Shown here: positions 1 through 64,000 of the stretch, piece by piece
Numbering within the stretch: the first letter of the stretch is position 1
Layout of the letters: each line of letters starts with the position of its first letter
Source: Tieghemostelium lacteum
Taxonomy: Eukaryota > Evosea > Eumycetozoa > Dictyosteliales > Raperosteliaceae
Length of the DNA: 64,000 bases
Direction: 5' to 3'
Assembly (NCBI GenBank): GCA_001606155.1
Contig: LODT01000051.1
Location: forward strand, 248,001-312,000
Notes under the pieces: generated by a model
Told to the model about the DNA's origin: nothing
The model's input: only the letters and a program-made list of their open reading frames with translations
Databases searched by the model: none
Program-made: the position numbers and the translations under genes

Positions 1-1
1 T

Positions 2-346
2 TTTAGTTATGAATTTCACAAGTATGATGATATAAAACAACTGGGTACCAATACAACCATTCAACATCTAACACTTAGGTATGCTCCAAATCATAAAAAC
101 ATTAAAGATGATTTTATGTACCTGCTTTGGAATAAACCCAATCTCAAATCACTACATATCTATGGTGCCAGTATATCTGAACTTGAAAAAGAAACCTTGA
201 AAGACTCTTTAATCAAGTACTATGCAAATCATCAATCACCTCTATCACCAACAGATTGGAGTTTTCATAATATTGATAAATGGGATATATACAAAACATA
301 TCTATTAAAACAAACACATGTAGGGAAATCAGAAAACTTTAATTAG
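2..346 (+). CDS. C-terminal part of an F-box/LRR-like dictyostelid family protein (5' end outside window)
   Basis: The frame is open from base 2 to a TAG stop at 344-346, giving about 114 C-terminal residues with no intron visible. The text has the irregular leucine-rich repeat look of ligand-sensing or F-box/LRR-like proteins (segments such as TIQHLTLRYAPN and NLKSLHIYGA), followed by a polar tail. Two longer genes in this window, at 4028-5716 and 57354-58968, look like members of the same broad class. The start lies left of the window, so length and N-terminal domain cannot be judged. Function is unknown; substrate-receptor roles in SCF ubiquitin ligases are only a family-level guess. Confidence 0.6.
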   Translation, partial: FSYEFHKYDDIKQLGTNTTIQHLTLRYAPNHKNIKDDFMYLLWNKPNLKSLHIYGASISELEKETLKDSLIKYYANHQSPLSPTDWSFHNIDKWDIYKTYLLKQTHVGKSENFN

Positions 347-440
347 AGAGTGTACACTTGGGTTTATCAATTTGTTTATAGGAAAATAAAAAATGTAAAA
401 TATAAAACCTATTTATTAGACCCTGAATGGGAAGATTGAG

Positions 441-1893
441 TTATTTCTTTTTAGCTGGGGCATTTGGTTTGGCTTTGGAATCAGTCTTTTTGGCATTGAG
501 ATCTTTTTTGGTAACGGATTTGATGACACCTACAGCAACGGTTTGTCTCATATCACGTACAGCAAAACGACCAAGTGGTGGATATTCAGTGAAAGCTTCA
601 ACACACATTGGTTTGGTTGGTACTAATTGTACGAGACCTGAATCACCGTTCTTTAAGATGACTTTGGCACCTGCTTCTTTTGGAATGATGGCACCTGAAC
701 GACGATCTACTTTATCTAAGATTTCATTGAATTTACAGGCAATGTGAGCAGTATGACAATCTAATACTGGTGAGTAACCATTGTGAATTTCACCTGGATG
801 GTTCATGACAATGATTTGGGCAGTGAAAGATTCAGTTTCAATTGGTGGATCATTCTTAGAGTCACCACATACCATACCTCTACGAATTTCTTTGACTGAG
901 ATATTTCTGATATTGAAACCTACGTTATCACCTGGTCTGGCTTCTGGGAGTTGTTCATGATGCATTTCAACTGTTCTTACCTCACTTGAAAGATTAGCAG
1001 GGGCAAAAGTAACAATCATACCTGGTTTTATAATACCAGTTTCAACACGACCTACTGGTACTGTACCGATACCTCCAATCTTGTAGACATCTTGTAAAGG
1101 AATACGAAGTGGTTTGTGGAATGGACGAATTGGTTCAGTAATTGAATCTAAAGCTTCCAAGAGTGTTGGACCTTTGTACCAGTCCATGTTAGTTGATTTC
1201 TCTAACATGTTATCACCATTCCATCCGGAAATTGGTACAAATGAAACCTTTTCAGGATTGTAACCAATCTTCTTAATGAATGCAGATGTCTCTTTTACAA
1301 TTTCATCATAACGATTTTGAGAATAGTTTGTTGATTTTTCATCCATTTTGTTAATGGCAACAATCATTTGTCTGACACCTAAAGTGTAGGCCAAAAGAGC
1401 ATGTTCTCTAGTTTGACCATTCTTTGCAATACCAGCTTCAAACTCACCAGTTGGTGAAGCAATGACGAGTACTGCACAATCAGCTTGAGAGGTACCAGTA
1501 ATCATATTCTTAATGAAATCCCTGTGACCTGGAGCATCAATGATGGTAAAGTAGTACTTGTTGGTCTCAAATTTCCAAAGAGCAATATCAATAGTGATAC
1601 CTCTTTCTCTCTCAGCCTTTAACTTATCCATAACCCAAGCATACTTGAATGATAATCTACCCATATCAGCAGCTTCCTTTTCATACTTTTCAATGACTCT
1701 CTTGTCAATACCACCACATTTATAAATTAAATGTCCAGTGGTTGTTGATTTACCGGCATCTATTAATAAAAAATAAGAAATTATAATAATTAATATTGAT
1801 TACTTTAATATTAATTAATAGAATCAAGTTTTTAAAATACATACCAACATGACCAATAACTACAATATTAATGTGAGATTTTTCTTTTCCCAT
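441..1893 (-). CDS. eEF1A: Translation elongation factor eEF1A (EF-1 alpha)
   Basis: This GTPase delivers aminoacyl-tRNA to the ribosomal A site. Two exons: 1893-1845 and 1759-441, with an 85-nt GTATGT...AG intron that splits the Asp codon of the P-loop GHVDAGKS. The joined protein is about 455 residues, the normal family length. Visible GTPase motifs are the P-loop, DAPGH (G3) and NKMD (G4), and the sequence reads like EF-1 alpha to its lysine-rich C-terminus. The start ATG at 1893-1891 gives the standard MGKEK N-terminus; an ATG further in (MGRLS) would remove the P-loop and is not the start. It is divergent from the taspase gene across a 470-bp AT-rich spacer. Identification is secure from conservation alone. 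Confidence 0.97.
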
Positions 1894-2365
1894 TTTTTTA
1901 CTATTTATTATTTACAAAAATTTACCTATATATATAAAAGAGCTTTATTAAACAGAATATGGAATCATATGTTTACTAAAAAATGTTGTTGTTTTTTTGT
2001 TATGTTTTTATATATATTTAATGAAATAAAATTTTTTTGTTTTTATACACGATTTGTTTAGAATGAGTTTAATTAAAGAAGAGAAATTGATAAGAAAATA
2101 ATACAAGAAATTTAAACAAATTCAATTTCAAATTTTTTAGCTAAAGCAACAAGAAGGTGATTTATGAGATTTTTATTTTATCATTTAATCAATAATAATT
2201 TTTATAACAAGGAAATTTCCCAATTTTATTATTTTTAATTCAAATATTTTATTAATAGTAGCTATGAAATTTAAGAATATTATTAAATATATAGATAATT
2301 AAATAAATATGTTTTATTACCCTTTTTGTAAATGATTTTTTTATTTTTTTTATTTTACAAATTGA
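1894..2365. other. Divergent intergenic spacer between eEF1A and taspase-1
   Basis: This 472-bp spacer is almost pure A/T with T-runs and should hold both divergent promoters. No open frame, RNA gene or clear binding site was recognised. Confidence 0.5.
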
Positions 2366-3895
2366 ATGAGTGAAGATACACAATTAAATGATTTGAAACA
2401 AAAATATCCAATTTTTATTGGAATACACATTGGTGCAGGTTATCATTCACAGAAATTGAGTATAGGTTATAGAGAGTCAATAAAGAATGCATTGAATAAG
2501 ACATTCTCTATGGTATATGATAGACTATCTATTGATATTCAGAGTAATGTTATACCTGAATCTATTGATTCATTGTGGGTACTTGAAAGTGTTATATCAA
2601 TACTAGAAGATGATCCACTTACAAACTCTGGTGTTGGTTCAAATTTGAATATTGATGGTGAGGTTGAATGCGATGCATCAACTATGGATGGTCAGTTACT
2701 TTGTAGATGTAATAACCAATGTTTTAGTAGTCTATTAAAAAGACAATCTGATCAGAGTATCAATAGTATATGTGGTGGTGGTATATGGGCTGGTGTAGGT
2801 GCTTCTATTGGAATTTCAAATCCTATTAAAGTTACATCGGAAATGGTTAGAAAACAGAGAAAAGGGTTATTATCACTTGGTAGACAAAGACCGATGATGT
2901 TAGTAGGTCAGGGTGCTAGAGAGTGGGCTGAGTCACATAGGTTACCTGTATATGAAAAGAATCCTGTTATAGGAGATCCATTAATTACACAACAGGCTAA
3001 TATTAGATACCTAAATCATAAAGCTAGATTAGATACTTTTAAATACAGTAAACATCAGTCCACTGAATATCAAGAAAAACATCAACAACAGTGGTTAAAT
3101 ACAGATAATACAATGAAAATAGATGATAATGATAACGATGAAGATCTTTTAAATGATACTGTTGGTGCTATTGTAGTGGATTGGAATGGCAATATTACAT
3201 CTGGTGTATCTAGTGGAGGTATATCACTTAAACATAAAGGTAGAGTAGGAGAAGCTGCAATCTTTGGTGCTGGATGTTGGGCACAAAATGAAATTCTAGT
3301 AAGAGATATAAAGTCTCAAACTGATAAACTAGTTACTCTTGTACCTGGTGTAGCATGTTCTTCAACTGGTGTTGGTGAACAACTAATGAAATCACAGGTA
3401 TCAAAAGAATGTTGTCTAAAAATCATTAAAAAGAAGTATGCAGACACTGGTGTAAAATCATTCTTTGAAGAATCATTCCTTTCACATAGTGACTGTTTTT
3501 CATATTTAAATGAATATATAAGCAATCAACAACCACAACCTGTAAATAATAGTAAATGTAATAGTAATAATAATGTAAATAATATAGATGAAGATATAGA
3601 GGATGAAGAAGAAGAGGAGGAAGTAGAATACACTGATAATTATAATAATAATTATACGGGTGAAAGTAGATTAGGTGGTTTAATTGCAATTAAAAAGACT
3701 ACATCTGATAATAATATGAATATTGAATTTGTGTGGGGACATACTACCGATAGTATGGGTGTTGGATATATATCATCAGTAGATTCTAAACCAAGGTCTA
3801 TGATATCAAGAATATATCCAAGTTCAAAATCTAAAGCAGGACATTGTTTAGAGTTTTCTGCTAGAAATATAGTTTTACCTATACCAAAAAAATAA
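2366..3895 (+). CDS. TASP1: Taspase-1 (threonine aspartase, type 2 asparaginase family)
   Basis: Single-exon gene for 509 residues. Taspase-1 is an Ntn-hydrolase endopeptidase that cleaves after aspartate in nuclear regulators such as MLL and TFIIA in animals. It self-cleaves to expose an N-terminal Thr. Visible hallmarks are GIHIGAGYHS near residue 18-27, the GVGSNLNIDGEVECDAS block near 89-105, and the autoprocessing site NDT-VGAIVVD with the catalytic Thr at about residue 265. This is followed by SSGGISLKHKGRVGEAAIFG, close to the animal form. A disordered, acidic Asn-rich insert lies near residues 395-435 in the beta subunit, typical of dictyostelid low-complexity insertions. Glycosylasparaginase is the alternative, but the VSSGGISLKH context favours taspase. 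Confidence 0.9.
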   Translation: MSEDTQLNDLKQKYPIFIGIHIGAGYHSQKLSIGYRESIKNALNKTFSMVYDRLSIDIQSNVIPESIDSLWVLESVISILEDDPLTNSGVGSNLNIDGEVECDASTMDGQLLCRCNNQCFSSLLKRQSDQSINSICGGGIWAGVGASIGISNPIKVTSEMVRKQRKGLLSLGRQRPMMLVGQGAREWAESHRLPVYEKNPVIGDPLITQQANIRYLNHKARLDTFKYSKHQSTEYQEKHQQQWLNTDNTMKIDDNDNDEDLLNDTVGAIVVDWNGNITSGVSSGGISLKHKGRVGEAAIFGAGCWAQNEILVRDIKSQTDKLVTLVPGVACSSTGVGEQLMKSQVSKECCLKIIKKKYADTGVKSFFEESFLSHSDCFSYLNEYISNQQPQPVNNSKCNSNNNVNNIDEDIEDEEEEEEVEYTDNYNNNYTGESRLGGLIAIKKTTSDNNMNIEFVWGHTTDSMGVGYISSVDSKPRSMISRIYPSSKSKAGHCLEFSARNIVLPIPKK

Positions 3896-4027
3896 TTATC
3901 TGGTGCACAATGTTGATGAAATTTCACCAATTAAAATAAATTAATTTTATTTTTAGAAACTCACCACTCTGATAAGTTTCCTATATATTTTTTTTAAATT
4001 CTTTGTTTTTTCTATTGGGTTATTATA

Positions 4028-5716
4028 ATGGATCAAAAGCAACATGAATATAAGGTACTACCAAGGTATTTGATTATTTCTATATTAGAATATTTAAATT
4101 GTCATTTGAAGGAACACAGAGAATTGAATTACACCAAATTCATATCAACACTGTGTCTGGTCAGTAAAGAGTTCTATACAGAGATTGTACCAAAGATACA
4201 AGATTACCACTACAAGATCTATTTTGAAGGTAATTTAGAGTCATTTATCAAAAGGAAGATTAAAAATGGATTGAGAGTGGAAATGTATCTTGACAGTATC
4301 ATGGAAGAATACATTGAACATCAAGATCAAATAGCTGATAACATATATGAGATCAGTGCTTTTGAACCACACCCTCTGACAATATTGGCGTATATTGATT
4401 TTAAACCAATGTCAGTTGTGAATTTCTATGCATCTGGAATTGTGAATCCAAATGATTTAGATAGAATATTATCAGTATCCGATCAGAAAATGAAGTTACT
4501 TGAAAAGTTGAATTTGTCCTTTGAAAACGATATCAATCTAAATACTCAATTACCTCATTTATTGAATCTTAATAATCAACTGAAATCAATGGTATTGGCA
4601 TCGAGTGGCAATTTTATGGATGGAATTGATATACTATGTCGATTTAGTAAGTTAACTCATGTTTCTATTGATAAAACTAATATAGTCTGCCTGGATATAA
4701 TCAATTTTTTACAGAACTCTACGATATTGAATAGCTTTGAATATGATTTTCACAGTCAAAAGACTAATGTTGAACATGTGTCTATTATATTCAAATTGAT
4801 TTGTTCTAAGCAGACTATGGAGGATGTTAAATTATATAATTGTAATATGCCATTATCTGTGTTGGTACATGGTATAAATAGGAATAAATCGATAAAGGTA
4901 CTTCAAATCTATGGTATTATAAACAGAATAGATGAATTTAATCTAAAGATTAAAAATCAAACTTTAACAAAACTCTATTTGTATAAGGATGTATTCCATT
5001 ATTTGGAGAACTCAATATCCATTCTATCACTATGGGTTGTACCATCATCCCTACAATTCATCTATATCTTTAATAGTCATGAACTAATGTCTAGAGAATA
5101 CTTTACAAAACATCATCCAAATATAGTCTCTATTGAATTGGATGGTGGTGCAGGTAGAGATACCTCACAACATCTGTGTGATTGGATTAGTCAAAACTCA
5201 CCCAAACTCACAGAGGTCATATTCCACACTAACAGAGACCAATTACCACCAGATTTCTTCACACCAGTTTTACAAGCAATATCAGTAAGCAAGTATCTCT
5301 CACAGTTTATAAACAGTTCGCCTACAGAGTTTGCTCAAATCAATCAATTGATAGCAATGAATCATCCTACTCTCTATAAGATTTCATTTTCAAAAGCTAT
5401 CAATTGGGGTATCTCTGAAATTACAAAATCTCTGATTGCCAATCCTGTATTGAGATACATTAGAATCTCAACCATTAAATGCACAGTCAGAGAGAGTATT
5501 CAAGAATTTTTCCAACACCTATCACTTATAATCTCACAAAATCACCAATTATCTCATATCATTTTACCATCACCAACACAAAGAGAGATTGGACCTGATG
5601 ATTTTATAGATATTCAACGTGTAATCAAAGAAAACAATCAGTATTTACATCAACTCGACATTTGCACAAACCATCGAATATTTAGAAAATATTTAAATAA
5701 TCAAGTCATTTATTAA
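4028..5716 (+). CDS. F-box/LRR-like dictyostelid family protein
   Basis: Single-exon gene for 562 residues. The N-terminus (VLPRYLIISILEYLN...LCLVSKEFYTEIVP, residues about 10-55) has the spacing of an F-box-like motif: LP, then I-L-YL, then LVSK. The rest is a long run of irregular leucine-rich segments without a membrane span or catalytic motif. The N-terminal block is similar in layout to that of the gene at 57354-58968, so both belong to one expanded amoebal family. By analogy it may be a substrate receptor of an SCF ubiquitin ligase; this is inference. It is convergent with the giant gene, 130 bp apart, and a 34-bp repeat begins right after its stop codon. Confidence 0.7.
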   Translation: MDQKQHEYKVLPRYLIISILEYLNCHLKEHRELNYTKFISTLCLVSKEFYTEIVPKIQDYHYKIYFEGNLESFIKRKIKNGLRVEMYLDSIMEEYIEHQDQIADNIYEISAFEPHPLTILAYIDFKPMSVVNFYASGIVNPNDLDRILSVSDQKMKLLEKLNLSFENDINLNTQLPHLLNLNNQLKSMVLASSGNFMDGIDILCRFSKLTHVSIDKTNIVCLDIINFLQNSTILNSFEYDFHSQKTNVEHVSIIFKLICSKQTMEDVKLYNCNMPLSVLVHGINRNKSIKVLQIYGIINRIDEFNLKIKNQTLTKLYLYKDVFHYLENSISILSLWVVPSSLQFIYIFNSHELMSREYFTKHHPNIVSIELDGGAGRDTSQHLCDWISQNSPKLTEVIFHTNRDQLPPDFFTPVLQAISVSKYLSQFINSSPTEFAQINQLIAMNHPTLYKISFSKAINWGISEITKSLIANPVLRYIRISTIKCTVRESIQEFFQHLSLIISQNHQLSHIILPSPTQREIGPDDFIDIQRVIKENNQYLHQLDICTNHRIFRKYLNNQVIY

Positions 5717-5717
5717 C

Positions 5718-5751
5718 ATAAAAAAAAAAATAGATATTTTTTAATTGTAAT
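5718..5751 (+). repeat. Left copy of a 34-bp direct repeat flanking the giant gene
   Basis: An A11 run, then TAGATATTTTT, a variable base, and AATTGTAAT. The same 34 bases with one mismatch recur in the same orientation at 14110-14143, just beyond the other end of the giant gene. The A-run is low complexity, but the last 21 bases are not. Confidence 0.7.
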
Positions 5752-5845
5752 CGGAGTAGTAATTAATTGTTGGCCAACAATTGAATTTCAAAGAATGAGT
5801 TTGATGTGGGGGAAAAGGGTAAAATAAAAAATGATGAGATATGTT

Positions 5846-8800
5846 TTATAGAAAATTGTTATGTAATGGTGGAATAATTCTTTCAATTGCTTCTTTCATG
5901 TTGGAAATGATTGCAAAATGAAGTGGAGTCATTTGATCAATTCTATCAGTTTTGTGAATATTAAGTTTATGACTGTTATGATAGTCAATGATTGCTGTTA
6001 ACATTCTGTTGAATTCTTGAGTGTTTTGATAGATTTTCAAGAATTCATAGAGAATAGTATTTCCTCTTTCATTTGTTAATCCAATAGAGTTGAATTGTCC
6101 ACTCACAATTTCTTTGAGGTTGATAGGTTGATTGAGGAGTTTATAAACTTTTGAGAGTAGTTGAATGTCAGTATTAGATGCCAATTTATGGTAACCATTT
6201 TCATTGAAGTGGCTAATAAATTCATTATCATCTTTGAAGAATTTCCAAATGATTTTAAATGTTTTATAATCATTAGATTTGGTAACTTTATCCAGAAGAG
6301 CCCTCTTTGATTGGAAGAGGTTGTAGAGTTCTTGATGTGCTAGATTTTCATTTCCTATTGTATATGAATTGATTACAATGTATTTCGAGACCAATATCAA
6401 TGTTATGGTATAATCACTGGTGATTCCATGTCTATTTTTAAAAGATAGTTTATAATTAGAGTCTGGAGAATGAAGAAGAAGTGAAGTGATGTCATATCTT
6501 TGTTTTTCAATTGATAATTCGAAAATATCAATATTTTGTTGATTCTCATGAGGAATAGTGTGGAAGTAGTTGGGGTGTTGAAGAAGAAGGTTTAAGATTC
6601 TATTAGAGTGTTCAGAATGATTATCAATAACCATGTGAATGATGCTGTCATGATTATCATTGAAGTGTTTGGGTATAATTTGTTTGATCTTATCTTGGTC
6701 ATTAATGGAAAGAATTCTCTTTAATAACTCAAGAGTTACCAAATGAAGTTGTGGTCTTGCAATTGTATATTCTAGAATTGATTTCTTAGTTGAAGCAACG
6801 ATGTTAGTTTCGTTATCCATGAGAATAGTGAGATAGATCATTGGCATTGTTCTAATAATTTTCACAGAAATATCAACTTTCAATTCTCTGATGAATTTCC
6901 AAAGAACTTCAGGTTTGAAATCAATGATAAGACCCTTAATCTCAACATTGGAAATCTTTGTCAATGTTTCATTGAAGTGGTTATCTAATAGATTTCCAAA
7001 ACAACCAGAATTCAAGCATATTTCTAAATCTATTTTTTGAAGGTTTGGAAATTCTTCATCAGCTACTTGGAAGTCTTCTGTTACAAATTTAGTCACACCT
7101 TTTTCAATTGGTGATTGTACAGAGAATTTTTGAATTCCCAGAATCTTGGTATTATTATTGTTGATATTGTTGTTATTATTACTACTGGAATAAGAAAATG
7201 ATATTTCAACTGGTAATTTGGTTGCAGTGTGTTTTAATAATTGGTCATATTGTTTGTTTTTGATATTGGCTAGAATTACACTATTCCCACCAAAGAGTGA
7301 AGTACCAGAGAAAACTTGGATGAATTTGTCAAAGAAATCTTGAGATTCTTTTTCAGAGGGGTTGAATTTACGAAAATCTATTGATGATATCCATGTGTTG
7401 ATTTCTCTTGATAATGGTGAGTTATAAGATGATTTATAGGTGTGACCATCTTTTTTAACTAATTTGGATGAAACTGAAATTGATTGGATTTTTTGTTGAG
7501 TTGATGATTGCCTTTTGATGTTTGAGCTATCTGATTTCTTTTCAGAAACAACTTGTTCATAGAGTTCTCTGATTGATTCGAGGTTATCTCCTTTTTGTTT
7601 GAATAATTGGTACCATGAACTTATTCCTGGGTAGAGATGATGGAAAATGGTGTTTAAGAGAATCGAGGGATTCAGTTGTATTAGATTGCTGATTTGGAGT
7701 AGAGTTTGGTATACTTCAGTGATAGTTCTTCCGGGGAACTGAATTGGTAGATTATAGATATCTTTGGTGGTTTGATCTAGTTTGTTGAAAAGTTCATTTT
7801 GTTTCAACAATTTATCTATCCATTCTAAAAGAATCATTTCAGGTTGATATTTCTTTGTCAATTTTTCAATTAGTGTTGGATGAACTGGTTTGTTCATTTG
7901 TGGGAAGAAATAGAGGATATTCAAAATATGATAATGAAGTCTATTGTTATTGGAGTTGATTGTAGAGTTGTAGAATGAGATATCATTATCAATTCCATAA
8001 AGATGAACTGTTTCGATAATTGATGAATCAGAAGGTGATAATTGAATATCAATGATGAAGTTATCAGGTTTGGCATCACCAGGTCTGGTTAAGAATGATG
8101 AAATGACAAGTCCTGAGAAATTATAGTGATCAATGAGATTAATGATATTTTTATCATTTGAATAATTAGCGAGGTTATATCCATGAATGGTTTTGGTTGC
8201 CAAATAGTAATCAAAAGATCCAGGTTCTCTTTCAATCTTTATGAGATTTGATTCTGGGCATATTGATTCACAGATTAGATTCTGCAACTGAGATGCTGCA
8301 AATTCAATACCTGCAGAGTATGGATCTTTTTTGAAGTGAAGTCCACTTGATTTACTCTCTTTTACTGAATGACTACCAAATTCAATTTGGTCTTTAGTTG
8401 CTTTATCCAAATACAAGTCATAATAGATACCAAAGTTTAGAATTCCTTTACTACCATTACTGAGATTCTCAAAATGAATCAACTTGTCATTGATCTTTTT
8501 ACTAAACAAACTGGATTTGTTTTTGTAAAGTTGATAAGAAGAGTAATGTGATCGAAGTGATTCTAGTTGGTACTTTGTGTTGATCGTTAAAATCTCTTTA
8601 CTCTTGTTGATTACAGCTTCTAAATTTGTAATCAATGAACTCAATGGATTTGTGAGTTTATAATCTGTTGCGTATTTCAAAGGTAGATTAATTTTAGAAT
8701 TTTCAAAGAGAGGTTTTAGTTGACTATTGTTGGAGAAGATGGTGGTGGGTTCAAAATTAAGATTTTGAATTTGTTGATGAAATTCAATCTTCATTTTTTC

Positions 8801-11800
8801 TTTGAATTCTTGTTGTTGTGCTTTGATTTTTTGTTGGATTTCAAATACAATCGATGCAAATTGTTGTTCTGCATATTGATTTATAGATTCTTTAGATGCT
8901 CTAAGTTGGTTTTCTTTGGCTATAGCCAAAGCTTTATCAATTAAACCAGTTTTACGATAGATATTAACCAATGAAATGAGGGCAGGAAAGTGTGGTACCA
9001 ATGGTTCCCATATTTCGTATTCGTCCCAAACCAATTCAAAAATTAACTGTGCTTTTGAGTAATACTTGAATGATGCCAATAATAAACCAATGATATAGAA
9101 TGAATCCATCATTGTAGTTGGGAGGAATGAGTTATCAAATTTAAGTTGTTTACTAACTTGGAGTGCCAATTGTTTCTCATTGAGTTTCAATAGAGAATAG
9201 ACATATAGTTGAGTGTATTCTGAAATGACAGATTTCTGACCAAATACACTTTCATAAAGTTCGCGACATTTCTTGAAGTTTCCATTTCTAATCTCTTCAA
9301 CCAAGATATTATATAGAGTATCTTGTTGTGTAATATGTTTTCTCGTACTGAGATGATAGTGTGGAAGGTTTTTTAAAAATAATTCTTTTTCTGATTGGTT
9401 TGGGAAAATTAAATTGTACTCTAAAGATACTCCATCTTCCCTATAACCTACTGTGAAAGGATCATCATCGTCATGGTATGGTACAACATTATCATAAGTT
9501 TGTTGTAGGTCTAATATCAATTTATAATGGTATTTCTTGTCTGTGGATTCTTTAACGAGTAAAAGACAGTCATTAAATAAAAAATAGTTCAAATTAGAGG
9601 CATTAGTTCTACCATTTATATCAAACAGAACAACATTGCCTTTTGAAACATAAAGTCTACTAGGTGTAATGAGATGAATGTTCTCTTTTGATATCAGATT
9701 TTCTTGAACATGAGCTACCATGTTCATACTCTCACTCCTTTTGACTGAATCTCTAACATATTGATTCACATTCTGGACAGAGTTAATGGAATTCAATATA
9801 CAAGTATACTCATCACCATTTTTAATTGTTTTTTGTTTGAGATTCTCTAAAACTAATAGATAATCATTTAATCTGAAATTTACACTTGTTAAAACTACAC
9901 CAACCCAAATAGGACATGCTTGCTTTTTTTCTGCCAAAAAATCCATATATTTGTCAAATTTACAACAAAAAGTGCTATATATTTTAAAAAATACAGAGAT
10001 TTGAATGAAGAGCTCCGGTATTCTTCTTCTTTTATGAAGGGACCAACTATCAAAAATATTTTTCAAGCTGGCATTAAATTGTTCATGCCAAGGTAATATT
10101 GATTTCAGATCAGTGAAAATCTCTGACCAAATTGGATTTTTGGCGTTATTGGTTGTATTTACTGTAACTATATAATAATCAATGACCTTTTTAATATCCA
10201 TGATATAAGAATTCTCTGAATCAATTAATTCAACAAAATAATTGTAAAAATCAGCTGCCATTTTACATATTTTCTTATATTTGGATCTACATAGATAAGC
10301 ATTTACAATTCTTTTACATATTATCAAAGAATCCTGATGTATTAGATCTTGATAGTACTTCAATACTTCTTTAGATATTGTTTTGGATAGTAAAATATTA
10401 ACTGCTCCCTCCCTTACTTTTTTGTTAAGATTAGATTGAGAATTAATGGAGGATGGAGATGGTGTCAAATATGAGAATAAATTTAACCGAAGGCTATAGT
10501 GAGATGATGAATAGTTGGGTACATTATTACCTGTATATCCTATGTTTGGTTTGGAAATTGGTCCAATTGGATCGATTTTCTCTTTATAGTAATCAATAGA
10601 GTCGCCTTGATCTTTATAATCTGACAGATATTCTAATAATTGTGTGTGATCTCGCAAAAATAACATCTGAATATGGTCTCCATCTTCAAAATTACTTTGC
10701 CATTTATCAACAAGTGTTTTAGAAATCAAATGGTTTTCTGACAATGCAAATACCAATGCAATATATCTGATCTGTGATATAGAGTCGATATTGGAATTGT
10801 GTAGGTATATAAATGGACCAATTTCTACTCCACCATTTATAGTGAATATTTGGTCATTTTTAATGAGATATTCTAGAATATCAAATTGATTGTATCTGAT
10901 GGCTGCATGGAATGGTGTGTCCCATAGTAGATTTCCAGATATCATTTCTTGGTATATATATTGCATGTATTGGTTAGAAAATGGCATCAAATATTTGACC
11001 ATTATTATATTTCCACATTGAATGGACCCTCTAAGTAACTCCCAGGACTTCATTGGGATTAGATAATCATTTTCCTTCCAATTTTTGTTTTGATAATTGT
11101 TTAATAATGATCCATCATTTCTATTTACTTGATCTAATCTCATATTCATATAAACAATATTATACCATTCTGCTTTGTTACTTTCTGGTAAACTGGCAAT
11201 GGATTCATATACATAGTGTTTTGGAGATATATATCCCATCTCGGACTCTGGCATATTCACTTTATCATCGGCCTTTGCCATAATAACTCTATCAAATAAC
11301 ATATCTAGTTCATCTTTGTTGGGATGTTGAAAATCTTCAGTTGGTTGGCAATTACTGTTGATATATGTGATTATATTGCTGTTAACAGATGATTTTATGA
11401 TGGTTTTGGTATCATTGATTATGTATTGATATTCATTTATATCTCTGAATTGGCTACAATTATCATTATTACTAATTGTATAATAAATTATTTTACTACT
11501 ATTAAATTCTTTAGTTACTTCTGTTGAGTTTATAATTTTCATTGTGTTGTTGCTATTATTATTATTATAATTATAATTATTGGTTAAAGATTTTGTCCAT
11601 TGTTCCTCTTCAAATGTCCAAAGGTAAATTTTATCTTTTTTAGAGGATGTGTCCTTTTTTGATAGCAAATTCAAATGGAGAATTGATGAAATTGAACCAC
11701 CAGTTGAATATCCAATGATATTCAAAGTTCCATCCCTATGGTTTTGATAAAATTGTTGAATTGATTTCTCTAAATGATCTTTCCAGACGAAATCAAATAG

Positions 11801-13986
11801 AGAGAAGAAATAGGAATCTATTTCAGTACCATCAATATTGGTGTTTTTTATCAACAAATATTTAGTTTTATCAATAGTTGATTCTTTAACACCAATGGAT
11901 ATATACAACTGGTTTTCATGTTCGATGGTGATAGTTGAGACTTTACTATAGTTTACAATAGTACAGTTAGATTGAAATGATGATTCGGTTATGTTTGGGA
12001 ACCATTTACGAATATAATTGTGAACTATAATTGTGAAATTTTGTTGTTGGAGATATGCTAACATTGCGAATTCAAAGTATTGTTGTGATTTGATGGTGTT
12101 GATTCTGGTTTGGTTAGAACTATTATTATTGTTTTGGATGGGGAGAAATGGTGAGGTGGAGAGTTTAGGAATTATGATATTACAAATGGAATCACAAATA
12201 AATTGAGGTGAGTGGGTATTATAGTCAATGTTCTTTAAGTTGAATAATGTCTCAAAGAATTGATCGGAAAAGAGAGTAATCAAAAATGACCATCTATTTT
12301 TGTTTTCTTCATATCCTGAGATTGTGATTTTGTTCCCAGATTTAGCGAAAAGGTAATCTTGAAAGTCATCGAGTGTCGACATTGAAATTAGTGGTATTTT
12401 TACACTGAAATTCTTGTCGAGAATAATATCTCGATAGAATGTCATGATTCTGATAGAGAATAACTGAGCAGTCTCTGAGAATATTTGTTGAGTTCTGAAT
12501 TGTAACATTACATTCTGAGCTTTCTTTGAACGTAGTTTTTTATCAATTGTTGATATAATACCACCGATGATGGATCCTAAACCACCTGGGAATAGATCAA
12601 CAATTACAGCTGCAACTTTAGAAGCAATCAACCCACCAGTTGAGTTTTGTATTTCTACACCACCTTCATTGTAAGTTGACAATTGTTCATTCAATCTATA
12701 AAGACTCTGAAGTGAATTCAAAAGACATTGGTGAAAATTTACCAATAATGATCTGGTAGATTCCTGTTTGTTTGAGAGTAAGGTGATTGAACTCTCAATA
12801 TACTGTTCAGTTTGGATTTTCTTTTGTTGATCACTGACAATTTCAGGATAGTCTTTCAACAATTCAATGTATTCAGATTTCATATTTAGTTTATCCAACA
12901 TTTCAATTTTAGAAGAATCACAATCCAAAATATCTCTAACAAAATCAATTGGTAACTCATTGGTGATTGACCAATCTAAAAATACTATGATTTTGAAAAT
13001 TTGAATATTTTTCATTGATGTTAATAATATCACCTCTTTTCATTTGAAATTTAATTAAATCACTGTATGAAATCTATGAATTTAAATTTTTGTGTATTAA
13101 TAAAATATGAATATTTATATGTTCATATAAAATTAATTAATTAACTTACAGTGTCATCTTTAGAGAGTTCTTTAAGATTCTTTGAAATTATGTTTATAAG
13201 TATAGAAAGGGTGTCTTTTCTAGGATTGTGAATTTCTAACTTGTTATAGATATTATCCAATAAATTAATATTAACTTTAATATTACAATTCTGAAGTATA
13301 GTTCTAAATGACTCAATAGACATTGGTGGCTATTAAATTTACTCAGATATTAGTATTTTATCTAGAATGTGTAGAATTTATAAAATACATACAATAACAT
13401 TGCTAAACTTTATATTAATATCATTGTTTTCAATGTTTATAAAATTGAGATCTTTAAGGTACTTTATGAGCAAAGTTTCATTTTTGATTTTATCTTGTTG
13501 AGATAAAAGAGATGGTGAAATTTCAAAAAGATAATAACATGCATTCTCACTCTGAATATCTCTAATTTGATTAGATGACAATGATTTGAGTTCATTTATA
13601 AGATTCTGATCATTCTGATTACTGATACCAAATCGATTCCAAACTGAAGATCTTTCATTGTTGTTATCAGGTGATAAAGAAAATGTATTTACCAATAACT
13701 TTCCATTAATTCTACAATCTCTAAAGGAAGTAACCATCGACTCAGATGCTTTCTTTGTTGACAACCAATGTGTTACTTCACTATATGACCAATCAATAAG
13801 CGATTTATTTATCATAGTTTGATATTCTTGTTGTTGTTGTTCTATTAGTTGGTATTTTAAATTTTTACATCTTAGGACCCACAAATGAGATAAATAAAAT
13901 AAAAATTTTAGATTCTCTTCTTTTAGTGTTAATTTTTCAGTGCTATTAGATGGAACAAATACCAATGAGATATTTGATTCCACCAT
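5846..13986 (-). CDS. Giant multidomain protein: SAM-like, lipase-like, ankyrin, RhoGEF DH-PH, helical repeats, kinase-like, ankyrin
   Basis: Three exons: 13986-13393, 13329-13150 and 13033-5846. All joins are phase 0 and the product is about 2,653 residues. The ATG at 13986 is the first in frame. From the N-terminus I see a SAM-like domain (about 64-137). Next is a class-3-lipase-like region with nucleophile motif GYSTGG (Ser near 701), then ankyrin-like repeats (about 915-1010). A RhoGEF DH domain follows (about 1177-1352), directly followed by a PH domain (about 1372-1482) and TPR-like helices. A kinase-like region (about 1780-2015) has DAKPDNF as possible catalytic loop (Asp near 1911) and GIDNDISF as possible metal-binding segment. 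More ankyrin-like repeats run to the C-terminus. DH-PH suggests activation of Rho/Rac GTPases. Lipase and kinase activity are inferred from motifs only, and the lipase Asp/His were not located. Confidence 0.8.
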
Positions 13987-14483
13987 TTTTAAAGAATAAT
14001 CAAAATAGAATATATTCAAAAAAAATTTCAATTTTTCGCTTGAACTCAATATAGCGATAATTTTGTTTTGTGTTTGAATTTGATATTTTGTTGTAAAAAA
14101 ACAATTTTGATAAAAAAAAAAATAGATATTTTTAAATTGTAATTCTCTAAGCTATATAGTACAGTAAAATTATTTTTTCTTTAAATTTATATTAGGATAA
14201 AAAATGTTGAAATTCGATTTTAATATTTAATAGATAATAACAATTAAAAAGAGGAAACCAAATTTCAAGTATAAGAGCCCCTCAACAACAATATCAAATC
14301 GAGGATTACTCATCAAATACTGTTAGGATACGAATAATCGTATAGCCCTATATAATATTACGTAAAGATTCCTATTTTTGATTTTTTGTGATATGATTTT
14401 TCATTGTTTATTTTTTTATGGTAGCTTAGATTTCTAAACATGTTTTTTTATTTGTAAAAATAGTGCCTCACACTCTATGAATT
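13987..14483. other. Divergent intergenic spacer upstream of the giant gene
   Basis: AT-rich spacer between the giant gene and a small membrane-protein gene, presumably holding both promoters. It contains the right copy of the 34-bp repeat (14110-14143). A short GC-richer patch lies at about 14265-14350 with small inverted repeats. No RNA gene recognised. Confidence 0.5.
14110..14143 (+). repeat. Right copy of the 34-bp direct repeat flanking the giant gene
   Basis: Matches 5718-5751 at 33 of 34 positions in direct orientation, 8.4 kb apart, with the whole giant gene between them. Confidence 0.7.
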
Positions 14484-14852
14484 ATGAATAAACCACAAAA
14501 TCTAAATAAATTAAAAAAGAATAGATCTACTGGTTTAGTAATATTTGGATTGATTGCAGTTGCATTTTCATTTCCAATCTATTATGTATTGAAAATGCAG
14601 GATAAAAAACCACTTGAAGGTAATTTACCTAAAGGTTCTGGTATTAGAGGAAGTTTTTTAAATTCGGGTTCAAGAGTATGTCGAATAGATCTATTATTTA
14701 CTTTAGAGATAGAGATTTTAATTATAATTATACAAACATAGGACATGGGAAGAGATGATAAAGTTTATAAGAATTCAATGAAAGAAAAGGGTGTAACACC
14801 AAGTCAACAAAAACAACAACATCAACAAAATCAACCACCACTTCAACAATAA
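14484..14852 (+). CDS. Small single-span membrane protein (100 residues)
   Basis: Two exons, 14484-14675 and 14742-14852, with a 66-nt GTATGT...ATAG intron in phase 0, give 100 residues. A basic N-terminus (residues 1-15) is followed by one hydrophobic span (about 17-37). Then comes a soluble segment with RGSFLNSGSRDMGRD, whose middle is completed exactly across the splice junction, and a Q-rich tail. The basic N-terminus plus single span and small size resemble mitochondrial inner-membrane proteins. An RG-x-x-x-NSGS(R/K)D-x-G motif seems familiar from small plant and fungal mitochondrial proteins, but I cannot name the family. Function is unknown. Confidence 0.75.
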
Positions 14853-14906
14853 TTACACTACTACCACACCTTATTTCACAATTCAAATAATATATATTAT
14901 ACTTTT

Positions 14907-16374
14907 TTATTTATTTAAAAGCACTTTAATTAATCTATCAGCAAGAGTTAAATCAATTTTAGAGAGATCATAATCAGTATTGTTTTCAACAAGTTTAGAG
15001 AGTATATTTCTATTGATTCTACCAGTATTTTGAGCTTCAGAATAAGGAGTGGTAGAGAAAGAAATCAATTCATAACGACTAATATATCTACCAGGGAATT
15101 TAGTCTCTAGTAGATGTTCGACTTTTTTCTGGAATACAAATAAAGGATCTGCAACAAGATCTCTCATTTCAAAAAAGTTTTCAACAGCCATCTCTGCAAT
15201 GGCATCTGAGTTTGCTTTTCTTGCGTTCTGATAGGATTTATAAGCATTTTCTAATTTCTCAGCAGAGAATGATTCCAATGAGGCATCTGGGAATGTATTT
15301 ATCATGGTATTATAAAATTCCAAACAATCCTCAAAAGCAGCATTCATACCTTGTCCATAGAATGGTACAATGGCATGTGCAGCATCACCAACTAGTACTG
15401 AGGTATCTTTATAATACCATGGTTCAGTTTTAATTGTAACTAATGATGATGTAGGATTTTGGAAATAGTCTTCTAGGAGAGTTGGCATCATACCATAGGC
15501 ATCTGGGAATACTCTCTTAAAGAATTCCTCTACTTGATCCTTTGAATTCAATTTTGAAAAACAATCGCCACCTTCCTCAATACTATCGAATGGGAAGAAT
15601 AAGGTACATGTAAAACTGCCATCGATATTAGGTAATGCAATCATCATATAACTATTTCTTGGCCAAATATGTAATGAATTCTTATCCAATTTAAATGATC
15701 CATCTTCATTAGCTGGTATTGAAAGTTCCTTATATCCATGCTTTAAATAAGACTGTGAATATTCCTGTCTATCAAATTTAACCATATTAGATCTAACCTG
15801 TGAAAATGCACCATCACTATATACCCAAATATATTAATATACTTAATTACCATCATTTCAAGTAATCTACATACCATCCAATTAAAGTGTTAAAAGAATA
15901 TTTTGAAGTATTGTTTAATTTAGTATCAGTTGAGGTAAAAGTTTTTGAACGTAAATTCAATTCACTGATATTTGAGTTGTAATGAAATTTAACATTACCA
16001 AGTTCATCTGCATGCCCTTTAAGTTTATCATTTAAAAGTTGTCTAGATACAGAATAGAGACAACGATTGGCATCTGATGAATAGGGTTGGAATGTTTGCT
16101 TTCCATCAACACTGTGAATCATTCTACCATTCATTGGTATGGCAATATCCTGAATCTCATGGATAATTCCAGTTTTTTCCAATGTCTTAATACCTCTTTC
16201 AGAAAGTGCTAAATTAATTGATCTAGCTCTCTGTTGTGGATCATTCTCTCTTGGTCTCTTTTCAAAAACATGAATGTTCTTGTACCCGTATTTACCTAAG
16301 AGGAGAGCTAATGCTGATCCTGAGAGACCTCCACCTACAATTGAAATAGAAATTGGGGTTACTAAAGCTGACAT
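14907..16374 (-). CDS. kmo: Kynurenine 3-monooxygenase
   Basis: FAD enzyme that hydroxylates L-kynurenine to 3-hydroxykynurenine with NADPH and O2, in tryptophan breakdown and de novo NAD synthesis. Two exons, 16374-15875 and 15816-14907, joined over a 58-nt intron, restore the conserved IGCDGAFSQVR block and give 469 residues, the usual length. Visible motifs: N-terminal Rossmann VGGGLSGSALALLL (FAD), RARSINLALSERG (substrate-side motif characteristic of the enzyme), and GDAAHAIVPFYGQGMNAAFEDC (FAD ribityl binding). The C-terminal membrane anchor of animal KMO is not obvious; the tail is a short amphipathic helix. It is tail-to-tail with the small membrane protein gene, only 54 bp apart. Confidence 0.95.
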
Positions 16375-16474
16375 GATATATAATTTGATTTTTATTAATC
16401 AATTTATAAAATAAAATTTTATTTAGCGTTATCACCCAAAAAATTATTTTACAAAATACGTAACATAACTATAC

Positions 16475-17874
16475 ATGTTTAGATCAGTTTTAATAAAACC
16501 TTTCAAATATTTAAATTCTAAAAATCAAATTTATATATCATGTCTAAATAAATACAATATTACACAAAAGATATCTTTTAGAGATTATACAACAAGTAAC
16601 GGTAATACATTAATTAAAGCATAATTCAATAGATATTAAAAGAAATACTAACAGCTTACTAAGATTCTAGGAATGATATAATATTTCAAGAATCAACAAT
16701 TCCAAAAAATATAATTTTCAAATTAGAGTTAATGGTTAAAAAGCATAATGAATTACGATCTTATTTAGAAAATAATGTGAGTACCTCTTGTATTGTTAAG
16801 AGATCTGTAGAAATGTAAAGAACTAGATATCTAATATTAGTCCTTGACCTGTTATGTGCTGTTTAGCAAACATTACCACAATCAGAAATTAAAAAAATTA
16901 CAAAGGATTTATCAGAGATTACTGAACCTGTACAATATTTTACTATTGTAAAGAGTAAACTGACGGAACTCTCTGAACTACAGCAATTAATGGAAACTGA
17001 GAATGATCAGGATTCAAGAGAGATGATAAAACAGGATTTCAATGAGATTTCAGAGAATTTAAAACAATATGAAAAATCTCTGTTATATAGTTTATTGCCA
17101 TCGAATAAGGATGATAATGGTAATGCAATTGTTGAGATTAGAGCGGGTACAGGTGGTTCAGAAGCACAATTGTTTGCATTAGACATGTTGAAAATGTACC
17201 AAAACTATGCGGATTATAAAGGATGGACATTTGATCCTATGGATATAAGTTATACAGATGTAGGGGGTTGCAGAGATGCTACACTTTCAATCTCAGGTAG
17301 AGGTGTTTTTGGGTATCTTAAACATGAAAGTGGTGTACACAGAGTACAGAGAATACCAGATACAGAGACACAAGGTAGAATACATACCAGTACCATTACA
17401 GTCGCAATTTTACCTGAACCCAAAGAGGTAGATCTACAAATTCACGATAGAGATTTAAAAATTGATGTATATAGATCATCAGGTAACGGTGGTCAATCAG
17501 TTAACACCACTGATAGTGCTGTTAGAATAACGCATTTACCTACTGGAACTGTAGTTTGTATGCAAGATGAGAGATCTCAATTACAAAACAGATCAAAAGC
17601 TATGAAAGTTCTCAGAGCAAGATTATACGAACAAGAACGTCAGAGATTGGAATCGGAGAGAACGGACGCAAGAAACTCTCAAATTGGTACTGCTTCAAGA
17701 TCAGAGAGAATTAGAACCTATAATTACCCACAGGATAGAATTACAGATCATCGTGTGAATATCACCTCTAAAAATCTAACTGGTGTGATGTCAGGAGAAT
17801 GTCTAGATTCTTTCCTCGAGGAAATTCTAGTACAATTCCAAACCAAGGATTTAGAGAATTTAATAAATCAATAA
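16475..17874 (+). CDS. mtrf1: Mitochondrial peptide chain release factor 1 (class I, GGQ)
   Basis: Terminates mitochondrial translation by stop-codon recognition and peptidyl-tRNA hydrolysis. Three exons: 16475-16601, 16664-16776 and 16867-17874, total about 415 residues. The first exon encodes a basic, Ser/Asn-rich leader fitting a mitochondrial targeting peptide. The catalytic GGQ is at about residues 288-290 in SSGNGGQSVNTTDSAVRITH, followed by the RSxRIRTYNYPQDRITDHR block typical of RF1. Upstream are IEIRAGTGGSEAQLFALDM and GRGVFGYLKHESGVHRVQRIP, also RF1-type. Intron 1 has a TACTAAC branch-like site at 16646-16652. The first splice junction depends on choosing the acceptor at 16662-16663; the alternative seven bases on breaks the frame. 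Confidence 0.92.
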
Positions 17875-18306
17875 ACACCTTTTAAAAGGTGTAATAGCAA
17901 GTCAAAATAATATATGAGGAAACTGGTCTCTTTTTCAAATTTCTAAATACAAGTATTAATAGTCTGAAATAGAACGTCAAAAAGAACTGGAACACAAATA
18001 TTAAGATGCATAAGAGGAGGAAGAAGATAATGATGAATAAAAATTTAAAATATAACTATGAGTTTACCAAACAAAGTTGCTTAGAACTTGAAGAAGAAAA
18101 AGAGGTATAATATTGATAGGATTGGTCATTAATAATTACTATGTAGAAAGTATATTTTATCTAAATTATGTTATCATAGTGGAAGCAGTTCCATTGAAGG
18201 TGAATAAAATTACTTCTTTACAAATACTATTCACTACGAGTTTGACAACCTGGTAAAATGGTGAGGAACTCTAAACAATGATGATAGTTTTAATTTTATA
18301 TATTTT
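17875..18306. other. Intergenic stretch with an 18-bp perfect palindrome and possible gene relic
   Basis: An 18-bp perfect palindrome (ACACCTTTTAAAAGGTGT, 17875-17892) overlaps the last base of the release-factor stop codon and could fold as an RNA hairpin. Beyond it, 17960-18110 reads like a decayed acidic coiled-coil tail (EIERQKELEHKY, then two stops, EEEEDNDE). This may be a relic, but no parent was identified. Confidence 0.4.
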
Positions 18307-19737
18307 TTATCTCCATTTAAATATAATTTCTTTTTCATCTTGTAATTCTTGATGATTTTCATAAAATTCAGTATCTCTTGGATCCTCTTCATCATCATCG
18401 TTATCATCATCATCATCATCGTTACAATGGTTATTATTATTATAATTTGAGTGATTATGGGTTTGATCAGTTTGGGGTTTATCAGTGTTTTCTTGTATAT
18501 CCATATGTTTTATAGATGATTGATTATTTAATAAATATTTACAAATGTCAGCTATATCGTAGAAACCCATTTTAACACTGTTAAGATTGAATTGCTTGAG
18601 AGTTTGAATGGAACCTGTTGATATCCATTGACATATGGTATCTTTACCTTCACTACCCAGTACATTAAAACTGATGTCTAAGGTCTCAATAGTTGGTTTA
18701 TAACTATTTTCATTATTGGATTGAATAAGTATATTAGATAACATATTCAATGATTTCACAGTAATTCTATTATGTGCTAGATCAAGTACTTGTAATTTAG
18801 GTAATAGTCCATTACAAATATTATTACAAAGTGATATTATGCCATCATCACCAATTAAACAACCTCTAAGATGAAGTTTCTGTACATTACTTTGTTTGGT
18901 AGGAGACTGAGTCCAATTACTAACTAGATAGTGTCCAACCATTGGGTTACTTGAAATGGATAGTTGTGATCCACTCCATGATACCAAAGCATCTCCAATT
19001 GCCATAGCACCTTTACTCGAAATTCCACAATCATTAATATCTAATTCTTCGGTGTTTTCGTTCAATTTCATAAACCTAGCCAACCTCACAGCACCCATAT
19101 CACCAAGATAATTTTCAGATAATTGTAATTTTTTAAGAGATTTACATTGAATTAAACTATCAATAAATATATCTGAAAGTGATAAATCTTGTGACTTATC
19201 GTGAAATTTGTTATTTGACAAAACCAATGTACTAACATTACATTTTGGATTGGACAAAAATGTTCCTAGAAGTTCCAAAGATTCAATATCTATATCATTA
19301 TCACTGAGATCCAATTGAGTCAATGTGGAATTTCCTATCAATAGTGGTGTTATAATTTTCATTGATTCTAAATTCAAAGATTTCTTTGAAAGTGATAATG
19401 AGGTTATAGAGTTTGATCTCTCAAGAATCTCCTTGAATAATGCTTGAAATTGTTTTAGATCAGTACCTATAGTATCATGGCCTATTGATACTGTGGTTAT
19501 ATTTTTATGATTTCCGATAGCAGATCCAATCAGTGCAGCACCATCTACACCAAAATTGTGACCTGACAAATTTAATTCTAAAAGTGATTCATTGGTTGAT
19601 AATGCTTCTGCTAATCTATGTACATTTGAACTATCAATTTTTACAAATGCTGGAATCATAAATAATGATTTAACTTTATTTCCAGCTAAATGATTAACAG
19701 TAATTGTAATCTGATCTTCTTTTACACCCCATGCCAT
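18307..19737 (-). CDS. Leucine-rich repeat protein, ribonuclease-inhibitor type
   Basis: Single-exon gene for 476 residues. From about residue 30 to 420 it is built of roughly 28-residue LRRs of the RNI/NLRC3 type: LLELNLSGHNFGVDGAALIG, LTQLDLSDNDIDIESLELLG, LQVLDLAHNRITVKSLNMLS and similar. This predicts a solenoid used for protein binding. There is no signal peptide, membrane span, NACHT or F-box. The C-terminal 50 residues are disordered, with Asn/His and a poly-Asp/Glu stretch. Such proteins in amoebae are often linked to cytoskeleton or Ran/GTPase regulation, but nothing here decides the role. It is divergent from the Utp23 gene with about 80 bp between start codons. Confidence 0.8.
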   Translation of the reverse strand: MAWGVKEDQITITVNHLAGNKVKSLFMIPAFVKIDSSNVHRLAEALSTNESLLELNLSGHNFGVDGAALIGSAIGNHKNITTVSIGHDTIGTDLKQFQALFKEILERSNSITSLSLSKKSLNLESMKIITPLLIGNSTLTQLDLSDNDIDIESLELLGTFLSNPKCNVSTLVLSNNKFHDKSQDLSLSDIFIDSLIQCKSLKKLQLSENYLGDMGAVRLARFMKLNENTEELDINDCGISSKGAMAIGDALVSWSGSQLSISSNPMVGHYLVSNWTQSPTKQSNVQKLHLRGCLIGDDGIISLCNNICNGLLPKLQVLDLAHNRITVKSLNMLSNILIQSNNENSYKPTIETLDISFNVLGSEGKDTICQWISTGSIQTLKQFNLNSVKMGFYDIADICKYLLNNQSSIKHMDIQENTDKPQTDQTHNHSNYNNNNHCNDDDDDDNDDDEEDPRDTEFYENHQELQDEKEIIFKWR

Positions 19738-19818
19738 CTTTTTGAAATTAATTACAAAATTTTCTGAAAAACGAAAATATAGAAAAACGAGTCATTTTGT
19801 GCGACAAGTTAATTAAAA

Positions 19819-21067
19819 ATGAAAATAAAAAGAGGAAAAGCCTACAAGAAGATATTACAATTTTATAAGACCAATTATGGCTTCAGTGAACCTTATAATG
19901 TAGTTTGTAAGTACATAATGTAAAAACCACTTTAAGGCAGTAACTAACATTGGAATCACAGTTGATGGTGAATTTATAGAGAAGTGTTTGAATTTGAAAT
20001 TATACTTTAAAGAATTGATACCAAAAGTATTAGATTCAAAATGTACATTTTATTTCACCCCATGTGCCATTGCTGAATTAAAAAGAAAAGGTGATGAAGC
20101 AAAAGAGGAATATAATGCAGCAAAAAGATTGGAATTTGTAAATTGTAAACATCAATTTGGAAAAGATGATGATAAATTAACTGCTAGATGTTTCTTGGAT
20201 TTAGCAAAAAGTAAGATTCTTTAAAGTCCTTTTATCACTTTTATCAACTTTACTAACTACATTTTTGTGAAATCACATTTAGAAAATGGAGTAAATAGAT
20301 ATTTCTTTGCAGTTCAAAATAATGATATAAGATATGATTTAAGAAAGGTACCTGGTGTACCACTACTTTTTATATTATCTAATATGGTTATTCTAGAGAA
20401 ACCATCAACTAATTCATTCACTGAGATGATAAGTACAAGAAAAGTACTTACACAGGTATCCAATGCTGAGAAAGAGGCTTTATTGAAACTCAAGTATGGT
20501 GATAAATATGATCAATTTGTTAAAGAGAGAGAAGAAAATAAAAAGAAACAACAAGAAAAAGAACTAGTTAAAAAACAAAAGCAAGATGAACTTAAAAAGG
20601 AAATTAATGATAAAAAGCAACAAGAACTAAAACAAAGACAACAAAAACAACAAGATAGAAAAGCAACTACAACAACCACTACAACCACCACCTCATCTAC
20701 AACACCAACAAAAGATTTAAAAAAAGACATTAAAGATAAACAGAAAAATGAAAAAATCAATCAGAATAAACCTAAAACAACAACAACTACAACTACAACA
20801 AAATCTAGTACAGAAACACCAGCACCAAAGATATATAAGAAAGGTATATCATTAACGAAAGATGATGATCATGTAACTTTTAGTAGTAGTGAAGATGAAT
20901 CTGAGGATTATATTGTTAGTACAAATAATAGCGATAGCGAAAATAGTAAAAATCAATTTAATAATAGTAAAAAGAGAAAAGAAATGGACTCTGATAATGA
21001 GGATGAAGAAGAAGAAGATGAAGATGATAATGATAATAGTGCTACTAAAAAATTCAAATCTAAATAA
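19819..21067 (+). CDS. utp23: Utp23, rRNA-processing PIN-like protein of the small-subunit processome
   Basis: Utp23 is needed for early pre-rRNA cleavages and for release of a box H/ACA snoRNA (snR30/U17). Three exons: 19819-19906, 19962-20210 and 20283-21067, about 373 residues. The joined start reads MKIKRGKAYKKILQFYKTNY then GFSEPYNVVFDGEFIEKCL, matching the Utp23 N-terminus and the first conserved Asp of the PIN fold. CAIAEL and a CKHQF zinc-type motif follow. The block NRYFFAVQNNDIRYDLRKVPGVPL (about residues 117-140) is diagnostic. The C-terminal half is a Lys/Gln/Glu coiled region, Thr-rich tracts and a poly-acidic nuclear-type tail, longer than in yeast or human. Both introns carry CTAAC-type branch sites. 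Confidence 0.92.
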
Positions 21068-21263
21068 ATAATTTATTAATAATTTTTAAATACAATTTGA
21101 AATTTAAAGTTTGTTTGTGGGTGTGTTGGTATTGTAATTTTATTTTAATCATGTTGTTTGTTGTTGAAAAAATATTGGTAAATAGGTGATGAATAATTGT
21201 ATGGAGGGAAGGGAGAGGAGGTGGTAATGGGATAGTAGTAGTATTTGAAGTATATATTTAAAA

Positions 21264-22356
21264 TTACATAAAATAATCTGGTAAACCTTTTGTAATGTCT
21301 TGTGAAGGTTTGAAAATGGATTCTGGTGCTGAACTATAGGTATTAAAGAATCTTTCAGATGGACTATTAACCTCCATTATAGATGCTAAATTACCACATC
21401 TATAAGAATAGTTTGGTGCTGACCAAATAGTAGAGAGTTTGTTATCAAAAAGTACTTGATATCCATCCATACACAACTGATGTGCTCTCAGTATATGTTG
21501 CATCTTATTGTTGTGAAGGAATTTCTGTACAATATCAGCACCAAATGTGAAACCAGCACCTCTTGTAGACTCATTGAACCCATCCTTATCGGGATCAGGA
21601 TCAGCCCACATTAAATCAGTAAGTGGACCTTCATGAGGTACCTCTTGGAATCTGTCAAGTACTCTAATTTGATCTATAGACAATGCACTTGGACTCAATC
21701 CACCATGCACACAAAACAATGCATCATCAATGATTGCACTTACTGACAGATAATCAAACATATCTGTAAAGTATCTCCAAACATTTGGATTACCATATTT
21801 TCTCATACATTCTCCGTAGAATCCATAAATTTGTGTAATCTGTCTTGACTCGTGATTTCCTCTTAACAATGTAATACGTGATGGATATCTACATTAACCA
21901 AATTATCACATATAAAAAATTAGATATTTCAATGTTTTTTTCATCAAGTTGTGTGTGGTGAATGGGGGTTTGAAAATAAGAAAGTTACCTTAATTTTAAA
22001 CATGTCAATAAAGAAATTGTTTCTACACTGTGATAACCTCTATCTACATAATCTCCTAAAAATAAATAATTTGTATCTGGACATTTGCCTCCGATTTTGA
22101 ATATTTCTAATACATCATAGAATTGACTATAGTTCAGATTTTTATAGGGTTAGTTTAAACTAAAATTTGTAATTCAGTGATGTTATATTTACCCGTGTAC
22201 ATCACCAACAACTGTTACAGGTGATTTGATTTCTTGAACATTTGATTCACTGATCAAAAGTTCTTTCATTCTATCTGTAATCTCTTTCACTGTACTTTCT
22301 GGCAGAATTTCACATTTCTGTAGTTTCTCAATGCAATGATCTAAATTGAGTGACAT
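21264..22356 (-). CDS. PP2A-like serine/threonine phosphatase catalytic subunit (divergent PP2A/PP4/PP6 group)
   Basis: Three exons, 22356-22193, 22126-21989 and 21888-21264, give 308 residues, the canonical catalytic-subunit length. Metal- and phosphate-binding motifs are all present: GDVHG, GDYVDRG, RGNHE, HGGLSP and [11 protein letters not shown]. The N-terminus ([16 protein letters not shown]) is PP4-like, the middle ([25 protein letters not shown]) more PP2A-like, so assignment within the group is uncertain. Oddities: [11 protein letters not shown] has Ser where the family has Cys, and the tail is PDYFM where PP2A, PP4 and PP6 normally end DYFL or YFL. The terminal Leu is the carboxyl-methylation site, so regulation may differ. 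Convergent with Utp23, with a G-rich spacer between. Confidence 0.9.
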
Positions 22357-22722
22357 TTTGTTTTATCTCTGTAGACTACTGTGAATATTAATAAAAATAC
22401 AAAAAAAGGTACTGATGATAGGTGGGGTATAAATTGGTATCAAATCACAAAAACAACACGGGATAAAAAACAAATTAAAAAAAAAAAATTAAAAAAATCT
22501 AGGGTACTTTTTTTGCTTAACTTTCTTAACTTGATTAATTCAAATAAATTACACATTTTAAAAGACATAATTTATAAATTTAAAAATTTTTATTTATTTA
22601 ATTTGTATTATTTATAAATCTACAATTAATAAAAGATTGATATTTTTAAAAAATTTTTTTATATTTTTTTTATTGTTATGATTTTTGGACTTTAACACAA
22701 TTTATGCATTTTTCTAGTTTGA
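22357..22722. other. Divergent intergenic spacer between phosphatase and AtuA-family genes
   Basis: 366 bp, very AT-rich with A- and T-runs. A 78-codon frame on the plus strand here is low-complexity Lys/Asn/Phe and not credible as a gene. Likely holds both promoters. Confidence 0.5.
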
Positions 22723-24761
22723 ATGAGTCAGGAAATTATTAGAGTTGGATGTGGTGCTGGATATCAAGGCGATAGAGTACCACCTGCAGTAACACTTGTA
22801 GAAAATGGTAAATTAGATTACCTCATTCTAGAATGTCTAGCAGAGAGAACACTGACTGATAGTATCAGAAGAATGAAAAATGGGGGTAAAGGTTACGATA
22901 CACGACTTAGAGAATGGTTAACTGCCTTACTTCCTTCAGCTCAAAAAAACAATGTGACTATTATCACTAATATGGGTGCTGCTGATCCTTATGGTATGTA
23001 GTATATTGTAGAAGGAAAGAGATTGTGTAAACTAATAGGAATTTGGATGATATAGGTGCTGGTGTAGAGGCATATTCAATAGCTAGAGAGTTGGGATTAG
23101 AGATTAGAATTGTTATAGTAAATGAAGTGACTACGAATCAACATCATCATCATCAACAGAAAAGAGGTAGAGGAAGTGGATTGTTTGGGGCATTACATGG
23201 GTTACATGGGTTTAGTGCAAGTGATACAGTGGCTGATAGTGAGAATGTAGATGAAGATTGGGAATTTGGTTGCACTTATTTGGGTGCAGATTCAATAATT
23301 GATGCACTTAAACAAGGTGCTAATTTGGTAATTGCTGGAAGAGTAGCTGATCCATCTCTGTTTGTAGCTCCTATTGCTTATAGGTTTGGGTGGGATTTGA
23401 AAAAGGATTTTGATTTGATTGCACAGGCAACTTTAGCTGGACATTTACTGGAATGTGGGTGTCATTTAACTGGTGGTTATTTTGCACATCCTATGGGAAG
23501 AAATTTGGAATTTGAGTCACTTTCAAATTTGTCTCTGCCATGGTGTGATATTGATAGAAAGGGTAACTTGATTTTAGGTAAATTACAAGGAAGTGGTGGT
23601 GAATTGTCAGAGAGAACTTGCAAGCAACAGTTGACTTATGAAATTGGTGATCCTCGAGAATATATAACCCCAGATGTAATTGTGGATTTTTCAAAAGTTG
23701 AATTTTTGGAATTGGATAAAAATGCTGTGGTTGCTAGGGGTGCTCAAGGTGTGTTTGGTAGACCAAAGAGTTTACTGAGACTTGTAGCAAGGAATGCAGG
23801 GTATAAGTCATGGGCAGAGGTTTCCTATGGTGGACTAGGATGCGTGGAAAGAGCCCAATGGGCATATAGACTAGTTCACAAATGGATGGAATCTCGGAGA
23901 TCTGGTATAATGAATAGTGTCTATGCCTACTTGGTTGGGTATAATAGTTTATATCTCCCACATGGCTCTCAATTTGCGTATTTACCTACTAGTGTTCCTG
24001 TAGATTTTAACCATATTTTGCAGGCTACAGACGAACAAAGTCAAATACAGATACAACAACAGTTTGCCTCTGGGTATCCCCCAGAAGTTAGACTGAGATT
24101 CGACGGTCTATTTGAATTAAAAGACGATGCATTGGCATTGAGTATGGAGCTTCAAGGATTGGCATTATACGGACCTGCAGGAGGCGGTGGTTTCCTGACG
24201 GGTATCAAAAGAGATGTTCGACTAGTGAGGCAGTTCATACCAAGAGACCAGATAAAATGGAGTATTCACATTTTTGGAAACCAATTTCCATACATTAACA
24301 ATCCAAAAGATTCACAAACCATTCAAACACTGTACAATAATTTTTCAAATCGTTTCAAAGAAATTCCCACCAAGTCAAAATCATTAAAAAGAGGAAATTA
24401 TAATAATAGTAATAATAGTAGTAAAAATAGAGTTTTAATATATAATATAGCACATTCAAGATCAGGTGACAAGGGTGATACTGCTAATGTTAGTTTAATA
24501 CCCTATGATAATAGGGATTTTGATCGATTGATGAAAGTAATTACCAAAGAATGGGTTTATAGAGTATTTAAGAATCTTGTAAAGGAAAACGTAGAGATTT
24601 CTGTTTATCCTCTACCTGGTATACAATCATTAAATATAGTGTTACAATATGCTTTGGATGGTGGTGTTTGTGTTAGCAGAAGAATTGATAGACATGGAAA
24701 AACTTTATCTGATCTCATTCTAAATCAATGGATTGATTTACCACCTTTATCAAATTTATAA
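22723..24761 (+). CDS. AtuA-family protein (acyclic terpene utilisation / DUF1446) with fused C-terminal AtuA-like domain
   Basis: Two exons, best read as 22723-22997 and 23039-24761, give about 665 residues. The donor (GTAGTA, at 22998) is chosen because it keeps frame; the better-looking GTATGT four bases earlier does not. The N-terminal part (VGCGAGYQGDRVPPA, LILECLAERTL, NMGAADPYG) and the middle (CTYLGADSIIDAL, ANLVIAGRVADPSLFVAP, HLTGGYFAHP) match the bacterial AtuA family, associated with citronellol/geraniol breakdown. A Ser/Asn linker leads to a smaller domain (NIAHSRSGDKGDTANVSL to the end), a separate gene in many bacteria. The exact reaction is unknown; an acyl-CoA-type catabolic role is a family-level inference. 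Bacterial ancestry is plausible, but it has an intron and host-like composition. Confidence 0.85.
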
Positions 24762-24819
24762 TTGAATTTTAATAAAAGTAGTCAGATAAGTTATCTACCT
24801 CTCATTTTAGATTTTTCAA

Positions 24820-24999
24820 ATGTTTCCATTGATGATGAAGACTTTAAAAGTCTTAGAGAAATTGCAAAAAATAATTAAAGATTATCTTGCAACAAATTTT
24901 AATAATGCAATTAAAACTGAGCCAAGAGATCTTAAAGACAAATTTGAATGGGAAGACAGGCTAATTATTACATTGATTTGGATAATACAATACTTATAA
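24820..24999 (+). pseudogene. Small open frame, possibly a gene fragment (59 residues)
   Basis: A frame from ATG 24820 to TAA 24997-24999 reads like real protein (KVLEKLQKIIKDYLATNF, then NNAIKTEPRDLKDKFEWEDR) rather than AT-rich noise. It is preceded by a CATTTTAG acceptor-like site, so it could be an exon remnant. No family was recognised and no partner exons are visible. It sits in a stretch that also holds a truncated P450. Confidence 0.35.
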
Positions 25000-25187
25000 A
25001 GAAAAGATAAATACCGACCACAAAATTATTTTAATAGAAAATATCTCAATAAATAAACTTAATTAAGACTTTACCTTAGTACTAGCTTATTGCTAGTTAC
25101 ACAGGTCAAAAAAACATATATAATATATTATCTTAATATTCATTAATTAATAATTTTTATAGATTTGGTTTAATATTTATTTATTAG

Positions 25188-26305
25188 AAAAAAATTTGTA
25201 GTTGTAGTGAACAAAATAAAAAAATTAGTTGATGTTATGAAATCTTTTGCTGAAACTTCAGAACCTGTATGTATTTTTATAGTGATAGATGAGGTTGGTT
25301 AGTACTAATTTGATTAAATATCTTTAAACTTTAAAGTTTTCACCAAAAAAGTTTTTGGAATTATATACATTTAATATCATTGCAAAATATGTAATAGATG
25401 AACAAATTCCATATGTTCAAGAAGAAATGGCTAATAATCCTTTGGTTAAGTTATTTGATCATTTTTCTGTGATTTTACAGCAAGTGGGTAGTGGTAATTT
25501 GGCTGATTTTGTAAATATTTTAAAACCTTTTTATGAATTTTACTTATTTCATTCTGATCAATCTTATGATCATATAAACAAACTACTTAGAGAAAAGGCT
25601 GAGGAAACAATGAAAACATATAAACCAAATGTAACTAGACATCTATTGGACCATTGTATAGCTGAACTTGGTACTGAAAGTGAACATACTATAAGATCAG
25701 TAACTAATTTAACCCTTGATTTATTAGTTGCTGGTGCTGAGACTAGTAATGTTACATTGCAATGGTGTTTATTAATGCTAGCTAATAACCCAAACTACCA
25801 AGAGAATTGCTATCAGGAAGTTTCTGAAATTGGTAAAGACAAGCCATTGATTTTAAATAGTGATCGAACAGCAACACCATTTACACAAGCATTCATTAAA
25901 GAAGTTATGAGAGTTCATCCAATTCTTCCATTGGGTTTACCTAGAAAAGCTAAAGAAGATATATGGGTGCAAGATGTATTCATTCCTAAAGACACTCAAA
26001 TCATACCAAATATTCGTAGTCTTCTACAAAGTGAACAGTTTTGGGATGATCCATTAACTTTCAAACCAGAGAGATTCTTAAATGATATGCAAAGTCAACA
26101 TTTTGTACCTTTTGGTGTTGGTCCACGTATGTGTATTGGTATGACATTGGCTACTGAAGAAATCTATTCTGCAATTGCCAATATTATTTTGAATTTTAAA
26201 ATATCACCACTAAATGGTATTGATAAAATTGATGAATCTGAAATATATGGTCTAACCATTCATCCAAATGCTTTCCAAGTAAAAATTGAAAAAAGAATAA
26301 AATAA
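25188..26305 (+). pseudogene. Cytochrome P450, 5'-truncated (likely pseudogene or incomplete gene)
   Basis: Two exons can be traced: 25188-25266 and 25337-26305, phase 0 across a 70-nt intron with a TACTAAT branch-like site. Together they encode about 348 residues of a P450. The I-helix LLVAGAETSNVTLQW, ExxR helix (KEVMRVHP), PERF motif and heme loop FVPFGVGPRMCIG with its Cys ligand are all intact. A P450 needs about 480-500 residues. The membrane anchor and first 120-140 residues are missing, and no matching exon exists in the 430 bp back to the AtuA-family gene. The known exons have no internal stop. It is either a recent 5' truncation or a gene whose first exon was lost or not assembled. 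Confidence 0.75.
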
Positions 26306-26357
26306 ATTATTTGAATGAAACAATTTTCTAAATTTACATTTTCAATTTGATCCTATG

Positions 26358-26420
26358 TGTGTCTATTTTCAAAAATCAAAAAATGAATTTTTTAATTTTC
26401 ATTTTTTCAAAATAGACACA
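26358..26420. repeat. 63-bp imperfect inverted repeat (hairpin)
   Basis: Outer arms TGTGTCTATTTT (26358-26369) and AAAATAGACACA (26409-26420) pair perfectly over 12 bp. Inner arms AAAAAATGAA (26378-26387) and TTCATTTTTT (26398-26407) add 10 bp, with a small internal bulge and a 10-nt loop. It lies 46 bp before the ankyrin gene start. It may act as an RNA hairpin or be a tiny MITE-like relic. Confidence 0.6.
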
Positions 26421-26466
26421 ATATGCAAATAAAATTGGCTCTTAATACCTTAATAGAGATACAACT

Positions 26467-29418
26467 ATGAATAATGATAAACTAATTCAAAGGAGTGAAG
26501 AGATTTTCTTTCGTGTGTGGAATAATGTTTTACTCAGAAAGAAAATATTAGGGTTATTGAAAAAATATCAGTTCAGTGGAGGTTTTAGAACAGTTTTGGA
26601 AGGTAGATGCTATAGTTTCTTAGAATATCCTATTTTCAGAATAGGTAAGGGAAAAGAACATGAAAACAGAACTACCAAAGCACCTATTGAAAAAATCAGA
26701 CATTACTATGATGTAGAAATGACATCGGATTGGATAAGTTCCAATGGTTATTTCTATTTGTTGGCTGATAAGTTAAAGAATGATAAAAGGTTTTCAATTA
26801 CTTTTAAAGATGTCTATAGATTGTTGAAGCACAACTCTGATTATAACTTGTTCCTAAGAATTTACGAGTCCAAACCCAAATTGTTTGAAATAGCTAATTT
26901 CTTACTACTGAAACGAAAATGTAGAACTATTCTAGACCAAGCATGTTTTGCAGGTAACATTGAAATTCTAGAGTTTATCTACTCAAAATCTCTATCAAAA
27001 TGTTATTTCACCAATCATGCAATTGATATGGCTGCAAAGAATGGAAAGATGAATGTAATTAGATTTTTAGTTGAACAATTCATTGGTATGAAGTGTATCT
27101 ATGCATTGGTATATGCATGTAAAGGTGGTTACTATGATATAGTTGTTTATCTTTGTGAGAATTTTCCAAAGATAAAACACCATGCCAAAGCAATGGATTT
27201 GGCAGCCCAAGGTGGACATTTAGAGATTCTAAAATACCTTTACAATAAATGGGGTGCAAATTTCACAAGCCGTGCTATCAATAAGGCAACTGAAAATGGT
27301 CATTTGGAAACACTAAAATACCTCTATTCCATTAGACCCAATACAAATATAAAATGTTCTAGTAAGTCCATGGATGTCGCATCTAATAATGGTCATTTGG
27401 AATTGATAAAATACCAAATGGAAAGAAATCTAGCTACTGTATCATTTTATGCAATGGATAGTGCCGCATTTAAAAATAGATTGGATATTGTAAAGTACTT
27501 GCATTCAAAGAAAGCAGGTTGCACATTAGAGGCTTTAAATGGAGCAACTCTAAATGGTCATATTGAGGTTGTAAAATATCTACTAAATTACAGAGCTGAA
27601 GGTGGACCTCATAATATCTTAAATACCGCTAGTTTAAAAGGAAACGTAGAAATTTTTAAACTCCTATACAACAGTCCACTTATAAGACAATTAATCATCA
27701 TAGATAGCTTCAATATACTCAGAACTGCAGTGTATTATGGTCAATTAGAAATTATTAAATATCTTCATAGCTGTAACGATAGTGAATATGTCCCAATTTT
27801 TGATTTGGCTGTTGAAAGAGGCCATTTAAATATTTTGGAATTCTATCTACAAACTGAAAAAGATGTTATTGATATTCCTTTATCATCTTATATAAATGCA
27901 TGCAAATACGGCCATCATCAAGTAATTGATCTAATTTTGTCTAAAAATCATAGATTTTTTATTGACAGTAACATTGTTAGCACACCCAATACAATTTATA
28001 TAAAATCTCCGAAAATAGTTGAGGTTTTAACGAAATATTTTGGTAACAGGTATTGGATAGACCCAACAGACCCAACAATTAATTTCTATGAAGTTGTCAT
28101 ATCTAATGATATCGACAATTATCAGTCATTAATAGACCTATGTATGCAACATGGTATTAAAATGCACATAGAATCTCTGGTATCCAATCTTTTAGAATGT
28201 AGAGATGTAAATCAACTCTCACAATTAATGCGCACAATTCCAACCCTAGGAAGCCCATTATTAATAAGTGAATTAAAAAAGCCTCTGTTATCTAAAACAC
28301 CTCTAATTCCATCTGTAAGATTTCTCTCAATTTCTACGATAACCTATCTGGAGTTGTTGATAAGTAACTCTATAATGTCACCTTCACTGATAAATTCTAG
28401 AAAAATTCTAGATATATCCAATAAGGAGAAAGTGAGTTGGTGGTTTAGAAGGTACTATACAATTGGCTCTGATAATTCGTTAGTAAGGTACTGGATCTCA
28501 AAAATGCCCACTTTACATACAGTTCAACCTGAGATTTTATACATCCTTTTGAAATTACCTGACCAAATAATTCCAAGTGGAATAATAGCCTCACTTTTAA
28601 ATATGCGAATATTTTCAAATGGCTATAATCTCTCGTATCTAACAAAAATTATCTCTATTTGTGGCATTTCAATAGCAGATATGATATATGTTTTTAATTT
28701 TAGAGACCAGTCTTTTCCAGTTTCATGCAAAAAAGATATTATTTTTTCACAATGTGTTGCCAAAGTTCTTCAGAGCCCTGCTCTAATAGGTAGAATGGAG
28801 GAAAAATCTTTTTTTGAATTCCCAATTACTGATTGGCCAAAACTTTTTAGATTTGGTAATTTTAGACCAGAGGTGAAAGAGGCTTTAAATCAATTAAATC
28901 CTTTGATTGAAGATAATTTAAAATCAAGAGGATTATTGGATATGCAAAGTTCATTTAACAATTTAAATGTTTATTCAACATCTATATATCAATTATTAGG
29001 CCAAAAGATACTCAACTACTATGGTATCGAAAGACATTTAGAAGAGGTTGGAATAGAAAATTTGAGTGCACATAAATCATCAGTATCATTACATTTTCAA
29101 TCCAGTCATACTTATTCAAGTTTAATGATAAAGGATAAAAGAATCTCTGTTAATCCCATAACAATAACTATGGGTAATGTATCTTCAAATAACACTTCAA
29201 ATTTTGTTTTCAAATTTATGTTATTTGGATGGAATATTGATAATTTGGATATTCTAAAAACTTTACCACCTTTCCAACATCAATGGGGAGATTTAAAACA
29301 AAAGATTTTGCAAATAGTTCTACTAGAAACTATCCAACAGTTTAAATTTTTAATACTAAATGATAGAAAAGATAAGAACCCAAGAAAGAAAAAGTATTTT
29401 AAAAAGAATCATTATTAA
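26467..29418 (+). CDS. Dictyostelid ankyrin-repeat family protein
   Basis: Single-exon gene for 983 residues. The N-terminus (EEIFFRVWNNVLLRKKILGLL) matches the short helical motif that opens a large dictyostelid-specific ankyrin family. From about residue 155 to 500 there are many degenerate ankyrin repeats with the pattern A-x-x-NGHLE-x-(L/I)KYL: GGHLEILKYLYNKWG, NGHLETLKYLYS, NGHIEVVKYLLN. The C-terminal half (about 520-980) is less regular and ends in a basic, lysine-rich tail that could be a nuclear signal. No catalytic domain is seen. These proteins are presumably protein-binding scaffolds; the exact role is unknown. Confidence 0.82.
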   Translation: MNNDKLIQRSEEIFFRVWNNVLLRKKILGLLKKYQFSGGFRTVLEGRCYSFLEYPIFRIGKGKEHENRTTKAPIEKIRHYYDVEMTSDWISSNGYFYLLADKLKNDKRFSITFKDVYRLLKHNSDYNLFLRIYESKPKLFEIANFLLLKRKCRTILDQACFAGNIEILEFIYSKSLSKCYFTNHAIDMAAKNGKMNVIRFLVEQFIGMKCIYALVYACKGGYYDIVVYLCENFPKIKHHAKAMDLAAQGGHLEILKYLYNKWGANFTSRAINKATENGHLETLKYLYSIRPNTNIKCSSKSMDVASNNGHLELIKYQMERNLATVSFYAMDSAAFKNRLDIVKYLHSKKAGCTLEALNGATLNGHIEVVKYLLNYRAEGGPHNILNTASLKGNVEIFKLLYNSPLIRQLIIIDSFNILRTAVYYGQLEIIKYLHSCNDSEYVPIFDLAVERGHLNILEFYLQTEKDVIDIPLSSYINACKYGHHQVIDLILSKNHRFFIDSNIVSTPNTIYIKSPKIVEVLTKYFGNRYWIDPTDPTINFYEVVISNDIDNYQSLIDLCMQHGIKMHIESLVSNLLECRDVNQLSQLMRTIPTLGSPLLISELKKPLLSKTPLIPSVRFLSISTITYLELLISNSIMSPSLINSRKILDISNKEKVSWWFRRYYTIGSDNSLVRYWISKMPTLHTVQPEILYILLKLPDQIIPSGIIASLLNMRIFSNGYNLSYLTKIISICGISIADMIYVFNFRDQSFPVSCKKDIIFSQCVAKVLQSPALIGRMEEKSFFEFPITDWPKLFRFGNFRPEVKEALNQLNPLIEDNLKSRGLLDMQSSFNNLNVYSTSIYQLLGQKILNYYGIERHLEEVGIENLSAHKSSVSLHFQSSHTYSSLMIKDKRISVNPITITMGNVSSNNTSNFVFKFMLFGWNIDNLDILKTLPPFQHQWGDLKQKILQIVLLETIQQFKFLILNDRKDKNPRKKKYFKKNHY

Positions 29419-29438
29419 TAAACGATAATAATTTGTAT

Positions 29439-30881
29439 TTATTTTTGAATAGTAACTACTGATTTCTGTAATTGTTTTTTTAAAATTATTATTATATCAT
29501 TCACAGAGGGATCTGATTGATTATCTTTTTGAAATAGATTTAGTAAAATATCATTATTGTCATCTGCTGACAAGAATACAAATGATTTATAGAGTAGATA
29601 GTTATTCAATTTTGAATGATCAATCATTCTTCTAAATAAATTGAGTTCTTGAATTACTCTCAATTTAATATCCTCTGAAAAGTTTCGTAATAGTAATGGA
29701 TTATCAAGGTTATCTAGATATTTCATTGACCATTTTTTACAAAACAAATTAGATTCTGTATAGTTACATTTTATAACTTTTTGATCACCAGTTACCAATT
29801 CAATTTCTATAATTTGTTCTGGATTACTATTTTCATTATTATTATTCTCTGATGGTGTTATAAAATATACTAAATGATCACTATTTGTAGAGGTTAATTG
29901 TTTATGACTTTGGTTTACAAAACTCAGAGTCTTTATAAACATGATTAAATCTAGACATGAATAGTCCTGTGCTGGTGATTTGATTTGAAATGAGTAACCA
30001 TTCAATGCTGAATGTATAATTGATTGTAAATCTTCATTTAATAACTGTACAGTTCTAGATATATATTCAATACAGAATGTATACCAATTGGATAAATGTT
30101 TTTCAATTTCACTATTGTTATTGATCTTTAGATAGCTAATTAGCAATTCACAATAATAAGAAAACTCTAGATGAAACATTCCCAAGTTTACATCATTTTC
30201 AGTTTCACATATCAAACATAGATAGTATTCCTTGTTTTGTGTAGTTTTACTAGACCTTTTTTTACTGTAGGTAGGTGATCTAGTGTTTATAGGGCTGATA
30301 GTAGGTGGTGTTATATTTAGTTGTTTTATAAATTCTTCATTATCTTCTTCATCTTTATCATTGATTAGATCATCTATAGACTTATTGGAGAAATTTAAAT
30401 CCAAATCTAAATCCATGTTGAGATCCATATCTAGATCTAAATCATTGTCAGATAGTTCCTGTATATCAAATGAACCACCTAAACTACTGCTACTGTCACT
30501 GATAGGTACCTCTAGCAATGTATAGAAACATGATATTACATTTACAGGAGATTGCTGATTATCTTGAAGGTCATTGGTTATAGTGTAATTGTCTAAATCT
30601 AGTACACCAAATGATCCTGTTTTGTATATTGTGTTCTTTAGTATTTTCTGTAGCATAAATGATTTAATATTTATTTCTTGTGGTTCAGAGCAATTTGAGA
30701 ATACTGTATTAAGAGTAAATGAACTGTCACCAGTACTATCTTTACTTAATAAACAATAATTGTTCTTCCCAATCTTTGATTTGTTTACTATCAATGGTTT
30801 ATTCTTTATTAGTGCTTCATTACTTTGTTGTGGTCTACTATCTACAGAATGTGTTAATGCATTGAAATCTGACTTTTTCAT
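29439..30881 (-). CDS. Unrecognised 480-residue protein
   Basis: Single-exon gene, ATG at 30881, ending 20 bp from the end of the convergent ankyrin gene. I do not recognise the family. Residues 1-125 look globular (NKSKIGKNNYCLLSKDSTGD; VLDLDNYTITNDL). Residues about 130-205 are disordered and acidic with Ser and a Leu/Asp alternation (DLDLDMDLNMDLDLDLNF). Residues 205-480 are again globular and probably alpha-helical (EYYLCLICETENDVNLGMFH; EIEKHLSNWYTFCIEYI). No signal peptide, membrane span or catalytic motif. The even composition of both flanks argues for a real protein-coding gene. Function is unknown. Confidence 0.7.
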   Translation of the reverse strand: MKKSDFNALTHSVDSRPQQSNEALIKNKPLIVNKSKIGKNNYCLLSKDSTGDSSFTLNTVFSNCSEPQEINIKSFMLQKILKNTIYKTGSFGVLDLDNYTITNDLQDNQQSPVNVISCFYTLLEVPISDSSSSLGGSFDIQELSDNDLDLDMDLNMDLDLDLNFSNKSIDDLINDKDEEDNEEFIKQLNITPPTISPINTRSPTYSKKRSSKTTQNKEYYLCLICETENDVNLGMFHLEFSYYCELLISYLKINNNSEIEKHLSNWYTFCIEYISRTVQLLNEDLQSIIHSALNGYSFQIKSPAQDYSCLDLIMFIKTLSFVNQSHKQLTSTNSDHLVYFITPSENNNNENSNPEQIIEIELVTGDQKVIKCNYTESNLFCKKWSMKYLDNLDNPLLLRNFSEDIKLRVIQELNLFRRMIDHSKLNNYLLYKSFVFLSADDNNDILLNLFQKDNQSDPSVNDIIIILKKQLQKSVVTIQK

Positions 30882-31253
30882 TCTTTATTTCATTTGGTAA
30901 TAAAAAATAATAAAAACAAAATAAATTTTAAAATTACTAATGTATAAAATGTAAAAATCAATATTGATTTGTTAAATAAGAATCAAGTTTGATGTTATTC
31001 TATTCATTTTGATTAGTTGCTATTGGAAATTTAAATTTTTGTATCATTTGATTTAATATTTACATTTAATTCAAAGTTTATTTTATTTTGGAAATACATC
31101 TAAGGATGTACAATATCATGGCCACAATCACTTTTCAATACTATATGATGGGTGTGTGGATACTCCCACAAACTTTTGGCAATAAAATCATTTAAACCCT
31201 TTTTTATAAGACCTATAAAACCTTAATGGCATAATAGATCCTTATCACATCTA
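30882..31253. other. Intergenic spacer between two minus-strand genes
   Basis: About 370 bp, AT-rich, with a slightly GC-richer stretch at 31120-31260. This should hold the promoter of the 480-residue gene and the terminator of the 92-residue gene. No RNA gene could be confirmed. Confidence 0.4.
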
Positions 31254-31635
31254 TTAGGCGTATCCTTTTAATTCTTGATTTTGTTTTTGAAATATTTTCT
31301 TTAGTTCCTAGAGATTTATATATTAATATATGATTGTAAGTGTGAGAATAAAAAAGTTATATTTACATCAAGTGATAATATAGTAGATTTCTCTTGTAAT
31401 GAATACTCTTTAATACTAGTATAAAGGTATTCAACCTCAACTAATTTTTTATTAACAACCTCCCATGCATTCAAATTCTTTGCTAAATTAAATTCTGTAT
31501 TAGTGTGTTTCCTTTTTCTGTCATGACTTGATACATACTTGTAGATGATTGACAGATTAGAATAAATTGTTGTAATTCTCTTACTTTTTCTTTTAATAAT
31601 TGAATTAATTCAATTGGATTATTGTATTCACTCAT
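31254..31635 (-). CDS. Small three-exon coiled-coil protein (92 residues)
   Basis: Exons 31635-31539, 31494-31367 and 31307-31254 join in perfect phase (97, 128 and 54 nt) into 92 residues. No single frame shows this gene, yet every join uses a GT...AG intron (44 and 59 nt). The first intron holds CTAAT near its acceptor. The protein is almost entirely charged helix: NPIELIQLLKEKVRELQQF; NAWEVVNKKLVEVEYLYTSI; LSLDELKKIFQKQNQELKGY. Such a small, heptad-like protein would suit a subunit of a larger complex (Mediator, BLOC/BORC and kinetochore complexes have similar members), but I cannot assign it. The preserved frame across three exons is the main evidence it is real. Confidence 0.7.
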
Positions 31636-32020
31636 TGTTCTATTTGTATATCAAACTCAAAATGAATGGGAAAAAAAAAAAAGGCGGGTTGTTTGTTTTT
31701 ATTACATTGTGATAAATCTAATTTTGAGATTAAATTTATTTGTTTTTAATTTTCTCTTTTTTTTGTTTTTATATTTATATTTCAGAATATTTTTGTATTA
31801 TTATTATTGGGATGGGATATAGGAAGGTCGAAATCAATTTTAAATTATTATTTGTGAATAAAAAAAAAATATAAATGAAGGTAAAAAGATGATAATGATG
31901 GGATTGGGAAATGGGAGGGGGGAGAGGGAGAATGGTAATTTTAAAACGTATATTGTTATTATTGTTATTGGCAAAGTTATTGTTTAGTTTTTTTTTAAGA
32001 GTTTCTTTAGATTCCAAATT
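31636..32020. other. Intergenic spacer with a G-quadruplex motif
   Basis: AT-rich spacer with long A/T runs, downstream of the SHK gene and upstream of the 92-residue gene. At 31900-31928 it carries five G-runs of three or more with loops of 1-4 nt, a canonical G4 pattern on the plus strand (C-rich in the minus-strand transcript). Confidence 0.6.
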
Positions 32021-33624
32021 TTATATGTAACCAGACAATTGAGCCTTGTAAATTAAAGAAAGGAATCTTGAACCTAGACAAGGGGTTGAAATTCCCAAAG
32101 CCTGAGCCTCACCAGTGATGAGATCTTTTACACATAAATATTTACTGTTGTTGACTTGGAATTTACCACCTGGTCTATGGATTCTCTGATGACTGATACC
32201 ACCACTCTTTGAGACTTTAGAGATAGTATAGGCACCAGACTCAGAAGTTGAGAATCTCACCAAAAATGTACCTTCAGATTTCTTATGCAGTCTGTTTTCA
32301 GACTCTGAAGTGGAAATGTCACCGTGGAACCAAGCACATTCCATCAACTGACGAATCTTATCGAGGATGCGTGAACCGTCTTCCTTTAGATTACCAAACC
32401 AAGCCAAAACTTTACCGTATTGCTCCATGGATACAACTTCCTCTTCATGTGGACCTTTAGGAGAAGATACAATAATGGATTTCAGACATTTGAAATTCAA
32501 TTCAATTGTGCTTCCATTGAGATTAGGAGAGAATTGCAATAGATCAGACATGGAGGGTGTTGAACTATTTGTCAAACCAACAAAATTTGCAAATACATTG
32601 ACAAATTCCTTCCAAGAGACTTCATCAGAGTGACGGAACTGATTTTTCCACATGATGGCGCCATACTCATCTGGTATGCAACAATCAATAACAATATCTT
32701 CGAGTGCCGACACAATACCATCAAAAGATGGACGATTTTCTGGGAGTGGGTCCCAACATTTTTGAATGAGTGTTTTGAGGGCTTTTGGACAGTCCTCTGG
32801 TATGGGTGGTCTGAGTTGTCTGTCACAGATTGCAGCAACAAATTTATAAAAGTTATCAAATTCTGGGAATAATTCTTGTCTGGTATAGATTTGCCATAAA
32901 ACTAATCCAAAACTGTATACATCTGCTTTCTCATTGAATAATTTACCCTGTAATACTTCTGGTGCCATCCAAAGTGGTGTACCTTTAGCACCATCTTGAC
33001 CATCCTTTAAATTCTCTCCTCTTTGTTTGATTTGTGATAGACCAAAATCACAAACTTTAACTGTTAAATTTGAATCTACTAATAAATTACTAGTCTAATT
33101 ATATTCATGTTTGACAAAGGGGTGTGTTAGTAACAAAAAAATCAAATTGTTTTTTTTTTTGGTGGGGTGAAGGTTTATAATTCCATTTTGATACCAACTT
33201 TTAAATCTCTGTGAATAAATACTGGATTGGAGCTATGTAACCATAGAACACCCAAAGCAGCGTCCTTAGCCATCTTCATTCTGATAACTAGAGGTAATTT
33301 AACTTGTGCATCCAAGAGAAGGGTTTCAAGATTACCTTTCATCAATTCTGTACAAATCATCAATTTACCTGGTGTAGAAGTACAGGCACCCAAAAACAAT
33401 ACTATATTTGGATGAAATATTTTACTCATGATGGCTACTTCCTTTCTGAAATCTTTCAGAGTCTTCTCATCGACTTGTTTCAACATTATCTTTACTGCTA
33501 CATCTTTTTGTCTGCATCTACCTTTATAAACTGTACCAAAACTACCATCACCCAAAACTGAGTCTGTAGTGATCTCAGTTTCGGAAATTTCAGGTGGTCC
33601 TAACACATCTTGTTGTGTTTGCAT
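32021..33624 (-). CDS. SHK-family kinase: tyrosine-kinase-like/dual-specificity kinase with C-terminal SH2 domain
   Basis: Exons 33624-33199 and 33094-32021 join in phase 0 (HRDLK then TSNLLVDS) into about 499 residues. The kinase domain has the Gly loop GDGSFGTVYKG, VAVK lysine, HRDLK catalytic loop, CDFG and WMAPE. The C-terminal SH2 domain (about residues 390-480) has WFHGDISTSESENRL and FLVRFS with the phosphotyrosine-binding Arg. Kinase then SH2 is the order unique to dictyostelid SHK proteins (shkA-E), implicated in chemotaxis and phagocytosis. Which paralogue this is cannot be told. The donor is GTTGGT, weaker than usual. The N-terminus may lie further upstream: a coding-like stretch at about 33739-33862 starts MATQQQ and includes KDKISEFADWQLK, but no sound splice path joins it. 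Confidence 0.9.
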
Positions 33625-34148
33625 CTTTTTATATTTTGATGGATGATGGTGGAAAAAGATACAAAAAAAAAAAATAAAAAAATTTTTTGTTAGTCTTCTG
33701 TCTGACTGTGAATAGGGCTTACTTTTTAGTTGCCAATCTGCAAATTCTGAAATTTTGTCTTTTGCAACTAATCTTTGTTATTATACTTACTGATTGAAAT
33801 AGTTGATCTGTTCCTCTCTTTTTTGGATTTACTTGTTGTTGTTGTTGTTGTTGTGTTGCCATTTCTCTAACTATAGTTTCCTTTTATTTATGACTTTATC
33901 CTCTGTTTTAAATGTTTACTTTTTTTGAGTTTTGTTTTATGTTTCAAAAAAAAAATCAAAAGGATACTGTAGATAGTTGTGTACCTAGAGGTTGAAATAA
34001 CAATAGCAGTGTAAAAAAAAAAAATTAAAAAAAAAAAAAAATTTTTAATAAGATATCTTGCTAATGAGGAACTATTCTGCTAGAATGATTTTATAACCGA
34101 TTCTTTTGCTAAAAATAAGAATTTTAAATTAATTAAATTTTAACTGAA
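33625..34148. other. Upstream region of the SHK gene, with a possible 5' coding exon
   Basis: An ATG at 33862 (minus strand) opens MATQQQQQQQVNPKKRGTDQ. A nearby frame reads KDKISEFADWQLK, which resembles an SHK N-terminal region. Linking them needs an intron of about 20 nt, too short to trust. The remainder (33870-34148) is poly-A/T-rich and appears non-coding. Confidence 0.45.
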
Positions 34149-35012
34149 CTAACAGAATTTATTTAGTTTACTGGAATGATGATTAAAATGGTCTTCTACA
34201 AAAGTACTAATAAAAAAGTAATTGTGTGGATAACCTTCATGGTATCTTAAGGTAAATGATAGATTGGGGTTTTGGACTTTAGTTAAGGTCTCTGGGAAGA
34301 GATCAGTATTGAGGAATTCGTCTGCAGTTCCTTGGTCAATGAGAATATCCAATTTCTCACCTTGATAGGATTTTGCGAGATGTGATGGGTTGTATTGGTT
34401 CCAAAGGTCTTGGTTGTCACCTAGATAGCCTTTGAAACACTTTGCACCAAGTTTACCATTAGAAGGGTCGCATATAGGTGCAAATACAGATAATGATTTA
34501 TATTGACCTGGGTTTTTGAATGTCAAATTCAAAGCACCACATCCTCCCATAGAATGTCCCATCATTCCATGGTTATCAGTTTGAACCCAATTTGCAAATG
34601 CACTATTTACCAATTGAAAGAGTTCTTTACTGACATAACTGTACATTCTGTAGTTTTTACTCCAAGGTTCTTGAGTGGCATCTAGATAGAAACCAGCACC
34701 TGTTCCAAAGTCCCATGAGTCATCCTCACCTGCAATCTTACATCCACGAGGAGATGTATCAGGACACACCAATAACAGTCCTTCTTTTGATGCATATCTT
34801 ATAGCACCAGATTTTATTATAAAATTCTCATCGGTTGAGGTTATACCTGCAAGGAACCATAGTACTGGCACCTTCTTTTGTTGTGTCAATGCTGCTGGTG
34901 GAACATAGATGTGAAATTTCATCTCACATCCTAATTCCTTTGATTCATGTGAATATCTAATGACATTACCATCAAAGGAACGTGATTTTGATAATTCTTT
35001 TAGTGAATCCAT
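34149..35012 (-). CDS. S-formylglutathione hydrolase (esterase D)
   Basis: Hydrolyses S-formylglutathione to glutathione and formate, the last step of glutathione-dependent formaldehyde detoxification in the cytosol. The start ATG at 35012 gives 287 residues beginning MDSLKELSKSRSFDG, aligning with the human esterase D start; the frame extends further only through a non-ATG region. Motifs: PDTSPRGCKIAGEDDSWDFG (residues about 84-103), the nucleophile elbow GHSMGG with Ser154, LIDQG with the acidic residue nearby, and GYPHNY with the catalytic His. The sequence matches the family almost end to end with no insertions. A tiny upstream frame starting ATGAGCAGTTC at 35120 could be a noncoding or alternative 5' exon. 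Confidence 0.95.
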   Translation of the reverse strand: MDSLKELSKSRSFDGNVIRYSHESKELGCEMKFHIYVPPAALTQQKKVPVLWFLAGITSTDENFIIKSGAIRYASKEGLLLVCPDTSPRGCKIAGEDDSWDFGTGAGFYLDATQEPWSKNYRMYSYVSKELFQLVNSAFANWVQTDNHGMMGHSMGGCGALNLTFKNPGQYKSLSVFAPICDPSNGKLGAKCFKGYLGDNQDLWNQYNPSHLAKSYQGEKLDILIDQGTADEFLNTDLFPETLTKVQNPNLSFTLRYHEGYPHNYFFISTFVEDHFNHHSSKLNKFC

Positions 35013-35410
35013 TCCAAAATATGCTTCCAAAATGGAATAAAAAAAAAATTACTAAAAAATAAGAAAATTAATTTCTGAATCACAAGAACATACCAATAAA
35101 TAATTTGAACTGCTCATTTTATAAGTTTGTTTCAATTTTATATTGGTTTAAACATCTTTCTTATAAACTTTAAATTGAGTTAATGTTTAAATCAACTTAA
35201 AATCAAATACCAATGTACTTCAAATTAATTTTGAGTAGATATTGAGTTTCTTCAGAGATTCTAAGTTCAATTTCATTTTACTTAGAAATGATTGTTGAAA
35301 TTTTTACAATTGAAATGAACTTACAAAATTTAAATCGAAAAATTAATTTTTTACATCGAAAATTTTTTCAATAGTCTACACGATAAATCTAGAAATATTC
35401 TATTTCTAAA
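35013..35410. other. Divergent intergenic spacer
   Basis: About 400 bp of AT-rich DNA between esterase D and the PQ-repeat gene. It presumably includes both promoters and a possible short 5' exon of esterase D near 35093-35120. Nothing else recognised. Confidence 0.4.
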
Positions 35411-36394
35411 ATGAATTTCACTAAAATCTGTAGCCAACAATCACAACAACAACATAGACAACAATCACAACAAAAAAAACAAAAACAACAATATCAACAA
35501 AAACAACCACAACAACACAGACAACAATCACAACCACAATATCAACAAAAACAACCACAAATAATACAACAACAAATACAAAAATTACAAGAGCAAATAC
35601 AAGAATTACAACAACAACTACAGCAACAACCACAACAACAACCACAACAACAACCACAACAACAACCACAACAACAACCACAACAACAACCACAACAACA
35701 ACCACAACAACCACAACAACAACCACAACAAACAAACACATCGTTATCTTCACCAAATAGATCTACCAATGATCCAAAAGCTTCTGGTAAAGAAATGTCT
35801 GAAGAAGTAGAAGAGGATGAAATTTATGAAGAAGTTATTGAGAACTGGCTAGAAATTGATTGGGCCAGCGATAAAAATTTCCAAGAGGCTTACCAAAGAA
35901 CAATGTTTGTAGTAAAGCCCAAAAATAACTACTTAAGGGATTTCTTTTTCTTTATGGTAATTTATTTATTAGTTAAATTTTGTTGCTCTGGTATCAAGTT
36001 TGAACTTGGTAAATTGGCTGAGCAATGGAGTGGTGAAGAAGTCCAGAAGCTATATTACCTGGACTCAATTCCAGATGGTGGTGTATATAGAGAGCTTTCC
36101 TTTGTTTCTGGTTGGAAAGAACAACTTGAGGAAATTGACCTCAGCAATGGATGTTGGACAGCTAAGTACTCCTACAAGAAGTTGACCAACTATGGGATTG
36201 TATATTTCCCTGCTACACCAAAACCTGAAGCTGTTTCACTGGTTCTCAGTCAAGTCCAAGAGTCAGTATTAGTTTCAATGGAAGTTACCAACAATATAGG
36301 ATCCCATCTGGTAATTGTTTCAAAGATGAACAAAGTCTCCATTATTATAAGAATCATCTTTAAAATCTGGGTCCATCTCTCTAATATCTGGTAG
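35411..36394 (+). CDS. PQ-repeat protein with one membrane span; orphan
   Basis: 327 residues. Residues about 8-115 are almost only Gln and Pro, including a QQQP repeat encoded by a 12-bp CAA/CCA tandem array. Then come an acidic linker, a globular segment (VIENWLEIDWASDKNFQEAY) and a hydrophobic span (DFFFFMVIYLLVKFCCSGI, about 173-191). The C-terminal domain (WSGEEVQKLYYLDSIPDGGV onward) I do not recognise. The last 30 residues (VSKMNKVSIIIRIIFKIW) look unlike the rest, and a donor-like GTAATT precedes them near 36311. The real protein may therefore splice into a downstream exon that I could not identify. Function unknown. Confidence 0.6.
   Translation: MNFTKICSQQSQQQHRQQSQQKKQKQQYQQKQPQQHRQQSQPQYQQKQPQIIQQQIQKLQEQIQELQQQLQQQPQQQPQQQPQQQPQQQPQQQPQQQPQQPQQQPQQTNTSLSSPNRSTNDPKASGKEMSEEVEEDEIYEEVIENWLEIDWASDKNFQEAYQRTMFVVKPKNNYLRDFFFFMVIYLLVKFCCSGIKFELGKLAEQWSGEEVQKLYYLDSIPDGGVYRELSFVSGWKEQLEEIDLSNGCWTAKYSYKKLTNYGIVYFPATPKPEAVSLVLSQVQESVLVSMEVTNNIGSHLVIVSKMNKVSIIIRIIFKIWVHLSNIW
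35620..35733 (+). repeat. 12-bp tandem repeat encoding QQQP
   Basis: About eight to nine tandem copies of CCACAACAACAA, with one shortened unit near the right end, inside the coding region of the orphan PQ protein. Such arrays commonly vary in length between strains. Confidence 0.85.
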
Positions 36395-37053
36395 TAGTAT
36401 CTTTTTCTCTCTATTAGTTTATGTAAAATTGCTCTTAGGTATGTTTCTTAATATTCAAATTTTGGATTAGATTATTAATATTTTTTTATATTTCTAGAAT
36501 TAGAATTAAAAGTAAATAGACAAAAAGGTCTAGCGTGGAATATCAATCTTAAAATAGTATATTTATTTTGTAATATTAATTTAACATCAATCAGTTGGCA
36601 TTAATAGCCACTAATTTAATATTTGGATATCAATAATTGTAATGATGCAACTCAGCTTAGTAATTGTAGAAACATAATAGAGTAATAATAACAACAATAA
36701 TCTATAGAGTATGGGTGATATGAATGTCAATATTGAATTAATCATATCACCATTAAGCTCATAGAATAACCCAAAACATATTTATTATATTTATTTAACA
36801 ATATTTATTTAATGAGGATTAGTTCAATAGCTACCTCAACCAACTATTTAATCAACTAATTATTTATTTAATAGTAACACTACAATATCCAAATAATCAA
36901 TTTAATCCACTTTTAACCGCGCTAGATCATCAAACATCTCCCTGTAAATAAAATTCCTTATAGATAATAATAGTTCATTAGATTGAACTATTATTTTTAG
37001 TATTTTAATTAATATTCAATTGCTTTTATTTGTTATTCGAAACACTTATTTAT
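36395..37053. other. Convergent intergenic region with a 12-bp-stem inverted repeat
   Basis: Some 660 bp between the ends of the PQ gene and Urb1. Arms AATAATAGTTCA (36966-36977) and TGAACTATTATT (36984-36995) with a 6-nt loop form a perfect hairpin near the Urb1 3' end, possibly affecting 3'-end formation. The stretch 36497-36560 is less AT-biased and may be a relic exon. Otherwise nothing recognised. Confidence 0.45.
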
Positions 37054-40000
37054 TCACATGTTACTTTGACAATATTGTAGAACTGATAAATAGTCATCAA
37101 TTATTGAAATATTAGGATCCAAAGGTGATGGTAGTTTTGATAGTAATGAATTGAATTTAGTGGTGAGATCTTTGGAAACTTTAGAATTATTATTGTAAAT
37201 GATTGCAAGACAATTAATTAAATGTATTCTTGAAAGTGTTGATTGTTTTGAAATATATTGGTTATTGATAAAGAATAGGTAGTTGACAATTGATTGTGTA
37301 CTTGAAGAGGTGATATCTGATTTCATACTACTTGATGATTGTTGAATTTGTAAATCTTGTAACCATTTTAATGTGTTTTTAATGAGATTGGTAGAGGAGG
37401 AGGAAGTGGAGGTTGTAAGATATTGAATTTGCTTTTCAATGAACCATTGAACAATATGTGGTGATTGGTTATCATGTTTAAGTGTAATGATGATTTCAAG
37501 TACAATTGGTAACAACTCATTTTGGTGTGATGTATCATTGATGGATTGGTACTTTTCAATTAAGGTGTTGAGTGAGGTTGTGGTGACTTTGAAGTTGGAG
37601 TTGAAATTGGAGAGGATAGTTGATAGACATTTTAAGAATGATTTTATGATATCTTTGAATTCTCTTGATGTATTCCAATTTAATTTCATTATTAGATCCC
37701 AAGAAACCTGTGTAATGAGATTGAATTGGTTGAATTCACTAGAAGATGGTGAAATGGTGTGAAGAAGTTGTTCAAGGATTCTATAGATCATTTGAATGTA
37801 TTGAACTTGAAGGCTTGGGTTAACAATGAGATAGGATATCCATGTGATAATACCTTGTTTTACCAAGACTATAGATGAAGCGGAACTAGAGAGTTTTAAT
37901 AGAATCTCTAAAATTGTTAGTTTAACTTTAGGTGTTGATAGATAGCTATCAAAGAGTCCCATAAACATTGGTAATGCATTAGATCTTCTAATTAGATATT
38001 CAGTATTCTGGTTTGGTAAAGCTTCTAAAACACCATCATATAACCAACCAACTAGATTTCTATTTGAAAGTTTCAATAGATTACTATTCAAATAGGGAAT
38101 GGATGTCATTGACAGTAAAGGAGTACCTTTGAAAAATGCAATGATTGCATCTCTATTAGGATCTTTCTTCCACCCTAACAAACGTATAGAGTTACTTATA
38201 AATAATGTAAATACATTCGGAATCAATTGGTTCTTCTCAAATACCATTTGTTTCAGTACTTTTAAGAACTTTAATTGCACCAGTTTCACCTTTGACTTTG
38301 ACCACTCATCTTGAACCAACTTTATAAACTTCATCAGAATCATGTAACCAAGTTTTCTAATACCAACACTCTGTGATGACAATGATCGAATACTATATAC
38401 CAAAGGTCCATTAAAATAGAATGCATTACTATTCAAATCCTTATCCTGAAGAATTATAAGGAAAAGTCTCAATAAGAATGATGGATCATATGGAAATTCA
38501 ACAACAGGTTTAACAACTAGCTCCTTACTAGTGTAATCAATTTCTACCTTATCATCCTTATGATTTTCAGTAGTTGAATCAACTTGCATATTATCATCAG
38601 AATCCTCTTCATTAGGATCAGTTGAAAATGGTAATAAATCTACAGGGAATGATGATATTGATCTCTGTAGATGTCCATCTTGTAAGAGTGTATTGGTTTT
38701 TAGAAGATGGTGAATGTTACTTGACTGATTATAGTGTAGACCCCAGAGGTAATTGGAATCCTCTAGAATATTAATACCTGATTTTTCATGATGATATATG
38801 ATTCTGTATAATACTAGATCATTTGGATGAGTAGTTGCTTGATAACTCTTGAAGTAGACACTAACTAATTTGTTATTACTATTAATTGTACAGAATTTAC
38901 TATTTTTACTGTAAATCTTCAATAGAATATTTAAAATTAGGAATCTACTATAATTCAATTGAACACTGTGATAGTCCTCAATGACATTCATTATATAACT
39001 ACTATCTAGTAACTTTTTAAATACCCCCAATAGATAATAATAAGAATTTACATGTTCTAATAATTTATCTAAAAACTCTAATATCTCTATATCCTCTAGA
39101 TATTCACATGACTTCTTTACTAAACTTTCCAATAAATCTTCATTATCATTCATTTTTAGATATTTATCTGAATTTTCAAAATTAGTATTATTATATACAA
39201 TGGTGTTAAATAATTAAGAATAGTTACCTAAAAATTGAATATTAAATCTAAATAGATCTCTATTTGATTTCATTGATGATTCCAATGAGGTAATGAAATT
39301 ATTTACTAATTGTCTAATAACTTTTTTGGTTAGATTTTGGTCTATTTCGGTAAGAGACTGGTATATAATATAATTTGATGGAGAATCAATATATTTTTCT
39401 AAATCTATGTATTTAGAAAGTACTGAACAGAGTTCTGAAGCAGTTTCATAGTATACTGGTTTTAGTGTTTTAGAAAAAGTTTTGGAAACTAGTTCAATGA
39501 AAGTAGATTGAAGAATGGAGTCACATGGTGATGGCTGTTTTTGATATTGTTGAATTGTGTACAAAAGTGGTACTAATTGGTTGATATCTTTGATTGTTGA
39601 TAACATGGTACCAGTTCCAAAAAGCTCATGGAAATTGTCAAATGATCTAAATAAAAGTGTAATGATTGGTACTTGGTATGGGTTGTCTATTTTTCCAGAC
39701 AATAAATTTTTAATGAATTGATGGTGGTGGTAATAGAGTTGATTCAAGCAACTGAAATTCATGTACAATGGACAACATAAATCCATCAATAAGAATTCCA
39801 GTATACATTTATAAAATATTTCACTAGATGGTGATGACATGGCTAGTTCTATTAGATTATTAAATATTTGTTTTTTTATATCAGTTGAGTTGACAATGTT
39901 GGTGTTGGAGGTGATACTGATTTTTACTAAATTGGATTGTGGTTTACATATGTTGAAATGTAATAATTCTGCTAAATAGGTAGGTACTGGTATACTATTG

Positions 40001-43000
40001 AGTGTTATTTTACTATTATTAATTAGATTTTGAATAGATTGTAAAAATTGATTTGGTTGACACTGAATAGATTCTATATTGGTAAATGTTTTGGTGTAGT
40101 ATTGTAGTGTTGATTCTACATCGAGGAATGGTAGTAGAAGTTGACTTGATTGATTTCTTATATTATTATTTATATTTTGGTTGTTGAATATTAAATCAGT
40201 AATTTTGTTTAATATTGTAATGTGGATTGGGTTTTGGTGATTTAGGATTCTGATAACTAAAAGTAGGAGTAATAGGGTAATTCTGTCATTGACCAGATAC
40301 TGACTTTGAAGGAAATCGTTGTAAAGAATCATGGATATTAATTTACATGATTGTTGTGTATTCTTTAATTGAAGTAACTGAACTAAAACCAAATCTAAAA
40401 CATCAAAATAGAAATCGATATTGTCTGCTGATGAGGATTTCTGGAATTCAAATTTAATTAGACTTAATATCAATGGAATGAGATTTGATAGTTTTCTAGA
40501 ATTGGAATGTTGGGATATAGTAGATAGAATATAACTTCTCAGTGGATGACTTATCAATACAATATCGCTAACCAATAAGAACCTATTTAGAGATACCAAT
40601 AGACTACTAGACCTGAATACAGAGATGCAATTTAACTCATCTTCACCACCTACAAAAGATAATGCTATACTCTTATTTAATTTATCAAACTTATCTACAC
40701 TTCCAAATGTTTGGAAATAGATTAATTTGAGTGTTGACTGAATTTCACTTGAAAAGTTTTTAGAGGAGATTTTGAATGATTTTAGAGAATCAAGTGAAAT
40801 TTCATAGATATCTTGTGATTTATCAGATAGATAATAGAATAGGAATAAAACAGTACTTGATGACACTGTGTTACTGGATATTGTGGAATATACTTTAGAT
40901 AGATATTGTTGGATATTATCGGTTGTTGATTGTTGTTGGTTGTATAGGTACTGAATTGAAGACACCAGTATAGGGCTAGTACTTATTTCTTGTATATTTT
41001 TAAATAACTGTTTAGATGTAAGTTGACAAGTATCTACTAATTGGAATTTATCCTTGTTAGAGTTACTTATTAGTGTCTCTAGAAATTGAATGAGTTCCAT
41101 TGCAATGGATTCATCTTGTTCTTGAACTAGATAATCTAACCATATATCAATCTCTTGATCTACACCAGCAAATATATTGTTGATTGTAAATACTCTGAGA
41201 AGTAACTGATAAAACATCTCTTTCAGGTCAATTGCATTGTTTCTAGTGACTTGGTAATACAATTGTATAATCATTGATAGTATAGAAGGTGCGTCACTAC
41301 CAGTATCTTTACTCAACAGGGATGTAATGGAATTTATAGTCTTAGAATGTGACATTAACTGAATAAACAGTTTTTGGGTATATGGTGACTGTTGTATCAT
41401 AGTATAGTCAATCATTTTCAATGTGATTTGGTTGGGAATTGGTAGGTATCTTAGATACTCTGACAGTATAGAAAGGTATTGGTTATAGGTTGTAGCATTT
41501 TGTTTAAACATTTTAAAATTCTCTTTAAAATAGTTGAAATTTGGTAACCTTTCCATTAAACCTTTTTTAAGATCTCCAATAAACTGGTCAATGTCCTCTA
41601 GAGAGTAATAGAGTGAATTCTGAGTTCCTTTACTATTGATACTATTGAATAGATCTTGTCTAAACTCTAAAAGATCTTTCATAACTGTATTCACTCTCTT
41701 TAGACACAACTGTAGGACAAGTAATTGATTATAGGTTACAAGTGGGAACTGGAATAGACCAGAAGGTTTCTCACTGTTGATTTGAGGTGGAACCAATAGA
41801 TTAATCAATACCATAGGTGAAGAAGGTATAGGTTCAATTAATTTCTCATTTGTAACTACATTGAGATGTGGTTTTTTAGGAACTGGTGCCAAAAGTGTTT
41901 TTATCAACATTGTAGTCTTATTCAACCAATTTAGCGATAATGTAGTTTCAAAATGACCAAGTTTTCTAAGATAACTAGTAAAAAGGTCTGGACAACTATT
42001 GATAATCTTTATGAATAGCATTTGATGGGTTTGGTAACTAATTGGATTCAGTTCGCTAATGAGTGATACTATAGCTCTATTTTCAAAACATGCTTGATCA
42101 TCTAGTCTGAACCATGTCCATTTCTGTTGATCGACAGTACTTGTAATACCTGTTTGTGGAGAGCAGCATAAAGTCACTAAAAACTGATAAATCTGATCAC
42201 GAGCATCATCTCCAATATCCTCTTTACTAAATACCATACCCAATTTCGACAAAAATGAACTATTAAAGAATTTACATTTTATCTTTTTACTGATGGCTTT
42301 GGATTGAAGAACATATTCTTGTAGAGACTCAATGAGATCTAATACTATATTATGATGATCGTATTGTAAAGTTTTGCAATATTTTGGTAAGAGATTTTCG
42401 TTATCCAAAATAAACTCTGTCAATTGTGGATTCTGGTGTTTTAGAAAGGATAACATAAATCTCAATACAAATGGTCTGCTTCCGCTATATGGACCGAAGG
42501 TAGAAACATCTGTCATTGATTTATGAAATCCTGTATCTGTAAACAAAAAGTTACTTTGAATGTGTCTAGCATTCTTTAAAGACAGACCTGTAATTGCAGC
42601 CAGCAATCTAAATGCATTTATAATCATTGGTCTACCAGATTCCTGAAACTTAATTACTAAATTATGAATTTCTATAAACCTATTATTTAATATCTATTTT
42701 ATGTTTTTGTGTGAAATGTGTGGTGTTAATACATTTTTGATCTATCAAAAGAAACCTGTTTATATAAACTACTAACATTATCTGATATGTATTTTGTAAG
42801 TGTAGGTAGAGATGGATCATCATTGATAGTTAGAATAATGGCAAATAATTCCATTAACATTGAATGTATATTTGCATAGATTTCAGGTTTATCAACACAC
42901 TGATCCCAAATTTGAAATAGTTCAGTTGTTTGATTAGATTGTCTTAGGTAATCAAATAGTAATGAAATTTGTTCATTCTTATAATTTAGTATTGGTTGTT

Positions 43001-43274
43001 CAGGTTGATCTTCTCTCTCTTTTTCATCTCTAATTGTTTTTATAATTGAGTATAAACCTTTCTCTATATCCTTTGTATTCTTAGAATTTATACACTGAAG
43101 AAATTTAAATAGTGTAAGATTCTCTATGAATTCAAATGTCTGTATGGATTGACTTTCATCTATTTTCGACCACTATATTGTCTATTAGTATTAAATTATC
43201 AATATTATAACCCTATTCTTAATATTTACATTTTTCTTGAAAGGATTTAATTTATTTAATTTTTTTTTACTCAT
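37054..43274 (-). CDS. urb1: Urb1/Npa1, nucleolar pre-ribosome-associated protein 1
   Basis: Large HEAT/ARM-type scaffold of early pre-60S particles, needed for large-subunit rRNA processing in the nucleolus. Four exons join in phase: 43274-43230, 43172-42733, 42679-39228 and 39167-37054, total about 2,016 residues (animal Urb1 is about 2,270, yeast about 1,760). The opening is basic (MSKKKLNKLNPFKKN). The Npa1-type region includes GRPMIINAFRLLAAI, SRPFVLRFMLSF and KCKFFNSSFLSKL. The whole protein is helical-repeat-like, with no catalytic motif. Exon 2 ends with donor GTATTA, chosen because it preserves phase into FIEIHNLVIKFQE. Introns 1 and 3 contain TACTAAT. An acidic Asp/Glu stretch lies at about residue 1,495. 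Confidence 0.88.
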
Positions 43275-43396
43275 CTTGAAAGACGAACGAAACTAATGAA
43301 AATAAATCGATTTTTCTGCAAAAAATAATCTATCATTTGATAAAAATTTAAATTAAATATTAAATCTATAGAAATACCATCATTTGGTGGCATATT

Positions 43397-46361
43397 TTAT
43401 TCTTTTTCTTTTTGAAAAGTATTTACAATATTCATTAATAGATTAAGTCTGGTTCTTTTCATTTTATCATAAAATGCATGTGAATAATAGGATGCTTTCT
43501 CTGCATTAATTACTATAATTTATAGAGGAAATTGTTAATATTCGAATATGTAAATTAGTAAAAAGGGGATTATACATACATTTAGTTATTAAATAATCTA
43601 AAAATACATTATCTTTTTTCCAAACTTTTGAACTGGAGAATATAGGACCAAAGTTTGAAACACCATCTTTAAAAGTTATAGATACCGAGTATTTTGTTTG
43701 TTCATCTTCGTTTTCTTTTTTCAAAGGTTGTACAACAACAAATACGTGATTGAATTCTGACTTTATCATAGATGGTGAAAATGGTGGAGAGGTATTACAA
43801 TCCTGAAATATTAATACAACAATATCATTACCAATATGTCTCTTTCTCTCCAATTGTTGTACATCATTCGCATAAAATGGTAATAATGTAGATACATGAA
43901 ACATAATTTGAAATTTAATTTTACTACTCTCATTGATTGTAACTTCTTTAGTAGTATGAATTGAATGTAGTCCTGTGGTGTCATCTATTATTTTTATAAA
44001 TTTTAATATTAGCATTGGTGATTGAAGTAATGGTTAAAATTAGGAAAGTTACATACTTTTTATATCTAGACCACCTTTATATTGATCCCAACCTTTTAAT
44101 TTAATTTTAGTACCTATAAATTCAAGAAATTCTTGGTACTCTTTGGATTCATCTTGGTTGGAAAAGAAATCATTTTCATTAGTTTGACCTGGTTTTCTAT
44201 ATAGTAGACCAAATTTGTATTCTTTGGTCATTTGAGCAGTTTCCCAATACTGTAAAAGTTTTCTAGATTCAGAGTTATTTGGTAGTTTTTTAAAGGTCAT
44301 TTCAGAGAACTGTGGAAGGAAGAATGATTTGATGGTGTTTATAAGTTCTCTAGGTGATGCTTTACCAGATGATAGATAGAATCTATCTTCTCCTTCACGT
44401 GTTCTAATGATAGTTTTGAATTTTCTCTCAGTTGATCCCATGGTTGGTTTGGTAGTAGGTTCTGATGACGAAGGTGATGATTGATCCTTTTTGGATTTAT
44501 CCTTTTTCTTTTTGAGTTTTCTATAGTTTGGTGTTCTTTCACAGTCACGTTTAATACTTATTACAACAGGTCCTATTTGGTCTGCTGATTCTGCATTCTG
44601 ACTTGGAGATGCTGTAACAGTTGGTGGTTGATAATTTGGATCGAATGCATAGTAGTTCTTGTGTTTATCCTTACAGAATGACTCTAAATAGTGTGGGAAC
44701 TCATTTTCAATCTCTTCAATAGTGATTTGTTGTCGTTTAGCTAATGCTTGTGAGGTAATTGGTTGATCTGATTCCTGATCAATCTCTCTCTTCCATCCAG
44801 GACATGAACTTACAAGTACCATACATATATTATTCTCATCTAAAAGATAGGAATTTAGACTACCTTGACTAGGTGAGCTTACAATCTTACTTTGACCGGT
44901 ATCAGCTCCCCCACTACCTTCATTTTCCTCACCTTTTAGAGTCAACTGATCCACTCCATTCTTGTCAAAAATGGGGGAATAGAACAACAGTTTTTTAGTT
45001 GGTCTAGTGCCTACAAAAAGTTTCTGATCATTGATTTCAATTTGTTTCTGAGCTTTGGCAACATCTTCAAAATCATTTTGTGAGAGGATATTGTCTACAT
45101 TGAGTTCGTGTACTGTTGGTCTTCTCTGTAAACGTCTTTCCAAGAGTTTCTTTGTGTCTTCAGAGTCCATATCAAGAGTGTCGATATTAGAGAATGTCGA
45201 TAGAGTAGGTTCAGATTGAGTCTGAATAGGTAGACCTGTGGGTGGTGTAGTTTGTCCACTTCCAGGTATCAACTCATTCTGTGAGTTTGATCTGGTGCTG
45301 GTATTGGATTCAGCTCTGCGATGATGTTTTCTAGGTACCAATGCATGCTTTCTCTTTCCAATTCCATTGTTTTTTGTGAGAAAATCAGGTTCTTCATCAT
45401 CAAAATCAGAGTCATATTCGTCAGAGTAATCAGAGAGATCTGATCGATCAACATCTACATCTGATACCATAGATGGTGAATAATTTGGATTGGAATTCAG
45501 AATCTCAGCATTTGATATACAATCTAATTTACCACTTCCAATTGTACTACTAGTCAATGTAGATGTTGTGGTATTCTGAGGAACAGAAGTACCTTCAACA
45601 GAACTCTTTAGTCCTGATCTACCATGCACTTTAAAGAAACTATCAAATTTCGATTTAAAAGATCCACTTGAACTCTCAGATGGTTGATCTTTCTTTAACT
45701 TTGATATTGATTGGTTGAATGATCCTGATGAACTTACTGAACTCAAACTTCCTGTACTTGTATTCAATGATGTATTTCCAAGATCCACTGATCCACCTTG
45801 TTGCTGTTGCACCTGTTCATCTATTAAATTGTCTCTGGAAGTTGACTTTTTCATAAAGAAATTACTGACTGATTTTGACATTGATTTTCCAGTTTTTTTA
45901 CCGACAGTTGCTGAAACCTGATCACCTACAGACCCATATTTCTTTTTACTAGGTGAGGATGGTTCCAATGTAGCTATAGGTATATTACCCTCTGTCTCTA
46001 GTCCTCTAAATATATTCGAAGTAGATCTAGATGTAATTTTTGATTTTTTAAATTTTTCAGTTTTTGAAAGTGCTTGATCAATCCCATCTAATTTCTTCAT
46101 TAAACTAGCTGGTAAATCAGGTACTGGAAATCCATCTGGAGTCTTTACCACACCAGCTGTAACACCACTCTTTCCATCGGATACTGATGCCGATGAAGAA
46201 CTTATTGTAACTTTAGGTTGTGATTCCTTTTGTTTCTCTTCAACCAAATCAGGTGAGAGTGGTTCAATATTATCTTGCTGTTCATTAGACGCTAGATATG
46301 CTAATCTACTTTCCTCTGATGATTTGGATAGTGTCTGATCACTATGACTTCTCTTAATCAT
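43397..46361 (-). CDS. Rap GTPase-activating protein (RapGAP domain)
   Basis: Stimulates GTP hydrolysis by Rap-type small GTPases, which control adhesion and cytoskeleton in amoebae. Three exons: 46361-44057, 43984-43580 and 43512-43397, about 941 residues. Residues 1-520 are mostly disordered, Ser/Lys-rich (many possible phosphosites, an SNIFRGLE motif and a poly-acidic SDYSDEYDSDFDDEE stretch). The RapGAP domain occupies about 690-930: EYQEFLEFIGTKIKLKGWDQ, YKGGLDIKNDTTGLHSIHTT (restored across intron 1) and RHIGNDIVVLIFQD with the catalytic Asn thumb. KSEFNHVFVVVQP and a terminal KASYYSHAFYDKMKRTRLN helix follow. Resembles Rap1GAP/SPA1 rather than tuberin by the HIGNDIV motif. The exact partner GTPase cannot be read from sequence. 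Confidence 0.9.
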
Positions 46362-47116
46362 CTTTTAAAATGTGATTTCAATTTTTATGTATAATATTAT
46401 TATTATCTAAATTTTATGATTATTTCTATATATGTAATTATTCAGGTGGTAAGGCTATGATACTTGATGATTTGCGTGTTTTGTGTTACTGGATATTTAT
46501 TTTTTTTTTATTGGGTGGAAGGTCTTATGTAGATTTTTTTTTCTAAAAAAAATTTAATATCTAATATTGATTACAACATGTAAAATTGTAAATCTTTCTT
46601 TCTACGTTTTTATATAAATATGATTGGTATTGATGAATGTCTAAATCTTATAAAATTTTTTTTTTTTGTTCCAAGCAAAAACTTGTTTTTTTTTTTTTAG
46701 AAACTTTTTGTTGTTTTAAATTTAATTAATTTCAAATAATTGGAAATCCCAAGTTTTATAATACTAAACTCTAATTATAATAACAAATCTTTTAATTAAA
46801 AACACAAATTTACAATAATAATAAATTAAAGGAAAAATACTATAAATAAATAGAATCTTTAAATAAATAAATAAATACAAATACAATTCCAGTCGTTGTG
46901 AAAAAGAGTTAGGGAAAACTATTAAAATTTTGAAAAAATGTGACCTTTTTTTAAATTTCCAACAGATATTTTTCCCATCTCACAAAAAATAGTCCCAAGT
47001 CACTAATTTAAACAAATCAAGAAAATGAATCTAGATTGATTACATCCTTCAGTTGGATCCATTATCCTTTTTTATAGAATAATTTATTATAAAACAATTG
47101 TTGTTGGTATTTTTTT
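46362..47116. other. Intergenic region upstream of the RapGAP gene
   Basis: About 755 bp of strongly AT-rich DNA with T-runs, between the start of the RapGAP gene and the end of the cysteine-repeat gene. No open frame of note, RNA gene or terminator was recognised. Confidence 0.45.
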
Positions 47117-49545
47117 TTAAATATTTTTATGGAATAGGTCATTATCATTATCGTCTAGTGTGAATTCGTTGTTATTATTGTTGTTATTAGAATAGTTTTG
47201 TTGTTGTTGTTGTTGACTTTGATGTGTTGAAAATCCACCATATTCATTTGGATCCTCATTTATAACTGGGTAGTACCCAGAATCTTGGTGATGATGTAAA
47301 TGTAGATTAGAAGAGTTACCACCATTACTAGAGAACTCATCCATTTGCACCATTGAATCATCTAAATGTTGATAGGTGTTGCCATTGGATGACTTTTGAG
47401 GTGATCTTGATATACCAAGTCCCGAGAGAATATTTGAAATTGGTCTGTTATTCTTGGTTTTAATAAGTTCAGCTTGAATCAATGGTGCATCTTGATACTC
47501 TAGTATAAGTTTAGTTCGATAGTATTGTGATCCATGTGTTGTCAGACGTCTTCTAACAAAGAATATACTTAGCAGTATACCATATATAGAAACTGTGATT
47601 ACAACTATAGATATAATGATTTTAGTCGCAACTTGCATACCTTGTTTCTGTGCTGCATTTGAACATGTTGAACCATCACCACCACAAACACCACAACTAT
47701 CAATTGTCTTATACGAGAATGGCTTACCATCACAACCAATAGTACAACTATCATTCTTTCCTCCACAAACTTTACAAAGATCCCAAACTTTAAGTGAACC
47801 TACTTCACCATCACAACCTATAAGACAACTATCATTCTTTCCACCACATTTACCACAGGCATCTACAACTAAGGTACTATTAACTTCTCCATCGCAACCT
47901 ATTAGACATGTGTCATTCTTTCCACCACATTTACCACAGGCATCTACTACTTTTCCACTATTTCCCTTTCCATCACAACCTACTACACAGGTGTCATTGT
48001 GACCTCCACAAACACCACAGGCATCTATTACTTTTCCACTATTTCCTTTTCCATCACAACCTACTACACAAGTGTCATTGTGACCTCCACATACACCACA
48101 GGCATCTATTACTTTTCCACTGTTTCCTTTACCATCACAACCCACTACACAGGTGTCATTGTGACCACCACAAACACCACAGGCATCAACGACTTTGGTA
48201 CTGTTTACCACACCATCACAACCTACAATACAAGTATCATTATGACCACCACAAACACCACAGACATCCATAACCTTACCATTAGGTTTATCATCACAAC
48301 CAATGTTACAATACTGTTTATTACCATTACATATACCACATGTATCTTTAGATTCAGAGAACTCACAATCCATATCCTGAAGATACTTTATACAAGTGTA
48401 TAAATGAATCTTTGTATCACATTGAATCTCTTTATGATTACTAGCTGAGTAGCAGTACAATGATAACCCATCATCGCCATCCATACCCTCTGATGAATAT
48501 CCACCTCTTCCATGGTGTCCTCTTTGAAGGTTATTACAATACATAGAAGGGTCACGACCAAACACCATAACAGGCACACTATATCCACCATCACCACCAA
48601 TCAAACCTTCACCACCATCACCACCATCCTTTGAAATCAAATTACAAAACTCCACTACAATATTTGGTGAATTCCAAATATATAAACCAATAGATGAACC
48701 ACCAGGCATTCCAGCACTTTTAGGATCGACCATATACTGAATACCCTCATTGGAATAGTAAATCTGATTTCTAGTAGCATTTTCACTTTGTACCCATGGA
48801 TCCTCTTGAGCATCACCTTTGTCAGCATCATTAGACTGAAAAGACAAGAATCTCAATACGAGGTTACTTGAATAACTAATTTTCAATCCGTAGATTGTAG
48901 GTGATGTCTGGCCTCTAAAATACTTTCCAGCGATACTCTTTACATAACGCATTGTTAAATGACTGTACACAGTTTTAAGTTTGAAACCACTGATATCAAA
49001 TATCAAAGGCATTTCAGATTGGAATAGTGTTCCTGATACCATTAAAGGCATCTTTATAACACCTCTTTCCCAATTACTATTATATCCACCATAGATACTG
49101 ATACCGTCAACCATCTCTACTGTTGATTTTAAATTATAAACTCCATTTGTCATGTAAATAGAGATTAATGTGTCATTACCTTTCAAAGCTTTAACTTGTT
49201 TTGCTAATTCATAAGCAATCATAAAATCTTTTATAGGATTTGTCTAAATTTCAAATAATTAGCATCTATAGAATTGAATATTCAAATTAAATTTTAAAAG
49301 AAACATACCATATTTCCAGAGTAAGTATTTTTACCTTTTTTGACATCAACATATATTTCATGTATAGAATCTTCACTGCTTTCTTGCGGCAAAGAACCAC
49401 TACTAAAATTATCAATATCACTAGAATCAAATTCATCACTAGAGAATGAAAATGAATCTGTACTTATTTCATCGGAGGATTGTGTATTTATAAAACTAGA
49501 TATAATACCTATCAATAAAAAACAAATAATTAGGAATTTAAACAT
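47117..49545 (-). CDS. Secreted/cell-surface type I membrane protein with nine CGxCGG cysteine repeats
   Basis: Exons 49545-49309 and 49243-47117, phase 0, about 787 residues. A signal peptide (MFKFLIICFLLIGIISSF) is followed by a Ser/Asp-rich segment. A region that looks like a parallel beta-helix (IYVDVKKGKNTYSGNM..., SIYGGYNSNWERG) comes next, then nine cysteine repeats of about 27 residues: DxCGVCGGHNDTCxxGCDG. One transmembrane helix (about 640-665, IISIVVITVSIYGILLSIFF) precedes a basic stop-transfer and a cytoplasmic tail with Gln and Asn runs. The architecture fits a cell-surface receptor or matrix-binding protein. The CGVCGG repeat occurs in several dictyostelid and microbial surface proteins; ligand unknown. 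Confidence 0.85.
47663..48346 (-). repeat. 81-bp-period tandem repeat array encoding cysteine repeats
   Basis: Nine units inside the surface-protein gene. Central units (about 47935-48190) are nearly identical at DNA level, including silent positions, while outer units differ. This indicates recent unequal crossing-over or gene conversion in the middle of the array. Confidence 0.8.
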
Positions 49546-49958
49546 TCTAACTATTTGTTGTTGTTGTTATCAAAAAGAAAATAGTAAAATTCCAATTCAA
49601 CACTCTCTATTAAGAATAATAATAATTATTGTATATAAAAATTTTAAAGTATGTGTATTTATATTAAGGTGCTCAAAATAAACCCACATCACTGACCTCT
49701 GTGGGGAGAGTGTGTGAATATATTTCAAAAATAAATATAATATAATATTGATTGATTGGAAGTTTAAAATTATTTTTAAAAGGTAGTGTGGGTGTGGGGT
49801 GAATGGTAAGTGTGTGCGATAATAATATTATAAAAGGGATAAAAACAAAAAAAAATCATAGTTGTTATATTTACACTTTTTACTTAATAAATAATTTATT
49901 GGTTTATATCTTATTGGTATAATATATATATATAATATTAATGTATAAATTTGTGTAC
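49546..49958. other. Intergenic spacer with a G/T-rich patch
   Basis: Promoter side of the surface-protein gene and 3' side of the ELMO gene. A GTG-rich patch (about 49784-49822) stands out against the AT background. The rest is A/T runs, including an (AT)n stretch at about 49921-49940. Confidence 0.45.
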
Positions 49959-51568
49959 CTATACAATTTGATTATTTGGAGTTTGAAGATGATTTCTTGG
50001 TGAAGGGGTTGGAGTTATAATATTTGAAATCATAATGAGATCAAACTTTGCACGTACTTCATCAAAACTATTTGGAGACAATTGAGAAATCTCAGAGAGG
50101 AGGCTCTTTAGTTTCTTTGTTACCACTGGAAACTGCATATAGGTTGCATTCATTTCCGTCCAGATATGATCCATCAATTTGAATACCAAAAAGTACAATT
50201 CCTCAAAAGCATGATCAGATTCTCTTGACATTGCACATAACATTGCCATAAAAGAACTCGACCAAAAACTACTATACCAAGGCTGTTGAAGTGACTCTTC
50301 AGTGATATTAAAAATCTCAAAGAGTAAATTACTTATATTGATACCAGCAACAGCAAATGGATAGTCTCTATCCTGTTTCAGTATACTATCTACCCAATCT
50401 CTATGATTTCTCACCAAATAGGTCAAATTGAATAACCCTAACATTCCCATACCACGGAAATCCCTAGTAGGGTCTTCAGACTGGAACCCAAACTGTTTCC
50501 AATTTGGAGACTTTTTTTGAAACTCCTGATCTGGATACAACAATGTCCATATCTCTTGTAGATATCCTTCATGTTCAGCATTATTACTATCATAACTTGT
50601 CTGTTTTTGTTGATTAAATAACTTTATCTGTTGAGATTGTCTAGCAGTCACTTTTTTTAATCTATCTATATGTGATCCCAGTAACTCCAGTAATTCCAAT
50701 GACTCATTGTGTGATTTCAATATATACACTGATGTCTCCTTATTATTCCACGTCAATAAAATTTTACCATTATTTTCAACCATATTTTCTTCTACTTCTT
50801 TTACTTCTATATTTTGATTATTATTATTCTGACCTAAAAGGTCTTTACTACTATTTTTAAATGTATTATATTTTTCCATAAAAAATGATATGGATTTTGG
50901 TGGTGAAAATCTTTCACCAAATATGGTGGGATCTGAAGTTGTTCTTCTAAGAGGTGATATACCAAGACTCCATGTATTCTGCTTTACTCTTTCAAATAGA
51001 GATGGTTTACTGTTATTATTTAATAAAGTAGATTCAAAATTTGTTTTTACAGAGAATAATTGGTGAATAGGTTTAGTTGACAATATAGTATGTAGTTCAT
51101 AGATTGGATTGTCTATATCGGAATCCTCTATAATTTGAATTCTACTACCATTGCATTTTTCCATTGGTATCATTGGTAACTCTCTAGACTGCTCACAGTG
51201 ATAAAATGTAATAACACTAGATTCATCAATCTCTATCAGAATAGAATCTTCACCATGTAATACATAGAATTTATCACCTAATAATCTGTGATCTTCTAAT
51301 TCTTGCTTTAACTAAATTCACCTAATATTAGTAAATCACATTCCTAATATTTCTACTCTCTAGATTCATTCCTAATACCTACAATATTCAATTCCTTATT
51401 TAAATCGATTAATTTATTTTCATATTGCTCTTGATGATTATCTGGAGGATTTCCACTTTCATCCAATTTCATCAATTTGAAATCCTCTTCCTGTATCAAT
51501 TGTCTCTGTCTATCAATTTCCTTTTTCAAAAATTCTTTTCTCTCTCTTCTTTTTGATAATTGATCCAT
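49959..51568 (-). CDS. ELMO-domain protein
   Basis: Exons 51568-51383 and 51311-49959 join in phase 0 into about 512 residues. The donor GTAGGT at 51382 is chosen because it restores a continuous coiled coil, DLNKELNI-LKQELEDHRLLG. N-terminal residues 1-90 are coiled coil; 110-300 are poorly conserved with low-complexity loops. The ELMO/CED-12 domain follows (about 320-480) with the signature SEDPTRDFRGMGMLGLFNL. ELMO proteins pair with Dock-type exchange factors to activate Rac, or in ELMOD form act as Arl GAPs. Dictyostelids have several (elmoA-F), used in phagocytosis and migration. No PH or armadillo domain is apparent, so it resembles the shorter ELMOD-like members. Confidence 0.85.
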
Positions 51569-52618
51569 TTTAATTCTGAGCTTATTGCGCTATAAAGTGA
51601 AAGTGATAGGAGGGGGAGGGTGTTTATGGTGATCTATGTACAACTATATATATTACTATTTACTAATATTTTTCTATTTACAATATTTATATACAAAAAT
51701 GGTGAAATTGATAATTTAAAATGTTAATATTATTTAATATTTAATATTTAATCATGATATCTATAATTCTAGAATATTCGTTTGAATGATGGTGATGAAT
51801 TAATTAAACAAAAAAAAAAAAAATGTAAAAACAGAAGAACAAACACACAAAAAAATATGGATAGAGGAAAGAATATACTACTACTATAACAATAATCTAT
51901 CTCTAAAAAATATCTATAACAAAGTTTATAAAAGGAAAAGTCTTTTAAATATTTAAACAAATCAAATCAATAGATTTGAAATTTAAAATTTTCTTTGATT
52001 ATTGAATTTCTTTTAGAGAGTGAAACTTTTCATCATCCTTGAGTGAAGGAATTATAGAAAATGTGGGGATAATATAATTAATGTGTGTGTTAACATGTGT
52101 GGGTGTCACTATAAAAAGTTAAAATAAAAACTAAACAAAACACCCCTAGCACTCTCTGTTTACTTCTGTACCATTTTTTAAATTTGATGGTTATAAAAGT
52201 GTATTATTATTGAAATAATTGTCAGTTGAATAGTTTTGAATATTTTTAAATTGCTGTTGGATTAATCTTCTACTTGAACAATACTAAAATTTTTATGCCT
52301 GCTGAGAGAGAGAAGTATCCACAAAATATCTTTTTTTTAATTTTTCAGACTTGTTTCAATCATCTACTTTTAAACGAAATCTTGATTATTGAAATCTTTA
52401 AATTTACCTTTATTTTTTATATATAAAATCCATTCAATTGATTATTTGTAGAGGGGTTGAGTGTGAAATTAAAATAAAAAATTTTTTTTAAAAATTCAAT
52501 ATTAGAGGGATTCGATTTGGTAATTGCGAATCTACGTAGATAGATATTTTTTAAAAATCAAATTAAAGTCAGTTTTTTCAAATAACTATTTATTTGATAG
52601 AGGTTTGAGTGTATTTGT
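51569..52618. other. 1-kb intergenic region
   Basis: Divided between the ELMO promoter (minus, left) and the 3' side of agtA. AT-rich, with a G-rich patch at 51609-51621 and a (TGTG) patch near 52082-52107. A 63-codon frame at 51769-51960 is Phe/Ser low-complexity and not accepted as a gene. No RNA gene recognised. Confidence 0.45.
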
Positions 52619-54487
52619 TTAATTTGTAGTTGTTGTGGTAGTTGATCTGTGAATATTCCAAGATTTCACTTGTTTATCAAAACCACCTGAGAATAACAAT
52701 GACAAGGGTTCCGAAACATGTAAACAGTTGACTGAGGATTTAGGGTGACCTTCGTATTCAACTCCCAATTCAAACTGCACTGAAGGCAATGTAGAGTCGT
52801 TGTGATAGATATTTTCTAATTTTAGTGAAAGTAATCTACCATTTTCCAAAGCTATATAAACTACATTATTTAAAATAACCATATCATTGATTGAGGCATT
52901 CAGTTGACATTTTCCTTGACATTGTCCAGTAACTATATTCCAAACTTTTATACTACCGTCGTTACCTGCCGATAATAAATTCTGATCTACACTGTTGTAA
53001 ACTACTTTTCTAACCCATCCTTGTCCAGTTTCAATAACTAAGCTACATCTTCCACTATTAAACTCCCATACCCTGACGGTTCCGTCTCTACTGGAACTAA
53101 ACAGTAGTCCGTTTCCTTGGTTATGGTCTACACTTGAAACCCAGTCAGAATGTCCCAAGTACACTCTTTTAAATGATATATCATGTAAATCCCACAAACG
53201 AATAGTCTTATCATCTGAAGCAGAGAGAATAAATCTCTCTTGATATACTGATGATATCTGATTTATAAGATTAGTGTGTCCTGAAAATGTCATTTTAGGG
53301 AAACAGTCTTTAACTAATAAATCTCTTATATCCCACATTTGAATAGTCTTATCATGACTGGCTGTCAATAGCATATCCTGATCTTTCACTCTCACGAATC
53401 TCTGTGACCATATAGCACCTCTCTGATGTATAAACTTTGATTTTATAAATTTACATTGTACAGCATCCCATATCTTTATACTCTTGTCCAAACTTGTAGT
53501 GTACAATCTGTCACCTAATGAATGTACACTAGTCACCACATCAAAATGTCCTTTAAAGACTTTAATCACTGAACCTAAACCTCCACTAACCACCGCATTA
53601 TCTGTGTAATACTCCCTCTTGAAATCACCTTCGCAATCCTCTTCAGAAACATACCACAAACCATAGTCCACAAATCTCTCTTTTTTAGAACGGTGGCCTA
53701 TTATACAATTATTATGAACTATAACAGGAGTTGTACTAGCTCTTTGAGGTAATTTCAGATTAAAATAAGCAGTTCCGTTTGGAAAGTGTTGTCTATTTAG
53801 TTTAAAGTACCTAATCTTGTTTTCAAGTTGACCGCTTTCATCCAACGACAGTGCAGTGTAGAAATTGAGGAGTGTTTCTTGAGAATCTATAGAAACAGCT
53901 TGTTCTTTAAGGAACTTTCTCATTGCAATTTGGTCATCTACAACAGGATTGAGGAACTTAATGACAGTTTCCATGTACTGTATAGTACGTGGATTGGAAC
54001 GTATGAAATAGAATCCAGCACAAATATCATCGTCATCTTGTTGTACGTAGAGATCTATGGAATCATCTTCAAATGAGTGTTGTCTATTTACAGTTTCATA
54101 AAAGTGTTTTAAAGGGTCAGATAACCACACTATATCCGTATCAGTCCACAACACATTATACCCCTTTTTAAGTACATCCAATACAACCAGTGGTTTTTCA
54201 TTACATATTGCTCTGAATCCTACATTTCCATAAGATTCAGCATCTTCACCATAGACACCATCGTTATTATTATTACTCTGTTGATGTTCCAACTCTCTCT
54301 TGAATCTTATAGATTTTATATTCTTCTTTTGAAAGAAATCATAAACTTTGTCATCAAGTGCAAACAGAAAATATCTATTACTATCAACTCCAATCTTATT
54401 AAATGTATACAATAGATTCATTGTCATATCTCTGAATCCATAATTACACATTAAAACTATCTTATCATTCTCTTTGATGTAACTCAT
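52619..54487 (-). CDS. agtA: AgtA-like Skp1 glycosyltransferase fused to a seven-blade WD40 propeller
   Basis: Single-exon gene for 622 residues. Residues 1 to about 300 form a nucleotide-diphospho-sugar transferase (GT77-type) with the metal-binding DxD motif in WTDTDIVWL (Asp116-Asp118), DDQIAMRKFL and HNNCIIGHRSKK. From about 308 to 615 there are seven WD40 repeats (SIKIWD, TIQMWD, TIRLWD, TVRVWE, SIKVWN, a degenerate sixth, QVKSWN). This fusion is the architecture of Dictyostelium AgtA. AgtA adds alpha-linked galactose to the glycan on hydroxyproline of Skp1 in the cytoplasm, an O2-sensing pathway, and binds Skp1 through its propeller. The absence of a signal peptide fits a cytosolic enzyme. 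Orthology rests on architecture and remembered family features. Confidence 0.87.
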   Translation of the reverse strand: MSYIKENDKIVLMCNYGFRDMTMNLLYTFNKIGVDSNRYFLFALDDKVYDFFQKKNIKSIRFKRELEHQQSNNNNDGVYGEDAESYGNVGFRAICNEKPLVVLDVLKKGYNVLWTDTDIVWLSDPLKHFYETVNRQHSFEDDSIDLYVQQDDDDICAGFYFIRSNPRTIQYMETVIKFLNPVVDDQIAMRKFLKEQAVSIDSQETLLNFYTALSLDESGQLENKIRYFKLNRQHFPNGTAYFNLKLPQRASTTPVIVHNNCIIGHRSKKERFVDYGLWYVSEEDCEGDFKREYYTDNAVVSGGLGSVIKVFKGHFDVVTSVHSLGDRLYTTSLDKSIKIWDAVQCKFIKSKFIHQRGAIWSQRFVRVKDQDMLLTASHDKTIQMWDIRDLLVKDCFPKMTFSGHTNLINQISSVYQERFILSASDDKTIRLWDLHDISFKRVYLGHSDWVSSVDHNQGNGLLFSSSRDGTVRVWEFNSGRCSLVIETGQGWVRKVVYNSVDQNLLSAGNDGSIKVWNIVTGQCQGKCQLNASINDMVILNNVVYIALENGRLLSLKLENIYHNDSTLPSVQFELGVEYEGHPKSSVNCLHVSEPLSLLFSGGFDKQVKSWNIHRSTTTTTTN

Positions 54488-55414
54488 TTTCTATTCTAAA
54501 AAAAAAAAATAAAAATCTATTTATTGTGCTAAATGTTTTTCTGTGATTGTTACATCCTTTATAATAGAATTAAATTTTAATAACTATATCTTTATCCTAT
54601 TGATATAAAGATTACTTAGTTTCTCTTTTATAAAAAGGAATTGCTCTGTATTTAGTGTGAATACTAATTTTTGACTTTTCAAAAAGCTATTTTAAAAATG
54701 ATATATTATCATTTAAATCGTTTGGGAAACCAAATTGTAAATACTGTTCCTGGCATAAAGTAATGTCATTAAATAATAAAGAAAATTTAAAAAATGACAT
54801 GAATGGAAAAAAAGAAAAGATTACGATTCAACTATACACAATCTCATTTAAGATTTATTCTAAACTTGTAGATTCTATATTTAACAATTGATCTAAAATT
54901 GTAGATTCTTTTCTCAGTCGATTACAAGACTCTTTATATTGCTTTTCTAATTTATCTACATTGCAGGATTTAAAAAGTTTATAAAAGAAAAGTAAAAAGA
55001 TATTATTAAAAGATATTATTTTGCAACACATTTTAGTAATTAGCGAAGAGGAAAGACAAAATTAGTTAACCCAAAAGGTTGTTCAATTAATTGGTACTTC
55101 AAAAATATTAATTTATTTTTTAAAAAATATTTCTTTTACAATTTCGAATTGGGGGTGTTTTGACAAATTAAAGAGAACTCCAGGAAAGCACAACTGAGTA
55201 ATAATTTGTTTTATCACTTAAAAATGGTGTTAGTTGATAAAATTGAAATTCGATTCAGTCGTTAGTAATATTTTAATTTCCCTGTCTTTATTATTAATGT
55301 GCATATTTGCAATTATTTAAACAGTTTAAATTTTAGATTTTAATCTTTATATTCTTATATTTAAATTTGATCAAAAATTAAACATAATTTTAATATACAC
55401 CCTCCATTCCAAAA
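54488..55414. other. Intergenic region containing a copied gene fragment
   Basis: Divergent spacer between agtA and an unknown gene. AT-rich apart from the 124-bp fragment at 54838-54961 (listed separately). Nothing else recognised. Confidence 0.5.
54838..54961 (-). pseudogene. Duplicated 3' fragment of the gene at 63209-64000
   Basis: Matches 63192-63315 at 123 of 124 positions in the same orientation. It carries the 3' flank, stop codon and last 35 or so codons of that gene (coiled-coil tail ending ESTSLE instead of ESTSLK). Homology stops abruptly on both sides and no upstream part of the gene is present, so it is an isolated, non-functional copy 8.35 kb from its source. Confidence 0.9.
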
Positions 55415-56118
55415 ATGCCACAATACAAATCAGCTGTAACTAAAGATAGATTTGTTGATTGGTCTGAACCGATGCACCACAAAAACCTAATCAGTTGTAC
55501 ACAACGTGATTTATTCACCATGTACCCAATGATCACTCAAAAATTAATAAAGTATGCACAAAAAATGGCCAAAGGTATTTATCTATGATATTTAAATTAT
55601 TAAGAAATTATATTAATGTAATTTCAGAAAATCAAGGCGGTTTTTCCTCAAAGAGAAAGAGAGAAGAGAATGAGGAAGAGTTAAGTGAAGTCTCCTGTGA
55701 GGAGAAAAAGCTAAAACCAGGATTTGAGTCAGGTACTAGAAGTAAAGATGACCACGTGGTCATTACAGATAATAACAGAGTCATTTTGGTAATAAGAAAG
55801 TTTGCATGCCCTAAACCAGGTTATTTAGAGTTCTCATCCCAAACTAATGGAACAGTAAATTTTGACTTCAACATTGACAACTATGAAGAGTCTGATCAAT
55901 GTTGTATGCATAATATTCTCCAGTTACCTCATTTTCATGAAGGTGTTGATTGGTTTAACAAAAAGACCTCAATATACAAATTCAATATCGTTTTACCTGA
56001 AGATACTGATAAAGATTCTGTATCTATAATTAATCACGCTCAATATTTTATTTGGGTATTCAAAAGATCTCCTAAAGTAAGAGGTGGTAAAATCATTCTT
56101 CCATGTGGTGAAAATTAA
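55415..56118 (+). CDS. Unrecognised 216-residue protein
   Basis: Exons 55415-55574 and 55628-56118, joined across a 53-nt GTATTT...TTTCAG intron, give 216 residues. Residues 1-55 (VTKDRFVDWSEPMHHKNLIS; RDLFTMYPMITQKLI) look helical. A charged linker (SSKRKREENEEELSEVSCEE) follows, with a possible nuclear-localisation KRKR. Residues about 95-216 are predicted globular with beta character (NRVILVIRKFACPKPGYLEF; YKFNIVLPEDTDKDS; YFIWVFKRSPKVRGGKIILP). No known family recognised, no signal peptide or span. The in-phase junction supports a genuine gene. Confidence 0.68.
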
Positions 56119-56565
56119 CTAAATTTCTATTATAATAACAATTCGTAATTTTGTTTTTTTTTCCACGCTATTGGACCCTATATTGGAAGTAGTTTCACCA
56201 GATCCTTGGTTCATATACTGCATTCAATACCTTTTGTTTCAGCTTCCAATAGATTGTTTAGTTACTGACAATTTCAATTTAATATTTTTTGTTTTTTTTA
56301 ATTTACGACCCATAATTTGAAATTTAATTTTAAGTGATTCTGACCACAATCAATGTTTATGTGTTTTTAAACAAACAATCATTAGTTAGTTATTTTATTT
56401 TAAAATTGATTTATACCAATTTGGAGTTTTAAAACAATAGTTTAAAACAAAATCGTGTTATGGGATAGTGACCAATAACCATTTAAACTCAAATTAAAAT
56501 GCTTTCAAAATAACAAATTCAACAATTAAATTCAAATTAAAAGTATACTAAATCATTTATTTACA
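56119..56565. other. Intergenic region with a possible structured element
   Basis: 447 bp before the GST gene. TATTGGAAG (56181-56189) and CTTCCAATA (56243-56251) could close a 53-nt loop. A U-run and ACCCATAA, resembling a dictyostelid small-RNA promoter element, occur nearby (56308), but downstream instead of upstream. This does not amount to an RNA gene call. Confidence 0.35.
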
Positions 56566-57239
56566 ATGTCTCAACAACCATTAGAAATAATCTATTTCGA
56601 TATTAGAGGTAAATATTTTATAATAATTGTTGCGTATTATTTAAAATTTTTATGAATTTATAAATTAATATTAATTTATAAATAGGTAAAGCTCAATTGG
56701 CTAGAAATATCCTGACACTATTTAAAATTCCTTTTGTTGACACTAGAATCAAAGGAAATACACCTGATGATGCATTAAAGCAATTGGCACCATACAAACA
56801 ATTTCCAATCCTTAAGATTGGTGACTTGATTTTAGCACAGTCTATGACAATTGCACGTTTCTATGCCAGTCAAAATAACTATTCTGGTAAAACATTTATT
56901 GAGAAGGCTCTAGCTGATGAAGTTGTAGATTCTACTCAAGATCTTTTGTTAGCATTTTTCACCAACAAGGATGATGAGGAAAAGAGAAAAAACTATTTTG
57001 AGGTCACTGTACCAAACTTTTTATCTACTTGGGAATCTAAATTAGTCTCTGGAAATGGGTTCATTGCCAGAGGTGATTCATACACTTTTGCTGATCTAAG
57101 TGTATTCACTGTAGTTGAACAATTGAAATTACAAGAAAGACTTGTATCATTCCCAATTATTCAAAAGTTATTCAACTACTTTGTTAACCATGAAATACTT
57201 GGACCATATTATAAATCTTTACCAGCAGATCCACAATAA
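56566..57239 (+). CDS. Glutathione S-transferase, sigma-like
   Basis: Exons 56566-56608 and 56686-57239 give 198 residues, normal for a cytosolic GST; the splice restores FDIRGKAQLARN. The N-terminal thioredoxin fold starts with EIIYFDIRGKAQLARNIL, where the Tyr is the expected catalytic residue. QFPILKIGDLILAQSMTIAR carries the cis-Pro and the glutathione gamma-glutamyl-binding QS pair. The helical C-terminal domain includes FIARGDSYTFADLSVFTVVE with the conserved Asp N-cap. Sigma GSTs conjugate electrophiles and some isomerise prostaglandin H2. Nothing here fixes the substrate. Its neighbours are unrelated. Confidence 0.92.
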
Positions 57240-57353
57240 TTATTGATATTATTGTACCTAGTGTCTAAGGCAACAATAGTGTAACTAACTCACCAAACCT
57301 AAAATTAATAAAAAACAATTAATTTTCAATGAAATAATACTTTTTTATTTGTA

Positions 57354-58968
57354 TTAACTTTTTTTAATTGCTTGAAAATAGAGATTCCAAATATTAATTC
57401 CTGTGATTTCTAATTTATCAGGTTGAATTGAGAATGAAGATGAAGAGTAATAATCAATAATGTGTGGAATTAGATGATCACTGATGGCGTATATCGTTAA
57501 CTCTAATGAAATGAGATTTCTATTGTTAAGTAAATATTGAAAAAGAGTAGGACAAATTGAGATTTCATATGAACCTGGTCGAAATTCTAAAATTAGGTGT
57601 CTGATTGCTGTATTTTGTTTTATAAGGTCAAATAACTGTTGAGGTACATTAGTTGATGGTAAAGTGAGTATTAATGTATGTGCAGTTTTATAATTAGCAC
57701 TAACTAATTCAAATAAATTAGATTGATTCCTGTGTATTATAGTTTCAAAGTTAGGACAATAGCTATTTAGACATTGTAATATCCAGGCAAATTCAGTGAA
57801 ATCTAGTGGTTCAAGTTTTCTTAGTAATGGTATACTTTGGAATAGTTTGGTTAGACATTCATTAGATATATTTGAAAATGGCATTTTAAGTGATGTTATA
57901 TTATGATGGTGATTTATAATGGATTGTCTAATTTCAGGTGATGTGATATTTGTGGAAACTGACTCTAGAGATGAATTACAACTCCAGTTTTGGAAATAAT
58001 CAGTATAGTTGTTCTGGTATTCTAGATTTCCTACTATTTCAATTAACTCTTTTAATGTACTATTATTGATTTTGAAAGTTGTTGGAGAAGAATCTTTTTG
58101 GAATTTACATTTGACTGATTTGACCACTGAGTTTTGGTTGAGATATTGTGTGAGATTTTCAACAGATTCACCTTTAGATGTACCAACACACAAATAAACT
58201 GATTTCAGTGAGGAATGTTCAATAAGTTCTCTTGAAATAGTTACATAATCTTCGATACCAGTCACTATCTTTAATGTGAATTTCTTCAATTTAGGGTTTA
58301 GAGTCAGCATACACCGATATTCTTCAGAATTGATGGAATAGAAATCAACAGTTAATGTAGTGAGGTTATGTGGTTTGATGTCCAGGTGACCGTTACATGG
58401 ATTGTGACAATACAGTGTTAGGTTCTTGTGCAATGGGTGTGAATTAAGTTCAGCAATTGTCATTTCACCTTGTACACTATAGAACTTTGGTTCATTCATT
58501 GCTTTCTTTCCTCTTGGTTTACTATTTCTATGATACAACTCCCATTGTATACTATCAATATCTAACTGATTTTTAATAACATATGCAATATCATCATTTC
58601 GTAATAAGTATAAATTTGAGACCACACCCCATTTCAGTTTCCATATATTTATAATTTCTATTGATTTATCTCTATTATCAGTAATATAGTTTTTTACTAC
58701 ATCACTGCCATGAATTGATCTAAATGATATACCTCTTTTTAACAGATGGTAAACATAATCCAGATGATTCTTATTCTCCACTACATTTATACAACCAAAT
58801 TCTATACTATCTACAATCTGGTACCACGTTTTAGAGACTAATGACATTTTACCAATAAAATATTTATAAAATGACACATTATCTAATAAAATTACTGAAA
58901 TATTGTATAGTTTCAGATATTCTTCTATAATTTTTTTTAATCAAAACTTTTGAATTGATTGTAATCAT
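57354..58968 (-). CDS. F-box/LRR-like family protein with an apparent frameshift near its start
   Basis: The main frame (57354 to about 58937) encodes some 525 residues of the same class as the gene at 4028-5716: an F-box-like start (KIIEEYLKL ... KMSLVSKTWYQIVDS) followed by irregular leucine-rich segments. No ATG occurs in this frame before a stop just upstream of the F-box; the first one (MSLVSK, 58847) falls inside the motif. An ATG at 58968 opens MITINSKVLIKK in another frame and would run straight into KIIEEYLKL if the A8 run at 58931-58938 had seven A. Either the gene is disabled by a single-base slippage, or the sequence has a homopolymer error. No splice site resolves it. The shorter form from 58847 is possible but would lack half the motif. 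Confidence 0.72.
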
Positions 58969-59353
58969 TTTTCACATAACTGATCGGACAAGTTTTTAAA
59001 AAATTTATTTTTATTTTATCGTTTTATTCAAAGTAAATAGTATTTAATACAAAAATAGTTTATAAATTATTAGAATTATATAAATAAAGATAAATCAAAG
59101 TTTTGTTAGTATTTTGAAAATCAGATATACAAGTGTTTTTAAAAGTAATAAAAATTTAATATAAATAATAAGATTAAAAGTATTAAAATTTAGAATTCTA
59201 AATTTAGTCGATTTGATGTTTAAAATTCGATTTGATATCCTCATCTTCATATTAAAATATCTATTATTTTTTTATAAACTATTTTTTTTAATTTTTTTTT
59301 TCAAGTTTTGTGTTTGTGTTTATGTTTTACATGAATAAATACACAAATTGATT
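58969..59353. other. Divergent intergenic spacer with a 20-bp palindrome
   Basis: AT-rich spacer between the F-box-like gene and sepA. A perfect 20-bp palindrome (AAATTTAGAATTCTAAATTT) sits at 59186-59205, followed by two direct copies of TCGATTTGAT (about 59208 and 59229). Possible regulatory sites, but AT palindromes are common here. Confidence 0.4.
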
Positions 59354-62300
59354 ATGGATAAACCACCGAGAAAAGATACAGATTCATCATCGAATGAATC
59401 TAAAAACACATTGTTTAATCAGTTAAACAATCACGATAGTGCAAAAGGACAAACAATAGTAGGCAGAGAATCATGTGGTGAATATATTCTAATGGATATC
59501 ATAGGTAAAGGTGGATTCGGTGTAGTTTATAAAGGATTACATCGTACTATGGGTTTTTTTGTAGCCATCAAAAAGATTAGAGTCACTAGAAAAAAGAAAA
59601 AGGATGATCAAGCTCAATTTGAAACACAGAGTTCGTTGATGGCTGAAATCAATCTACTTAAAGTCCTATCACATCATAATATAGTCAGATATATTGAACA
59701 TATTCCAACATCATCACACAGTTATATTATAATGGAATTCATTGAAAATGGATCTCTAGAGAAAATCATTAAAAAATATGGTCTTTTACCAGAATCTCTC
59801 ATCAGTGTCTATATATCGCAAGTCTTACACGGTTTAGATTACCTTCATAGACAGGGTGTAATTCATCGTGATATCAAAGCTGCAAATCTCCTCATTTCCA
59901 CAGACGGCTCTATTAAACTTGCTGATTTTGGTGTTGCCACTAAAGTCTCTGATCTCTCTACTGATAACCCTGACGATTCATTCGCTGGTACACCAGTAAG
60001 TATTCAACTAAAACACCAATAGAAATACATTAACACGAATTAATACATTTTGAATTGCTTTTATTAGTATTGGATGGCACCAGAAGTTATTCAGATGCAG
60101 GGTATATCAACAGCATGTGATGTTTGGAGTTTAGGATGTACAATTATAGAATTGATAACAGGTGCACCACCTTATTTTGGATTAGCACCAGCATCGGCAT
60201 TGTTTAAGATTGTTCAAGAGGATCATCCACCTATTCCACCTGGTATATCAGCAGCATTACAGGATTTTCTATTACAGTGTTTTAAAAAGGATGAGAATAT
60301 GAGAAGTAATGCTAAACAGTTACTATCACATCCATGGTTAAAGAATATTCAACAGAGAAATCCAGATTCACAAGTAAAGAATGCAAGAGCTGAGATTTTA
60401 TCTTATAATGCTCAGTTACAAGAGGTAATTACATCTACCACCTCATCTATTGAAACCAGACCTAGATCTAAAGTTAATCATCCTCCTACACCTTCAGATG
60501 CTATAACACATCCTGTTTCGAATCAAATACCTTTATCACAAAGTCCTGGAACACATGTACCATGGGTTCAACCAACAGCCTCAAATCCACATAAAATCAC
60601 AAGTATTGATAAGACATCAAGTTTAGGTAAATTACAATTGGCATCACCTCGAGGTACTCTACCAAAAGGTATTCAACCCCAACCTGTACCTACTCTACCA
60701 ATTCAAACACCAATTTCTAAACCTAAAACTACTGAACCTAAACTCAATAGTAGTAGTGGTCAAATTAGTCAGAATAGTGCTGTAACTACTGTAGGTAATA
60801 ATAATAATAGTAATAATAATAATGCACTTCCATCATCACCTCAAATGTCACCTAGTATAAATAGTTCAAGTGGATCATCATCACCCAAAAACAATCTAAA
60901 ATTACCAAAGTTGAATAGATTTATAGAAAAGGATGATGAAGATCAAGATGAGTTCTTTGAATCTACAAATTCATTATTACCATTTAAATCACAAGCACAA
61001 CAATCTCAGTCACCACTAGCTTTGAAAAATCAACAAAATCAAAAACAACAAAATGATAAAGATGAATTTGATGGTTTTTCATCAGATGAAGATGATAATA
61101 CAAAACAACAACCTCAACAAGTACAGAATAATAATAATGCAATTAAAAAGAGATCAATAAGATTAGCTGTTAAAAAAGATGAGGAATGGAATAGTGAAAT
61201 TGAAGATACATTTGATAGTATAGCATTCTCAGAGACAGAGTCACAAAGAACATTGAATATACACGATAAATATAAAGAACAAGTTACCAAGACTATAATT
61301 GATTTGATTGTAAATTTAAATGGACCAAATCAGACTGCAGAGACTCTAATTGGAATTTGTCAGAATCTCTCTGAACTTTTTCAATCTTACCCTGAAGAAC
61401 GTAGATTAATGATAACTAATGGTGAAAATGGTGTTTATTACAGATTACCTATTATCAGTGTTTTGGAGATATTAGAATCACAAGGAGCCCAGTCACACAA
61501 TTTATGTCTACAACTACTGAAACTTATCAATTTGTGTATGATCAAAGAGAAGAATATTCAAGAGATTATATGTCTGATGAATGGTATTCCTATAATTACA
61601 AATTTCTCCAGGAGAAAAGAGTACCCTGAAACCATTAGAGAAGAGGTTAGTAAATTTGTTTTGACACTCTGTTCAACATCTGCATTCTCTTTGAATATGT
61701 TTATTACAGGGTCAAGAGGTTGTAGGGTACTGGTAGAGCTATTGGACTCTGATTATTTTAATGGATTTACACTAATTCACAATTCATTGGACACCATTTC
61801 ACTGATTTTTAAAATGAATACTCCTAGAACTGCTCTATGCCATCTCTTTGCAAAGTCACAGTTAATGTACAGATTATCACTACTGTTGAACCAAATATTT
61901 GCAAGCCCTAATCAACCTCCTCCACCACCTATTGAATCTACATCCAAAACATCACCTTCAACACCACCCTCATCAAATACACCAAAACCTAGATCGCCAC
62001 CACAACTGACGAGATCAGCATCCGTACAGAATCTCTCAAAAGACCAGTTTGAGAAGGTTATTGCCTATAGTGTTAAAGCTGCTGATATATTACTCTTCTT
62101 CTCCAGTACTGGTGATTCATTGGTAAAAGAAGAGATGGCCAATGAAAATGTAATTAGAAATATTGTTGGACTGTTGAATGAAATTTATACATGGAGAGCT
62201 ATAACCTCAGATATTCGTTCATTCCTATTGAAGATATTAAAAGTCATAAAGAATCTGTCAATGGACAGCAACAGTATTCGTTCAAAATTAGATCAGAGTA

Positions 62301-63130
62301 ATGTCATACCTACTCTCATCAATTTCCTCAAACTTTCAGATCATCAACATGGTATCAACAAGATTACAGAGATCTATAACCAATGTATAAATGCACTGTA
62401 CTATTTACTATTACTCGATAAACAACGTCAAGAAAGAGCACTAAAAGGTGGTATGCTACCTCCACTGTTACGTCTAATCAACGAACGTGGCCCTCTAAAG
62501 GAAATGGCATTACCAATACTCTTTGATTTTGTAAGAAATGCAGCAACCTCTAGATCTATCTTATGGGATTGTAATACATTGGATGTCCTACTTGACATTA
62601 TTCAAGATCAAAATTGGTTTGCAGATGCCATTGAATCTATAGGTGCATGGGCTACACTTGAACCTCAACTCATCTATGACCATCTATGTCAAAGTCAATC
62701 AACTACAGGAACCAGTTTGAAACTAATTACCATTCTCGATCCAAGTCATATAAAACATCCAAGTTTCCAAAAATCACTTTTACCACTGCTCAATTTGATC
62801 AATGGTTCATCACTGCTATTGAAATCACTGATTCAGAATGGCCATATAATAACATCACTGATTGAGTGTCTCAAAGTTGATTACAATTCACCACTCTCTA
62901 AAATTACATTACTCAAAATCACTGTATCCATTGTATCATTTATAAAAAATAATAACAACAACAACAACACGACAAATAACACAAGTAAATTACTCATTCA
63001 ACAAGAGCAATCTAAAGTTTTGGTAACAACTCTACAAGTAATTGCTGAAAATGATGAATCTGAAATTGCAAAGAAAATTGCAATTGAACTTTTACAAGAT
63101 TTGAAAGATTTAGATTTTTCCTCTAAATAG
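59354..63130 (+). CDS. sepA: SepA/Cdc7-type serine/threonine kinase of the septation network
   Basis: Exons 59354-59995 and 60068-63130, phase 0, about 1,234 residues; start at the first ATG (MDKPPRKD). The N-terminal kinase domain (about 38-300) has [17 protein letters not shown], the [10 protein letters not shown] catalytic loop, ADFGVATKV and, across the intron, [14 protein letters not shown]. GTPxWMAPE and [14 protein letters not shown] indicate the Ste20/MAP3K-like Cdc7 group. A disordered middle (about 330-590) is rich in Pro/Ser/Asn, and residues 600-1,230 are helical ARM/HEAT-like repeats. This layout matches fission-yeast Cdc7 and Dictyostelium SepA, which acts in cytokinesis downstream of a Spg1-type GTPase. 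Assignment rests on layout and kinase subtype. Confidence 0.87.
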
Positions 63131-63208
63131 TAATAATAGTCTTAGTTATAATATTATCTAATAAATCTATTTATCTTTCATTAAATTATATACAATCTCA
63201 TTTAAGAT

Positions 63209-64000
63209 TTATTTTAAACTTGTAGATTCTATATTTAACAATTGATCTAAAATTGTAGATTCTTTTCTCAGTCGATTACAAGACTCTTTATATTGCTTTT
63301 CTAATTTATCTACATCTTGTTTTAATATATTTACAATTTCAATTTGTCTACTTATACGTTGTTGAATATTATTTTCTTTCTTTTCATTTTCTTTTATCTC
63401 TATTTCTTTTTCTTCTAAAACTTGATTTTCAAATTTAGTTGTATAGGTTGTAATTGTTGAATTTAAAGGCTTTTTAATCTCTTCAAATTCTAATTCAAAA
63501 CTATCTTCAATTTGAATAGGTTCTACCATTGTTTGACTACTATTACTCTTTTTATCACTGTTATTATAAACTTCATTATCATCATCTTCACTACTACTAT
63601 TACTATTAGTAGAAGTGGGTATATTATTACTGGATTTTTTTGTTGATTTTTTAGAAGCCGCAGCATTGTTAAGATTTTTCTTTAAACTGGATTTCTTTTT
63701 TGTTGTTGGTGGTTCAGGCTTGGTAGGTCTAGCAGTAGTAATATTGTTATCTGTATAATGATCCATTTTAGATTTTGCAATCAATTCTTCTCTTTTCTTT
63801 TTGTGTAAAAGGAATTCATCGCCTTGAAAATCATCTTCAACTTGCTCAAGTTCATTAGAGAGTTCTTTAAGATTATTGAGATTACTACTCAAAAATAGAT
63901 GGCTTGGTAACTCTACTTTTATAGTTTTTTTAGGTTCCTGTTGTTGCTGCTTAGCTTTTTTTAGTGATTTTGTAAAGTAATTCCTTATATCAGGTTTCTT
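63209..64000 (-). CDS. C-terminal part of an unrecognised nuclear-type coiled-coil protein (5' end outside window)
   Basis: The frame stays open from the right edge to a TAA at 63211-63209, at least 263 residues. The visible N-terminal part (KKPDIRNYFTKSLKKAKQQQ) resembles a degenerate PCNA-interacting box (I-x-x-YF). Then come helical charged segments, Lys/Ser/Thr-rich disordered stretches with basic clusters (TKKKSSLKKN) and a Ser/Asn/Asp-rich stretch. A terminal coiled coil (RQIEIVNILKQDVDKLEKQY to the end) follows. Basic, disordered and PIP-like features suggest a DNA-associated protein; this is inference. Its last 35 or so codons are copied at 54838-54961. Confidence 0.65.
   Translation of the reverse strand, partial: KKPDIRNYFTKSLKKAKQQQQEPKKTIKVELPSHLFLSSNLNNLKELSNELEQVEDDFQGDEFLLHKKKREELIAKSKMDHYTDNNITTARPTKPEPPTTKKKSSLKKNLNNAAASKKSTKKSSNNIPTSTNSNSSSEDDDNEVYNNSDKKSNSSQTMVEPIQIEDSFELEFEEIKKPLNSTITTYTTKFENQVLEEKEIEIKENEKKENNIQQRISRQIEIVNILKQDVDKLEKQYKESCNRLRKESTILDQLLNIESTSLK

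What the first reader, a model, noticed from the sequence alone, without database searches (positions are those of the whole stretch)
5846..13986. Giant protein combining lipase-like, RhoGEF, kinase-like and ankyrin modules
One phase-consistent three-exon gene encodes a SAM-like domain, a lipase-like GYSTGG nucleophile, ankyrin repeats, adjacent DH and PH domains, TPR-like helices, a kinase-like segment (DAKPDNF, GIDNDISF) and more ankyrin repeats. I know of no named protein with this combination. It would put lipid hydrolysis, Rho/Rac activation and phosphoryl transfer on one chain.
Basis: partly seen in the sequence, partly recalled or inferred. Interest (0 to 1): 0.85.

Follow-up and report, generated by a model that had tools for sequence, protein, structure and literature searches.

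The report
Bacterial-type giant kinase-lipase with RhoGEF insert
A social amoeba carries a giant gene whose lipase-like, ankyrin and kinase-like parts resemble giant proteins of intracellular bacteria, and in one of two near-identical neighbouring copies a Rho-activator module sits inside it, which makes it an unusually clear case of a bacterial-style multi-part protein shared with, and altered in, a eukaryote.

Summary
The observation largely holds. Window 13986-5846 (-) encodes 2653 aa if three exons are joined. Pfam supports Lipase_3, ankyrin and RhoGEF; SAM is below cut-off and no kinase model hits. The kinase-like segment (KL) is real: it matches giant Rickettsiales ORFs (L040, L048, L054, L063; 28-35% identity) with invariant Lys, GDAKPDNF and D-x-D. 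Its model's best solved match is PI4-kinase II-beta (E 4e-4, low TM-score). L040 has the same order, lipase-ANK-TPR-KL. So this is no free fusion but a family shared by intracellular bacteria and an amoeba. DH-PH is a discrete 1149-nt cassette, absent from an inverted 89%-identical copy outside the window and from two distant paralogues. KL motifs are intact; the lipase acid aligns to Glu (Val in the copy) and DH conserved region 3 is degenerate. The exon 2-3 join needs a downstream acceptor, since the copy's acceptor frameshifts here. Transfer direction is unresolved. Most likely: a bacterial-type phosphoinositide-kinase scaffold with a RhoGEF-fold insert.

The parts
13393..13986 (-). Exon 1 (198 aa), start ATG at 13986; SAM-like match at aa 52-100, below Pfam cut-off
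13330..13392 (-). Intron 1, 63 nt, GT-AG
13150..13329 (-). Exon 2 (60 aa)
13034..13149 (-). Intron 2, 116 nt if the acceptor is AG 13035-13034; the acceptor that keeps the neighbouring copy open corresponds to AG 13075-13074, which frameshifts here
12978..12982 (-). Run of five T; four in the copy outside the window. Frame difference that decides which acceptor works
5846..13033 (-). Exon 3 (2395 aa plus stop), intronless
11228..12130 (-). Lipase-like region, full-length aa 560-860; Pfam Lipase_3 match at 11612-11842
11696..11713 (-). GYSTGG nucleophile elbow, Ser701
10853..11035 (-). Best ankyrin (Ank_2) match, aa 925-985
9329..10477 (-). 1149-nt in-frame cassette (IQ-like stretch read by eye, DH, PH) absent from the inverted copy
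9755..10231 (-). DH (RhoGEF) domain; CR3 region reads VNFRLNDY
9398..9730 (-). PH domain, approximate limits by eye; covered by DH-PH chains in the PDB sequence search
8534..9325 (-). TPR-like helical region by position only; no Pfam hit in this protein, TPR hits in L040 and L048
7352..8533 (-). KL domain and its conserved C-terminal extension, aa 1759-2152 (core 1808-2050)
8330..8332 (-). Lys1826, invariant in alignment A1 (beta3-type lysine)
8057..8080 (-). GDAKPDNF, aa 1910-1917, catalytic-loop motif invariant in alignment A1
7982..7993 (-). I-D-N-D, aa 1939-1942, metal-site motif
5849..6946 (-). C-terminal ankyrin-like region, aa 2288-2653, similar to L048 1037-1373

Best explanation
The gene is an amoebal member of a family of giant proteins (lipase-like / ankyrin / TPR / PI4-kinase-II-like kinase / ankyrin) that I otherwise found only scattered in Proteobacteria, mostly intracellular-looking lineages, and this copy carries an in-frame IQ-DH-PH RhoGEF cassette. 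Shown: homology of the kinase-like (KL) and C-terminal parts with Rickettsiales ORFs, the shared domain order with L040, and the presence/absence of the cassette between two near-identical neighbours. Inferred: the ankyrin and TPR parts hold the protein to partners, the KL domain transfers phosphate to a phosphoinositide (less likely to a protein), and the cassette's PH domain adds membrane binding while its DH fold acts as a GTPase-binding or weak exchange module. Lipase activity is the least certain step. Bacteria-to-amoeba transfer is the favoured direction but is not shown.
For: Rickettsia KL as query finds four KL loci in this 23.3 Mb genome: two at E about 1e-55 (36-37% identity), two at 2e-6 and 1e-5. 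Invariant Lys, GDAKPDNF and D-x-D over the six rows of A1; over 24 KL rows D-x4-N stands in 21, D-x-K-x-x-N in 15, the first Asp of I-D-N-D in 22. Best PDB match of the KL model is PI4K II-beta, E 4e-4, probability 1.00. L040 has Lipase_3 1.8e-27 + ANK + TPR + KL, L054 Lipase_3 1.6e-13 + ANK + KL, L048 ANK + TPR + KL + ANK. hhalign to L094/L095 (the contigs of L040/L048): KL E 1e-28 and 1e-27, post-KL 1e-5, C-terminus 2e-13 (L095); lowest of the reversed controls 0.019. Copy B lacks query 853-1236 of exon 3, with 3 nt between the two blocks. KL and lipase dN/dS between copies 0.19 and 0.23. KL is scattered in bacteria: 6 of 343 genomes in the order of G001, three of them the seeds; 7 of 369 in the class of G004, one the seed; 1 of 398 in a phylum-wide draw, the seed itself.
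Against: No Pfam kinase model matches KL, and the KL profile finds no PDB chain by sequence up to E 10. The Foldseek match has TM-scores 0.34 and 0.30 and 7.2 A rmsd, and in the model the catalytic-loop block is of low confidence (mean 58; residues 151-154 and 185-202 under 50). The lipase model failed (pLDDT 41); lipase similarity to L094 is weak (E 7e-4) and weaker to the AlphaBW pair (0.012). The N-terminal region 262-560 (best E 0.041) and the TPR region (0.027) show no convincing pairwise similarity. The two distant amoeba paralogues lack the KL motifs, so kinase activity is not essential to the family. In nine of 24 rows D-x-K-x-x-N is not kept. DH CR3 is degenerate. dN/dS is about 1 in the SAM-like, N-terminal helical and first ankyrin parts (1.05, 1.16, 1.10). 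Trees reject neither one amoeba clade nor one Rickettsiales clade (p 0.378, 0.447), so direction is open. No other eukaryote could be searched.
Confidence: 0.6

Rival explanations
1. A pseudo-enzyme scaffold: lipase, DH and kinase-like folds all serve as binding platforms and none is catalytic; the protein is an ankyrin/TPR adaptor. (The rivals listed are not mutually exclusive.)
For: The lipase acid position aligns to Glu in A, C24 and C11 and to Val in copy B, against Asp in three bacterial rows, and GxSxG is lost in C24 and C11. CR3 of the DH is degenerate. KL motifs are lost in both distant paralogues.
Against: KL motifs are complete in this gene and its copy and shared with bacteria; KL and lipase dN/dS are 0.19 and 0.23 between the copies, against 1.1 for the ankyrin part. 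Gene conversion may lower these figures.
Confidence: 0.27
2. The transfer ran from amoeba to bacteria: the giant protein arose in amoebae and intracellular bacteria took it up as an effector.
For: Ankyrin, TPR and PI-kinase folds are common in eukaryotes (general knowledge); the unrooted trees do not settle polarity.
Against: KL is more varied in the bacteria sampled, with several architectures (nucleotidyltransferase + KL, Ras + KL, and L100 with no Pfam family at E 0.01 in the 1714 aa examined of its frame), and the bacterial-like part of this gene is a single 7.2-kb exon.
Confidence: 0.3
3. The cassette is ancestral to the two copies and was cleanly deleted from the neighbour, rather than inserted into this one.
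For: The best genomic match to the cassette outside this gene is only 25-27% identical, so no recent donor is visible, while the copies are 89% identical in protein.
Against: Both distant paralogues lack it, and no RhoGEF is listed for the bacterial relatives scanned.
Confidence: 0.45
4. Gene-model artefact: exons 1-2 and exon 3 belong to separate genes, or the frame break near 12980 is a sequencing error.
For: The acceptor that works in the copy frameshifts here; five against four T would be a typical homopolymer error (general knowledge).
Against: The copy has the same three-exon layout open over 2289 aa, and exon 3 alone carries every domain but the SAM-like one.
Confidence: 0.2

Closest known systems
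Giant ORFs of Rickettsiales: L040 (Rickettsia endosymbiont of Omalisus), L048 (Rickettsiaceae bacterium), L054/L063 (Alphaproteobacteria MAG; its genome G003 falls in the order of G001)
   Same: Order lipase - ankyrin - TPR - KL (L040), ANK - TPR - KL - ANK (L048), lipase - ANK - KL (L054); KL 28-35% identical with invariant motifs
   Different: No RhoGEF listed by Pfam, uninterrupted frames; better preserved lipase (Lipase_3 1.8e-27 in L040 against 2.7e-6 here)
Phosphatidylinositol 4-kinase type II
   Same: Best solved structural match of the KL model (9hhm_A, E 4e-4, probability 1.00); likeness of the D-x4-N and I-D-N motifs is recalled, not aligned here
   Different: 15% identity over the structural alignment, TM-score 0.34; no PF00454 match; different partner domains
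Bacterial PI-kinase effectors Risk1, LegA5/AnkK, OpiA, LepB (PMC7298712, PMC11077975 and PMC11696984, passages seen)
   Same: PI3/PI4-type active sites in proteins of intracellular bacteria
   Different: Not compared with KL in sequence here; the passages seen describe no lipase-ankyrin-KL protein; PMC11077975 has no word beginning with 'lipase' in its main text
RhoGEF gene of the same genome (C31:1087397-1088521, 820-aa frame; PX and IQ read by eye)
   Same: Matches the cassette from aa 1158 to 1493 (E 4e-24)
   Different: Only 25% identical; canonical CR3 (VVQRIPRY) where the cassette has VNFRLNDY

Membership tests
Class 3 lipase (PF01764) | Profile match over curated cut-off | tested here: met
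   27.7 bits against 22; covers 26-100 of 140 positions
Class 3 lipase (PF01764) | GxSxG nucleophile elbow | tested here: met
   GYSTGG, Ser701
Class 3 lipase (PF01764) | Catalytic Asp and His | tested here: inconclusive
   Asp position aligns to Glu here (NSTEV against NDDDI), Val in copy B (NSTVV); a candidate His in FQHPNK cannot be aligned with confidence
Class 3 lipase (PF01764) | Alpha/beta-hydrolase fold | tested here: inconclusive
   Model of low confidence, pLDDT 41
Dbl-type RhoGEF | DH profile match over cut-off | tested here: met
   46.7 bits against 27.6
Dbl-type RhoGEF | PH domain directly after DH | tested here: inconclusive
   A DH-PH chain of the PDB aligns across both (4mt7_A, exon-3 aa 932-1198, E 0.0077), but Pfam lists no PH
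Dbl-type RhoGEF | Conserved region 3 of the P-x-Q-R-x-P-R-Y type | tested here: not met
   RLNDY stands opposite RLPRY or RVPRY of three genomic DH domains and their P-x-Q opposite a gap (VNF if read without gaps, by eye); seven of the ten genomic DH rows in that alignment were cut from the wrong place and not used
PI3/PI4 kinase (PF00454) | Profile match | tested here: not met
   Not among the families up to E 5; not among those listed up to E 1 for five bacterial relatives (one of L040's 26 families is not shown)
PI3/PI4 kinase (PF00454) | Kinase fold | tested here: inconclusive
   Best Foldseek match PI4K II-beta, E 4e-4, but TM-score 0.34
PI3/PI4 kinase (PF00454) | Lys, catalytic Asp/Asn, metal-binding Asp | tested here: met
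   K1826, D1911, N1916, D1940, D1942 invariant in six rows; in 24 rows K in 17 (6 gaps), D-x4-N in 21, D1940 in 22. The equivalence to kinase residues rests on the fold match and recall
PI3/PI4 kinase (PF00454) | Phosphoinositide kinase activity | not testable with these tools
   needs an assay
Lipase-ANK-TPR-KL family of intracellular bacteria | KL domain with conserved Lys, GDAKPDNF, D-x-D | tested here: met
Lipase-ANK-TPR-KL family of intracellular bacteria | Same domain order | tested here: met
   L040 and, without TPR, L054 by Pfam; TPR in this gene only by position
SAM domain | Profile match over cut-off | tested here: not met
   15.9 bits against 24, 13.7 against 20.5

The most novel reading that the evidence does not exclude
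A host-manipulating giant protein of Rickettsia-like bacteria was taken over by a social amoeba, duplicated, and in one copy re-wired to host Rho signalling by an inserted RhoGEF cassette, so that a former bacterial effector kinase now answers to, or controls, the amoeba's own membrane and actin signalling (for example during feeding or against symbionts).
Probability: 0.35. Interest if true: 0.87.

Novelty: new variant of a known kind. Interest (0 to 1): 0.74.

Why it matters
Eukaryotic-like domains in bacterial effectors are well known; a giant architecture shared between an amoeba and Rickettsiales, with a kinase-like domain that no Pfam model matched in my scans, is much less usual. The near-identical pair with and without the RhoGEF cassette is a natural experiment on what the cassette adds. 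It also gives the KL family a member in what looks like a dictyostelid, a group that can be grown and edited, instead of bacteria that are hard to culture.

Tried and rejected
Viral relatives: a scan of viral contigs with the KL segment gave none, and five viral matches to the motif pattern showed no KL context on reading. Of the 40 genome contigs stretches, I kept five by eye (L040, L048, L054, L058, L063) for the flanking motifs and dropped the other 35. Lipase structure: pLDDT 41, not searched further. KL profile against PDB sequences: no match. TPR and N-terminal homology: weak or none. Contamination rejected: the gene has introns, lies in a 1.03-Mb contig with an F-box-like and a monooxygenase-like neighbour (read by eye), and its copy lies about 7 kb away on the same contig. 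RNA fold around intron 2 was unremarkable (z -0.38). A first codon comparison of the copies failed because I used the wrong acceptor, redone. The 'AAAAGAG' test lines printed were cut one base off and are not used; one search gives the open 2653-aa frame with that acceptor, and the stop it causes in the copy. In the DH alignment only three of ten genomic rows were usable. Eight partial or long-branch KL rows were dropped from the second tree; the first tree kept 24 rows, chosen as stretches with E under 1e-9, and gave the four amoeba genes as one side of a branch (86/71), which the second did not.

Papers: PMC7298712, PMC11696984 and PMC11077975, passages only; all others only in search listings. 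In those eight listings I saw no title or abstract start that reports this protein or a lipase-ANK-KL protein shared by amoebae and Rickettsiales; most subscription papers are not held.
Full report
Check of the observation. On the minus strand the window holds a 2397-codon open frame (13039-5846). Joining 13986-13393, 13329-13150 and 13033-5846 through two GT-AG introns gives an uninterrupted 2653-aa protein. Pfam on exon 3 reports RhoGEF 5.2e-12, Ank_2 5.3e-9 and Lipase_3 2.7e-6, all above their curated cut-offs; on exon 1 SAM models stay below theirs. The PDB sequence search gives four chains up to E 10, all RhoGEFs, the best at E 0.0005; one (4mt7_A, E 0.0077) spans DH and PH. No Pfam model covers the kinase-like segment.

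The window's genome (23.3 Mb in 43 contigs) looks like a dictyostelid. From size and base composition I would guess Tieghemostelium lacteum, but that is recall, not a result.

A neighbouring copy without the RhoGEF. Searching the genome with exon 3 gave an inverted copy (here B) at C40:240646-246603, outside the window and about 7 kb from this gene, which matches query residues 17-852 and 1237-2395 at 86% and 93% identity and skips 853-1236, with 3 nt between the blocks. At the DNA level the blocks meet at one base, so the window copy (A) has 1149 extra nt, an in-frame 383 codons (window 9329-10477). That stretch is an IQ-like segment (by eye) plus DH and PH; its best genomic relative is a separate RhoGEF at C31:1087397-1088521, 27% identical (25% over aa 1158-1493, E 4e-24). 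A and B are 89.3% identical in aligned residues (2002 of 2241); dN/dS is 0.57 overall, 0.19 in KL, 0.23 in the lipase region, 0.30-0.37 in exon 2 and the C-terminal parts, 0.66 in the TPR part, 0.80 in aa 801-900, and about 1 in the SAM-like exon, the N-terminal helical part and the ankyrin region next to the cassette (1.05, 1.16, 1.10). The longest identical run is 516 nt against 241 nt near the 99.9th percentile of 2000 random placements of the mismatches. That patchiness suggests gene conversion, which would also lower some ratios, so I use them with caution.

The frame. B is open over 2289 aa with acceptor CATAG|ATTTC. The same acceptor in A gives only 296 aa because A has five T at 12982-12978 where B has four; A's frame is open with the acceptor 40 nt downstream, which in B runs into a stop.

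Two distant paralogues. C24 (L021, 1910-codon frame) and C11 (L022, 1906) share the KL region and the lipase region with A. Both have Lipase_3 and many ankyrins, and Pfam lists no RhoGEF. In both, the KL motifs are gone (GSASPHA and GFNPALL in place of GDAKPDN). A search of the genome with the Rickettsia KL gives these four loci and no other up to E 1.

Bacterial relatives. A DNA pattern for GD[AG]KPDN[FY], built from the window's motif, hit 40 stretches in genome contigs. Reading all 40, I judged five to have KL flanks: L040 (Rickettsia endosymbiont of Omalisus), L048 (Rickettsiaceae bacterium), L054 and L063 (one Alphaproteobacteria MAG contig), and L058 (Proteobacteria MAG SZAS-82). KL of A is 35, 33, 28, 28 and 21% identical to L040, L048, L063, L054 and L058, with invariant Lys1826, GDAKPDNF and D-x-D. 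BLAST gives E 1e-50 (L040) and 6e-47 (L048), plus 2e-21 for the C-terminal part against L048. Pfam: L040 has Lipase_3 1.8e-27, ankyrins and TPR before KL; L054 Lipase_3 1.6e-13 and ankyrins; L048 ankyrins, TPR, KL, ankyrins; L058 an ankyrin match; L063 only ankyrin matches below cut-off. L097, the second giant ORF of the L054 contig, again has Lipase_3 (1.4e-11) and ankyrins. L040 is cut at its 3' side by the contig end. hhalign of single A segments supports KL (E 1e-28 to 1e-25), the stretch after it (1e-5 with L094 and L095, 0.002 with the L096/L097 pair) and the C-terminus (2e-13 with L095, 8e-5 with the pair, nothing with the cut L094); support is weak for the lipase (7e-4 with L094, 0.012 with the pair) and the first ankyrins (0.002 to 0.13), 0.027 at best for TPR and 0.041 at best for 262-560. 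The reversed-sequence controls start at 0.019; the cassette finds nothing (0.12 or worse).

Spread. With the KL profile, 6 of 343 genomes of the order of G001 match, three of them the seeds G001-G003; 7 of 369 of the class of G004, one the seed; and 1 of 398 of a phylum-wide draw, namely the seed. Only the best candidates are scored, so these are lower bounds. In four of the further ORFs KL occurs with a nucleotidyltransferase-type domain over cut-off (L098, L099, L102, L103; in L101 such matches stay below), along with ankyrin and in some leucine-rich repeats; L105 has ankyrins; L104 has Ras-like stretches and three KL-matching stretches, which I read as two KL domains; L100 has no Pfam family at E 0.01 in the part examined. 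The domain is thus sporadic, on giant ORFs, and combined with domains that can act on host signalling: what one expects of effectors, although secretion was not tested.

What KL is. AlphaFold2 on the six-row alignment gave mean pLDDT 66.5 and pTM 0.68; ten-residue blocks over most of residues 61-310 lie between 73 and 95, but the block with the catalytic loop is at 58 and the stretch after I-D-N-D at 32-46. Its only PDB match under 0.001 is PI4-kinase II-beta (E 4e-4, probability 1.00, TM 0.34 and 0.30, 15% identity); protein kinases follow from 0.006 and CtkA at 0.023. Across 24 KL rows D-x4-N stands in 21, D-x-K-x-x-N in 15, the first metal-site Asp in 22 and the Lys in 17 with six gaps; the only rows without that Asp are C24 and C11. 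Together this points to the PI3/PI4-kinase type of fold, but sequence profiles do not reach PF00454, so I say it works like such a kinase, not that it is a member.

State of the other active sites. Lipase: Ser701 is in a proper elbow; the acid position aligns to Glu in A, C24 and C11, to Val in B, and to Asp in three bacterial rows; the histidine cannot be placed with confidence. RhoGEF: CR3 reads VNFRLNDY where three genomic DH domains and C31 have (P/V)(V/I)QR(L/V/I)PRY.

History. In a 24-row KL tree the four amoeba genes form one side of a branch (86/71), next to L094 + L095 (83/61), and amoeba plus Rickettsiales are together at 91/98. With eight rows removed, amoeba plus Rickettsiales remain together (93/90), but neither a single amoeba clade (p 0.378) nor a single Rickettsiales clade (p 0.447) is rejected. 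Wider bacterial variety and the single-exon bacterial-like part favour transfer into the amoeba; the opposite is not excluded. Whether the cassette entered A or left B is also open: both distant paralogues lack it, yet no close donor was found.

Verdict. The finding is real and interesting in a different way from that proposed: not a one-off fusion of three enzymes, but a giant protein type shared with intracellular bacteria, carrying in one copy a RhoGEF-fold insert. The kinase-like part is the best candidate for activity.

Noticed in passing
C40:239584-246588 (L014 1085-8089), outside the window: Inverted near-identical copy of the gene, without the DH-PH cassette; patchy identity suggests gene conversion; its lipase acid position is Val
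   Followed up: yes
L021 3224-8956 (-) and L022 2849-8569 (+): Two distant paralogues with Lipase_3 and many ankyrins whose KL catalytic motifs and lipase GxSxG are lost
   Followed up: partly
L102, L103, L098, L099 (L101 below cut-off): Bacterial giant ORFs joining a nucleotidyltransferase-type domain (SidM_N or DUF294-like) to a KL domain and ankyrin or leucine-rich repeats
   Followed up: partly
L104 2108-10000 (+): Bacterial ORF with Ras-like stretches and, as I read the three matching stretches, two KL-like domains in one chain
   Followed up: no
L096 and L097 (one contig of G003): Two giant lipase-ankyrin-KL ORFs on one contig (3144 and 3461 codons) in a bacterial genome of about 0.8 Mb
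   Followed up: no
window 14907-16398 (-): Flavoprotein monooxygenase-like gene, apparently in two exons; read by eye only
   Followed up: no
window 3998-5716 (+), and L014 8138-9847 (+): F-box/LRR-like genes beside each of the two giant copies; read by eye only
   Followed up: no
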